Source of the DNA: Carallia brachiata
Lineage: Eukaryota; Streptophyta; Magnoliopsida; Malpighiales; Rhizophoraceae
Length of the DNA: 64,000 nt
NCBI GenBank assembly: GCA_021464245.1
Contig: JADCRB010000013.1
Span: 7,422,945-7,486,944 of the forward strand
Direction of reading: 5' to 3'
Part shown: positions 1 to 64,000 of the stretch, in pieces
Layout: every line of letters starts with the position of its first letter
Position numbering within the stretch: position 1 is the first letter of the stretch
The notes under the pieces: generated by a model
The model's input: the letters and a program-made list of their open reading frames with translations, nothing else
What the model was told of the DNA's origin: nothing
Database searches by the model: none
Program-made: the position numbers and the translations under genes

Positions 1-1858
1 AGAAAGCTATATTATATGCTTAATTAGCTAGCACAATTACTCTTAATTTATATTTTTCGGGGTCACATTGTTGTTTGCTATGAAAACAACTGGCGTTGCA
101 AACGGTTATAAAAATATAGTCATACCACTTCTAAATAATCTGATGGGCGGGCATCCTCTCAAACAAATCAATTTATCTAGCATATATATGTCATCTGATT
201 CGATTTTTTTTTTTTTGTGGTGAAGATGATAGTCAATCATGAAGTGAAGATTGCCTTCAGTGAAAGATGCATATTTTTCACTATCCTAATTAAGTTGATC
301 TTTATATATTGTCTGATGTGAAGAGATCACATATTTGAGCTAAAAAAAAGGGCAAAGAGGAAAAAGAAAACAAAAACTGAGTTGAATAGAAAATGATAAT
401 TGATGAGCGACAGAGGACAATTGTATTGAATATTTGTTAGGGATTCTAGCAGTCACATATAGTCAATAAATCTCAGAACATGTGCCTCATTTGCGGCAAC
501 ATCTTTAACAACCAGCAAGAAGGGAAAGCTTTCATTTTCAACCTCATCATATAATGTCTTCTTCTCTCACGAGTTAATTAATATTCACTTGAAAACCTAA
601 CTTGTACCATTTCCCTTTGCAAAATTTATGACCATGTGACTTCTGCAACTACTTTAATGCGAGTGTAGTTAATGACCTTCTCCAACTACCTGTTCTTCTT
701 TTCTAAATCTTCGTTATTCCAATCACACCCAATTCATTTCTAAATCGATAGTTTTAATTTTTTGCAAGTTTGTTAAGGTTAATATATAGCCCTAAATTTT
801 AGATGTTCACTTATATTAGCAAATGCTAAGATACCACTTGCAAGCTAATTAATTTTCTGTGCTGCCGCCAGAGATTATCATTATGGGAATGTCAGCTTGT
901 TCAAATCCGTTAATAACATAATCAAATCTGAGTAATCTTAATTGACAATTGGCTTATGTGATATAAGATCACATAAAAAAAAAAAAGAAACACCCAAGTA
1001 AGATAGGCACGGGGAAGATTTTATAATGTCAATTGTGTCATGCATGCACGAGGAATGAGTATGATTGCAATTGCACTCACATTCCCCACATGCAGAGCCT
1101 TGTTACTGTGAGTTGTGGACACATGGTGCTAATCAAACGTTCATAACAATATTTTTATTTTGTTTATATCAAGACTTATAAGCCTTTTTTTTTTAAAAAA
1201 AAAAAAAAAAATTTGCAAGAAGCCTGTAATAAACGCACAATGCAAAGACAACTGAGAATGCCATTGTAAAAGAAGAGTGCAGTGCTGACTTTCATGACTC
1301 CGCATTTCCCTTGAAAGAAAAGCACAAAGCCAAAATCGTGTCAGGGCTTCTGGGAGGCGTTGGTGGGTCACTGGGTGCCCAATGGCCAACACCAAAATTA
1401 AAAGGTCAAACTAATGTAGTTATGTGACTTTCCTTTGCACTTCTTGATAGGTCAGACACTTAGACTGATGTTTAAGTAGTCAAATTGGCTCGTGGAACAG
1501 TCTCTTAACTTGGAGCCTGCAGACTTATAATTATGGGATCTCTTTCATATGGGGTGTTCAATTATGTCGTGTGACAAGTGGGCATCTCTTGATTTCTAAA
1601 TCAACTTCATAAATTGACTTAACCTGTCGAGTATTGATACATATGTATAAATTGCATTGCTTGATCAATACCAAAAATACATTGGCTTAAAATTGACCCA
1701 CCATCGCGTGCCTGCGAGTGGGTTCGAGGATATGTCTTCCCTTACAAGTGCTAAACTATAAGCAGATATGGTCCTATAATTTCACTAAACAAATGCAAAT
1801 AATACACTCAGAGTGATTAAATACGCAACCCCAAATTTTCTGTTGGTCTTAGTCAAAA
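1..1858. other. Intergenic spacer, AT-rich, no gene seen
   Basis: No conserved reading frame, tRNA or clear transposon end was recognised. The stretch holds only short A/T runs (for example an A/T homopolymer block near 1186-1212). The right end abuts the target-site duplication of the retrotransposon. Confidence 0.6.
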
Positions 1859-1863
1859 GGGTG
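1859..1863 (+). repeat. Left target-site duplication GGGTG
   Basis: Five bases immediately before the TG of the 5' LTR are identical to 11933-11937, directly after the CA of the 3' LTR. A 5-bp duplication is the normal size for LTR retrotransposon integrase. Confidence 0.93.
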
Positions 1864-1879
1864 TGTAAACTAATATAAT

Positions 1880-1931
<52 letters not shown>

Positions 1932-2553
1932 GGTGGCAGCCGCCAACCTTGAAGGTTGGCAGCTGCCAACCTAATTAATGCCACCAACCATTGGTTGGTG
2001 GCAGGCAGGCATGGGGGAGGCCTATAAATGGCCTCCCCCCAATTAAAAAAGAAGCAGAGAAGAAGAAAAAGAAGAAAAAAAGAAAAAGGGCAGCGAAGCG
2101 CAGGCAAAAAAAAAAAAAAAAGAAAAAAAGAAAAAAAAAAAAAAAAGAAGAGATAGTAAAAAAAAAAAAAATCGAAATATTACAAATCCGGCTGGGATTA
2201 AGTCCATACGGCCCTCAGCAAAATCCAGGCAACTCATCCGAGAACAAGTCCATTCGACCCTCGGTGAAATTAAGTCAGATCAGCTCAATCGAGTCTCTAC
2301 GGTTCCTAAACGTAGTCAAAACATCCAAATCAGACACAGTTTCAGTCTATCCAGTTCAAGAAAAAGCGGTGGAAATTATTTCTGTCCAGATCAAGCTCGT
2401 GCAGCCCTTGACGGAGTCAAAAAAGGAACACTAATCGGAGGATCTACGGAGATCGACCCCACGTAAATTTTCTTTTACTTTACAATTTTTATTTGTAATT
2501 TATTTTTGTATTTTCGAGTTTAATTGTTTTAGGCTCGAAATTTACGCTTTACA
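1864..2553 (+). repeat. 5' LTR (690 bp)
   Basis: Begins TGTAAAC and ends TTTACA, with the start and end sequences repeated in the 3' LTR. It contains an A-run plus (TA)n microsatellite, a cluster of short palindromes (1942-2001), a TATA-like TATAAAT at 2023-2029, long A/AG-rich runs (2046-2170) and a roughly 390-bp unique part (from about 2172) that matches the 3' copy with no base substitution I could find and two 1-bp indels. It is 52 bp longer than the 3' LTR because of microsatellite length and a 23-bp segment between two GCCAACCT copies that the 3' LTR lacks. Confidence 0.93.
2011..2040 (+). promoter_or_regulatory. Candidate LTR core promoter (TATAAAT inside a palindrome)
   Basis: TATAAAT (2023-2029) sits in the loop of an inverted repeat GGGGGAGGCC ... 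GGCCTCCCCC. The same arrangement occurs in the 3' LTR around 11405-11411. A TATA box in the U3 part is expected for a gypsy LTR; no transcript data are available to prove use. Confidence 0.5.
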
Positions 2554-2559
2554 AATTTT

Positions 2560-2577
2560 TGGCACGCTCGGTGGGAC
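2560..2577 (+). other. Putative primer-binding site
   Basis: TGGCACGCTCGGTGGGAC starts six bases after the end of the 5' LTR and begins with TGG, the complement of a tRNA CCA end, as expected for minus-strand priming. I could not assign the primer tRNA with confidence. Confidence 0.6.
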
Positions 2578-2640
2578 ATCTTCACCTCCCATCTCTTGTT
2601 CCTAAAAAAAAAAAAGAGGTAAAAGGGGAGCCGAGAGAAA

Positions 2641-2742
2641 AGTAAAAAAAAAAAAAGTAAAAAAAAAAAGTAAAAAAAGTAAAAGTAAAAGTAAAAAGTA
2701 AAAGTAAAAGTAAAAAAAAAAAAAGTAAAAAAAAAAAAAAAA
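2641..2742 (+). repeat. GTAAA-rich simple repeat in the retrotransposon leader
   Basis: Irregular tandem GTAAA(n) units fill the leader between the primer site and the gag start. They are low complexity and carry no conserved coding signal. Confidence 0.85.
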
Positions 2743-2763
2743 AATTTTACAGGTGTTCAACAA

Positions 2764-4559
2764 ATGGCACCGAAAAGGAGTACAACTGCTGCCACAAAAA
2801 AGAAGGCAACGGCTCCATTGCCTGCATCAACTACCCTACCTGGGTACGCAGGTCCAGAAACCCGGGGACGGACACAATTTCTTGCCGTCCAAACCCGACA
2901 AAATGTCGAAATGGAGAGTCCACAGCTTGCACAACAGGATCTCTCCCCTGACTCTCTTGCCGCATGGAGGAGTCGATCACCCACCCCGATCGAAATCGGG
3001 GGCAACACGACGAAACCTGCTCAACAAAATCCACCCACAGAAGAATCAGAAGAGTTTTCTCCCCCTCTTTCCCGGAGCCTCATCTGTTGCCGTCATGATG
3101 ACCAACACAACCAGCACAGAGGAAAGGATTTCAGAATTGGAGAACAAAATTTTGCAGCTGATCAGAGTCGTGGAGGAAAAAGATCAACAGATCGCAGCTC
3201 TCAAAGGAAAAGCCCCGATCCAAGTTGATCCCGAAATCCGCGAGGAGCAACCATATCCACCCGGTTTCACTCCAGAAGCCACACCGCGACGTCTTCCCTG
3301 CAGAAAAGCGACCAGGTAGTTCTACACAGCTGCCACCCTCAAATTCTGTAGCTTCGCTATCTGTTCAACAATTGCAGGAAATGATAGCCAATACGATCCG
3401 ACTGCAACAAGCTACATCCTTCCAAGGATCACAGATGTACGTCAAACCGTACACCAGACGGATCGAAAGTCTCAACATGCCCTTGGGCTACCAGCCGCCC
3501 AAATTTCAACAATTCGACGGACGAGGCGATCCCAAACAGCACATCGCCCACTTCGTTGAAACCTGCAACAACGCAGGGACTTACGGAGATCTCTTGGTGA
3601 AGCAGTTTGTTCGTTCACTCAGGGAGACCGCTTTCACCTGGTTCATAAATCTTGAACCAGAATCGATCGACAGTTGGGAACAGCTACAACGAGAGTTCCT
3701 CAACAGATTTTTCAGCACTCGAAGGACGGTAAGTATGATGGAGCTTACCAGCACCAAACAAAGGAAAGGAGAGCCCGTTGTCGAATACATCAACAGATGG
3801 CGTGCCCTCAGCTTGGACTGCAAAGATCGCCTGACGGAGACTTCTGCCGTAGAGATGTGCATCCAGGGAATGCATTGGGAGCTGTTATACATCCTGCAGG
3901 GTGTCAAACCCCGAACTTTCGAAGAACTGGCGACCCGCGCACATGATATGGAGATAAGCATCCAACTTCCGGAGGCACGGTTCCCATCCAGTTGGACCAG
4001 CAAGGGGGCAGAAGGGAGATTAAGAAACCCAACAGCTCCGGAAAAGGAAAGAAGTGATGACTGTTGAAGCCGCACCAGTAAAAGTGGGCGCCAAAGCTAA
4101 GGTAAATCCTCCGACCCAAATAACTCAGCCAAAACAACAGGAAAGGCGGAAGGTGACATTGCGAGAGCTGGAGCAGAAGCAGTATCCATTCCCCGACTCA
4201 GACGTCCCCGACATTCTTGAACAACTCTTGGAGGCGAAGCTGATCGAACTCCCAGAGTGCAAGCGGCCGAATGAAAAGGATCGAGTCAGCGATCCGAGAT
4301 TCTGCAAATATCACCGGATAGTAAGTCATCCAACCGAGAAGTGTTTCGTCCTGAAGGAGCTAATCATGAAGCTCAAAAGCCAGAATAAAATCATTCTGGA
4401 CCAGGAAGGCGTAACCTCAGCAAACCAAACCACCATCACTTCAAAACCATCAGAAGAAGTGACACACCGTAAGGAGGAGCCGCTCGACAACAAAAGTCGA
4501 CAACGGAGAAGGTATATGAAGCTCTCCAAACCCTTCTCGCTAACCCTCAGCTGTTTATA
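2764..4559 (+). CDS. gag: gag of the Tat-type retrotransposon (frameshifted)
   Basis: Nucleocapsid/capsid precursor that would package element RNA into cytoplasmic particles. The frame opens at the ATG at 2764 (MAPKRSTTA), just after the leader. Readable protein passes through successive frames: 2764 to about 3070, then about 3070-3290, then about 3290-4060, then 4054-4560. The third segment holds the Retrotrans_gag core, with the pattern LRETAFTWFINL, QREFLNRFF and EYINRWRAL that is typical of plant gypsy gag. The last segment has a zinc-knuckle-like CKYHRIVSHPTEKC (from about 4302), the form usual in Tat gag proteins. A coiled-coil-like stretch near 3120-3200 has the heptad-like ISELENKILQLI. 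Single-base shifts separate the segments, so no full-length product can be made from this copy as sequenced. Confidence 0.85.
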
Positions 4560-4562
4560 GCT

Positions 4563-5720
4563 TTGCAATCAACAGAAGTGTGGCAAAATCAAGTCAGCAA
4601 TACTCTCCAGACCTCAGCTGAATCACAGCCATCAAATGAGTCTAACTCAGCGGAGCAACAGGCGGACCAAAATCACGTCGGATGTTACTCTGCTATCTCA
4701 TTTTCAGATGAGGATCTCCTGCTGGGGTCCAAACCCCACAATCGGCCGCTGTATGTATCAGGCTATGTGAGAGAACAGAAGGTCCGACGTATTCTGATCG
4801 ACGATGGTTCAGCAGTCAATATTATCCCAAAATCCACCATAAAGGAGCTCGGCATCGGTGTTGATGAGTTATCAGACAGCCGTCTGATGATTCATGGCTT
4901 TAATCAAGGAGGACAGAAAGCAATTGGGATGATTCGCTTGGAGCTAACTATCGGTAATCTCACTTCTAGCACTCTATTTCACGTGATTGATGCACGTACC
5001 ACATATAAGATGTTGCTAGGACGACCGTGGATTCATGGAAATGGAGTTGTGCTCTCAAGCCTGCATCAGTGTTTCAAGTACTACAATGGTGGCGTTCAAA
5101 AGGTCAATGCTGACTTAAAGCCGTTCGATGATGCTGAATCACATTTGGCGGATGCAGTCTTCTACACTGACACAGACAATCCGGAGATCATTCCGTCAAA
5201 AGCTACTTGGACTGGGGGCATCCACAAAAAGGGAAAAGCTGTCGAAGAACCTGCCAATGCCCAACCCCAGGCTCCAACAAATGAAAAGCTGCCACAGCCT
5301 GCTGAACTTCGTCCGAAGGATGTTGCATCTTCAAGCTCCACTCCAGTCCTACGCTATGTGCCGAAGTCACGACGCTCAGAAGGTCAACCCCCTTTCTCTT
5401 ATTGTATTGATCTTAAACAGGAGCAAGGACATAGCCAACCCAAAACAAAGGAGCTGCACAACCTGAAGGAGACTTACACTCTGCCGATACCAAAGATTGA
5501 GCCGGTTTTGTCTTCAAAACCATTAAAAGGCTTCGTCAAACCACACACGGGGGCAGTCGAAGGCGGCTCACTTCCAGAAAGAAGAACACATGAAGGATTT
5601 GATCCTAATGCATACAAGCTTTTGGCAAAGGCGGCTATGACTTCTCAAACCCGAGCACAATGGGTACGCTGCCGTCCACACATGGCGCCGCTTCTCAATC
5701 ACAGTCCCGACCTGGCTTAG
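4563..5720 (+). CDS. pro: Aspartic protease region of the retrotransposon
   Basis: Continuous frame of about 385 codons that continues the gag-pol polyprotein. The catalytic motif ILIDDGSAVNI (about 4794-4826) is the retropepsin active site in its plant gypsy form (D[DS]G[SA]), followed downstream by the conserved hydrophobic MLLGRPWIH. The protease would cleave the polyprotein inside the particle. The first codon shown is not a real start: the sequence joins gag by a 1-bp shift near 4545-4560. The C-terminal third is a low-conservation linker towards RT, with further shifts near 5660 and about 5860. Confidence 0.85.
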   Translation: MQSTEVWQNQVSNTLQTSAESQPSNESNSAEQQADQNHVGCYSAISFSDEDLLLGSKPHNRPLYVSGYVREQKVRRILIDDGSAVNIIPKSTIKELGIGVDELSDSRLMIHGFNQGGQKAIGMIRLELTIGNLTSSTLFHVIDARTTYKMLLGRPWIHGNGVVLSSLHQCFKYYNGGVQKVNADLKPFDDAESHLADAVFYTDTDNPEIIPSKATWTGGIHKKGKAVEEPANAQPQAPTNEKLPQPAELRPKDVASSSSTPVLRYVPKSRRSEGQPPFSYCIDLKQEQGHSQPKTKELHNLKETYTLPIPKIEPVLSSKPLKGFVKPHTGAVEGGSLPERRTHEGFDPNAYKLLAKAAMTSQTRAQWVRCRPHMAPLLNHSPDLA

Positions 5721-5907
5721 GCTATCAGGAGAAGTCACCTGTGCGGATCACGCTAAAGAGCCGAAGCCGAGCAGCTGATGCACGTGCCATCACACCACCA
5801 CCAAACAAGACAGGCTTATCCAGTCAAACAAAGAAGGTGAAGTCAGAGGTTCTGCATTTCATGTCACAATTAGCGAGGAGGCTGATTCCGACTCATCAGA
5901 TGGTGAA

Positions 5908-6906
5908 GTGAAGGAGGCTCCCCCGGAACTTGAAGATGGTGGCCAAGCAACTGTTGATGAACTCAAGGAGGTCAATCTTGGCTCTCCGGAAGATCCTCGA
6001 CCTACATTTGTAAGTGCTTTACTTACTGCAGAAGAAGAGCAAGAATATGTTCAGGTATTAAGTCAATACAGGGACGTGTTCGCATGGAGTTACAAAGAAA
6101 TGCCTGGACTTGACCCAAAAATTGCGGTGCATCGTCTAGCAGTAAAGAAGGGTGTCCGTTCTGTCAAGCAGCCACAACGACGGTTCCGCCCGGAACTCAT
6201 TCCACAAATCGAGGAGGAGGTGAACAAGCTGATCAATGCCGGCTTCATCCGAGAGGTCACCTACCCAACGTGGATTGCCAACATTGTCCCAGTAAGAAAG
6301 AAGAATGGACAGTTGAGGGTATGTGTTGATTTTCGAGATCTTAACAAGGCCTGCCCGAAAGATGACTTTCCGTTGCCCATAACGGAGATCACAGTCGATG
6401 CAACAACGGGTCACGAAGCATTGTCTTTCATGGATGGTTCTTCAGGCTATAACCAAATCAGAATGGCACCAGAAGACGAGGAGTTGACAGCATTCCGCAC
6501 CCCAAAAGGTATATACTGCTACAAAGTTATGCCGTTTGGATTGAAAAATGCTGGCGCCACTTATCAACGTGCTATGCAAAAAATTTTTGATGACATGCTG
6601 CACAAGATTGTAGAATGTTATGTTGATGACTTAGTTGTAAAGACTAAGAAGCGCAAAGACCACCTCGAGGATCTCAAGACAGTGTTCGAAAGACTTCGGA
6701 GGCATCAGCTCAAAATGAACCCTCTCAAGTGCGCATTCGGTGTCACATCAGGAAAGTTTCTTGGGTTCGTGGTGCGCCATCGTGGAATCGAAGTTGATCA
6801 GTCAAAGGTTGAGGCAATTCAAAAGATGCCTGAACCTAAAAACCTGCACGAGCTGCGAAGTCTACAAGGAAAGCTGCCTACATTCGCCGTTTCATCTCCA
6901 ATTTAG
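5908..6906 (+). CDS. pol (RT): Reverse transcriptase domain of the retrotransposon
   Basis: RNA-dependent DNA polymerase that copies element RNA into cDNA. All landmark motifs are in one frame: a VNKLINAGFIREV entry helix, CVDFRDLNKACPKDDFPLP, FMDGSSGYNQI, the VMPFGLKNAGATYQ block and the catalytic YVDD (about 6619-6630), then FLGFVV. The YVDD aspartates are intact. The frame then breaks near 6885 through a small indel. The start at 5908 is only the first ATG in frame; the protein really continues from the protease part. The family is Ty3/gypsy beyond doubt, and the order with integrase downstream agrees. Confidence 0.93.
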   Translation: MKEAPPELEDGGQATVDELKEVNLGSPEDPRPTFVSALLTAEEEQEYVQVLSQYRDVFAWSYKEMPGLDPKIAVHRLAVKKGVRSVKQPQRRFRPELIPQIEEEVNKLINAGFIREVTYPTWIANIVPVRKKNGQLRVCVDFRDLNKACPKDDFPLPITEITVDATTGHEALSFMDGSSGYNQIRMAPEDEELTAFRTPKGIYCYKVMPFGLKNAGATYQRAMQKIFDDMLHKIVECYVDDLVVKTKKRKDHLEDLKTVFERLRRHQLKMNPLKCAFGVTSGKFLGFVVRHRGIEVDQSKVEAIQKMPEPKNLHELRSLQGKLPTFAVSSPI

Positions 6907-7890
6907 CTGGGAGATGTCAACCTTTCCATCGGTTGATGAAGAAGGATGTCAACTTCGAGTGGGACGAAGCTTGCAGCAAAGCCTTTGAAGCATAAAGAAG
7001 TACTTTCCAATCCACCGGTCCTAGGGCTCCAATTCAAGGAAAGTCGTTGATTCTCTACATTGCAGCAGGAAAGATCTTTGGGAGCCTTGCTTGCACAGGA
7101 AAATGAGCAGGGAAAGGAAGTTGCCTGTACTACTTGAGCAGAACACTAAATGGTCCGGAGCTGAGTTATTCGCCCATTGAAAAGACATGTCTAGCACTGT
7201 TCTTTGCCATTGACAAGCTGAGGCACTACATGCAAGCTCACACGGTACGTCTCATTGCCAGAGCTGATCCTGTCAAATATATCTTATCCAGACCAATCTT
7301 GTCAGGACGACTTGCCAAGTGGGCAGTAATCCTACAAAGCTACGACATTGTCTACGTGCCTCAAAAAGCAGTCAAAGGACAAGCTCTAGCAGACTTCCTT
7401 GCAGATCACCCTGTTCCGTCAGATTGGGAGTTCACAGATGATCTTCCAGATGAAGAGGTCTTTTACATTGAGACACTACCACCATGGACGATGTTCTTTG
7501 ATGGTGCAGCAAGGCGTGATGGTGCTGGTGCCGGCATAGTGTTTGTCACTCCTCAACGACAAATACTACCATATGCTATCATTCTCGGTGAGTTATGTTC
7601 AAATAATGTTGCTGAATACCAGGCTTTGATCATTGGTCTTCAAATGGCTGTCGATATGAAGATTCCAACTATAGAAGTCCATGGAATTCCCAGCTCGTCA
7701 TCAACCAACTTACAGGATTGTATGACGTGAAGAAAGAGGACCTTGCGCCTTACCATCAACGTGCTCGACAGCTAATGGATGAATTTGAAAGCATCACCTT
7801 GGAGCATGTGCCTCGACGAGAAAACACTCAGGCAGACGCGTTGGCTAACCTGGCCACTTCTCTTGCAAAGTCAGAAATCCAGGCTACAGT
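6907..7890 (+). CDS. pol (RNase H): RT-associated RNase H plus second (aRNH-type) RNase H, frameshifted
   Basis: Removes the RNA strand of the RNA/DNA hybrid. The first domain is recognisable from its connection part through SYSPIEKTCLALFFAI (7160s) to the QALADFLADHP segment (about 7380-7410). It is followed by a second RNase H beginning FFDGAARRDGAGAGI (about 7495), with NNVAEYQALI (about 7605) and a terminal TQADALANLA (about 7830). Two tandem RNase H domains are known from Tat-lineage gypsy elements. The segment 6907-7130 is scrambled by several 1-bp shifts, and another shift near 7685 removes the third catalytic aspartate from the main frame. The remaining catalytic positions can be read across the frames. 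Confidence 0.82.
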
Positions 7891-7939
7891 TGTTGCCGTA
7901 TGTCAGAAATGGATAGTGCCACAAAGGATGATGAAGAAA

Positions 7940-9225
7940 CTACAGCAGCCAACGCTGTATCTGTACGTCTCGCGGAGGACGAGGATTGGCGCCAACCAAT
8001 CATTGACTACTACAGCACGGGAAGCTGCCCGAAGATCGTCGTCATAAGACAGAAATTCAACGACGAGCTCCCCGCTTCATATATCTCAAGGATGCTCTGT
8101 ATCGAAGGTCTTTTGATGGAGTTTCTTCGCTGCCTAGCAATGAAGAGGCAAAACAGGCTCTCACTGAAGCACATTCTGGTGTTTGTGGCGGACATCAATC
8201 GGGCCTAAGTTGCACTTCCAACTCAGAAGGATGGGATACTACTGGCCAACCATGGTACGTGATTCAATTGAGTTTGCTAAAACTTGTCAAGCTTGTCAAT
8301 TTCATGCGAATTACATACATCAACCACCGGAGCCACTGCATCCAACTGTCTCATCCTGGCCCTTTGAAGCTTGGGGTCTCGACTTAGTGGGGCCCTTGCC
8401 AAAGTCATCCCTGGGTCACCTGTACATCCTCGCAGCAACCGACTACTTCTCAAAATGGGCTGAAGCCATTCCACTTAGAGAGGTAAAGAAGGAGCATGTT
8501 GCCAATTTCATCCGGACTCAGCTGATCTATCGCTATGGAGTCCCTCGATTCATCATCACTGATAATGGTAAGCAGTTCTACAACAGCTTAATCGACAAGC
8601 TCTGCGAGAAGTTCAAGTTCAAGCAGTACAAGTCATCCATGTACAATGCCCCAGCAAATGGCTTGGCCGAAGCATTCAACAAGACCTTATGCAACCTGTT
8701 GCGGAAGGTAGTCTCTAAATCCAAAAGAGATTGGCATGACAGAATTCCGGAGGCATTATGGGCGTATCGTACAACTTACCGGACTCCAACACAGGCGACG
8801 CCATACTCACTTGTCTACGGTGTCGAAGCAATACTGCCGTTGGAAACACAGATTCCATCCCTGCGCATGGCTGTTCTGGAAGGACTCACACAGGAGGAGA
8901 ATGCTCGCCTACGTCTGGATGAGTTAGAAGCTCTCGATGAAAGGAGGCTCGAAGCACAACAGCAACTTGAGTGCTACCAAGCCCGGCTCACCAACACGTT
9001 CAACCGCAGGGTCCGCCCTCGATCTTTTCAAGTTGGAGACCTTGTTCTTGCAGTGCGACGGCCCATCAACATGAAGCATCGGCCTGGTGACAAGCTTACT
9101 TCCAAATGGGACGGGCCATACTTAGTGCAGGAGGCCTACACTCACAACGCTTACATGCTGTCAGACCAAGAAGGCGTCCGAATCGGCCCAATCATGGTAA
9201 ATTTCTGAAACAGTATTATGTGTAA
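7940..9225 (+). CDS. pol (INT): Integrase of the retrotransposon
   Basis: Inserts cDNA into the host genome. The N-terminal zinc-binding region (about 8170-8310, with the pattern H..CGGH and CQACQ) lies across two frames. The catalytic core is intact from 8183, with WGLDLVGPLP (first Asp), FIITDNGKQF (second Asp) and NGLAEAFNKTL (Glu), the DDE triad. The C-terminal part has the GPY-like WDGPYLV motif (about 9109-9130), so no chromodomain is present, in agreement with the Tat/Athila side of gypsy. Near the end a 1-bp shift moves the last residues to another frame. That other frame closes at 9223-9225. Confidence 0.88.
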
Positions 9226-9236
9226 ATATGTTTAAA

Positions 9237-9560
9237 AAAAAAAAAAAAAAAATCAAAAAAAAAAAAAAAAAAAAAAAAAATCAAAAAAAAAAAAAAAAAA
9301 AAAAAAAAATCAAAAAAAAAAAAAAAAATGCGAAGTCCCGATCTGAAAGACCAAGCGAAAGTCCAAACCCAAACACTTGAGCCCAATTCAGAGTCAAAAC
9401 CCAAACACTCAACCCAAATCCAAAAAATTCAAATCCAAAACCCAAACACTCGACCCAAGTCCAAAAATCCAAGTCTAGAAGCCCAAACACTCGACCCAAA
9501 TCCAATCCAAAGCCCAAAACCCAAAAATTCCAAGTTCCAAACATAGTCCAGAACCCAAGT
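9237..9560 (+). repeat. A-run blocks and CCCAAACACTCGACCC-type degenerate tandem repeats
   Basis: Directly after the integrase stop come four A-runs separated by TC (9237-9328), then irregular repeats built from CCCAAACACTC(A/G)ACCCAAATCCAAAA up to about 9560. Frames through it are low complexity and I do not call a protein here. The repeats separate pol from the extra ORF. Confidence 0.75.
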
Positions 9561-9634
9561 TCAAAATCCAATCCAACTCCTGGCCCGCATGAGTATAAAC
9601 TGTGAACGGCCCAAAAATATAAAAGACGGAGGGT

Positions 9635-10327
9635 TTGAGTCTGAAACTCAGCATCAGTCTCAACCGATCTTCACCACATACCAAGACCTTTGCTCCTCTG
9701 CCGCAAGAAAGATGGAACCAGTTGCAGAACCTCAAGACAAGGGAAGAAAGGTCACCTCGCACAAGGTGGCAACCGACCATGGCACAACTGCAAATTTTGG
9801 AGGAAGTCTTCTACAACGATGGAGGTATTGTCCCTAACTCTACACAGATTCTCCAACTTGTCTCACGACTTCGCCCGCTAGGGGCAGTCGAAGGAAAAAA
9901 TGTATATTTTTGGTTCCAGAATCGGAGACATAGGGAAACAGTGGCGCTGAGAGATGGTATTTCCAAAGCACAGCCTGTTGTTCCTATAGTAGATCTCACC
10001 AGTACAGCTTCACCCTCAAATGAAGCCGGCCCAAGTTCTACCACTGCAATGGTCTCTCCACGGTACGTTCATCAAAGCCGTAGCCTATGGGAGCATACAT
10101 ACTGGTCCTGGTGGTTTCACGGAGTCAGCCAAGGGTTCATCCCTCCTAGATACTTAAGTCTAGGAGGAATTTTTCTAGCACACAGGAGTCATTCCGGCGA
10201 AATTTTGCCTCTCTTTCCAGAATATTCCGGCAGCATCAACCAGCCGGAAAGCGACATCGACGCCAACATCATCGGCCCACCAGACGAGGTCGAGCTTGAC
10301 TTGGAGTTGCACCTCGGGCCCCGCTAG
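9635..10327 (+). CDS. WUSCHEL/WOX-type homeodomain protein encoded inside the retrotransposon
   Basis: Uninterrupted 230-residue frame between integrase and the 3' LTR, in sense with gag-pol. Residues about 41-104 form a homeodomain of the WOX kind: RTRWQPTMAQLQILEE for helix 1, an enlarged 65-residue-type loop, RLRPLGAVEGKNV before helix 3, and the recognition helix YFWFQNRRHRE with W, F, N and R of the DNA-contact positions present. The EGKNV plus WFQN pairing is diagnostic of WOX proteins. Residues 188-197 (GEILPLFPEY, 10196-10225) resemble the WUS-box (TLxLFP). The C-terminus (VELDLELHLG, 10289-10318) is an LxLxL EAR motif, like those that recruit TOPLESS co-repressors. The middle is Ser/Pro and Trp rich. 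ATG 9635 is the first in-frame start; later starts at 9782 or beyond would cut the homeodomain. Known family role: stem-cell and organ-patterning regulators. A role for the element is inference. It could alternatively be a decaying gene fragment, but the frame is open and all modules are kept. Confidence 0.85.
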   Translation: MSLKLSISLNRSSPHTKTFAPLPQERWNQLQNLKTREERSPRTRWQPTMAQLQILEEVFYNDGGIVPNSTQILQLVSRLRPLGAVEGKNVYFWFQNRRHRETVALRDGISKAQPVVPIVDLTSTASPSNEAGPSSTTAMVSPRYVHQSRSLWEHTYWSWWFHGVSQGFIPPRYLSLGGIFLAHRSHSGEILPLFPEYSGSINQPESDIDANIIGPPDEVELDLELHLGPR

Positions 10328-10348
10328 GACGGCCGACAAGATAAGGTG

Positions 10349-10448
10349 CAACGACTTCTGCAACGACTTCTGCAGCACGCGGCAACGACTTCCGCAGCAC
10401 ACGGCAACGACTTCTGCCACACACGGTAACGACTTTCGTGACACGCGT
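10349..10448 (+). repeat. 22-bp tandem repeat just after the WOX-like ORF
   Basis: Four 22-bp units starting CAACGACTTCTGCAGCACGCGG (10361, 10383, 10405, 10427), preceded by a half unit at 10349. Units differ by a few bases. The array starts about 20 bp after the stop codon. Confidence 0.85.
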
Positions 10449-10633
10449 CAGCCGCTGCCTCTTTTGTCTCTTATGCAGGAAAGGGACGTGGATGGCCCTA
10501 CCCGATTCTGCATACCTTTTTTGACTTTTCAAAAAAAAAAAAAAAAAAAAAAAAAACTCTTTATTATTTGTATATATATCCTGCATGCCCGAGTTGTAAT
10601 ATTCACCCCTCAGCTCTTCTTTCTCAAAAGAAA

Positions 10634-10936
10634 ATGGCTAGTCTCTGCACTTGTCTCAGGAAGTTCTTCGATCAAGAAGTTGGAGGCGCACGAGCTAAGA
10701 AAAGAAGGAGTAGTCTTCTTCGAGGGATCCCTAAAAGCCCTCGAAACTCAGTCTCCAACGCCATCGGTGTCATGGAGTTCCAACTACTCTCCTTAGTTCA
10801 CATCTACCACAGAGGGATGAGAAGCTGCAATTATCCTAATCTTTCTTTGGATGCAGCGACGTACAGGGAAGTTCCAACTACTCTCCTTACGTCGAAGCAG
10901 ACTTGGAAATCATCACTACAGTCAGTCTCTCTGTGA
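10634..10936 (+). CDS. Small unrecognised ORF in the extra region of the retrotransposon
   Basis: A 100-codon frame beginning MASLCTCLRKFFDQEVGG, after a 26-bp A-run (10531-10556) and a short spacer with TATATAT (10570s). The N-terminal third is Cys/Arg/Lys rich and contains AKKRRSS, a possible nuclear localisation signal; the rest is ordinary in composition. I recognise no family. A second frame (10851-11282) overlaps it and is Ser/Pro rich. Either could be chance, and the repeated phrase GTTCCAACTACTCTCCTTA at about 10778 and 10870 shows that part of the region arose by duplication. Confidence 0.3.
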   Translation: MASLCTCLRKFFDQEVGGARAKKRRSSLLRGIPKSPRNSVSNAIGVMEFQLLSLVHIYHRGMRSCNYPNLSLDAATYREVPTTLLTSKQTWKSSLQSVSL

Positions 10937-11280
10937 GCCGGTCTTGAAGTTCCAAGGTCCTGGGCCTTCCTCTTGGGGAGGTTCAAGTTCTTTGCCTACT
11001 GGATCATCCTCACCAGAGCTTGGAACTTCAAAGAATTTGCCAGCCTTTGCCAGCCATGGAAGCTCAAACGCACCTGGAGCCAAGACTTCAATTTCTATAT
11101 TGGCTGGGCTGCTAACTTCTTCAAGATCATATCGGTTTCCTATTGCGATCCAACAACAGCGGAGATGGTCAAAGATAGAAGACTCCAAGATTCAATGTTC
11201 ATCAGGACTTTCCAAATTTCAAACTGGACTTCAAGACTCGGTTCGAATTATCTCTGTAAAAATTTTTCTTACCGACCCTT

Positions 11281-11292
11281 GAAGTGGGGGCA
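11281..11292 (+). other. Polypurine tract
   Basis: GAAGTGGGGGCA lies two bases before the 3' LTR and matches the usual plus-strand priming site of plant gypsy elements. Confidence 0.85.
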
Positions 11293-11294
11293 TT

Positions 11295-11478
11295 TGTAAA
11301 CTAATAATAAAAAAAAAAAAATATATATAAATGGTTGGCAGCCGCCAACCTAATTAATGCCACCAACCATTTGGTTGGTGGCAGGCAGGCAGCTGGGGGA
11401 GGCCTATAAATGGCCTCCCCCAATTAAAAAAAGCAAGAGAAGAAAGAAAAAGAAGAAAAAAAGGGCAGCGAAGCGCAG

Positions 11479-11514
<36 letters not shown>

Positions 11515-11932
11515 AAAAAAAAGAGAGAGAGATAGTAAAAAAAAAAAATCGAAATATTACAAATCCGGCTGGGATTAAGTCTCATACGGCCCTCAGCAAA
11601 ATCCAGGCAACTCATCCGAGAACAAGTCCATTCGACCCTCGGTGAAATTAAGTCAGATCAGCTCAAATCGAGTCTCTACGGTTCCTAAACGTAGTCAAAA
11701 CATCCAAATCAGACACAGTTTCAGTCTATCCAGTTCAAGAAAAAGCGGTGGAAATTATTTCTGTCCAGATCAAGCTCGTGCAGCCCTTGACGGAGTCAAA
11801 AAAGGAACACTAATCGGAGGATCTACGGAGATCGACCCCACGTAAATTTTCTTTTACTTTACAATTTTTATTTGTAATTTATTTTTGTATTTTCGAGTTT
11901 AATTGTTTTAGGCTCGAAATTTACGCTTTACA
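11295..11932 (+). repeat. 3' LTR (638 bp)
   Basis: Second copy of the LTR, from TGTAAACTAATA to CGCTTTACA. It shares the TATAAAT palindrome (11405-11411) and the U5-like end with the 5' copy. It differs from it in homopolymer and microsatellite length, in a few 1-2 bp indels, and in lacking 23 bp next to the GCCAACCT palindromes. Host polyadenylation of the element would occur inside this copy; no certain signal was identified. Confidence 0.93.
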
Positions 11933-11937
11933 GGGTG
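11933..11937 (+). repeat. Right target-site duplication GGGTG
   Basis: Identical to 1859-1863; it closes the insertion. Confidence 0.93.
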
Positions 11938-14900
11938 TCTGATGAGTTTGGCATTGATAATGATCATAAGCTCTACATTGTATACCATGTGTTCTGCTAG
12001 AGAAAATGTCATGCATATGTATAAACATAACAAACAGAGATCAATAATTATAAATTAAACACACCATTGTTGGAAAATGACATGTCCAAATTATGCAATT
12101 AAGTAATAATAAAATACAAATGCGTTACAATCTATAAACCTTTTGCTGTGCTTATGGCCAAGGGGTTTTTTGTCCCTGGTCGTGCAGTGACTCAGCATTC
12201 CATTCTTTAGATAGGTCTAAATAGACAAATTAACGCTCGATCTGGTGAATTCACGAAAATTATCTTTCATGATGAGCACATCCATGTTTTTGGATATATA
12301 TATATATATATTGGAAGAAAATCAATGTCCACCAAATATAGTTGTAATCGCTATAACATATAAAAGTTTGACCTCAATAATTTAATTGTCCCATCACATT
12401 AACAGTTTAAAAGACGGCATCGATTCAAAAATCTGATAACTGGTATACTTGATATAATTTTTTTGTATTAAAGAAAAAATTTAATTGTCCCATCGAATTT
12501 TTTTTTTTTTTTTTTTGGTTTTCAGAGTTCATTTATCACTAATTTTAATAAGATATTCTCCATAGAATTCCTTTATACGGAATATGAGTACATTTTCTTA
12601 AAAAAAGAAATTATTTTAATGGGCTTCTCCATAGGCATTCGGTAAAGGCGCACCGGGGAAGAGCGACACCACTTGACCGAGTCCGCTGCAGTTAGAAACA
12701 TTTGGAAGTTTGAATTTTGAAAAATTAAATAGATAAATTATTAAATATTATTAAATAAAATTATTTTATTATTTTAATATTATTTAAGCAAAACTATCTA
12801 ATACTGCTCCATAATCAATAATTTTAGTGCCGCAAACATCTTGAAACTTCCCCCGTTGGTTTACGAGTTAGGACGAAAGATTGAAGTAACAAACACTATC
12901 CAAGGGTTAAATTAGTTGAAAACTTGTGTTTGGACTTTGTTGTGCTTAATTTAATGAATAAAACCTATTTTTCTGTTTTTCTTTTATTGATTCATTCTCT
13001 TCTGAATAGCAAATACAAATGATTGTGTCAAATAATGATTATAGATTTCAAAACTTACTAAAAATTTAAACTGAAACTAAAAGAAATTTAAAGTTATTAT
13101 AAATTATGTTATAAATATGTTTCTTTTCAATATGGATATTTATTCTTTAAACACACCCTATAGACATGTGTTAGATCCGATTAATATGTTGTATAAGAAA
13201 TTTAGAATGAAGCGGGTCAAATTTATAGAAATAGGTCAAATTAATAAAACAAGAGGAATAAACTAAGATCGAATATCATATTAAAAAATAATTATAGACT
13301 TTAAACTCTACTAAAAATTTAAGATGAAAGTAAGAAAAATTCAAAATCATTATCAGATATATTATAAATTTATTTCTTTTCATTTAAAAATATAAGCTAA
13401 AATATCAATTTGTGACGAAATCCATTGTTACGAACAATCGCTATTGAAGTCATTGCTTAAAATTTTCACAAATTAACCTTAGAACTAAAGATTTTAAAAG
13501 CAGAAATGTGCCAAATTTTGACAAATTCAAGTGCGACTCTTTAGCATTTTGATGCACTCAAACTCGATTTGAACTTTAATCTTGAAGGTGAAGCTAGGCT
13601 CAATGAGGATGTAGTCAAGCTCCAGGCTTTATTTTTTTAATCTCGAAATCAAACTTGATTTTCCCAAACTCAACTCAATTCACGCACAGTGGCTACATAA
13701 AAATTTTACTTTACAAACCTATTTTTGGTCCAAAACGAGTCATGGCAAATGAACGAGTTGAGCAACCCCCAATTTAAGTTCAGCTTGTTAATTAAAGGAA
13801 CTTGACAGATATGAATGACAATCGTTAATTTTTGGTTTTTTTTTTTAAACGACCCAATTTTTATTCAAAGCAACCTTTAGGAAAGAGGTCACCCAACAAA
13901 AGAAGAAGACAAGCACATAGCTTTGCATACTAAATTTGAATATCTCAAAGACTAGCTTTAACAATGAACTCTCTTGTACAAATTCAAAATCTAAGGTCCT
14001 AAAAATCAGATCGCAGAACCATTTCCTGTGTAAAAAAAAAAAAAATCAATTAATCAACTCGAGAAGAAGTCAAATGTGCTATAATCTCCACTAATTCCTT
14101 CACACAGATCAAAGGCACTTTTTTTAAAATATCATGCCATCAGCAAAGCAACGCCACAAAGTGAAATCCAGTTGCTCACATGTTCCTAACCTACGATATT
14201 TATCTGCTACTTGTTCAACCAAAACACCAGCATGAAATCAGCTTCACTCTCACCACCTATCCACCCAAATCTTTTTTTTTTTTTTTTTTTAACATAAGAA
14301 ATCATTGCATTAATAACATCTAAATTCGTATACATACAGATCCAAAGCAAAAATATTAGAAAGATTTGTACAAAATAGGAGTATAATACACTAATTTAGC
14401 CTAAACAACTATATATTAACTCGACATAAACTTATTTAGACAAAACTCTCTAACGATAATACAAACTAAATAATAATTAAATTTATCTAAAAAAAACCAA
14501 ATCTAAATCTGCTAAATAAAATTGTCAAAGTCACCACACTTTAACAAATATAACCTTAGCAGCAATTTTTGTCAACATTAAACTACATCCTACACTAAAA
14601 CACTAAACTACATTCACTCACATCCCCTTGCTATCAAATGAAGTTATCGAATCAAGTCACCAAATTATTATCAGCATGCGTGTTTTCTAATTTATTCACC
14701 TACGAAGAATGACCTTGTGAAGTTGACTCGTCGGGCAAATTAACAATCCACGTGGTGATGCCAAGACCGCCATTCCACCCGAAGCAATCAATCAAAAAGG
14801 TAGAACAAATATTGATTGGTACTACATTCGTAAACATCATCTAACTGCTTTGGAACAACAATTATTACAAAGTACATTCATGTTTTCTTGTTGTTAGGGT

Positions 14901-15100
14901 TGCGTTCCCCAATAATGTCTTAATGAGTGAGCAAAAACCACGCATGCGCTTTATACAGACGTCTTTCACTCCATTGATACTAAGAATTGGGAGTACATGT
15001 GGGCCGGGCCGCCAACATACAAACACGACACATCAGTGTCGTCCACGAAAATTAGCAGTGTTTTCTGACCCCCAAAAAAAAAAAATAGCACTGTTTATCC
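11938..15100. other. Intergenic spacer with simple repeats
   Basis: No coding frame with recognisable similarity was found. The stretch contains a (TA)n tract near 12295-12310, long T-runs near 12500 and 14273, and the direct repeat listed separately at 13020-13390. The rest is plain AT-rich sequence. Confidence 0.6.
13020..13390 (+). repeat. Imperfect direct repeat, two copies of about 115 bp
   Basis: The segment around 13020-13135 (AATGATTATAGATTTCAAAA onward) recurs around 13268-13385 (AATAATTATAGACTTTAAAC onward) with the same order of words: CTAAAAATTTAA, GAAA.TAA, TTATTATAAAT, TTTCTTTTCA. About 245 bp separates the starts. This looks like an old tandem duplication or two copies of a short repeat family. 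Confidence 0.6.
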
Positions 15101-15110
15101 TGAAATAAGG

Positions 15111-15268
15111 ATATAAATTATAAAAATAATGTTATAAAATATTTCAAAATTTATAATTATTAAAAGAATTATTAATTTTTTTTTAGTTTAATAGTGTTAA
15201 AAAATGGATAATTCTTTTGATAATTATAAATTTCAGTATATTTTATAATATAATTTTGTGATATTTAT
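15111..15268. mobile_element. AT-rich foldback (MITE-like) element
   Basis: The left arm (about 15111-15175, with AAATTTATAATTATTAAAAG) and right arm (about 15206-15268) are imperfect inverted repeats of about 60 bp around a T-rich loop of about 30 bp. No coding capacity. The outer ends and target duplication are not resolved, so this is a structural call only. Confidence 0.5.
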
Positions 15269-16467
15269 CATTACTCTCGTAAAGAATTACTTTATGTATT
15301 TTCATGGACCAAGCCTATTTATAATCAGCGTGTATATTTATGATTCAATGATAATCTTCTCGAAGATTGGAACATATTGAGTTGATATCCCAATTACAGT
15401 TAATTGACCAAAAGAAGGAAAAAAAAAAAACTCAGTGGCTCACTCTATTGAATTCAAAAAAGAAAATAATTATTAGATGTCGTTAGATAGATTACATGCC
15501 CATATATATCCCGTTGAAAGTAATCTAGATGGTAATACTGCAAAAAATCAAGTGATATCCACATAATTCTTTCATTTCTTGAAGAATGAGAACAATAGAT
15601 TTTCTAGCTGATTATTCTGCCGAACAAGTCAGCAGTAAACCAAAAGACGCACAAATTAAAACCTTAAACCGACAATGAAGGAGACCTGGCCACTTTCAGT
15701 GTAATAGTCTTCTGCTGCTGCATGCAGTGAAATTTTTTCGACAAATAACTTTGAGTGTTGTCTCCTAAAACATGAGCACTTAAAAAATTTCGGTGAAACA
15801 CCACTATAAAACCTACCCTGTAGCTCATTCCAAAACGGAAAAGTTAGGCGAAACATGTTTGGTAAGCTTGGTCATGCTGAATATTTCTTTTTTCTTTTTA
15901 AATAACCATAATATGTGTTGAACATAACAACATATAATATATCTTTAAAAATGTATTATATTGTGAAAAACTATATATATTTTTAGATTAAAAAAATTAT
16001 TAAACTGATTGCGTAACAAGATCAAAATCCATGCGCTCATTCCAAAGAAAAAAGGCCCTAAAAAGAGCCTAGCTAGCCTAAACCAAACTCTATACATAGT
16101 TTCCATTTTCTACACGCGGAAGTGACAAGAAAGTAGAGAAAAAGCAGCTTTACTTTGCCAAACTCGAAACTTATTAAACAAATATAAATAAAACTAAAAC
16201 CAATAAAAAGTAATTAAAAATTGATTACTTCAGAAATTTGGAGATTACATCGATTACTTTATTCCCGGAAGGAGTTGACATCTTTGGCGAATCTGCCGGA
16301 AGGTTTATTTAAGTTTGAGAACTATAATATATCTACGTAATTTTAAATGGGCACAAATAAATACGAAAAGATTTTGTACATATAGAAAATAGTTTATAAT
16401 ATTTCTAAAATTTTTTATATAAAATATAAAATATTTTTGTAGTTTTTTATTATTTTGTTACACATTG

Positions 16468-16586
16468 CTGAAAATTATATAAAATATTATTGAGAATTGA
16501 TATTCGCACAAAGAAAAAAGTCTTATACATATATTTTTAATACAAATATCATCTCTCAATAATTTTTATATAATATAAAATATCGT
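16468..16586. mobile_element. AT-rich inverted repeat, MITE-like
   Basis: The left arm near 16470-16500 (AATTATATAAAATATTATTG) pairs with the right arm near 16550-16585 (CAATAATTTTTATATAATAT), with a spacer of about 50 bp. The family is not determined. Confidence 0.4.
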
Positions 16587-16603
16587 TTATTTTATTTATG
16601 TAG

Positions 16604-16725
16604 AGAAGAATGAATCCGTCTAGATTCTTACCTAAGTAAAACGGCGCCGTATGTCCATTTGCGTATGGAAGAATGAAACCGTCTGGATTCTTACCGAAGT
16701 GAAAGGGGCCCCACGTGAGCGTCCG
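16604..16725 (+). repeat. Two-copy tandem repeat, period about 63 bp
   Basis: GAATGAATCCGTCTAGATTC (16608) is repeated as GAATGAAACCGTCTGGATTC (16671), each followed by TTACC.AAGT.AAA and a GC-rich part. About 45 bp of each unit can be aligned. Confidence 0.6.
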
Positions 16726-17263
16726 TGTGAATTATTGACTATTTAATGACAGTTGCATGGTGCCCAGTGTCGAGGTCCCACGCTGCCTGGTCTTCTGTGA
16801 CGCTGTCTCTTCGGGAAGATGCGTAACCACAAAGTAATTAACTGTGAGTAGTTAGGCTTTTATGGCTGGTTTGGGTTTTTTCACAAAGAAAAAGAAAATG
16901 AGTTGTTATTTACAAGTAAACTTTATTGAATTTTATTGTTAATTTTAATTAAGATATTTAATAATTTATTTAATATTTTTTAAAAATAATTATTTAATAA
17001 TTTATATTATTTTATTACAATTTTATTACTATCTAGTATTTTCAATTATAATTAATATTTTTAACCTTTTGAAGAGCTTTCTAAAATATGATAGTTGGTA
17101 GCTAAAATTTTCAATTGAGAGATTTCGAATTTAATTTTTAATTCTCTCCTTTCTCTTTTCTACTGATGATAGACTATCTACACTAAGACCAAAAAAAATT
17201 AAATTTCTAAAAAAAATTTCTTTTGTTGTATTGTCACCACAATTTAGTGTGTTTCATAACTTA

Positions 17264-17528
17264 TAGTGTATTTGGTTTGTGACAATTTGATGAGAAAAAA
17301 AAATATTAAAAAATTTTAGTCAAAAAATATCATCATTATTTTATTATTTTCTCGTAATTTTTTTTCTTTCTCACAACTTTTTAATCAATCTAAATAATAT
17401 TATTTTTTCATAACTTTTTCTCTCACAAGTTGCTATTTATTTTTCTTTCTAATCATTTTTTTCTTACAACTTTCTCATCAATTCAAACACTTTTATTTTC
17501 TCACAATTTTTGACAATTCAAACCAACC
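17264..17528. mobile_element. Tourist-like MITE candidate
   Basis: The left end TTTGGTTTGTGACAATTTGA and right end TTGACAATTCAAACCAACC are inverted repeats, flanked by TTA on both sides (17261-17263 and 17529-17531), the target size of PIF/Harbinger elements. The interior is AT-rich and noncoding. Confidence 0.45.
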
Positions 17529-18364
17529 TTAAATAGTGGAGGATTGATCCCTAAACGTAAGGCAAGATACAATGCCTCACCTCATCTAGACCAGTCTGTA
17601 AGAAATCAAAGTGAAAATTATCAAATACAAAATATATAAATACATTGGAATGAAAAAAATATTATCTGTGAATATATCAATTTCCTGACATCTACTTAAC
17701 CAAATTGTTAACATTTTCAAGTACTATGTATGCAGCGGTTATGAACTCCAATAGTATGTGGAATGCAAATGCTGGAGCCTGATATTCACTAGAACAAACT
17801 TTTTTGGCCTGATATTCAAGTTACATATGTTTTTTGGCGTTCGTTCATCAAATATTTCAACGATTGTGGCCCTGGAAATTGTCCTGGTTCTTATACCTAA
17901 AAAGTGTTTGGGAGAGTGTTTTTTCTTTTTTTTTTAATCAATTAGCTAATTGTTAGGAGAACTTACAGGCATAAGTTCGAATCCTCTGCATAATTGATTC
18001 AAACAACACTCTAACCGCTCAGACAAGTGCCCGAACTCTTGAAAGGGTGGTTTAAATGCAGAGTCAACGACCCAACGTGTCGAAGACATGCCAGAAAAAG
18101 GACCTAACGTAGACAGGCCGTACAAATGCCGCTCCCTTCAAAGTTCCTGCCTTGAAGATCTCGAAGATTCTCACACTGATTGAGACATCATGCAGATTTT
18201 GATCGAACGGACGACTTACCTGCATGCTGGTTCATTTCAAACTCCTACGCACCGTATGGTCGGGCACAGTATGTAGATACCCATCTCTAGGCCACTCGCA
18301 CGAGTAAATGCCACACCCTCCTACTCCCGCAGAACAATCTTGTGACTTTGGTAATAATAATATG

Positions 18365-18585
18365 GGTGCAGGTTTGTGAACAGAAAAAATGGGCAGATAA
18401 ATTAATTATAATATAATATAATTTTAATATTAAATAAAAATATTTATAATTTTTATAATAAATAATAAAATAATAATTGTTTATTATAAAAAATATGAAT
18501 AGTATTATTTAAAATTAAAATTTTATTATATTATAAATATTTTTGTACCTAATTTTCTCTAAGCACAAACGTTTTTCCTAATAAT
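18365..18585. mobile_element. AT-rich foldback element
   Basis: The left arm (about 18370-18440, from GGTTTGTGAACAGAAAAAAT) and right arm (about 18510-18580, ending ..TCTCTAAGCACAAACG) are inverted repeats with a TA-rich centre. The ends are approximate. Confidence 0.4.
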
Positions 18586-18588
18586 ATT

Positions 18589-19090
18589 AAGGCCAAAATT
18601 TTAAATTAGTGCTTAACATTTAGATTAACATTTAATTATAGACACAGCTTTTGTTTTTAGCAAAATTTGTCCCCAACCTTTTGACTAAAGTTTAATTATG
18701 GACACAATATTTTTTTTTAAATTAGTTCTTAATATTTTTACTGTAAAATAATTTAATAATTTTATATTATCTTACTGTTTAATTTATTAAAAAATATATT
18801 ATATGTTAGACCACCTACTTATAGGATGAAATGTTATAAAAAATATAATATAAGGAGGTGGTCAAACAGATAATGTACTTCTTACTAAATTAAACAGTTA
18901 GATAATAGAAAAGTACTGAATTATTTCACAGTGAAAATGTTGGAAACAAATTTTACCAAAAAAACCGTTATGTCCATCATTAGATCTTAGTTAAAATATT
19001 AGGGACCAATTTTACCAAAAATAAATATTATTTTTATAATTAAACTTTAACTCAAAAATTAAGCATCAATTTAAAATTTTAGCTCTAATA
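18589..19090. mobile_element. Long foldback element, about 500 bp, nearly palindromic throughout
   Basis: The left half (GCCAAAATTTTAAATTAGTGC onward) and right half (ending GCATCAATTTAAAATTTTAGC) are inverted copies over about 240 bp each, meeting near 18835 at AGACCACCTACTTATA ... ATAAGGAGGTGGTC. Both halves keep the same internal words (GTTTAATTATGGACA, ATTTACTGT, TTAGTTCTTAATATT). It has no coding capacity. The target duplication is unclear; CTAATA occurs close to both ends. Confidence 0.6.
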
Positions 19091-19996
19091 CGAAAATACA
19101 TTGTGGCACGGCGTCTGAAAACTATTTACATTTTGAGAGAAACGTGGGTCATGTAAGTTTACAGGTCGGTGGCTATTATACCGATTACGTACAAACAGCA
19201 GACACGTGGCAGTCTGTTAGGCTATTTTAGGTTTAAAATAAATAGTAATATAATTTTATTTATTAAATATAATAATTTATTTTTTAAAAGATTATATCTC
19301 TTTATTATTAATTTTAAACTATTAAAATTTCTTTTATTTTTTCTTTCAGTTTCGTGGAAGAAGGGTAAATTCTTTATATAATACAATGGTTAATTTCACT
19401 CACTCTTTTTTAGCATAAGTTACACATAAGAGTATGGGAATTTTTGACTGAAATCTTATGGGGTAAGATATAGCAAGCACTTAATCTTATTTCAAATAAA
19501 AAAATGATTAATTTTTTTAAATTATACTTTAAAAAAAAAACTGAGTAGATTGAAACCCAAACTCTGTATATATCTTCCTTAGCATCAGACACAGAAAAAA
19601 AGAGAATCAGTGGAACCCAACTCTCAAGCCTGTACATTGGCGGGTATCTTTTTGTGCATATCCAAAGAAAGAGGGCAAAAGGAAAAAGCGAGCGAAATAG
19701 CAAAAGAGCCTGAGTTTCTGTGGGTTCCGCTGTCTTAGAATCCCACAGTCTTTGTCTCTTTAGCTTTCCCTATGCATCATTTGATCCCATGCTCTTATTC
19801 GCTGAATCCTGCGCTTTGGTCTTCTGTGCCCAGTCATAGATCGGTTAAAACAAACAAAACTTCCTTTTCTTTTCACTTCTCCATCTCTACAAAAGATAAA
19901 GAAATCTGGAGATCATAGTTAGATAAAGAGAAAGATACCTCTCTGCCTTTGGCTTTTATTGTAAGGAAAAGATTTCTTTTTGGGGACTCATTGAAA
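19091..19996. other. Upstream region and 5' leader of the RING/vWA gene
   Basis: AT-rich at first, then a less biased, CT-rich stretch from about 19700 to 19996 that probably holds the transcription start and 5' UTR. TTTATATAAT near 19373 is a possible but weak TATA element. No other gene seen. Confidence 0.4.
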
Positions 19997-22685
19997 ATGG
20001 GAACTGGTTGGAGAAGAGCCTTTTGCACAATCCCCAGTGACCCAGAAGCCACCGGAGTTACAGATAAACAGCAGCAGCAAACAAGCCCCAATGCTAGCCC
20101 GATCCCCAGAAGCTGTGGTAAGCTGGGGTTCCTTTCCATCGGAAGCAATCCCACCACCCCCGCCAAATGTCTCAATCTGCCGTCTCGAGCCCAAGCTTGC
20201 GTTGCCGGACCACTGCCAGTACAGTAGAACCTGTACCATCCACAACTGAAAGTCCTAACCTCCATTGCAAAACCACGCCCAAAGCAGCCAAAACTCCAAA
20301 ACTGAGTTCAAACCCATCCTCGCCTCGATCCCCTTTCAAGTTATCTCTCTTCAGGAATAGCTTCAAGTTAAGAGTAAGATTTCTTATCTTGTAGTAAGCA
20401 CCAAAGTTGCGATGCCCTATCCACTTTCACCTGTTCAAGTAACGTTCGAGTCTGGTAGTTTGTGTTGGGGAAATAAACGGGATAAACAGCAAAGAAAAAC
20501 AATAAAAATACATAAATTTTACGTGAAAACCCCCCCCCCCAACAGTTTTTTTTTGTTGTGGATTCATATTATGTCAGATTGAATAGATTCGGGTCATCAT
20601 CCTCTAACAATTTGCAATGGCGTTGAAGTTTGGGTTTAGTGTGACAGATGTTTTCTTTCAATTTCTTACTGTTTTTTCATTTTATTTTTACTTTGGTTGC
20701 AGAGTAGTTGTGGAATCTGCTTGAACAGCGTAAAGACTGGTCAAGGCACGGCAATATACACGGCAGAGTGTGCACACGCTTTTCACTTTCCTTGCATCGC
20801 TGCCCATGTTCGTAAGCACAACAGTCTCGTGTGCCCAGTCTGCAATTCTACCTGGAAAGACGTCCCTTTGCTGGCCGTACACAAGAATCTCCAGCCCGAA
20901 TTATCCCACTCAGAAAACGACGTCGTAGACAACGCCACCTCCCCAGCCACGCACTGTAACAACAACAACAAGAAGCCAGAGGTAGAAGAGAAAAAAGTGG
21001 TACTGTTAGAATCTTCACCGAGAGCCGTAAAGAAGCCCGAACCGCAACATGAACAGCCACCAACTCCAAAATCCTCCGATTCCAGATCCTACGACGACGA
21101 CGAGCCATTGCTGTCTCCAACAGTTGGAGGGAGTTTAATTGTTCCGATTCCAGAAGCCGACGAGAATGCCGACGAAGAAGATGGAGATGTCGAGGAATTT
21201 CCGGGATTCTTGGTAAATCCCATCCCTTCATCTCTAATCAAACCATATGAAGTGACATCCAATGGCAGTGATACACGGAATGTTCAGGTTAGACTATTGC
21301 CTGAAGCCGCCGTTGTATCCGTGAGTCGTGGCTACGAAACTTATGCGGTGGCGTTAAGAGTGAAAGCGCCACCGACTGCGCAACCGGCCCGCGGTGGGAA
21401 CAACGCGGTTCCCATTTTAGAGCCGTCCCGTCGAGCTCCTATCGATTTGGTGACGGTGCTTGATGTGAGTGGAAGCATGGCAGGCGCTAAGATGCAGATG
21501 CTTAAACGCGCCATGCGTTTGGTGATTTCTTCTCTCGGCTCGGCTGACCGACTGTCTATCGTGGCTTTCTCCTCGGCTCCCAAGAGGCTGCTGCCTTTGA
21601 GGAGGATGACGACTAGCGGTCGGGACGTGGCTCGGCGCATCATTGACCGGCTCGCATGCGGTCAAGGGACCAGCGTGGGAGATGCTCTAAGGAAAGCGAT
21701 TAAGGTGCTGGAAGACAGAAGGGAGCGAAATCCTGTGGCTACTATCATGTTACTATCCGACGGTCAGGATGATCGTGTACAGAACAATGTGGCGAATCAG
21801 CGAAACGGATCGAGCCACGTGTCTTCTGCTCGTTTCGCTCACATTGAAATTCCAGTCCATGCGTTTGGTTTCGGTCAAAGCGGCGGCTACAGCCACGAGC
21901 CGGCTGAGGACGCATTTGCTAAATGCGTGGGTGGGTTATTGAGCGTGGTCGTGCAAGATTTGAGAATCCAGCTCAATTTAGCCGCCGGCTCTGCTCCAGC
22001 CGACATTGCCGCCGTTTATTCATGCAATGCTCGACCTACGGTTCTCAGCTCCGGTTCGGTGCGGCTAGGCGATTTATACGCCGATGAAGCGAGGGAGCTG
22101 CTGGTTGAACTGCGAGTTCCGTCGGCGGCGGTTGGGTCCCACCACGCGCTGTCAGTTCGCTGTCTCTACAAGGACTCCGCCACACAAGAGGTTGTGTACG
22201 GCCGCGATCAGGCTCTATTGGTCCCGCGTCCCCACGCCGTCCGATCATCGGCTCCTAAAATCGAGCGGCTGAGAAATCTTTTCGTCGCCACGCGAGCTAT
22301 AGCCGAGGCTCGCAGACTAGTCGACCACGGCGATTTCACGAGCGCTCATCACCTGCTGGCGTCGTCTCGGGCTTTGATATTGCAGTCGAGATCGATGCCA
22401 CCGGCCGATGAGTACGTAAGAAGCCTGGAGACTGAACTGGCGGAGGTGCATTGGAGGAGGCAGCATCAGATGGAGCTGCAGCAACAGAAGCAGCAACAGA
22501 TCGTGATGATCCAGCGGCGGAGAGGGAGCGAGAGAGAGGCAATGGCAATGACCGACGAGGACGGGGAGCCGCTTACGCCGACATCAGCTTGGAGGGCGGC
22601 TGAGAAGCTGGCTAAGGTAGCCATGATGAAGAAGTCGTTGGATAGAGTCAGCCATTTGCACGGCTTGGAAAACGCTAGATTTTAA
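19997..22685 (+). CDS. RING-H2 and vWA domain E3 ubiquitin ligase, WAV3/EDA40 family (one-base lesion in exon 1)
   Basis: Two coding exons: 19997-20373 and 20703-22685, with a GT-AG intron in phase 0. The N-terminus MGTGWRRAFCTIPSD followed by PIPRSCGKLGF and SSPSLRCRT is the family signature. Exon 2 starts with a RING finger, CGICLNSVKTG ... CAHAFHFPC ... CPVCNSTW. A von Willebrand A domain follows, with an intact MIDAS motif DVSGS (about 21460-21475) and LLSDGQDD. The C-terminal helical part ends NARF. Known members in Arabidopsis (WAV3, WAVH, EDA40) are E3 ligases in root growth and gravitropism. Exon 1 changes frame near 20157-20161: a run of five C, where six would keep family similarity and make the exon a multiple of three. 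As written, translation ends at 20227. With the frame kept, the protein would be about 786 residues. Confidence 0.9.
20374..20702 (+). other. Intron of the RING/vWA gene
   Basis: Starts GTAAGA and ends TTGCAG. It contains an odd C-run (about 20530-20540) after ACGTGAAAA, and the words around it (GGGGAAATAAACGGGATAAAC to CAACAG) look like a short fragment of a dispersed repeat. Not proven. Confidence 0.75.
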
Positions 22686-22704
22686 AGAAGAAGAAGAAAC
22701 ATCG

Positions 22705-22710
22705 AATAAA
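22705..22710 (+). terminator. Possible polyadenylation signal AATAAA
   Basis: AATAAA lies 20 bp after the stop codon of the RING/vWA gene. It is the only canonical hexamer close by, but it is very near the stop; plant poly(A) signals are loose, so the true site may be further down. Confidence 0.3.
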
Positions 22711-24432
22711 TTATTGACCTAAAAATAGAGCAAAAAAAAAAAAAAAAAAAGGAGGGAAATTGAGAAAACTGAAAAAGAAATGAGTTGGTTACGTTGGACA
22801 TGGAGATTACATTACATAGTGTTAAAACAGGATTGATTGGATGGGTGCTGAAGCTTTGTCGTTTTTTTTTGTGAAGGCTCTACGCGGAGAGGGGAAATGT
22901 GTACCGTAGGATTTACTGTCTTTGCTCTTCCTGTCGAAGTAAAAAAGAGTGTAAATTTGTTTGATAGGTCAGTTGCTTTGTAGCTCATTATAGAATTGAA
23001 TTTCTCACTTTCTTCTTATTTCTCTTTCAAAAACATGGTTGAGGTATTTTTTTTTTTTTTCCATTTTTAGATGGTTAAAGTAATTAATAATTACCTAATA
23101 GTTATTTGATGTGTCTCTCTTATTCACAATTTAAGTTCACTCACAATTTAAAGTCGAGTCTCAGTATCCATATTTGAAAGTAATGCTCTTCTTTGACAGT
23201 TAATTTGATTGTGTGCACGTGAATTGGTTTCAGACTCCACAATTACTGTGGTCAGTGTAAATGAGATTCGTTCAGGTCTAACAGTACTCAACTGAAAAGT
23301 TTTTTTAAATGGGTTGGGTTGAATGAAGCACATATATAAGAGATATTCTAGTCTCAACCCGCAAATTTAATAACCGATATACTTGCATTAAATTTTTTTT
23401 TATTCAAAAAAAAATTAGTTAACAATCATACTTGTTTTTTCCATTCTATAGTGTTTTGGCAGCATCTAAAAGGACAGAATGATTGAGGCAGTAGGTAGCT
23501 ATGGGCTGGAAATGATGATTGAATAATTTGTTAGCTATGATGCCTGCCTCTCTCCCAAAGAATATGAGAATTATAGATTACCTTAAACAAAGTTGGGTTA
23601 CACCCCATTGTGATTGTGAGGTTGCCGATGGGCTTTGGGTCCCATGCAATCATGCCCCTTCCTCGCAAATTTTTGTTCCATACTTCCATGCATTGTTTTT
23701 GATTTAATGCGAGTACCACTACAGACTCCTTTTCCTAAGAATTCTCCTTCTCATCAGTAGGGCAATTGACCCACAAGCAAGATTGATTACTATTACTGGC
23801 TTGCAATAGAGACAATGGAGTTTGCCTTCTCACTTATTCAATGACATTGCAGAACCCAATTTGAAATATTTATGGTCCAGTCAATTTGATGAGTTTCCAT
23901 CCTATTTCCTTGCAATGTCAAGTCTCTTTCTCATTCTTTTTTTTTTTTTGGTCAAGTCTCTTTCTCATTCTCTAATAGCTCAATTTGATTTCTCCACAGT
24001 TTGGTCCATAGGCATGGCCCACGAACAGCAATCAGAATTAAACACCACAGCCGACGGTGGGGATGGACCAGTCTACTTTTAGATCAAACCTAAAAGGCAT
24101 CATAAGGATAAGGTAGACGTGGCCATATCCTATGTAGGAACCATTTTCTAAGTTTTTGGCACGAACAATCAATGGACAGAAAATTTGAGCTTCTTCCAAT
24201 ATCGATATTGTACATTACTATATGTTGCAAAAGGACTGTCAATGCGAATATTGGATCGTCAAATTTGATGTATTTCGACGATTTTGTGCATGAAGGTTGA
24301 AAAAAAATAATAGATGGGTATTTTGAGATGTCATATGCGCTAAAGCCACTCCTAGTTCGCTCCAGGAGATTGGCTCTGGTGCCAACTTTTCTTTTACTTT
24401 TTTCCTTTTTTTCATAGAGCAAACCTACGTAT

Positions 24433-24604
24433 CTCAAGTATTTTTATTTTGAACGATATTTTAGTTAAAATTATAATTAATATTTTTTAAATAAAATTAA
24501 TAATTTTTAAATATAATAAATATTTTAAAAATATTAATTTTTATTTTTAAAATATTAATTATAATTTTAACTAAAATACTATCTAAAATAAATATATCTA
24601 AGAG
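24433..24604. mobile_element. Foldback element with about 50-bp near-perfect arms
   Basis: GATATTTTAGTTAAAATTAT (left) pairs with ATAATTTTAACTAAAATACT (right), and the pairing extends outward through TATTTTTATTTTGAA / TAAAATAAATATATC. The centre is A/T only. Noncoding, with no clear target duplication. Confidence 0.55.
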
Positions 24605-24884
24605 ACGAACATATTCTTTTTTTCATACGTGCTCAAGAGGTCAAGCGAATCTCTTTCCATCACATTACCTGCTGCTTTTCCCGGTTGGAAATCTCCATGC
24701 ATTGATCATCACCACCACACCACCCCCATCTCCTTGGCTGGAGGACAGCTAGCACCGGATAACTACACGTGTGTCAATTATGGACCAAGTTTGCTGTTGG
24801 TGATAAAAGACAGGAAAAGAGAAAGTTAAAAGAGAGTGGCATGACTTCTCATCCCTTTGATTGCTTGGCATATTTTTGGATGGG

Positions 24885-25070
24885 TATTCGGATGTCATAC
24901 GAGTTAGATAGACGTAAATTTTATGTAATTATAAATATATTTTATATAATTATAATTAAAAATATATAATAAAAAATAATAATATTTTTATTTTATTTTT
25001 TATTATTTTAATTATATAAAATATAATCATAATTACATAAAAATTACTATATGTTTACGAGGATATGCCA
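24885..25070. mobile_element. Foldback element, about 185 bp
   Basis: The left side (GGATGTCATACGAGTTAGAT .. GTAAATTTTATGTAATTATA) is inverted at the right (CATAATTACATAAAAATTAC .. TACGAGGATATGCCAC), around an AT-rich centre. The arms exceed 70 bp with some mismatches. Confidence 0.55.
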
Positions 25071-27894
25071 CTCAGGGCTGCCCACCAATTTTTTCTCCTT
25101 TTGGATTCTTTAGGTGAATAGGTAGATAGGTAGCTGGTTTTGTCCTAGTGGAAGTGTAACTGACAGATCAACTGATTAGTAAAACTTGGAACGACTATTG
25201 CTGACAGTACTAAGTACTACTAACCAAATGACAGCTAAGGCACTTACTAGCGAGACATCTCTCCATGTGTTGTTACTTATTATTTAGATTCCCACGGAAA
25301 AATTTCTGTGAAGAACCTTGTCCTCAAACAAATTCCATGAAAGGTTTCTGCACCACACACAGCACTGTACAAAATCGTCATGCTCAAGTTAAGTTAATAA
25401 GTATAATTATTTATTAATAAAATATAATTATATTGATAAAATATAAAATAATAAAATTAAAATAATAAAATTAATAAATGTTATCGTAAAATTTAAAATA
25501 TAAATTTTATATAATATAAATTAAAAAAAATTCTCACACAAAATATTATTATTGTTACATTTTGTTAATAAATAGTTGCATTCATCAAGTTGAGTACGAC
25601 GACTTTGTATGATTGTTGCGTATAGTGCACAAACTTTTCCCCTTCCATGAAATAAGAATGAAGCCAAAAGGACGCAAGCTCTACCATACCTTACTAAAGG
25701 GGACTTTTCACATCGGAGTGAAGACCATTGAAGGGAAGAAAGCAGAAAGAAGACAGAGAGAAAACCCCCAAGGCAAACAAGGTTATATAATTGAAAAGGG
25801 CTAGGACTATTTACATTAAACGACTATGTCTTTATACATGCAAAAGAGGTATCAAACCAAAATTGGTCTGTTTGGATTGTAAGAATTTAATGAAAAAGAA
25901 AGTGATGAGAAAGAAAATAATTTGATAAGAAAGTTGTGAGAAAAAAAAGTGAATAAATCCGTTATTTGGATAGATAATGATTATGTGAGAAATAAAATGA
26001 TCAGAAAGTGAATTGATATATTTAGATTGTATAAAAAAATTATATAAAAGATATTATATGAGAAAATATTATACTATTCATGTTGATTTAAATTATTATT
26101 TCTTAGTTTGTTGTCCCACGTGTTATACGGTAGAGATTGGGTATTTAAGTAAAGTCATTTTAAAAAAAAAAAATTCTAATTCCATTTTACTGACCTTTTT
26201 TTTTTTTTCACTTTCCTCAATTGGTTTAACAGTTTGACAATTTGTTCTTTACAACCTGTCTTTTACAGCTTGTCCTTGCGCGTTTCCAGAAATCATTCAC
26301 TTTTCTTTTTCTATTCTAACTGCAAAACAAACACAGCATTTAAGGTTGTGTTTGTGTAAATAGCCTCATCCATCAGCCATTTGACTGCTATGCATTCCAA
26401 GTATTTAAAAACAGAATAACACGGAATTTCGGGTAATAGCGGGAGCTGGTAAGGTATTTAAAGTGGTGTTGAATCCTGCCAGAAAGTCCATGTATTTCCA
26501 ATGGGACGGACCAATTATTACTCTATCTACGGCCACTTCCATAATGCCATGATTCCATCAGTGCAGTCGAACAAATAAACATCTGAGTGGGAACATAAGT
26601 TCTAAAGAAACCAACAAGACCTACGCTGATAGGCCGCAAAAGCAAAGCCCCTGAGAAAAATTTGAGGTTCAAATTTCAACCCTTCCAACCACTCATAAAA
26701 ATGTAGACTCTAAATAGTATAGTAACGATAGTAAAAAATTGAATAGAAAGTAAATAGAAAAAAAAATGAATAAAAAATAATATAATAATAATAATATTAT
26801 AATTGATAAAAAGTAATGATTAAAAAATTATAAAAAAGAAAATAAATAGTAATTTGTGAGAAAAAAGTAAAAATTAATTATTTGAATTGATAAAAAATTA
26901 ATATAAAAGAAAATAAATAAAAAATAAATAATTTTTTCATTTCTTTTCTTTTTCATAGATAATTGCCAATCAGAGGGTAAAAGTCTGCTTTACCCGGAAA
27001 ACAAAGAAAAAAAAGGTTCTGCAGATTACGGAAGCTAGAATAATGCCTCTCTTGGCCAAGCACCATTTACGTGGGTTACTATCACTTTTTTTTTTTTTTT
27101 TTAGTTTACAATGAGCCCTATTAGGCATATAAGGAAAAGAGAAAATAAGGTTGATAAAAGTTGAATTCTCCACCTCGTAATTGAAAAACACTCTTTTTAA
27201 TTATTAAAGTAAATACTCAACTGAGCAATTACTCATCCTCTATATTATCACCTCTTCTTGGCCCAATCGTGTGTTTTCAAATAATGGACCAGCAGATGAT
27301 TAAAGATCTTCGTAGCCCATTAAGGGGGCTGTTGCTAACTCTATAGGCCCAAAAGGCATAGGAAAGTTTGAAGATCGAAGTCAACTTGATCAACTTTGGA
27401 AGTTTGCTAGAGAAATCCAACTGTGACCAAGTTTTTCAAACTTCACCACGCGCATTGAAAAGTAGACGTCAAAGTGCAGAAACTTTTCAAAGGAAGGATA
27501 ATTAAAAAGCACAGGAAAAACTGAAAAGCCATTATAATTGGTACTTGCATCAAAACTCCAACTCTACACTGAAAATTTTGAAAAATGAACTAATATAATT
27601 ACAAAGATAGAGAGTTTATCGAATCAGGCCATAAACTCTGGGACTGATGGTTACATGGAACAAGCTCACATGGTTGCTCAATTGTACGAAGGCGATGGAT
27701 ACATGAGCACACCCAAATGGAAGTTAGGGACAGAGTCTTACAACAGATAAATGAAATGAAGGATCCCTGCAGGGACCAACAATTTGCAATGACCGTAAAG
27801 ACTTAAATGGGGGTCAACACTCACGATTAGCTGAAGATGTTTTCCCTTATTTAATTGGCCGAAAGTCAATGAATGTGCTAGTAGTCATTGAATC

Positions 27895-30581
27895 TTACTT
27901 CTGGTTTTGTTTGGCTCGAAGCTTTTGTTCCAAAACTGCTACCTCTGTCTCAAGGCTGAACATTCTGTTGAGAGCATGCATATTCTCAAGAGTCTCACTT
28001 AGAGTTCGGCTGTCACTTCCATCGCATCTCAGGTGCTGCATTGGACCATGAAGAAGCTTATTAACTATGCCACGGCTGAGGTCATCCACAGCTCGCCTTG
28101 TCTTCTTTGAGATATCATCACCCATTTTTGACAGACATTTATCCAGTTCCGCAACTCTGATTCTCTCAGCATAAGCCCTCAATTTCTTGATGGTAGGAAC
28201 TGTCTCCAAGGAATCTCTCCAAGCTTCAAATTGTTTTGATTCTTCAGCAATAATAGCCTGAGCTTCCATCGCTTTTCTGAGACGATCTTCTTTATTAGCT
28301 GCCACAACCTCCTTAAGGTCATCAACATTGTAAACTCGCACATTATCAACGTCATTAACACATGAACCCACATTCCGTGGAACGGAGATATCAACAAATA
28401 ATCTCAAACCCCCAACTTCTGAACCAACTAACGGGAGATCCTTGACATGGTCTCTCAAGAATAATGGTGTCTCAGATGCTGTGCTCGTGAAAACAACATC
28501 AGCCTCAGCAGCACAAGTCATCATCTCTGTTAGGGGTTTATAAATAATCTCAACATCCTTCAGCTCCTCACTTATAGCTGCAACTTTCTCCTCACTTCTG
28601 TTCACAACAACCATCTTCGTGCATCCTTTTGCGCTAAGTGTTTAATCACAAGTTTCCCCATCTTGCCTGCTCCAATCACCAACATTCTGGCAGTAGCATG
28701 TGAAGATTCAGGAAGCTTCATCAGAGCCAGTTCAACAGCAGCAGAGCTTACTGAAACAGCTCCAGCAGCAATATTTGTCTCAGTTCTAACCCTCTTTCCA
28801 ACAGAGATTGCATGCTTAAACAGCCCACTAATGTTCCTTCCAAAGCCAACAACTCCTTGACCAACCTTGACAACTTGTTTAACCTGAGCAAGAATCTGGC
28901 CTTCTCCAAGAACAAGAGAGTCAAGACCTGCAGATACTTCAAAGAGATGTCTTGTCGCATCATTATTGTACAACAAAAACCGATGCTCACAAATTTCTGA
29001 AACAGGGATGCCACTTGTCTGCCATCAAGAGAAACCACCAGTTTATTAGCAAATCTAAAATTTTTAAACTCACATCAATTTGGTCAACCATAGAGGAAGC
29101 AAGTAAAAATCACATGCCATATATGTTTAAGCAAAAGCTACATGAGTAGAGACAAAGAACTGATTTCTTCTAGACAGCAATGATAAAATGACAAGTAAAA
29201 ATGATCACAAGCAACTGTTCAGATGCTTTTAGTTGCTGAAAAGTCTAAACATAGTAAACTAGGTATTATCCAATAAATAATAACCAATCAGTTGTCAAGG
29301 TTCTTGACCACACGAACTTTCTATGTCACAGACCGAACCAATTAAAAATGCCAAGGGAAAAGTCTCTTAAATTCCATAACAGGGCAAGTTTGAAAAAGAG
29401 AAAATACCTTTGACATCCATTCAGTGACTTCCTTTACCCCACGATGTTGAGACAGTGCCACAGCATATATTTCCATTCTGTTGCAGGTGCTAAGAACAGC
29501 AGCCTCTTCTATATGATTCAAACCACAAAGCTCCCCAATGGCTCGAGGCCATTCAGCTTCGGGAATGGCAAGTTTTTCACGCATTTCGACTGGTGCAGTA
29601 TGAACACTAAGGCCAATTACCACAATGCTGGCCCTCTCCTTCGTATATCCTGATAGAGATCAATAATGATAATATCAGCTAATCAACATAAGTGGCAGAT
29701 TGAGAAAACTTCATCTGTTGTTTGTCATGCAAATTATAATGACTAAAATATATAATAACCCTCGTGAGATGATGTTCCGAAGATTATTATTAGGCCGAAT
29801 AATCTAACACAAGTAGTCATTTATTTATTTTGATCAGGCAACTAATAATCGACCAGAGTCATGAACCCCAACATAAAGATGCTGTCCAAGTGTCAATTTT
29901 TCACATATGGTAAATGTCCATCGACAGATACAGATTTGAAATGTTAATGTCTAAACCAAAACTTTGTCTTGAGAATAATTCCATGTTTTTTGGTAAACCA
30001 TTCCAATCAACACAAAAATGCGTCGCATTACTGAACAAATGCAAATCAACAAGTTTCCTAAGAATAAAACCAATAAGAGATCTGAACTTTGAGTGCAAAC
30101 GATTCAACAATTGAGCAAACAACCCGACACTGAAACCCGGATTACACTTGAGAACAACAACAACTCAGTTGCAATGAATACTAATCAGAAAAGAAAAAAT
30201 CCAGGAAAACAAAATTCCAAAATTCTCAAGCTGAAAAGCAAACAAAAATATCCTAAATAGGGACTCACTATCAGCGGCGGAGGTCTTGAGCTGTTCAAGA
30301 GCGGACAAACTGGAAACCTTAGCCGGATCGATATTGGTGTCGCTCTCAACCCCAACATCCGTCGAAGCAGCAACCTCGCATCTAACCCCTCCTCTCTGCG
30401 TCCAATACCTCCTACGAAAGCTCCTGTTTGGCTTGCAGAACAAGCGCAATTGCACCAGCGGCAACCTTGCCGGAGACGAAACCGCCGCCGCCGACGCCAA
30501 CGAGGAAGACGCCGAATGCAACAAGAAAGTCTCCATTTTGGCACCGGCGAGGGCGGTGGCGAAACCGCTGGGAACAGCCAT
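27895..30581 (-). CDS. HEMA: Glutamyl-tRNA reductase, chloroplast (HEMA), one-base lesion in exon 3
   Basis: Reduces glutamyl-tRNA(Glu) to glutamate-1-semialdehyde with NADPH, the committed step of chlorophyll and haem synthesis in plastids. Minus-strand exons: 30581-30269, 29649-29408, 29018-27895, all with GT-AG introns. Exon 1 encodes a Ser/Ala-rich transit peptide and the start of the mature protein. Exon 2 has the catalytic cysteine in [11 protein letters not shown]. Exon 3 has [13 protein letters not shown], the NADP-binding [10 protein letters not shown] and the C-terminal dimerisation helices with [14 protein letters not shown]. The C-terminus ends RAKQNQK. In exon 3 the frame shifts at a run of four A (plus strand T, 28627-28630); one more base would make the exon a multiple of three and keep the family sequence. 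With the frame kept the length is about 559 residues, normal for plant HEMA. Known control is by light, haem and FLU; no control site was identified here. Confidence 0.95.
29019..29407 (-). other. HEMA intron 2
   Basis: On the minus strand it starts GTATTT after an AAG codon and ends GGCAG before ACAAGTGGC. No element seen inside. Confidence 0.85.
29650..30268 (-). other. HEMA intron 1
   Basis: On the minus strand it starts GTGAGT and ends ATCAG before GATATACGAAGG. It splits an arginine codon (phase 1). No other feature seen. Confidence 0.85.
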
Positions 30582-31088
30582 GAATGAAACCCTAACCGAG
30601 TAATGAGAATTCGGACACAAAGACAACAGAGAGAGAGGTTTATGCGAGAGCTGTTCGAGGAACGACTCCTGGAGGTTGGGGGAAAGTGAGAGGGCGTGTG
30701 GCTTCCTGGTTTCTCGGTTCTGTTTTTTTTTTTTTTGGTTTTGGTTTTGGTAAATTTCTAATTTTTCTTGTTCTTTGACGTTGGAGGAGTTGGAGTTGGT
30801 CGGGCACAATTTTGTTGACTTTTCCCAATGGTCCTATTGGCTAGTGGGGAAAAAATTTTGGTATATCTTTTGAAAATCCACAAAGACCCACTTGAGGTAA
30901 GTGATGATCTCTTCACTTTTTTTTCTCAATTCTGATTGGCGGGTGCTACGCACGTTTTATCCACATGCTAACCCCATTTTCTTGTCCCCTTTTATCACTC
31001 AAACATTTGACTAAAATTAATGGGCTGGGCTTAGACCATGTGTAATAAGTCCAATAATTTTTTTTTTAATTTCATTAAGATGCTTATC
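30582..31088. other. 5' leader and upstream region of HEMA
   Basis: The minus-strand leader is CT-rich near the start codon, followed by ordinary spacer. Frames that run through the start codon upstream are extensions without similarity. Confidence 0.4.
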
Positions 31089-31106
31089 AAACTATACTAG
31101 TCTTGT

Positions 31107-31232
31107 GAGGTTGAGTATTTATTCAATTGATTGAGATGGTTGTCTCTCAATTATAGGTGGAAAGTTCAAATTCTACCAAATTCTACTTCTCCCTCCCCAA
31201 ATGCCCAATAGGACTCCTTATAGATAAAAAAA
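31107..31232 (+). mobile_element. SINE-like insertion with 18-bp target duplication
   Basis: Flanked by AAACTATACTAGTCTTGT (31089-31106) and AAACTATACGAGTCTTGT (31233-31250), one mismatch in 18. The 126-bp insert ends in an A-rich tail (GATAAAAAAAA). It contains a degenerate internal Pol III promoter pattern: an A-box-like TCAATTGATTGAGATGG and a B-box-like AAAGTTCAAATTCTACC. A long target duplication plus an A tail is the product of LINE-type retrotransposition. Confidence 0.7.
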
Positions 31233-31250
31233 AAACTATACGAGTCTTGT

Positions 31251-33881
31251 ATATAGAAAAAATGAGTGTTGAGAGAGTTTTATTTCATTTAAAAGGTCTA
31301 CTCGACTTGATTCGGATTAATTGAGGTTCAATAAACTTCTAGATACTAGAATTTCAGACTAAAAAAAAACTATGAACTAACTAATATGAAGTATTCTTTT
31401 CTTTTCATAAATTTTACATTTTTTTTTAAATTAAAATTTAAAAACTCTAAAATAGATATTTAAATTTTAACAATTAAAGCATTATAAGGATGTAAGCTTG
31501 ATAATTGTTTGAACATGCGATTTAAAGGTAAAAGATCTAAAGATGGTATCGAGCAATCAATGTTATAATGATTCTTGAAATTGTCTAGATGCTCTTTTAG
31601 ATGCCTTAAGAAAGCAGACAATTTTGGGGACTGTTTTTCTGGTTTGGGGGCGGTGGGGAGTCTCTTGTCTTTTTGCGGCTTGTTGAAACCGAGGCTAATG
31701 TCACGTCGTGGCATGCACTTTGGCCATTGGATTGCGAAATGTAGAGATATCTTAGCCAAGGCAATCTGTATTCAAGGGTAATCATAAGTAGCACCACTTC
31801 GGTGGGCTAGACGATATAAGCAACAAGATAAGGTGGGAAGCGGTGGGACTTCTAAGTTGTGACTGAAATTGCTTGCTGGGATTTCAGGGTGTCTATTCGC
31901 CACAACTTCATTGAATTTAGGTCGTGGAGAGTATCGGTACTCACATTTTAGGATATCATGCTAGTAGCCCTTAGGAATTAGGATTATGAAGCTACTTGGT
32001 CTTGATAATCTAATCGAATCAACCCAGAAACAAAAGGTGACGAATACAATTAGATAAAATTGATAAAATAATACAAAGTTCTATTTTTGTTTACAATGCA
32101 GGGACACACACATGACACAAGCACAATATTCACATAAAATTATCATGATGATAGTGCAGTATGAACCACATCAAATGTGAGCATTAGGTATAAACAAATA
32201 GATAACAATTTTCTTTTCGATATATTTAGTTATTTATATTTTTACGCTCAGAAAATCCTTTAATTATGGGATTAAATTTTTTCTTTTTATCTATTAAGAA
32301 GTTCGCTCAGTCATAAGTTATACAATAAGATAACTCTTTTTATTCCTATTAAATTATTTCTTCATTTTTGAGATTCAGATTTCATAAATAGAAATTTAAA
32401 CTTTTAACGAATAGAGTATTTTTAGATAGATGGAATTAAAGTTTTAGTTGATTGCTCAATTGTTAAAAGGAACCTTAAGTTCATTTCCATCCTTGACTTA
32501 CTAACAAGGAAAAAAAATATATTTATCTTTTTGTTAGTATTTTTTCCTTCAAGATATTTGTCTGGCAAGTTGCATACTAATACAGCCAAATAGTTTTGGT
32601 TTCTTACTAGACTGAGATATGGTGCCAACCATTTTACTCCATGTCCAAGACAAGAGAGCATATCGACAGTCTTGCCGTAACCCCAAAGGTTTTCCGCATA
32701 GTACTTGTTTTAAGCTGCAATCTTTTCTTTATTAATTCTATATTGATATAGTTAGTACCTGGGATTGTGTTTTAGCTTGAAGATCGGTGTATCTTAGGAG
32801 ATTATTAAGGCAGTGCAGTCTAAGTTACTTCTTGCCCACATTTGCAGACATTTTTCCCGGGGAAAGACTCCTAGATTTCAAGCTTAAAAAAAAAAGGTCT
32901 TAAGATGTCGTTTGTGCCAATTTTCTGTGTTTCTTCTTGCTCAATATGTCTTTTTCATTCAGTAAATTTTGGCATGAGTAAAATGTGTGATTTTTTTTTT
33001 TTTTTTTAAATAAACACCTTTGTTTGATGATGTTTCATAAGCTGCCTAAGTGATATCCTTAAGAGAATTTTATATCAATTACAACGTACTAATTGATAGA
33101 AGAAGCAACTATACTACATGTACATAAAAGTGATGGACACAATTAATAAAATGAATGCAAAGCGAATGATGTGATATTGTATATATTCTCATTTCGAGGG
33201 TGAATATTACCAACGCACTGCAACAAATTATAACTATGTGATATTTCTTGACTTCAATATTCAAATTAATTACCCAATTTGTTAATGACAAGTCCCACAA
33301 AATTAATTCCAAGTTCTATTTTGACTATTTTAACACACAATCTCGTAGACTTAGTCACAATAAGCTTATATATTACACGTAATACATTTAATACGTTACA
33401 AATAACATTTATATAATATCACGAGTTCTACATCAATATTTACTATATCACTATAAAGTTTCCTTTATATTGATACAGTATTATATGTATGGCATAAAAT
33501 ATTTGTTATATAATATACAATCTTATTATGTCTAAATAAGTCTATGAATTTTGAGTTCAAGAAGAATTTTACAGTCCAAGAAGAGTTTTACGGTTCAATT
33601 TAGTTAAGGAAGACTGGAAACAAAGTGAAGATTCATCATGTGTGTCAAAAAAAAAAAAAAAATCATCGTGAAGCGGCGCAAGTTGCACAAATCTAATCAG
33701 TTATCAACTCCAGGCAAGTTGTTTCAGAACTTCAGGGGTAAGTGATATGTAATGCCTGTACTTAATTAGCGTATTAGTTCCAACGTCTTGACCAACGCAT
33801 GTTGTACGACCGAAACAGTCTTGCCGTAGTGTCAAAGAATGTCCGCACGTAAATGATCGGTACCTTATAAAGATACTTTTA
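31251..33881. other. Intergenic spacer, no gene seen
   Basis: AT-rich with scattered homopolymers. Short open frames here show no similarity or codon structure that I recognise. Confidence 0.55.
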
Positions 33882-34167
33882 AGGGTCTGTTTGTTTGCTG
33901 TAAAATAATTTATATTTGTAAAATATAAAATATTTGTAGGAAAAAATATTTGTAATAAAAATAATGATTTTTCTTTATCATTTACTTATAGCACAGTTTG
34001 TATTTTCCCTGAAAATAATTTCAGCTCTGCAAAATGAAAAATTATTTTACCTGAAAATCTGAAAATTTTTCCAAAATTTTACCTATGTAAAATATTTTCC
34101 GTGAAACAAACGCCGGAAACCTGTAAAATTTTTTCCTGTAAAATGTTTTATAGAAAACAAACACACT
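33882..34167. mobile_element. Tourist-like (PIF/Harbinger) MITE candidate, 286 bp
   Basis: The left end AGGGTCTGTTTGTTTGCTGT and right end TATAGAAAACAAACACACT are inverted repeats, flanked by TTA on both sides (33879-33881, 34168-34170). The interior is rich in TGTAAAATATT motifs and is noncoding. GGGTCTGTTTG is close to the usual Tourist terminus. Confidence 0.6.
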
Positions 34168-34170
34168 TTA

Positions 34171-36660
34171 AGTAGCAAGTTTTAAAAAGAATTAAAGTTG
34201 ATATAAAATTTATTTAAAAATATCTAATAATTTATTTATTTTTAATATTTTTTAAATTCAATTATTTAATAATTCATATTATTTTAATCTACTTTGATTC
34301 TACGTAAAGATTCCACCTAGCTTTTTTTTTTTTTTTTTTTGGTAATTCCACCTATAATTTTCCTAGATTACATTTTTGGTAAAGAGATTTTCGAAATAGG
34401 TATCAGCTTGGACCTGTAACTTGCAAAATTGGGGTTTTATTCAGAGCGAGTTAGATGGCCCCGTCCTAATATACGGATTTCTTAAAAGTTATTTGAGGCC
34501 TAGGTCCAAGGAAGGTTCCCCCAATGGAGCCCAAGATAATATTATTTGATAGAAACGCGAATTTTAGATTCGGCCCAACTGCCACTTAAGCTGAGAGCAG
34601 GCGGGGGAATGAAGAGGCTAATAGTTGGACCAAGTCAAAGCCAGTTTCCGATTTACTAATAAAAATAAAAGTTTTGATATTCAGACGGCTATCTCGCAAA
34701 TGGGGAGCCAGTAATTTCATCTTTTTTTTTTTTCTTTTTCTTTTTCGAATTCAAGTATATTATATATTCAAGTGAAATTTATTGTACATCAATCTTAATT
34801 ATTATATATGTGATATCTCTATTGTACATTAATTTTAACTTATATAAATATGAGTTTAATAAATCCTTATACTTAAATCTATTGCCTATCAAATTTAACT
34901 ACTATACACATAATACCAATTTTTTGAAAAAAAAATCAAAAAATTGGTGAGACCTATAGTTTTTCTTTTTTTCTCTCTCCTCCTGTGAACCCTTGTCCCA
35001 GACCCATCCAGCTATCAATTTTGTAAAAATAATTTCTTATTTAAAAATTTTCAGTTTAAGAAAAGCACAAAAATGCCAAACGTAAATGTGTCTGCGTTTG
35101 TATGGGACAGTGGACAAGACATAATTCTATTGATGCACGGCCTAATGCTTGCAATGAGCTATTGTTAGTATCAATATTTTAGCAGCAGATTCAAGTTCTA
35201 TAGCTACTCAACTGTGGCACGAGCCTCGTTCCCTGCTCTACGCCCACTTGACATTGCAATAGGTATTTCAAAAAAAGGAAAAATGTTTGTGGCCATATGA
35301 TTTTTTTTTTATTGTTTTTATATGTAATTTTTTTTGTGTAATCATATGCATATTTTGTGCAACCATAACAATAAAAAGTAATACAAAAAGTATTACTGTT
35401 TTTTTATTACATATTTTTTTGTTTATAGTTACACAAAAAATACTCACAGTTACATAAAAAAAATACGTATAAATATAATAGGAAAAAATCATATGCTTAT
35501 ATAATGAAACCCTTAAAAAAAACAATGAGAATATCTTTCACTGGAAGGAGTCCAACAGATGCGGCAAGAACATTGCAACAAAGTTAGATTTGTGATATAT
35601 CACATTGTCTCTATAAATATGTTTGAAGGCAAAAATAACATCATCTGAAGTAATTTAGTAATAAACTGACGTATTTCTTCGCTGACGATCTGAATTTGAC
35701 TTACGCTCTTCTCTAGCATAAGTTAGGTGGCCTTTAAATATAAGAAGTAATGTGCAGTGTTGATTATACGTTTCAGTAATTACTATGGTCTGTACTAATA
35801 AAGTCACGTTTAATCCCGTTAATACTTAAGTGGTGGGTCTGCACTTTTAAGATGATTAAACGAGTCTTTAACAAACGGATATTATTCTGATTTCAGTTCG
35901 TAAATTTGATGACCGACATACAAGCAATGAATTTTTTTTCTTATTTAAAAAGGATTAAAAAGGGTCACAAATGTTTAGCCTCTTTTGCGTTTAATCTTCT
36001 TGAATTTCAATCCACGTTATAAGACCTACGTAGTTTCTAATTTTAAAATTGAGACCATCCGTCGTGATTTTGTTAAGTTTTAAGCCATTTTGATTATTAT
36101 TATTATTATTTGTTCGGGAATCTTTTAGAATGTATTTTTTAAAAAAGTTTTGCTACGAGAGTTATCAGATCTTTGTGGTAAGATCGACTTTTAAATCGTT
36201 AATTTTTTTATTTAACTTCTTTTATATGTATGACATACTAATAAAATACTATTTGACTTGAAACGAGTTTTTCAAACTTGACCATAGTGTGAAGAGTCTT
36301 AAACTCGTATACCACGTTCACATTAAATATTCTCAAATCATACAAGAGGAAAGTGGAAACGGGGACTCGAATTCGAGTTAATGTTAAGAACGACATATCA
36401 GATCACTACTAAACTGTTACTTCTGATAATACTTAATAGAATCAAAAAAATTGAACTCATACATTTAAAAATTTTAGAATCAACAACATTTAGGATTTAT
36501 CAAACAATACAATGTCTCACTCCCTTCCAAAAAAAAAAATAAAAAAGGGAACAATTGTAATGAGTTAAAAAAGATTAAATCTCATAATATTTAAATTTTA
36601 TAAATATTTTGAAAAAAAAATAATAAATTTTAAATGAATGTCTCAGTTGTCAAAATTACT
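34171..36660. other. Intergenic spacer, no gene seen
   Basis: AT-rich; nothing beyond homopolymer runs and short noncoding frames. Confidence 0.55.
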
Positions 36661-36689
36661 AACCACAGCACATGGAATTGAAAACCGGA

Positions 36690-37290
36690 CCGGACCGGCC
36701 GGTTCAACCGGAAAAATCGGGAACCGGTCCTAGGTCCGGTCCGGTTCAAGTCTAAAAATGGAATTCGAACCGAACCGGAAAAAACCGGTCAAGAACCGGG
36801 AAAACCGGGACCGGTTGAACCGGGTGAACCGGTTCAATTTAAATTAAAAAATTTTAAATTATAATTTAACCCAAAATTTTATCTAAATTATAATTAAAAC
36901 TCTAATTTTAACTAAAAATTCTAATTTAGTCCTCAATTGATTAAAATTTTCAATTTAATCTTTAAAATTTAAAAATTAATATTTAATCACTATTTATAAA
37001 TATTATTTTTTAAATTAATTTTTATAAATTACATTTTATTAAATATACTAATTGTAATATCTTTAATGTATGTAAATATTAGTATAATTCTTAAAATACA
37101 CTTTATTTTAAATATTTATTATCATTCTTATATAATATAACATTTTATATAATTATATAAGCTATATAAAAATTTAATTTTTATATATTTAATATTAAAT
37201 ACCGGTTTTACCGGTTTAACGGCGATTTTATCGGTCGAACCTTGAACCTCTCAGTTTTCCGATTCAATGACCGGTTCAGTTCTGAAAACC
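36690..37290. mobile_element. ACCGG-rich nonautonomous element
   Basis: Dense CCGGTTCAACCGG / GAACCGGTC motifs at 36690-36835 and again in inverted form at 37200-37280 (ACCGGTTTTACCGGTTTAAC, GACCGGTTCAG), separated by a plain AT-rich centre. The outer ends GAAAACCGGACCGG and CTGAAAACCTT can be read as inverted termini. This type of CCGGTT-rich element is common in dicot genomes; superfamily unresolved. Confidence 0.6.
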
Positions 37291-39231
37291 TTATCACAGC
37301 ATCGCATTGAACAAATTAAAACTTCAAGTACACTAAGAAAAAGAAGTACCACGTGCAGTTTAAGCTCATTTAACTCGAGAAAAAAATAAAATAAAATAAA
37401 ACTCGCACTTGAGAAGGTTGTGGACCTACCAGCGCTTGCCTATCGGACGTGTCCCTTTGGGATTGGCGGCTGAGGAGTGGAATTAAACTTTTAGTCGTTG
37501 CCAGTCGTTGGACTAGTGCATCTGAGTGTAGGCGATCTAGACCTTGTACTTTTCCTTCAGCCTCGCCGTCCGACGTCCACGCAGCCCCCGCCTCCGTCGT
37601 CGACAGCGGAATCTGAGTTAGAGTGGACTTCGTATTCGGGTCCCATCCCTCCATTTTTTTTTTTCGTTCTTTCCGGTTATCCCCAACCTCAACACTTCAC
37701 CACAATTTTGGATTTTCCGGTGAGTTTTTGTCACTGTGATTAAATATTAAAATGATGAGATTAAAATTATGAATTTGGAAGTATTTTATAATTGATTTAG
37801 TATTATACCACCATTTTAATTTATACTAACAAAAATCTATTTAAAACCGCCATTGATATTTGATAAAATTAGATTTAATAAATGTAACGCCATTACCCAA
37901 AAGTTTGACTGCTTTTAACGAATAATCTGAAATTTGATAGTAAATTAGTATTAGTTTAATTAGTCTGATTTTATTTTTCTCAGAAATATAGTTGTAATTG
38001 AATTGAGTTTATCTAAATTTATGTTCATTCCTAAAGTATTTTGAATCAGTTTTTGCCTTTTGGGACAAACTCAAGTCGCTGCAAACTTCTTTTTCAGGCT
38101 GATCGAAGTCAATTAATCATTTAATTTACAGGTCAACAAAATAATTCGATTTTCAATTAGTGCACAAGAAAGACAAAATGAGCAAAATGTTGTCAAAATA
38201 AGCGAAAAAGGAAATAAATGCAAATGATAAAGACAGGTGCGCTAATAAATACTCTTCTTGACCATTAAAACCTTTGTCTAATCTGATTGATTTAGACTAA
38301 TCGAATCAATGAACCAATGAATTGGACACAATATTAGATTAATTATGAAAGAAAATCGGATGAACTTTTAATTCAGTTTGCATATTGTTGACCGGTAAAA
38401 CTAAATTTTTTCCCTTTTTAAAAAATGTTGTTACTTTAAAACTCAGCCCAAAACTCAAGAAATTTAAAATGGCAAATGGAATAAATAAATTCAGTCAAAC
38501 ACTATTTTTTATTATATTTCAGGATACACCCACGTTAAGATGATTCATTTATCATAAAAGTGAAATTAATAACTACAATGTCATTCTATAATTTTCTTTT
38601 CGATGAATAGAAAAATTTATTATAGAATTATAAAAAATATTTTACATTCACTCAAAATGTACAAAATTATGTTATATATAAATACTACTATACATTAGTA
38701 AGATATCAGTTCAACTAGTAAAACGAGCTAATGATTCTCTAATTGGAGTAATGAACAATGACCCATTAGCCCAGAACAATATCAATTAACTTGAAAATGT
38801 CCAAAACTCAAGTCATCCACCTTCAAGGCCTCCCCATTGCGACGGCTCCTTATACACAAAAATCCTTACTGAGCATAAATTACGTAAAATTAAAATAGTA
38901 TAAAAATACTATTTATTATTATATAATTAGATTTTAAAAATAATAAATAAATAATAAATTGTGTGCTAGTTCGTTTTTTTTTTTAAATTATGCGGGGTGG
39001 TCATCCTAAATAAAATCACACGGTCGCACCAAATGCCCTATCCCATATGGGAAATCCATCTCTATATAAATTCAAATCAAAAGCCACCACCGGCTGTCCT
39101 CTTCCGTAACGTCCGATTCCATGTTCCGTCCTAGAAAGCCCCGTCGTTCCTCTTGAAAACCCTAACCACCGCCAATCACCGGTGTCCGACTCCAGGATTA
39201 CGCTCGGAAGAGTAGAAATCGACCAATTAAT
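37291..39231. other. Spacer and upstream region of symplekin
   Basis: No gene supported. 37430-37700 is less AT-rich and has open frames, but no recognisable protein. TATATAAA at 39063-39070, about 160 bp before the symplekin ATG, is a candidate TATA box. Confidence 0.45.
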
Positions 39232-40607
39232 ATGGCTTCTAGGGACCAAGCGCTGTCTCTCCTCACCGCCGCAAACAACCACGCCGACCTGGCGGTGAAG
39301 CTCTCTTCCTTGAAGCAGGCCAAGGACATTCTCTTGTCAGTCGAGCCGTCTCTCGCCGCCGAGCTCTTTCCTTACTTGGTCGAACTCCAGTACTCGCCGG
39401 AGTGTCTCGTTAGGAAAATGCTCGTTGAGTTAGTTCAAACCCTAATTTCCCTGCCTCTACTGTTTTTTCTTCTTGTTTTTTTTTTTTTTGGGAAATTTGT
39501 CGTTATTAATGTTTTTTATGACGGAATTTATTTGGTTATTGTGTCATTATGAGAATTTCATTGCTTGGGTTACTCGATTCCTTTTCTCTTGTGCTTGCTT
39601 TTATCTAACTTGTCTGCCTCAATTTCAGTTTCCTCTTTAATTTTCCGTAGACTTTTGTCTGGAATAATTGAATGCTAGGGTTTTAGGGAAAGTGATGAAT
39701 TTATGCTTTGGGATTCATTTACTGTACACGGAATTTTATTCCATGTTTTTTCCCAAATGGCTGGCAGGATAATCGAAGATATTTGTTTAAAAGCAATGGA
39801 GCATTGTTCTATACTGATAAGTATCTTATTGGCGTTCCTAAGAGATTCTGATCCAATAATTGCAAGGCAGTCTATAGTCACTGGGACACATCTCTTTTCC
39901 AGTGTTCTAGACAAGATGGCATTTCAGGTCTCCCATTTTTAATGCTCTCCTTTCCACAAAACACACCTGCATGCTTTATTTTGGATGTGGAAACAGTTCA
40001 TAATTGAATTTCTGAAATAATAGGCATTTGCGCCTCATATTCCAAATGAGAGAAAAAAAACTAGGATGCATGTAATTTGAAAGCAGTGGCGGATCTACGA
40101 ATTGGAGTTGTTTTTTTTTTGGGGGGGGGGAATAGGTATTAAAAAATTATCTTTTTTCAATTTTCTCGTTGTAAGCAATAACATAAATAGTAAAATAATA
40201 TTATCTTATTAATAAATAGTAACTTAGACAGTAAAATGTTATCATTTTAATATACTCAGTAACCTTCTAGTTGAAAAAAAAACAAGAGAGTGGGTGTAAA
40301 ATATAAAATACAAAATTAATTGGGAGCTAAATATAAATCTTAATGATGGTAATAGTATAAATTTTAACATTTTCATACCACCTTTCCAGTGAGGACAGTT
40401 GAAGGGGGGGGTTGCAAATCATAAATATTTTTTGGGGGGGGGTGGTAAAAGGCTAAAATTAGTATAAACTATACCTTTTTTTTTTTTTTTTCAAGGTGGG
40501 CACTTGCCCATCCTCAAGCCTTAATGGATCCTCCAGTGTTTGAAGAGTATTGTGGTGGCATCCTGTTCAAGTATAAGAATATGACCATTTTGTTTATGAC
40601 AAATCAA

Positions 40608-40642
<35 letters not shown>

Positions 40643-43600
40643 GTGCGCGCGCTACTGCACGCTATGCACTAATTCCCACGTGCTTCTCAGCCTTTTTGTT
40701 TTGGATGCTGTGAGAAATCATTATGTTATATAATGTTGCTTTTATGGCGTATAGTATTTCCTCATCTTAATGGTCATTTCATTATTTCCACATAATATAA
40801 GTTTGGATTATGAATAACATGATGCATATGCTTTTCATGGGAAACTATATCTCACTGCCTCTTATTAAATTGGATTAGGGCTTTGTTGTTTTTCTTATTG
40901 TTGTACAGTCTCACCGGCGAGGCAAGGTGGAAAGGTGGCTTGAAGATTTATGGATATGGATGCTTAAGTTCAAGGATGTTGTCTTTGCAATTGCAGTGGA
41001 GGTACTCTGTGACTGTGCTTGTTGAATGAAAATTTCACCTGTTTTCAGTTAATTTTATCAATTATTGCATTTGTTTTCACGCCGATGAAAAAAAGTGTAT
41101 TTAAATTGCTGCGTGTGCTTTTTTCCTCTGGGGGAGAGGAGTAAGGAAGGGGGTCCCTTAACAACTGTAATTCTGCTGTACAAGTTATTAGTTAATTTTG
41201 TTGCAGCAATCCAAAAGGCTCATGTGTTAGAAGGCCATACATAATCTATGGACTATTAGGTTCTTAACTTACAGAGTTTAAGTTAGATCATCTCATCTAG
41301 AAAAGACTAACCTTTTTCTGCAGGATCTTTATAGAAATCTTACATTTTGATTTAGATATATCTAAGTGGTCTTTTTGTGATCAAGGCCCATGGAAGTAAT
41401 CTTAGTCCCTTGTTTGCATTGGTCAACATAGTTTGGGCATTTAATTAGATCCTCCTTCAAGAATTTTAATGGATTTTATGTTTCTACATTCTGATTGTGG
41501 AGACATTTGAAATTTATGCCTGCCTGATTGTCACTTTGACTTGTCTGTAGCCTGGTCATGTTGGAACAAAGTTGCTGGCACTGAAGTTCTTGGAAACATA
41601 TGTTTTACTGTTTACAAGTGACACTGACTCTGAAAATCAAGTCACTGAAGGTACTGTTATAAAATTTTTAAGGGTATGAAAGAATCATATGGGATGACTG
41701 ATGGCTGGAATTTTTTTTTTTCCTTTTTCACGGAATCTCCTTTGAACTAATTAATATCCTTTCTGGTTGATCTGTGTGTACAAATCGCAGGACATAGACG
41801 GTTATTTAATATTTCATGGCTGGCTGGTGGGCATCCCATTTTGGATGCGGCAGCACTCGCGTCAGATGCAAATAGAACACTTAAAATACTATTGGATTTC
41901 TTACGGATGCCTGGTAGACACCCTGGTTCATTGACAATCGGTATTATCAATTGGTGAGTCTTGATGTTGAAATTGTCAATTTTTTTGCCCATTCATTTAT
42001 AGGCTGTTCAGAAATCTTTATGTCCCTTCTCGCCACAAATGTTTTGTCTCTCTTCTATTGTATGTTTCAGCTTTCCTTAAATGCTGTTAGACAATAGGAC
42101 TGGGATGGAGGAAGTGTCCTCATGCTTGATGTTACTATACTTCCATACCTCCTCATGCCTCGAAATTGATGCTAAACGTGTTGCATGACTTTGGTTGCTT
42201 ATTTAAAATGCTGGTTAGGCACATTGGTGAGTGGAAATGTTAGGATGTCTAGAATTTTTAGATATGACAATTTATCTATTATATGCATGGCTAAAAAACT
42301 GCGAATTTCACATTCTGACCTTTTCTGCTCTTGTTAATACCCCCATCCCACGAAAAAAAAAATAAATTTGACCTTTAATAACTAATTGGTTGTTGGTAAT
42401 AAATTTTTATTAAGAAAGAAACCTACAAGTGAACCTCTTCATTTGGCTTCCATTAAATACGCAGCCCTAGCATTAGAAGCATATAGGGCGTTCCAATGCA
42501 TGAGACACTGTTATGCACCCTTACTACTGTTTTAAGGAGCGGCCATTTAAGCAACTCAAGACTGTAACTTCCAGGTCACAGTGCAGTAAACTTACCGTTG
42601 CATCAAGGTTCTTCCTTAACATCATAAATGTATGAGCTCGTTGGACTACAACTGTTATTCTCTGTGAGATGAAGGGTTATTTGTGCTTTCATGTAAGAGA
42701 TGAAAGTCTGCATGGTTATCTAATGAACCTCTGGGATTATGTTATGCAAAGAACTCTCACTAAATGTCCTAATGGCTGTGGAATTGTGCTTGGTACTACA
42801 ACCATGGGGGTGGGTTGTTGTTGTTAAGAAGGTGCTATCAAGTTAAACAGGTAGAAAATATAGACTTAGCATACCTGCTATCCCATTTGCTGAGCACACT
42901 TGCTGTGTTTAGTGGAACCTTCTTTCTTAATTTTATTCCCATGATTTTTTGTTTTTTTGGTGAAGGAGAAAGGACTAGCAAAATGCCTTTCTATCTAGTT
43001 TTTTCTCTGCAGTGCATGGGCCTTTTTTTTTTTTTGGTTTTCTTGCACAAATATAACATGGCTAGCAGTTTGAATGAAAACCTGTCTGTGCCCAATTATC
43101 TTCCATTTCTTGGCTTTCTCTTGTACTGTTTATGTCGAAGAAGATAACAGTAGCAGCTTTATGTCAAGTCCTTAAGTGCTTGCTTTGATGTGTGACAGGA
43201 TTGAACATCTGCATCAAAGAATACATATATATTACGCATCTTGTTCCCCACTATCACATTTTGTGTTGAGATGTACTATTGCTCATGCGCAATTTCTTTC
43301 CTGGGAAGAAGTTTAGCTTCAAATATTTAGCATTTTTTTTTCAGCACGAATGCCTGATTGGATTTATTATAAATATTCTGTTATTGATACATCAAATATT
43401 TTTCGATTAATGGATGCCTTGAAATTTTGATGCGTATAGGGGGGTGAAATGCATATCGCCCACAGTTACACTTGAAATTTTGGAGGGATACCTGAAACTT
43501 GAAAACACGTTATAGTACAAGTTGAACTGCTTGCTTTTGGTATAATTGCAGCATGCTGATCAGTTCTCTTTTGAGGAAATTGTTGGGCTTCAATACTGCT

Positions 43601-46600
43601 GCATTGGTGGTTCAGAAAAGGAGAGTTCTTGGGTAGACAATGGTCACATTGTTTGGATACTTTCAAGCACTGTTGGCAAGTGATTGGTATGGTTAATTGA
43701 TGGTAAAATGGTCCTCCCAGGTGCTGAGACAGACGGGCAGTTTGTGCTCATTAAGAGACCAATTAATTTCTTTTGTTCAAGGGTCTTTGTTGTATGTGAA
43801 TAACAGCTGATGGCTAACAAGATATTAGTTTATGTATTTAATGTTTTGCAACAGTTGATACACAATTAATACTCTTCAGTAATCAAAATTTTTTCAAACT
43901 GGGAATCACCCATTATATGCTCTCTAAATGTTATGGTTCCAGATCTTCATTTCACTTCTTTAGTTAGCAGTGAAGTTTTTTATTGAAGTTTTCTTTTGTT
44001 TTGCTTTATATGCATCAGCAATAATTGAATACAATGGTGAAGCTCTGTAAGGTAGCTAGTTGTAACATGAAACTTGTTGACTGTGTTCTGTTGTTACTTC
44101 TGGACGTGGATGATGAATTAATCATCAATGATTCTGCTACGTTGAAAAGTTAGTGTTTCGTGTGCGCGCAAACTTGACCCTTATGCAGTGTACTGCCCTT
44201 TCAGAACATTCTTGAATTTACTACCCATATACCAAGCGGTAATATTTGCAGAATAAAGGCAGTGAGTGTATTCTAAAACTCAGGCACTGGAGGATACTGA
44301 ATTCATCAAAGTAACCTTTATGTTTATGTTCTGGAAAGCTGGAGCGAAAATGTGCCATAAAGCAATCTTAAGAGCTTGTTGCCCCATAACACACACTTGT
44401 GACAATCAGTTGGATGCCATTAAAATTTGAGCTGGGCCTGTTTCACATGAAACAGTTATATTGACGTGTAATTTTGGATTAAACTCGTGCATAATCAGGC
44501 AACTGTTTATACCACAAAATTCCCATCCATTTATAGCAGTGTGTACTTTATCGTTATCTCATCAGGTTTCTTTGATCAACCTTGATAAAGGAAATGAGAA
44601 CCAGGAATGTGGCATTAAGTGATTTGATGTACAGGATTTGCTGTGGAAGCAAGTTTGGTCACACTTGTTTGTATCAAATAAAAATGCTGTGTTGTTATAT
44701 GATTACTGCTCCTGCCAGATGTTCTTCATATGGATGCTGCATAGAACTTATTTTGTTGAATTATTGCGCTGATTTTTTCATCTTGTAGAGTGACCAGTTG
44801 ATATAGTGTGATGAGAATATGCATTTTGGTTGTGTTGTCAAGCAATGTGTGATTCTGAGCCATTTTCATAGGATATATTGGTGGTTGAAAATAATATATG
44901 CCTGGAATCCCTTGTTAAGGAGTAAAAACAGAGCCATCATGGAAATTTATCAAGTTCTTAGCAGAACGCCATGTAATTATCGAAGTAATCGTGTTTGCTC
45001 ATAAAAAATGAAGTTATTTTCTGGGATGTTTATATGCCCTTTTAGTGCAAACCCACTTCAGGAGAAATTTGGTTAAAATGTGAGGAATCATTTACACCAG
45101 ATGGAGCATTATTCAATCAGGAGAGTTTCCTACTCAAGTTGCAACTGGGATGGAAGCAATGTTGTATGCTGCTTGCTGTGATATTAACTGAAGTTGGTGC
45201 TGCTTTTTGGTTGGACCCTTTTGCGCTTAACAGTTTATTGGCTGTTAACAACATGCCACTCTTGTTTACAAGCAGCTGGCAGTAAAACTATCCTGATGTT
45301 CTGCTTACATTAATTTTAGTTTTCATGAAGTAGCAAAATCTTATGGAAGTGTCAATATATTTGATTTCAGAAGGCTGCTTTGCACTTTAATTGAAGTCCT
45401 TGAATCTGTGGTGTGAATTAGTGGTTGTGGCAACGAAAGTGGCACTATGAGGCTTAGATTGGTTGTTTTCAACAATTGAAAGGAACTTTTGTGGTTAATA
45501 TCCTAGGATGCCTTACAACTTGTATTATGGGTTGGTCAATGTTAAGGTTTAAAAAAATCATAATAAGGAGGCTTATTGCGACACAGCCATTTTTAAGCCT
45601 GGGGATGAGCAACAGCCTTATATGGAGATAATATAAAGTGCCTATTTGGTAAAAAGAAGGTAGTGGAATTCAGCAACTTTGGAGAGTGGTAGATGTGTAG
45701 TTTTGGCGCACTTATGTGATTTGATGGTTCTCACAATTGTTGTCCTGAACTGTTTGAAGAATGCGATTTATTTTCGTTTTTCTGGGTTTTTTTTTCTGAC
45801 ATCCCATAATTTGTTTAAGGAGGTATATGGTTTATAAATCTCTTAAATCCTGCAACCTGGCAGGCTGTAGGTGGTAAGGAATTTGATATCTAGTGGAATA
45901 GAAGAGTTTCTGATATGCAGTTCAGTTTCCTTATTGTTGTGTAGAAGTATGCAAAATTTCTTGTAGACAGAGTGGAAGATGGAATGGCATCAGATCTTTG
46001 CGTATACAGTGCTCTGTCTTCCTTCTGAAGCCTTGACAGGCTTATTAGGTTAGAAAATACATAATAGATTTCATCTATGAAAGTTGGCCATTAGATGGGA
46101 GGTGCCCCTTGCTTTAATTGATTTATGCTAAGTGACAATATTTGAGGCCAAGCATTAAGTTCACAATGCGTTCTGGGTCTTGATAAAGTAGGTCATGCAT
46201 AAGATTGGATTATACAATATTTTCCACATTAAGTAGTTGAATCCACGCTAAGTAGCTTTTGAAACTCGACTTTCTGGGTTTGATATCTGTTATATTACTT
46301 AGACAATGATGCAAAAGTCAACTATTTAATTTTATAAGGCATCTTTGGTTTCAGTGAGTTGCAGAATGAAGTTTCTGCTTTAGTTTTGTTGCATGTCTTT
46401 CAGTGTTTTTTTTTTTTGGTTGAAATGCCTCATCCGTTGAATGAATTGCAAGTCCAAGGTTGTTGCTTGCCGTGCTTTTCTGCTTTGACTCTTCAGGGTG
46501 TTATCGTTAAACTAGCTATTACTTCTTATCATTGGATGTGGTCTCAATATACTGGAAGCTGAAGGGTCTCTTAGATTATAGGGAAAAATGCCCTTGCCTT

Positions 46601-49600
46601 TGTCTTGATTTATGTTGAAATGTCCTGTAGCATGAGATATACATGTGCAGTAAAATTATGCTCGTTTCTAAAGCAGTGTGGAACTTGCAAAGTAAGGTCT
46701 CAAGATGACCTGTAAAAAAAGAAATGTGTGGCAGGCAGTGTGGATTCTGGCAGGACCCTCTCTGTTCTAGAGACCCTTAGAATGGGACGAGCATCACAGG
46801 AAACCTTTTCTACTCACAGGAAACCTTGTCTGTTCTAGAGACCATTAGAATGGGACAAGCATCACGGGAAACCTTTTCTACTTATATTCTCTCCATGCTT
46901 GTCAGTATCATTCATTTCTCACGGAGCAAGTAGCCATTCTTAGCTTACCATTATCAGTATTTTCTAGATGATCACTTAGACTAAATAATCTTGGTTGACA
47001 ATACGTAGTTGAAAGCAGGGACTCTCATCTAGGCAGTTATATGACATGGAGCCGTTAAATAACGCAATTTAGTAAATAGCGTGGTAGTTTTATGCACTTG
47101 GCTTTTGCAGGGTCGTCACTTCCTGTTCTCTCTCTGTATTTTGCGTTGCATGAATCTTTTTTAAACACTGTGGTACAGGGCCAATGTCAAAATGATTTTT
47201 GCTTGCAAGAGTAAACTTGTGTGTAGAGCTATAATGTGCCACTTGAAGTGGACCTGGGAATATAGCTTATTCTTTAGCTACATGCATTAATGGACCTGTA
47301 TAAATGCACACATGCCATATGTGAAAATGATAAGTTCTTACCAGATGACTTTATTCTATGTCTCTGATTTTCCTTTTGTTTTTGTTTCTCTTGAACCTGA
47401 TGAGTTAAGTCTCATATCTGCTCTGTTGATTTATATTTTGCTGTCACTTTGGTTAGGTGTTTTGCTTCTGTTTCTCATTGATCTCAAATTACTTTCTGAA
47501 AATATTTGTCCTGTCATTCCAGTAAGTTTTCTAACAATTTACTTATCCTTTTGGCAGTTTGGCATCCATAGGGAGGAAGAGACCGCTCCACTATGATACT
47601 GTTCTTTCTGCATTGCTTGATTTCAATCAAAATTTTGAGATGGCGAAGGGTAGCCATGTTGCCAGTATCCAGTATTCTTTGAGAACAGCATTTCTGGGAT
47701 TCCTCCGTTGTGTTCACCCAGCAATCTTAGAGGTGAATTCTTTTTAATCTACTTCATTGTTTTTCCATGTTCACTTTTCCTGAGGCTGTTATTCACAAAT
47801 GCATATGTATTTCTTTCGACCCATTTCCACTGGTTTCTGTCAGTTGAATTATGGTGAAGCCATGATTTAAAAGTGTCAGACATTTTGTTCAGCAGCTGGA
47901 ATTTTGTTCATGGAAAAACTTGGATCAGCATATCTGCTGCTCAATATTGTCCCAAGTGTCAAATTTTGAGCTGATGTTCTGTTCAGATCAATGATAAATT
48001 TTGTTACAAGCACACACTGCCTTGTGTTTGTGAGGCCAATGGTTCTGTTATGCTAGTAACCTTGTTGTTGGATAACCACCTATAGTGCAGCCATCTGGGA
48101 TTTGAACATCTGTTCTTGTTGTTCTCCCCTGTATCATATAAAGAGAAAACCAGTGATAGCAGATTTTCTATGAGATTATATAAGATTATAGGTGGTCTGT
48201 CCAAGTCATTAAGCCATAACATGTAAGCCAGAACTTAACCTCTCTTCCTTAAAGAATTATTATATGTATCATCAGTATTTTGGTTCCAGAGTATGGGAGC
48301 CTTGTCCACTGGCATGCGCTTTTTTTTTTAATCATCTGTCTTTTGGTTATTTTACTATGGTCAGTTTGGATACTTGCTTAGTTAATTGAAGGAATGAGCT
48401 AATATAGTGGAGTTTATTAGATAATAATGGTGCTGGCAAAGATTTCTGTTTTTGTTACCTGATCTCATGGTTGAGTCATTTTATTCTTTCCTTTTCAGTC
48501 GAGAGATACATTGCTCAGGGCTTTACGTGCAATGAACGCTGGGGATGCAGCTGATCAAGTTATTCGACAAGTTGATAAATTGATTAAAATAAATGAGCGT
48601 GCTTCACGTGAATCTAGATTCTCCCAGGTAATTGTCTCCTCAAATATTGCCTGCCATTACAATATATTTTTTTTTCTATTGTGAAAATCTAGTGGCTAGT
48701 TTTCACCGAATTACCATTTTCTGAACCAAAATTAATTTCCGGTCATTAGGATGATCAGCCATCAAGTCAACAGCCAGTTTCAGGGGACCAGTTAAGGAAA
48801 AGACCTGTGCCTCTCGATAGTGAAGAGCAAGCTAATGGTCATGAAGTGGTTCCCAAGCGAATTCGTAATGGTCCTGACAACACCTTGACTATGCCTATCC
48901 AAATAAATGACTCTGAGCTGGAAACCAGTGTGGTTAATGGAGTATCCAATAGTGCTCTTCTATTAGACAGTGATTTGACTCCTGCAGAGCAAATGATTGC
49001 TATTATTGGTGCATTGCTTGCTGAAGGGGAGAGAGGTGCTGAATCACTTGAAGTTCTGATTAAAAACATGCATCCTGAACTGTTGGCTGATATTGTGGTT
49101 ACTAATATGAAGCATTTGCCTAAGAGCCCCCCACCTTTAACAAGGCTTGGGAACCTGCCAGTAACCCAGCAATTTGGTTCCCTTGTTAGTCCAGCACCAG
49201 TTGTGTCACCTTCTGCTTCTAGAACTTCTGTTTCTGCCGCTCCTACCGCACAAGCACCTTTTTCAGCAGCTGTGGCAAATAGTTCAACTCCGTCTGATTT
49301 GTCCATTGCTAATAATTTCCCCGTGGATTCCAAGCGTGATCCAAGAAGGGTAATGTAGACTTGCTTGTGCTTATTTTTTGTTTTCAATGTTAAGTCTATC
49401 AACATGTAGGCTTAGTGTGTCTGGATAATTGTTTTCATTCACAAATCCTTACTGGTAGCACTTTCAGGATCCACGTCGCCTGGATCCACGACGTGTGGTG
49501 ACAGCCGCCGGCATGATGCCCGCTCCTGTTGTGGATGATGGTGATGCCACAGAACCTGAATTTGATGGTTCTTCTTTGAATAAGCCATTTTCACTTCCTG

Positions 49601-52600
49601 CAGTGGCACTTGGTAATAATCCTCCAGCACTTTTGACAGTGAACAGCGAAAGTGAAGATAAGAGTTCAGAAGTTCCGTTGATTTCTGAAGCTGAGCAATT
49701 AGTCCCCAAAGATGGGGTTTTCAATAGACCTGATGAAATTGTCCCCACTTCAGAGTTGAATGCTTCTTCAGATCTTCCACTTTCTCCTCATCAGCTAGTT
49801 GATGAAGACTCCGTTGCATTAAGGTCGTCACATGCTGAGATGACAGATGTCACTCCAATACCATCTTTGATGGAGTATGATGAAAATTCTCCAGCTGCTT
49901 CAAATACATCAGTACCTGAAGAGACTTATCAGGATTTACCTCAGCTTCCAGTATATGTTGAATTGACTGAAGAACAGCAAAAAAATGTGAGAAAATTAGC
50001 AGTTGAAAGAATTGTTGAATCCTACAGGCATCTATGTGGGGTTGATTGTAGCGAGACACGAATGGCATTACTTGCCCGATTAGTTGCTCAGGTAGTAGCA
50101 ACATACTGTATGGTTTTTGACAGTTTCCTTGCTCTTGAAATGTTTGTTATTATTATTATTTTCTTGTAATCCTACTTTGGACATTGTAATGAGCACATTG
50201 GGAAATCTTGTTGATCAAAGTATGCATTAGAAAACTCTATAATGCTCTAGAATGTAACAAGATCTAGTATCAATAGCTGTGTGCATATATGAGCCAGTTT
50301 TAGACTAGTTTTGTGCTTTTTTTTTTGGCACCTACCTTTTTGTTTTTCAATCTGTTATTCTATGGTAGTGAGTCTGATAGTAATTATCGATTGCAGAGGA
50401 AACTTTTGAATGGGTTAAAACTTCATTAGTTGTCCATATCCTGAAAGCAAATGTTGTAGCCTGGCGATCTTCAGCATGAGCACATGATGCCCACGCCGAT
50501 TATATGTTCTTCATCATAGGAAGCTAATGTAATGTAAAACCTGTAATTTGGCTGTCACCCTTTACAAGGAACCTGTTATGCTATTACTTATGCACTGCAC
50601 ATTATTGTTGCCACTCATACTGTAGGGACTTGAGTAATTAGACTGTCTGCAAATTAAGTAATTTCATCTTGTTTTTGTTCCTGTTGGAGGAAGATTAAAG
50701 AGGCTGCTCGACATGTGCATAATTTCCACGGGAAGGGGGACTATGTTTTGATTTGAGATTTATGCAATGAATTGCTTCTGTATGTGTGTTGATTTCTATT
50801 ATACAAAACACTGTTAGAATCAATATTGTGAGCTGAAGGTATTATAACTGTTTCCTTTTGATGTCCATGATGCATAAAATCAAAAACTTTCAATTGTTTT
50901 TCTTTCAGATTGATGCAGATGATGAGATTGTTGTGATGCTGCAAAAACATATCATTGTGGATTATCAGCAGCAAAAGGTATTTTGTACTTTAGATCCTGC
51001 GGGTTCAGCTTCATGCTTCGGCTTCTGTTTGTTTAGTATCTGCCTTGTTTGCTCTGAAATAAGTCAGAAAGCCTTGCTTTGCCTGCTTCCTATCCTCTGT
51101 CTTCCACTTGTTGCTGCTTCTGATGTCATAACAAAGTAACAGTGGACTATTGATTATGCTAATGTTATCATGTTTGTCTGTGATCAATGGGACATCCTGT
51201 CCTTATCCATTCCAATTATGCAATTTCTGACTATGAGTTCTGTTATTTCCTTAGCATTCATTTTGTTAACAGCTATGCCTGGAATCAAACAAGAATTTGA
51301 CAAAATCTTTTTTAAATTTCTCATGTTAAAGCTTCTGTTATCTCACCATTTATTTTATTTTATTTTATTTTTTTAATTTTTTTGTCAGGGGCATGATCTG
51401 GTAATGCATATTCTGTACCATCTGCACTCTCTCATTATTTCGGATGATGCTGGAAGCTTGTCTTATGCTTCTATCCTGTATGAGAAAATCCTATTAGCAG
51501 TGGTAAGCAGCTTTTATTGTGCTCGATTCTAAATGTCTTGTGTGAGAATTCAAATTGTTAGATACTTTCATTGCAGGCCAAATCTTTACTGGATGCGTTC
51601 CCTGCTTCAGACAAGTCTTTCAGTAGATTTTTGGGTGAAATTCCACTATTGCCTGACTCTGCCTTGAAGTTATTGGAAGCTCTATGCCACTGTGATGTTT
51701 TTGATTCCCATGGCAAAGAGGTTCGGGATGGGGAGCGTATCACTCAGGGCCTTGGAGCCGTGTGGAGCTTGATGGGCGGGATGGGGAGCGTATCACTCAG
51801 GGCCTTGGAGCCGTGTGGAGCTTGATTTTAGGGCGTCCAAATAATAGGCAAGCATGCGTAGACATAGCTCTAAAGGTACCTTTGCCATGTGAAATCTCGT
51901 TGCAGTGAATTGATTAAGATTCAATGTTTGGATATATACTTTTATTAAAAATTTTTGCCACTGGGTCACTCTTGCTTCTGTCTGAGATATCAGATAGTAT
52001 ACAGATATGCTTGCACTTGGAAACCATGAATTTTTTTGAGTGTCGGCAGCAATCTAGATTCTAGTAATTAAGGCTGCACTTCTCCTGTGCAATTCAGTCA
52101 TCAATGGAAAACCAAATTGATGATGTAGACAGTGTGGGTGTGGAAATGCAATGGAGAGAGGGGGCGGGGGGGATGGGGGGGGGGGGGTCTGTTTTTCATT
52201 TTGTGTTTGCCATGCCACATAAGTGAGGAAGAACAAAAATATATTAGGTTAGTAAATTCCAGCTCTCTTTCCCGTCTTCCCATACATTGTTGTAGCACTA
52301 ATTTTATCTTTTACAAGTATCTTTGCTTTGAGTACCGCTTGAATATTTTTGTACTAGAGTGCACAAGCTTAATTGCCAATAATGATACTACATTGGCCTT
52401 TGGTATGGTATATTGAGTTGGGAAGCCTGAAACACCCTTCAAGGACATTCAGCTTTGTGGGAATTCTAGAAAGAAATAAGCTAAAAAAGAAAAGAAGTGA
52501 AAGCATCTTGTCAAAAATTGCAGTAGGCAAATATGTCTAGAAACTAGAATAGATTTTGTAAATTGAATATGTTATTGATGAAATCACATTCTGATGCAGT

Positions 52601-55600
52601 GTGCTGTTCATTCACAAGATGACATTCGAGTGAAAGCTATCCGGCTGGTACATTTCTTCTATCACTGAAACTGTCTTGCTGGTGGCCTTTACAAGCCATT
52701 GTCGTAGCTTTTATGCGAAGCTAAATTCAGTTCTATTTTCAAAGAGAGAAAGTGTATTTTATGTTCCGTATTTATTAATGATGCATCAAAATCTGGTTTT
52801 GGACAGGTGGCAAACAAACTTTATCAGCTAAACTATATAACTGAATATATTGAGCAGTTTGCAACAAACATGTTACTGTCTACTGTGGATCAGCATACTT
52901 CAGATGCAGAGCTTCCGCAATCAGGGACCACCGACCAGAGAGAAGGGGAGGTATGGAACACATTTAATATTTGTTCCTTTTTGTATTCATTTATTACAAA
53001 TATTTGTTACTTAATTGTGTCTGTGATGAAAGTTCCGTGTCAATTCTCTGGGATATTTAGAGTAGATGAAGTTGATTTTTTTGGTATCAGTTCAGGCTTC
53101 AAAATTGCATTGTTGGCTATTGGTAGAGTAATAAAATTATTTCTTTGACCTATTGCATGCAATAATCATTGTTCCTGTACAACATTGACTCAATTGCAAG
53201 GAATTCCAAATATGACAGATCAAGTACAAAGAGTAGCTTAACAATGTTTTTTTTTTTTTTTTTTTTTTTTTTTCCTCAAAATGAAAGCTTTGCTCCTTGC
53301 AACTGAAGCAATCAGACTTCTTGACATCTTTACAGGTTATAAGCCAAGAAGCTTCAGTTAGTGGATCTCAAGGATCAGAAATGGAAGGCCACGAAAATGA
53401 CCCCATGAGGACTGCACCACTTGTAGTCCAAAGTGCTTCCATTTCTTCTGCTGAAGCTCAACATCGTATTTCTTTATTTTTTGCTTTATGCACAAAGGTC
53501 AGTGTACAGCATCATTGATAAACATGGGTGCAGATTTTGAAGTTGCAATAGATCTTTATATTACTGTAATGCTGACACAGATTTCTTTCCTTTCAGAAAC
53601 CTAATCTTCTGTATCATGTATTTGATATCTATGGACGAGCACCAAAAGCTGTAAAGCAGGTCTGCATTTGTTTATTGTAATTCTTTCTTACAATTTTACT
53701 CAGCTAAAGTTTGGTAAACAATTTTCTGTTTAGTAGGGTGTCCTTCTAAATATCCTAGTAGTCCTATACATGAAATCTCAGTTTTAGCTGCCTAGATATT
53801 TTTCCCATCTGGGAGCCTCAACTATGCCCATGAAAAGAATTCTGCTTTTAAAATATGAGGTCTATGTTAATCACATTAGGGTGTTTAGGTTGGTTTAACA
53901 GCCAAACCACGCTGCTTATTTTAGATCTGACACTGTGACATCATTGTGGAAAATTGAAATTCTTAGTATTCTGGTTGCCTTGAGTTCTTCAGGTACAGGG
54001 ACTCAAATAGGAACATGCATTGCGTGTACACTATGCCTTGATTAAAACATTTATTTGTTTGATTATGTATAGTATTTATCCAAAATTATAGTTAAAATGA
54101 TTCAATCATAAATTTGAACTTTAAATTTGGATGGTCAAACTAGGATGAAGATATGTTAGCACATTCAGTCTCTTTTGATGTCCAAACGTTGTTCAATTTT
54201 CGGCAGTTATCTTTATGTCCTTGGAGCTATGATTTTGGGGTTCAATTTCATGTTTGCGCTGCCTATAGAAATAACATGCATCATGTGGAAGTTGAATGCT
54301 TTTAATATATCTGCATTCTATGGAGATGGTATTCATAACATCTTATGCCGTAACCGTAAAAGTCTGCATGCAAATAGAGCAGATATTAATTGAAATTTAT
54401 GTAACCCTGTTGGACTGGAGGTTTGATTTTCAATTTCCCCTTGAGGTATTATATAAAATTTACAATGGCGGGACTTGTCTCACCTAACTTTTCTTTTCTC
54501 CTCTTTCTGAAGTAGAATTGATCATGTGCTCACAACCTATAGTCCCCAAAAGCCCACTTTCCTGTTACTGGTATTGTCGGGACACATGCTCACTTTATTA
54601 GTCAGCTTAACGTCCATCCTTGAATGCAGGCTGTGCATCGCCATATCCCAATTCTTATAAGGGCTTTGGGGCCATCTTATTCTGAATTGCTTCGTGTAAT
54701 ATCTGATCCACCAGAAGGATGTGAAAATCTTTTGATGCTGGTAGTTCTTTTTTGACGTTGTTTCTGTCTCTGTTTTGAACTCCATACTGCTCTTCTTTTA
54801 TTCTGAAAATTTGTATTCATGAATAATACTGAAAGTTGTTTTGATTTTCTGGCAAGGTGCTGCAAGTATTGACTCAAGAGACAACACCTTCTGCAGATCT
54901 AATAGCCACAGTGAAACATTTATATGAAACCAAATTAAAGGTTGATATCCACCATGAAACATCTATATGAAACTAAAGCAAATGTTGTCCTGCTATCCAA
55001 GTTATGTATTTTCCTGCTTAAAATCTCAATCTTGCCTATTGTTTACTGCAGGATGCAACAATACTCATTCCAATTTTATCTTCACTTTCGAAAAATGAGG
55101 TGTGCTGGCTATTCCTTTTCTCCATTTTATTTTCTGCAACTTAGGAACATCTGCTAATTTTTTTCAATGGAATTAGTTACAGACAGCTCTAAGTATTAAG
55201 AGGCACTTTTTGGTTCTAGAGTCAGTAATCACCAGCTTGCTCCTCTCGGTGTCAGAGTACATTATTTTATGGAGTCATTTTCTTTTGCTTGATTTATAAA
55301 ACAATCTTACTGCAGTATTCACAGCCTTCTTGTGCTTTCTGCTTTGTTGCATTTCAATTGTTATGTTCTGTCCTATCCCATTATGTACATCTTTTCTTGG
55401 CAATTTGGATATTAACATTGCATTATGGCAGGTTTTACCTATTTTTCCTCGCCTTGTAAGTCTTCCAATAGAAAAGTTCCAGATGGCACTTGCTCACATA
55501 TTGCAGGTACATCTAAGTTATTTGAAATCTGACTTGAGTTCATATATTGTGTGAACTTTACCTTTTACTTTCTCCTCAAGTACCACGTTTTTCTTTTCTT

Positions 55601-58600
55601 TTTTGCCCAAATATGAACTTCCCAAAAGCTGACTTGAATGCTCCAATTGTTGCAATCCTTTTCTGGAAGAAGGGTAATCTAAGACAGTCAAATATAATAA
55701 ATATTAAGAGAGACGTAAAAAGAAAATCTCTTCTTCTTCCACTGGCCAGCAGAAATAGACCATCATGTGAACAATCTTCCACAACAGATCTTTATATTTC
55801 ATAGCAAACAATCTTGGAGTAAGGGCAGTCGATTGTGGAAGGGATGATCTCTTTGCTATAAGAGATCTGTCGCTTCCAGAACGAATCAGCTGTAGGATGA
55901 TCTTGCTCATCTTCCCCACAAACAGTCCCTTTTGTGCGACATGCTGTCGAGGTTGATCATATTGATTTTCTTCAATTTTTTGAGTCTTGTGGGGACATTT
56001 AGAATCGTAACAGTCAGGATATTATGTTATCAGGTGCTTGCTTCTGTTATTTTTATCATTATTGGAAGAAAATATAGAGGATCCTGTTTGTTAACTGATT
56101 AACTTGTATTAAACATTTAGGTGGAAATGGAGCCCTATGCAATGCTTAATTATTGTTGCAGTTGTGAAATTGTGAATGTGTGCCATCATGGAAGTTGCAC
56201 ACTGGCTGCATTTTTGTAGTTTTGATTTTGCTTTTTTGGAACTATCCTTTCTTTTAACCGATAAATTGGACTAAAAACATAACCCCAATACTATTGACGA
56301 ACTCTGATGAGAATTTTTCAACACTAAGAACATGAAAGTTTGATGTGCCTTCAATACAACATAAGTTAGTCGCAGATATTGCCATTACCAAATTAATATG
56401 ATTAGAATTGTCTATAGTCTTTTTTAAAAACCTGCAAGTTACTGGTTTCCAAAAATGGGTCTCTCTTCAAGCCTGTTAGCTGTACTTGTACTTGCAATTG
56501 TGACCGATAGTTTCTTCTCATATCACTCATGGAAGGATTGTTTAAAGTTCGTCACTATCTCATGGCAGGGTTCAGCTCATACGGGTCCAGCTTTAACACC
56601 TGCAGAAGTATTGGTTGCCATTCATGACATCAGTCCTGACAAAGATGGACTTCCACTCAAGAAGGCAAGCATTTCCACAATATGACCCATAAATTTGTCA
56701 TAAAATGCATTTTTAGTTTGTAGTTGGACGAATTATTTCTGAACTATGTGTCCTTCATTGTTTCTCTGTGCATATGCCGTACATACAGTTTTGGGCTTTT
56801 AAGCAGGTCCTCTTTCAGATCCTTTATGCTATATGTTGTAGTAATGTTATGCTTCTTGCTTTTCTTGGTATTTAGATCACAGATATCTGTTCAGCTTGTT
56901 TCGAGCAACGTACGGTTTTCACACAGCAGGTTTTTTCAAAAGCTCTTAGTCAGATGGTATGTACAGGTTATTTTTGGTCTTTGATGAGCGTAATTTTTGC
57001 TTTATTACTTATAATGACTATTTTGCATGTCAGGTTGATCAAACTCCTTTGCCTCTACTTTTCATGAGAACAGTGATTCAGGCAATTGACGCATTTCCTT
57101 CACTGGTAATATTTTATACCCCAGTTTTCATAGTCATATCTGAGCTACTTATCTGCTAGGTTAACTTTCAGCTTGGGCCATCAAGCTGCAGTGTTTTTAA
57201 CACACTAAAATAATAAGCAAACGAGCAAACATGCCTGGTTCATTTGAGATTGTTTTCATTTTTGCCCCATCTCTCAATAAAGCCAATTGGCAGCAGTAGT
57301 TTGTAGGACCTAATTTTCCAGCATGTAGTTAACTTTTTTTTTTGTGCCTGCCTTTGAGCGATCAAGCCATGATATGTTTCATTCCATAATGTTTAGTTTT
57401 AGAAATTTTGACTTTATGGGTAAACCTGATTACTAGCCGCCACTTTAGACCTGTTGTCTTTTCTGGAAATCCCATAAAGAAAAGTGGCAATTTTATTGCA
57501 AGACTGATCCGTGATCAGCTCCCTCATACACTTCTTGTTGGTGGGCATGTCTCATCAGCTGCATGGATGGCAATAAATAATTATTAACTGATAGCTATTG
57601 AATCTGAAATCTTTAAATGTTGATGGACAGAGGAATATAATAGTCATGGTTGTTCTTCAGGTTGACTTTGTGATGGAGATACTTTCTAAACTTGTAAGCA
57701 GACAGGTATGCTTACCTAAGTTAAAGAACACTTTTTGGAGTTTCAGCTTCTATACTTCTTCTATTCATACTTATCACATTTGCAAATTTCTGGTTTAGGT
57801 GTGGAAAATGCCTAAGTTGTGGGTTGGATTCTTGAAATGCGTGTCCCAAACACAGCCACATTCTTTTCGTGTTTTGCTGCAGGTGTTACATAGTTTGTTG
57901 TGGATAGAGAGCTCCCTTTTGCCGTTGCCCATATTTTCGAATTCTGATTTATTTATGTATTTTATTCTTACAGTTACCACCTCCACAACTTGAGAGTACT
58001 TTGAGCAAGCATGTTAACCTCAGGGTTCCATTGGCTGATTATGCTAGTCAACCAAATATAAGAACTTCAATACCTAGGTAAAGAGCTTGTGGACCTGATC
58101 TACCCCTTCTTTCGTTCTAGAAGGATCTATTATGTTGGTTTTTGAATTGCAAAATGTGCCACTTCTTCTGTTATGTTCAAAAAGTTAAAGAGTATAGAAG
58201 TCATTAAACATACTTGGGCACGAATTAACATATACTATTCAGTTGACCTCAACCACAATTATTTATTGGCTATACGATAATTTCACTGGCTTTTACTTTT
58301 CAGAAAAATTAATTTCAATGGTTGTTAGAGATTTCCTTCTTTCAGGCTAACTCTTACATTATGTTTGGGAGGGGAGAAAAGGGAGGGAGGGAGAGGAAAG
58401 TGAGAAGATTAAAGTAAATTGTTGTGTTTGGGAAATGTTTGAAAAGTAGGGGAGAGGAAAGTTTCTAATTCCCCTAATCTTCCTTAACCCACCAAAACCA
58501 ATTCTCCCAAAAATGAGAGGAAAGTTATTAATTCTTCTACTAAATTTATTAAATGACTCAATTACCCTTCACATAATTTAAAAATTACAATTTTACCTAA

Positions 58601-60036
58601 ATAAAATATTTTAATAGAATTTATTATGAAAGATAAAATTGTTATTCCAATATATTTTATGTTCCTCTCCCCCACTTTTTACCCTTTCCCAAATAAAAGA
58701 ATTCATAGTTTTTTTTTTCTCCCATCACCTCTTTCCAAATATAAGAGAGGATAGAAAACATTTTTCTTCTCTAATGATCCTCGCCTTCATTTTCCTCTCT
58801 CTCAAGAATTTTATCCAAACACAATGTTAGGTTGCACAACAGCCTCAGAGATTCTGAATATGGTGTGGAGGAAAGTGAAGGGAATATGATGTGGATGGCT
58901 TATTGCTAGGAAGTTAGATTAGCATAACTAATGTGAGAAGAATATTGCAAAAGAACATGTTTTAAGAAATAAATGGCTGAATTTTCACAACCGCCGGGGG
59001 AAAAAGCCCCTTTGTAATATCAAAAAAAAAAAAAAGGAAATGAGAACTAAAGAAAGGAAGTAGATGTACTTCTCATGCTCTATCATGGTTTAATTTCAGT
59101 AGTGTTGACCACGAAATATAAGCACTTCTAGTATCACTCTGTTTTTTGTTCTCTTGTTTATATTTTTCAGCCATGTTGACTAGTATGGGTTTTGGCTTTT
59201 ATTCTTTGTTCTTGGAGTTTTTTAACAACCCTTTGCAGGCAACAAATTTTATTTTTGATTTAAAATTATTTGATCCAAATCATGTCCAACCCTCCTATCC
59301 ACCTTGCACAGCAATATCTGCAACCTTGGCAGGAGATCGCTGCCTAGGTTAGCAGCAATGTCACTGGTGATCAGGGACCATCCCCTCTATACCAGCTGCT
59401 GGTTGTTTCTTTGTAAATTTTGTCAGCCTGGCTTTTTTGCAAGATATGAGTTATTAACCGGTGGCCTTTTGGAAAATGAATGGTTTAGGCTAGGATTAGA
59501 ACATCATACAGATATCCTATGGATAATTGAAGAGCACAAAAACTTATGATGAATATCATCTTTCAACCCCCGTAGTCCTTGAACTTACTTTTGGCTGTTA
59601 CTGTTAGAATGAAGACCATAAGCAAACATGCAAGTATTGTTTATGTAATTATATCGATACCTGACTACTTATGATGAATATCATCTTTCAACCCCTGTAT
59701 TCCTTGAACTTGCTTTTGGCTGTTACTGTTAGAATGAAGACCACAAGCAAACATGCAAGTATTGTTTATGTAATTATCTTGATACCTGACTATTTACGAG
59801 CCCCTGATTTTATACCAAAGAATATTAAATAATCTAGTCTGGTTTCATTTTACTTCTTTCCACAAAGTCTGTGCAAACAGTTGCCACTTTTAGAACGTAA
59901 TAATCTTCCTGCATTTTGCAGATCAACGCTGGCAGTTCTTGGTCTTTCAAATGAATCACATAAGCAGCAGCCACATGTCTCATCCATACATTCAGCAGAG
60001 GCAAGTTCTTCAACTCATGGAACAAATCTAACGTGA
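39232..60036 (+). CDS. Symplekin (mRNA 3'-end processing scaffold), 27 exons, exon 12 carries a duplication
   Basis: Scaffold of the cleavage/polyadenylation machinery in the nucleus (Pta1/symplekin family; plant relatives ESP4 and At1g27595). Coding exons: 39232-39428, 39768-39927, 40909-41001, 41551-41650, 41791-41953, 47558-47732, 48499-48627, 48750-49349, 49468-50091, 50909-50977, 51389-51502, 51577-51875, 52600-52647, 52807-52950, 53336-53497, 53597-53659, 54630-54740, 54857-54940, 55052-55099, 55432-55506, 56569-56664, 56876-56956, 57034-57105, 57661-57705, 57799-57882, 57974-58077, 59922-60036. All junctions keep frame except exon 12 (299 nt), where a 53-bp tandem duplication shifts it. 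N-terminal HEAT-like repeats begin [11 protein letters not shown] and [11 protein letters not shown]. The middle is acidic and disordered. The C-terminal symplekin domain has [25 protein letters not shown] and [13 protein letters not shown]. Length without the duplication is about 1333 residues. Exon edges were set by GT-AG sites and phase; intron 21 begins GC. Confidence 0.93.
40084..40538. mobile_element. hAT-like nonautonomous element in symplekin intron 2
   Basis: The left end CAGTGGCGGATCT and right end GGATCCTCCAGTG are inverted termini. The 8-bp flanks TTTGAAAG (40076-40083) and TTTGAAGA (40539-40546) agree in six positions, as for a hAT target duplication with changes. Inside are T/G homopolymers and GGGCACTTGCCCATCC near the right end. 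Confidence 0.5.
40611..40640 (+). repeat. (TC)n microsatellite in intron 2
   Basis: About fifteen TC units, followed by a short (GC)n stretch. Confidence 0.95.
41954..47557 (+). other. Symplekin intron 5, 5.6 kb
   Basis: Starts GTGAGT and ends TTGGCAG. It splits a cysteine codon. Base composition is less A/T-homopolymeric than the intergenic DNA. I see no gene or clear transposon; a 68-bp tandem duplication lies at 46761-46883. Short frames inside are not supported. Confidence 0.7.
46761..46883 (+). repeat. Two-copy tandem repeat, period 68 bp
   Basis: TCTGTTCTAGAGACCCTTAG (46761) recurs as TCTGTTCTAGAGACCATTAG (46829), with the following GAATGGGAC.AGCATCAC and GGAAACCTTTTCTACT also repeated. 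Confidence 0.85.
51725..51830 (+). repeat. 53-bp tandem duplication inside symplekin exon 12
   Basis: GGGATGGGGAGCGTATCACT at 51725 is repeated exactly at 51778. The shared segment continues to GGAGCTTGAT, and the copies are joined by GGGC. The exon is 299 nt as written and 246 nt (82 codons) with one copy, and only the single-copy version keeps frame with exons 11 and 13. Translation through the duplication reaches a stop at about 51823-51825. Confidence 0.95.
52158..52187 (+). repeat. G-rich tract in symplekin intron 12
   Basis: Runs of 5, 7 and 14 or so G separated by one or two other bases; the sequence could form a G-quadruplex in RNA or DNA. Confidence 0.8.
53247..53274 (+). repeat. 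Long T-run in intron 14
   Basis: Nearly thirty T in a row upstream of the exon 15 acceptor at 53335. It could act as an extended polypyrimidine tract or be a degraded poly(A) tail of an inverted insertion. Confidence 0.8.
58357..58826. mobile_element. MITE in symplekin intron 26, TTA target duplication
   Basis: The left end CATTATGTTTGGGAGGGGAG and right end TTTATCCAAACACAATG are inverted repeats, flanked by TTA on both sides (58354-58356, 58827-58829). Inside are GGGAGGGGAGAGGAAAG-like runs on the left and CTTTCC/CTCTCC runs on the right, which extend the foldback. The 470-bp element has no coding capacity; PIF/Harbinger type is likely. Confidence 0.65.
59542..59795 (+). repeat. Two-copy tandem repeat, period 125 bp, in symplekin intron 26
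   Basis: ACTTATGATGAATATCATCT at 59542 recurs at 59667, and the whole unit up to ATACCTGACTA is duplicated with a handful of substitutions. The copies differ by real base changes, so the duplication is older than the exon 12 one. Confidence 0.92.
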
Positions 60037-62113
60037 TAATTAACTCGGTGGAGTCAGAAATTGATTTGTCCCATGCTGGGGGAGTTAGAAAGGCCGACCT
60101 GGGGGTTGGCTTACAGCCTGGAATTGCGGTCGCCAGCAGAAGGAAAGGCATAAATTGGCTGCTGTTGGCATGCATAGCAGACTTATTGACCACTGGAACC
60201 AGGACACGGGGAAGGCTGTACAGAAATACGAAGTTCTTTTGGCGAGGCATCGCCTCCTAGAGATCTCTTCCACCTCACTTCCCCCAAGTTCTGTAGAATA
60301 TGTATCACAACAATAATCGTTTGTTCTTCAAAATTTTGGTCTTCTATTCTTGCCTCGAATGGGCATGTGAACGTGTGGTTTTTTACATGGCTGAAGTCAT
60401 TGTCCTCCTAGCGTGAAGGGACCACACAGTCTTACAGGAACAATGTGGGTGGGTCCACTGCTTAGGTCCAAGCGGCCAGTGTAATTTGAAGTGAATGTGG
60501 ATCGCTGCCTTAGCCATTTAGTCCATTCTTTAAGAAATACGGTGGCGGTTTGTAAATGTGTCCTATTATTCTCATTGATATCGTTGTCTTTTACTTATCA
60601 CGGATAAGGGTAGTAAACTGTGCAAAGCAAAGCACTTCTTTGGACATTAGAATTTGACACTTATATTTTCAACTTATCATTGATAATTGGAGGTTCTCTC
60701 CATTTAGCGTCAATATTTTATGTAAAAATTTTTTGCTATTAAACATGTAACTCATTGACGAGGCGCCCGTGGGCGGTGCCTTCTCAGCTGACCAGAAATG
60801 ATGGAAAATCTCATACGAAGTCTGTCAAAATTGTTCCGTTCACGCAACTAGCCAACGACTGTTTTGGCTGACTTGCAGAGTGACGTAGCGTCAAGCAATT
60901 TGCTTTCCATGAATAGGTTGTTTATGCAAACACATAATAAAAGACGTTAAAAGATATGCAGATAATTCAACGATATTAAACAGTTTATTTATTTTTTAAT
61001 TTTTTAAATTTAATACACTTTTAACGATTTAATAGTCTAAATTATTATATGTCTATTGTATTTTTACTCTTGTGTTTACTTAGATTTTCTGTTCCCGGAA
61101 ATGCTCAAATCTTCCCCTTTTTGGATTTCTAGTAAAGAAGTTACATCCAGAGTCAATTCTTTAAAGAAAACCAGTTAGGCAGGTACTGCAACATAATAAA
61201 ACAATGCACTTATAAGCTTTTCCATTTGAAAAGCAGATGCAAATCCAGGAAAATGATGGGGGTTCGCGACAGCAAAGGTCCATTTCCCATGAGAAAAGGG
61301 CGTGCACAAAACCAATTTTGTTTTCTCGCTTAAAATAACAAGCAATTGGAACGTGCAATTTCCGAACCACTCGGATATCTAACGAAACAATGATCCAGAA
61401 ACAGAATGAGAACAAGATTTCAGAAGATTTGTTTGATCCTGACAAAATGCCTAATCTCACAAACAAAGAATGGATCCACAAAAAACATTCCTCGTTGCAT
61501 ATACACATTTTGGGAAGGGTGGGATTTCTGAAAATGAGGCAAAATTTAGTATCCCTACTCCCTAGAACAAGCCACGGTGCACCCCCAAGAAATCAAAATT
61601 TTCATTTCTGTGAAAGAATATCATGATGAGAAATTTCTGCAACTGAATACAAAAATATCTTCCTTTTCTGTGACATGTTACCAAGTATATTGTGGTGCTG
61701 CTTCGAGCAAATGCGGCAGACTCGGTGACAACACGCTCAGGCATCCCACGAGAGAAGGGCCAAGCTCTGGCTGCAACATACATGCAAAGACAGGTAATTT
61801 ACTTTCCACACAAATGCCAAGAGTTTAGAACTCACTAGCAAACGAATGGAGAACTTCTATCACTGCCATTTAGAGGAATTGACTGCAATTGATCTCTAAA
61901 TATTTATTCTTGAGAGATGGAGTGAGTGTTGTTTTTCTCTAGACTTTCTCTACCAATTTTAATTAGGCTGATATTTCAAACAGAATATTTTTTTATGTCT
62001 TAAGGACTTATCTCATCTGAATACACGAAATTAGCAAAGCATCAGAGCATTGCTCATGGAGGCATACCTGTCTTCATTATGTGGCAGCAAAATTGCCTGT
62101 TGAAGCTCCACCA
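60037..62113. other. Convergent intergenic region between symplekin and the GT43 gene
   Basis: Holds the 3' UTRs of the two genes on opposite strands. An A/T-rich block lies near 60940-61060. No additional gene is supported; frames at 61161-61828 show no similarity. Confidence 0.55.
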
Positions 62114-63949
62114 TTAAATGGGAAGAATAACATCCAGGTTCTTGTGAAGCAGCCAACCCCTGGGATAGATAAGCCCATGAGCATCTAAATGGAGGTGCCA
62201 GTTCAGTGTCCTAGAACAGCCAGGCGGCTCACCTTCCATTTGACTTTCATCTTCCACCAGTTGTTCTATGAATGTGGTCTCCTATAAAAAGTGTGAGGTC
62301 TGTTAACGCAATAAGCACTCAAAAAATCAAATCAATTGCATAGCAACTTTCAAGTAATATTAGGAACAAATGTCCAAAAAATGCAGAGTTTGGAATATTA
62401 CTTGGAATCCCTCCTTCACTGTGTCCAACTGTCGAATGGGTCCCGAAAAGGGACGTTTCCATCTCTTTGGTTCCCATAAGATAGTACTGTTGAACGCAAA
62501 ACCAGACATATCAACATGAAACCGATGGAGTCTTTTACTTTTCTCTTTTGTGTGCCATCCAATGACCTCACTTCCATTGCATACTGGACCTTCCAAAATT
62601 GCTTTATTTTTGCTTTGAGCGAGCATGGCAATGGGCCAAGTGCCGAAACGACTACAAAATAAGAACGACAACATAAAAAGGATAGAAAGGGGCACAAAGT
62701 GAAGAACCACAGGGATGGCATGCACACAATATTCAATGGAAAAAAGCAACAAACAGGCGGCTACTTCTTGAATCAATTCTGAGATGGCTAACAACCAATG
62801 CAAACGCAAAAGTAAAATCCATAACATACTTTCACTGATCCATAAAGTATTGGTATTGATCAATCCCAACATAAACCATCATCCTGGCAATAATCTGCCA
62901 TCCCGAAAGCTATATTCATAAACTCTCAAAAAAAGATATGTACATTCAGCAATTCCCATCATTTTCATGTTTCTATACTGAGAAATTGAAGACCAAGAAA
63001 CAAGAAATGTGGCAACAACAATTAAAAGCCTTTCGTATAAGATTCCAATAATTCCCACAAATAACAACGGAAGAAATATATTACTAGAGATTATCGCCAT
63101 CCTATCTCACAACAAATGGAGAAAACAGTAACCAAAAGCTTAGAACTACCTGATTGCTCTCAGTCTCTCGAACAGCTCGAGGGAATAAAAATTATGATCG
63201 TCGGCAAAGTACACGATTCCATCGAGCCTATGCTTCTCGATGTGCTCCAATGCCACATTCCTCTGGTGGACCCGTCGGTCCTTTATCTCGGTCGAATTCT
63301 TCAGGCACACCAAATGCCTGTACATCACGCCCGTTTTCCTCAGTATATCGGCCGTCTCCGTCGACGCCCCGTTCATTTCCACCACAATCCACAGCAACGG
63401 CTGCTGCACCAACCTCAGCACCTGCCCTAATCTATTCAAGAAATACGCTTGCAAAGCTCGATTATACGTCGGCGTAACCACGATCAACTGCTTTCTCGGT
63501 TCGTAATCGAATCTCGAAACGTAACTATCGACGCCGAAGCTCACTGTATTAACGGCAGAATCGTTATGCTTGAAAGTACGATTATCATTTTCGTCCAATT
63601 TGGCATTGAAGTGTGGCGGCTTGATCTCGAAGGATGAATCCTTATGCCGGATATCGGAATCCACTTGGCCAAACGGGAAAACGCCTAACAAGAACCCTAA
63701 GACAAAGAACGGCAAGCACCTGTAGAAAAATCTCCGAAATCCTTTGCGCTTCTGAGGAAACGCGGCGGCCAGGAAGCGCCGGAGAGAGGCGTCGGCGAAG
63801 CTGAGAAACGAGGACGAATAAGAAGAAGAAGAGGAGGAGGAGTATTTACCGGTGGTGGAGCAAAGCTTGTGAGACGGAGAGCCGACGGAGCCGTTGAGGT
63901 GTGAAGGGTCGTGATGCGCCGGCGAAAGCGTTCGACGAATAGAGGCCAT
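62114..63949 (-). CDS. IRX9H: GT43 family xylan synthesis protein, IRX9H/IRX9 type
   Basis: Golgi type II membrane protein of glycosyltransferase family 43 needed for elongation of the xylan backbone. Minus-strand exons: 63949-63150, 62651-62402, 62281-62114, all GT-AG and in frame, giving 405 residues. The N-terminus [10 protein letters not shown] is typical of IRX9H. A Ser-rich stretch is followed by one membrane segment around residues 73-95 ([20 protein letters not shown]). The GT43 domain starts with [20 protein letters not shown] and continues through LLWIVVE, then [14 protein letters not shown] at the metal-binding position, and [19 protein letters not shown] across the first intron. 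The C-terminal exon has GEPPGCSR and [16 protein letters not shown]. The acidic motif reads DDH where I expect DD(D/S), so its catalytic competence is open; IRX9-type members are thought to be partly structural. The gene converges on symplekin. Confidence 0.9.
62282..62401 (-). other. Intron 2 of the GT43 gene
   Basis: On the minus strand it runs from GTAATA after a CAA codon to TATAG before GAGACC. Short and featureless. Confidence 0.85.
62652..63149 (-). other. Intron 1 of the GT43 gene
   Basis: On the minus strand it starts GTAGTT and ends TTTTGTAG; it splits a serine codon (phase 2). No insertion seen. Confidence 0.85.
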
Positions 63950-64000
63950 AGATTTGTTCGAGTAATAATCACATGATCGTATCGAGAATTTGATACTCGT

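Follow-up and report, generated by a model that had tools for sequence, protein, structure and literature searches.

The element and its surroundings

The window, which is the whole 64,000-nt stretch of Carallia brachiata DNA analysed here, contains at positions 1864-11932 a whole retrotransposon of the Ty3/gypsy Tat type, within which an open frame of 230 codons (9635-10327) runs in the gag-pol sense behind the integrase and encodes a WUSCHEL (WUS)-type homeodomain. The features of the element and of this WUS-like gene are as follows.

1864..2553, plus strand: 5' LTR of 690 nt (TGTAAAC...TTTACA), preceded by the target-site duplication (TSD) GGGTG at 1859-1863
3225..4067, plus strand: gag (Retrotrans_gag, PF03732, 1.8e-15)
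4563..5720, plus strand: protease region (PF13650, 9e-4, a weak match under the curated cut-off)
5908..6906, plus strand: reverse transcriptase (PF00078, 6.7e-35)
7134..7730, plus strand: RNase H and a second RNase H-like domain (PF17917, then PF13456 at residues 122-184), before the integrase
8183..9208, plus strand: integrase (rve, PF00665, 8.5e-11; H2C2, PF17921, slightly below cut-off)
9712..9757, plus strand: beginning of the WUS-like gene (initiation codon and N-terminal codons), which in the window copy is in a frame different from that of the homeodomain
9758..9943, plus strand: WUS-type homeodomain, allele A, with the WUS base-contact positions R38, Q89, N90 and R94 retained
10202..10219, plus strand: WUS-box ILPLFP (TLPLFP in other alleles)
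10295..10318, plus strand: EAR-type repression motif LDLELHLG
10325..10327, plus strand: stop codon of the WUS-like gene
11277..11294, plus strand: polypurine tract region, ...TTGAAGTGGGGGCATT, adjoining the 3' LTR and located by eye
11295..11932, plus strand: 3' LTR of 638 nt, followed by the TSD GGGTG at 11933-11937

The LTRs, the 5-bp TSD and the gag-RT-RH-INT order of a Ty3/gypsy element are all present, as is the archaeal-type RNase H (aRH) expected of Tat, for which the PF13456 domain between PF17917 and the integrase serves as a stand-in. In the text available from PMC6317226 a further RNase H, located between RH and integrase, is given as a mark of two Tat groups of angiosperms, Ogre and Retand, and the domain order here is, as judged from the Pfam matches, that Ogre/Retand arrangement. 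The two LTRs show no substitutions, gaps only, over their final 380 nt, with their differences found mainly in simple repeats further 5', and because the LTR ends are free of substitutions the window insertion is young. Despite this, the gag-pol region of the same insertion (2554-9208) is broken by several frame shifts, possible explanations of which are indels in the assembly or the spread of defective copies in trans.

Outside the element, the window contains a host gene for a WAV3-type RING/VWA E3 ubiquitin ligase (20697-22685) that is 81% identical to that of Rhizophora mucronata, its next relatives being mostly from Malpighiales, and on the minus strand an exon of glutamyl-tRNA reductase (27895-28614) and one of a glycosyltransferase of family 43 (63146-63949).

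Copies of the element in the genome

When the 337.5-Mb assembly (164 contigs) was searched with the window frame, 151 matches were obtained, with 150 of 2908 first-look candidates scored; at least 150 places match directly, and 131 of the 150 matches listed have no stop inside the match. With the Turnera WUS protein as query, 138 matches were listed. Two of them, at 80 and 74% identity, are the host WUS loci; seven, at 56-66%, are taken for further WOX genes; and the remaining 129, at 37-47%, are read as element copies by identity alone. When both searches are joined there are at least 245 element-type places on 92 contigs, part of them assigned by identity alone.

Seventy copies, the window copy among them, were fetched with their surroundings; they were picked by gene match, as the 30 best plus 40 of greater divergence, and thus form a non-random sample. 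The integrase of the family lies upstream in 66 of the 70, its end 458-743 nt 5' of the homeodomain, and an LTR of the window type is found 666-1423 nt downstream in 47. In six of the 70 both ends were examined for an LTR, which was present at each end in all six, the members of a pair mismatching by ~1% in three copies with allele A of the gene and by 2-4% in three with allele B. Conversely, an integrase search listed 119 rows, of which 117 were checked against the 245 places (two from contig C32 were dropped), and a listed gene was found behind 41; ten of the 76 integrase places without one were then sampled and nine carry the WUS-like gene, none of these nine being intact since each has stops or breaks. 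The WUS-like gene is thus a standing part of a large family and is found behind most of the integrase copies sampled.

The sequence-only reading of this DNA had supposed that a single element captured its cargo, and this has to be given up in view of the integrase upstream of 66 of 70 copies, the gene at nine of ten sampled integrase loci and a divergence from host WUS that is too great. The same reading had held that other copies lacking the ORF, together with signs of a nested host fragment, would speak against it; this was checked and the outcome favours a real gene of the element. Both a recent one-off capture and a nested host fragment are ruled out by the copy number, the place behind the integrase and the divergence.

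A third form of the WUS-like gene, diverging further and interrupted by three stops, was found at L088 (G000:C53:34080-35780); it is nearer to allele A (73%) than to allele B (67%), and its integrase is 89% identical. Beyond this genome, a search of viral contigs yielded no confirmed relative of the WUS ORF (ten pattern matches, none confirmed) nor of the integrase. A protein database search gave five hits out of 239 candidates with no close copy among them, and a further one gave 245 proteins, of which the 120 listed are mostly named WUS.

The WUS-like gene

The 230-codon frame begins at 9635 with a mere TTG following a stop, and its first in-frame ATG is residue 49, which already lies within the homeodomain. 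Because the ATG at 9712 is out of the homeodomain frame, the window copy is likely not an open copy, and it is probably broken at its N-terminus, barring an assembly error; of the earlier claim that the frame had stayed open, the 230-codon frame therefore stands, but its start codon is not in frame. A frame offset immediately 5' of the homeodomain was considered as well and is ruled out, as open copies read on differently. In 40 of the 70 copies an ATG equivalent to 9712 shares the frame of the homeodomain, which continues as far as the EAR ending and encodes 203-207 aa, and 32 of these 40 start MEPVAEPQDKGEERSPRTRWQPT; open copies are here defined by an M-E/K-P-like start and a LEL.L ending, which makes counts of the EAR motif among them partly circular, and the other 30 copies are not open under this definition.

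The window frame matches the Pfam Homeodomain profile at 2.8e-9, the homeobox match which the sequence-only reading had proposed to look for, and the solved homeodomain of WUSCHEL (6ry3) at 1e-15 without gaps over residues 42-103. Taken with the LTRs and the GGGTG TSD, these matches uphold the placing of a WUS-type homeodomain gene, in the sense of gag-pol, inside a bounded Tat-type element. A homeodomain-like frame arising by chance is ruled out by the Pfam and 6ry3 matches and by mutation simulations (see below). The extra homeodomain residue specific to WUS gives a spacing of 49 that is the same in all 119 readable rows other than WOX2, against 48 in 4 of 4 WOX2 rows, the set compared being WUS-like rows and WOX2, with the other WOX clades outside it; STENOFOLIA aligned to the element homeodomain with a gap.

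The WUS-box (10202-10219) and the EAR motif (from 10295) had both been missed in the earlier reading, and they are readable in 68 and 69 of the 70 copies respectively when open ones are not selected. Among 26 distinct open copies the WUS-box is ILPLFP in 16, TLPLFP in nine and TLSLFP in one, the WUS contact residues are kept in 24, and all 26 have an arginine at the position of WUS S36. The 119 database hits have a WUS-box in 118 cases and an EAR motif (LxLxL) in 108.

An internal TATA 5' of the start was dropped as a candidate, with TATAAAAGACG found in just 4 of the 70 copies, and in the window copy none of the six frames read in antisense matched Transposase_28 (PF04195) up to E 0.1. A second small sense ORF (MASLCTCLRKFF..., 100 aa) lies 3' of the WUS-like gene at window 10634-10936. 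Its start is present in 58 of the 70 copies, 30 of these 58 terminating at exactly 100 aa, and its stretch differs by 0-1% between the copies L014 and L042 and by 6-13% between L014 and L067; no match to it was found in Pfam.

Origin of the gene

The two host WUS loci (L077/L078) are divided into three putative coding blocks, with the homeodomain in block 1 and the WUS-box and EAR motif in block 3, and the frame of the element is continuous where these host genes are split. This is as expected from passage through RNA, although loss of introns after capture could also explain it. WUS is a widespread host gene and is seen across the protein database hits; because it is so widespread, we infer that the element took WUS from a host and not the reverse, and the best reading of the sequence comparisons is that the gene descends from a WUSCHEL-type transcript.

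How long ago this happened bears on whether one element recently captured a host WOX gene. The window insertion is itself young, as such an event would have it, but there are far too many places in the genome for this, and the homeodomain is only 30/59 (allele A) or 32/59 (allele B) identical to the host WUS genes, that is 51-54%. Furthermore, in a 25-row tree the four proteins of the element group as a single clade (100/100), and the branch leading to them measures 3.5 changes per column. Recent capture is therefore untenable given the divergence from host WUS, and we leave it almost no probability. The branch of the element joins three Ipomoea or unnamed WUS-like rows with weak support (60/84) in what was flagged as a long-branch join, and the donor can therefore not be named from the tree.

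Selection and decay

The sequence-only reading had proposed that dN/dS between copies be examined, and dN is indeed below dS between the alleles of the element, in A-B as well as in B-B pairs. Allele A, as represented by L014, gives a dN/dS of 0.42-0.53 against seven allele-B copies (Fisher p 0.0005-0.014), and the addition of four copies gives 0.33-0.64 in 26 pairs, with p under 0.05 in 23; when all 325 pairs formed by the 26 distinct open copies are sorted into six dS bins, the ratios of means lie at 0.43-0.66, all these pairs being non-independent as they share copies that were picked by gene match. For the integrase of the same seven pairs, dN is 0-0.0013 and dS 0.006-0.06 in six, with the seventh (L036) having a dN of 0.017 against a dS of 0.165. 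Constraint on the WUS-like gene is thus much weaker than that on the integrase of the same pairs.

Such values invite the explanation that the gene is a passenger, an old captured frame which is copied along without function and whose low dN/dS stems from a few master copies or from exchange between alleles. A dN/dS clearly above that of the integrase would fit this, as would the decayed copies, including all nine from the integrase sample, the out-of-frame start of the window copy and the commonness of frame-breaking indels. When counted as distinct events, 29 of 34 indels in the gene break the frame, compared with 177/235 and 111/135 in the two flanks, and whilst there are fewer indels in the gene this share is not clearly unlike that of the flanks; counted by occurrence, multiples of three make up 44/84 in the gene, 141/547 upstream and 121/265 downstream.

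Against a passenger, however, dN lies below dS in both kinds of pair, and the WUS-box and EAR motif have stayed readable in nearly all of the 70 copies. Of 3000 simulations of random mutation to an equal divergence of the homeodomain, only 0.4% kept a stop-free frame of ~190 codons, and 0.3% in each case attained replacements as conservative as those observed or as high a retention of residues common to WUS and WOX2; this test is blind to whether the constraint dates from the host or from the time in the element. On balance we regard a functionless passenger as unlikely, and conclude from these patterns that constraint on the WUS-like gene is real but loose.

Alleles of the homeodomain and U3 types

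The backbones are near-identical, yet the homeodomain segment on them occurs in at least two divergent allelic forms. In five A-B pairs (L014 against L067, L042, L070, L056 and L065) divergence is 0-2% in the integrase and 1-5% both over the first 100 nt of the gene and over nt 500-600, whereas nt 100-300, which hold most of the homeodomain, differ by 18-22%. A block so much more divergent than the integrase and the C-terminus might be taken for accelerated change of the homeodomain, as in an arms race. However, silent change is raised in the block as well (dS 0.32-0.40, with dN/dS 0.50-0.61, in three pairs), a non-coding stretch 200-400 nt upstream is also divergent in the A-B pairs (1-25%, partly in repeats), and L033, L034 and L061 are, by eye, apparent A/B mosaics of the kind that recombination yields. 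An arms race is therefore quite improbable; recombination fits these three observations, which point to the exchange of old alleles as a module and not to pure positive selection.

It has also been observed that near-identical integrases are followed by several unrelated types of LTR U3, some of which carry palindromic or short repeated sequences 5' of a CCTATAAAT box. Unrelated U3s behind near-identical integrases are, to judge from the sequences, the result of promoter swapping within one family. The alleles and the U3 types are associated: of 36 typed copies with allele A, 32 have U3-1, and of 19 with allele B, 15 have U3-2 or U3-3 (Fisher 8e-7), a count that leaves out 15 of the 70 copies with another U3 or none.

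This association is what would be expected if the protein binds its own LTR in the U3 and sets the transcription of the element, with allele and U3 co-evolving, and a tandem TAATTAATG, which is present once in the U3 of the window, could be seen as a site for such binding. Yet the ORF lies ~1 kb from the 3' LTR, where linkage alone could give the association, and the copies are related, so that linkage and shared descent may be its cause. Moreover TAATTAATG is found in only 16 of the 63 copies with a TATA match, and in the LTR of the window the excess of TAAT is not significant (13 against 7.6 expected, 0.06) and TGAA is rarer than expected (3 against 7.6). Regulation of the element by its own protein is for these reasons a possibility that we consider doubtful.

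Proposed function

We think it likely, from the comparisons of copies described above, that the WUS-like gene is an established and selected regulatory gene of the element. Motifs of the EAR and WUS-box kind are known to recruit TOPLESS-type co-repressors, and as both motifs are kept the simplest function that can be proposed is that of a DNA-binding repressor; the protein is probably a DNA-binding regulator of this kind. As to its target, the absence of a significant excess of sites in the window LTR leads us to lean towards host WUS-type sites, to which we give somewhat less than an even chance, the element's own LTR being a weaker candidate.

In the predicted course of events the ~205-aa protein would enter the nucleus and bind sites of the TAAT/TGAA type through its retained contact residues. 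The base contacts of WUS are made by R38, Q89, N90 and R94 according to the available part of PMC7203112, in which a change of S36 to arginine turned the binding of WUS to a TAAT probe into the pattern typical of homeodomains, and a triple change of T35, S36 and R94 moved its specificity to TAAT. The arginine at the S36 position of the element protein may thus shift binding towards TAAT. Once bound, the EAR motif and WUS-box would be expected to recruit co-repressors of the TOPLESS type. Least certain are the last steps, in which the protein would act in cells of the shoot meristem or the embryo, the lineage yielding gametes, and there compete with or mimic host WUS, or tune its own LTR, or both, such that new insertions are inherited.

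If the protein acts in stem cells this would benefit the transposon, and the whole suggests that the element exploits a developmental regulator of plants for its own ends. WUSCHEL is reported, in the text available from PMC10589665, to have a part in excluding an RNA virus from stem cells. It is conceivable, if rather speculative, that a master regulator of stem cells has become a permanent gene of the element, comparable in plants to a viral oncogene or trans-regulator, which acts in the gamete-yielding stem cells of the shoot by overriding or imitating host WUS, the exclusion of RNA viruses included, and whose homeodomain passes between elements as an exchangeable module, each allele having a specificity that fits the promoter type of its LTR. 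If its targets lie in the host, transposons are able to harbour a permanent regulator of development that is directed at the stem cells of the gamete lineage.

Comparison with known systems

The closest known systems are the extra ORFs of Tat elements (eORF/aORF; Ogre, Retand/RIRE2/Grande), which likewise place a gene between pol and the 3' LTR. In the portions available of PMC11963269, PMC6317226 and PMC7264820 the extra ORF of Ogre is described as having a plant mobile domain, the antisense ORFs of Retand/RIRE2/Grande are assigned to Transposase_28 or TRP28, and a DNA-binding regulatory role is suggested for TRP28. In those same portions, extra ORFs of Retand are antisense and most are called of unknown origin, whereas the WUS-like gene is in the sense of gag-pol and clearly descends from WUSCHEL. 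With ~205 codons it is also shorter than the 250-codon threshold stated in the available text of PMC6317226, which may be one reason why such genes were overlooked earlier. Within the open-licence papers searched, no precedent was found for an LTR element that carries an ORF of the WUS or homeobox kind, and the accessible parts of PMC11963269, PMC7264820, PMC11728184, PMC6317226, PMC5501002 and PMC6482515 contain none.

The transduction of host genes, as in maize Bs1, also puts host-gene sequence into an LTR element in the sense of gag-pol, but transduced genes are described in the available part of PMC7264820 as present in one or few copies, unlike the WUS-like gene, which is in most of the copies sampled and under some constraint. 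With WUSCHEL itself (PMC7203112, as far as available) the gene shares the spacing of the homeodomain, the WUS-box, the EAR motif and the contact residues. It differs in that about half of the homeodomain residues are common to both, in the arginine at the S36 position, in a short middle part, in its continuous frame and in being mobile.

The accessory regulators of complex retroviruses, such as HTLV HBZ, and the viral oncogenes, which are host-derived, are likewise nuclear regulators encoded by the element, but these are other proteins in another lineage and the likeness is an analogy only. HBZ has been brought up for plant aORFs in the available text of PMC11963269. DUX4 is a homeodomain retrogene which binds retroelements and is linked with their promoters (PMC3836709, in the part available), but it is a gene of the host, whereas here it is the element that carries the homeodomain.

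The WUS-like gene is therefore best placed as a further case of a Tat extra ORF, new in its WUS identity. The extra ORFs of Tat elements have been hard to explain because most of them resemble nothing known; here the extra ORF is plainly a WUSCHEL-type factor with a known structure, known DNA contacts and co-repressor motifs, and the function of such ORFs thereby becomes directly testable.
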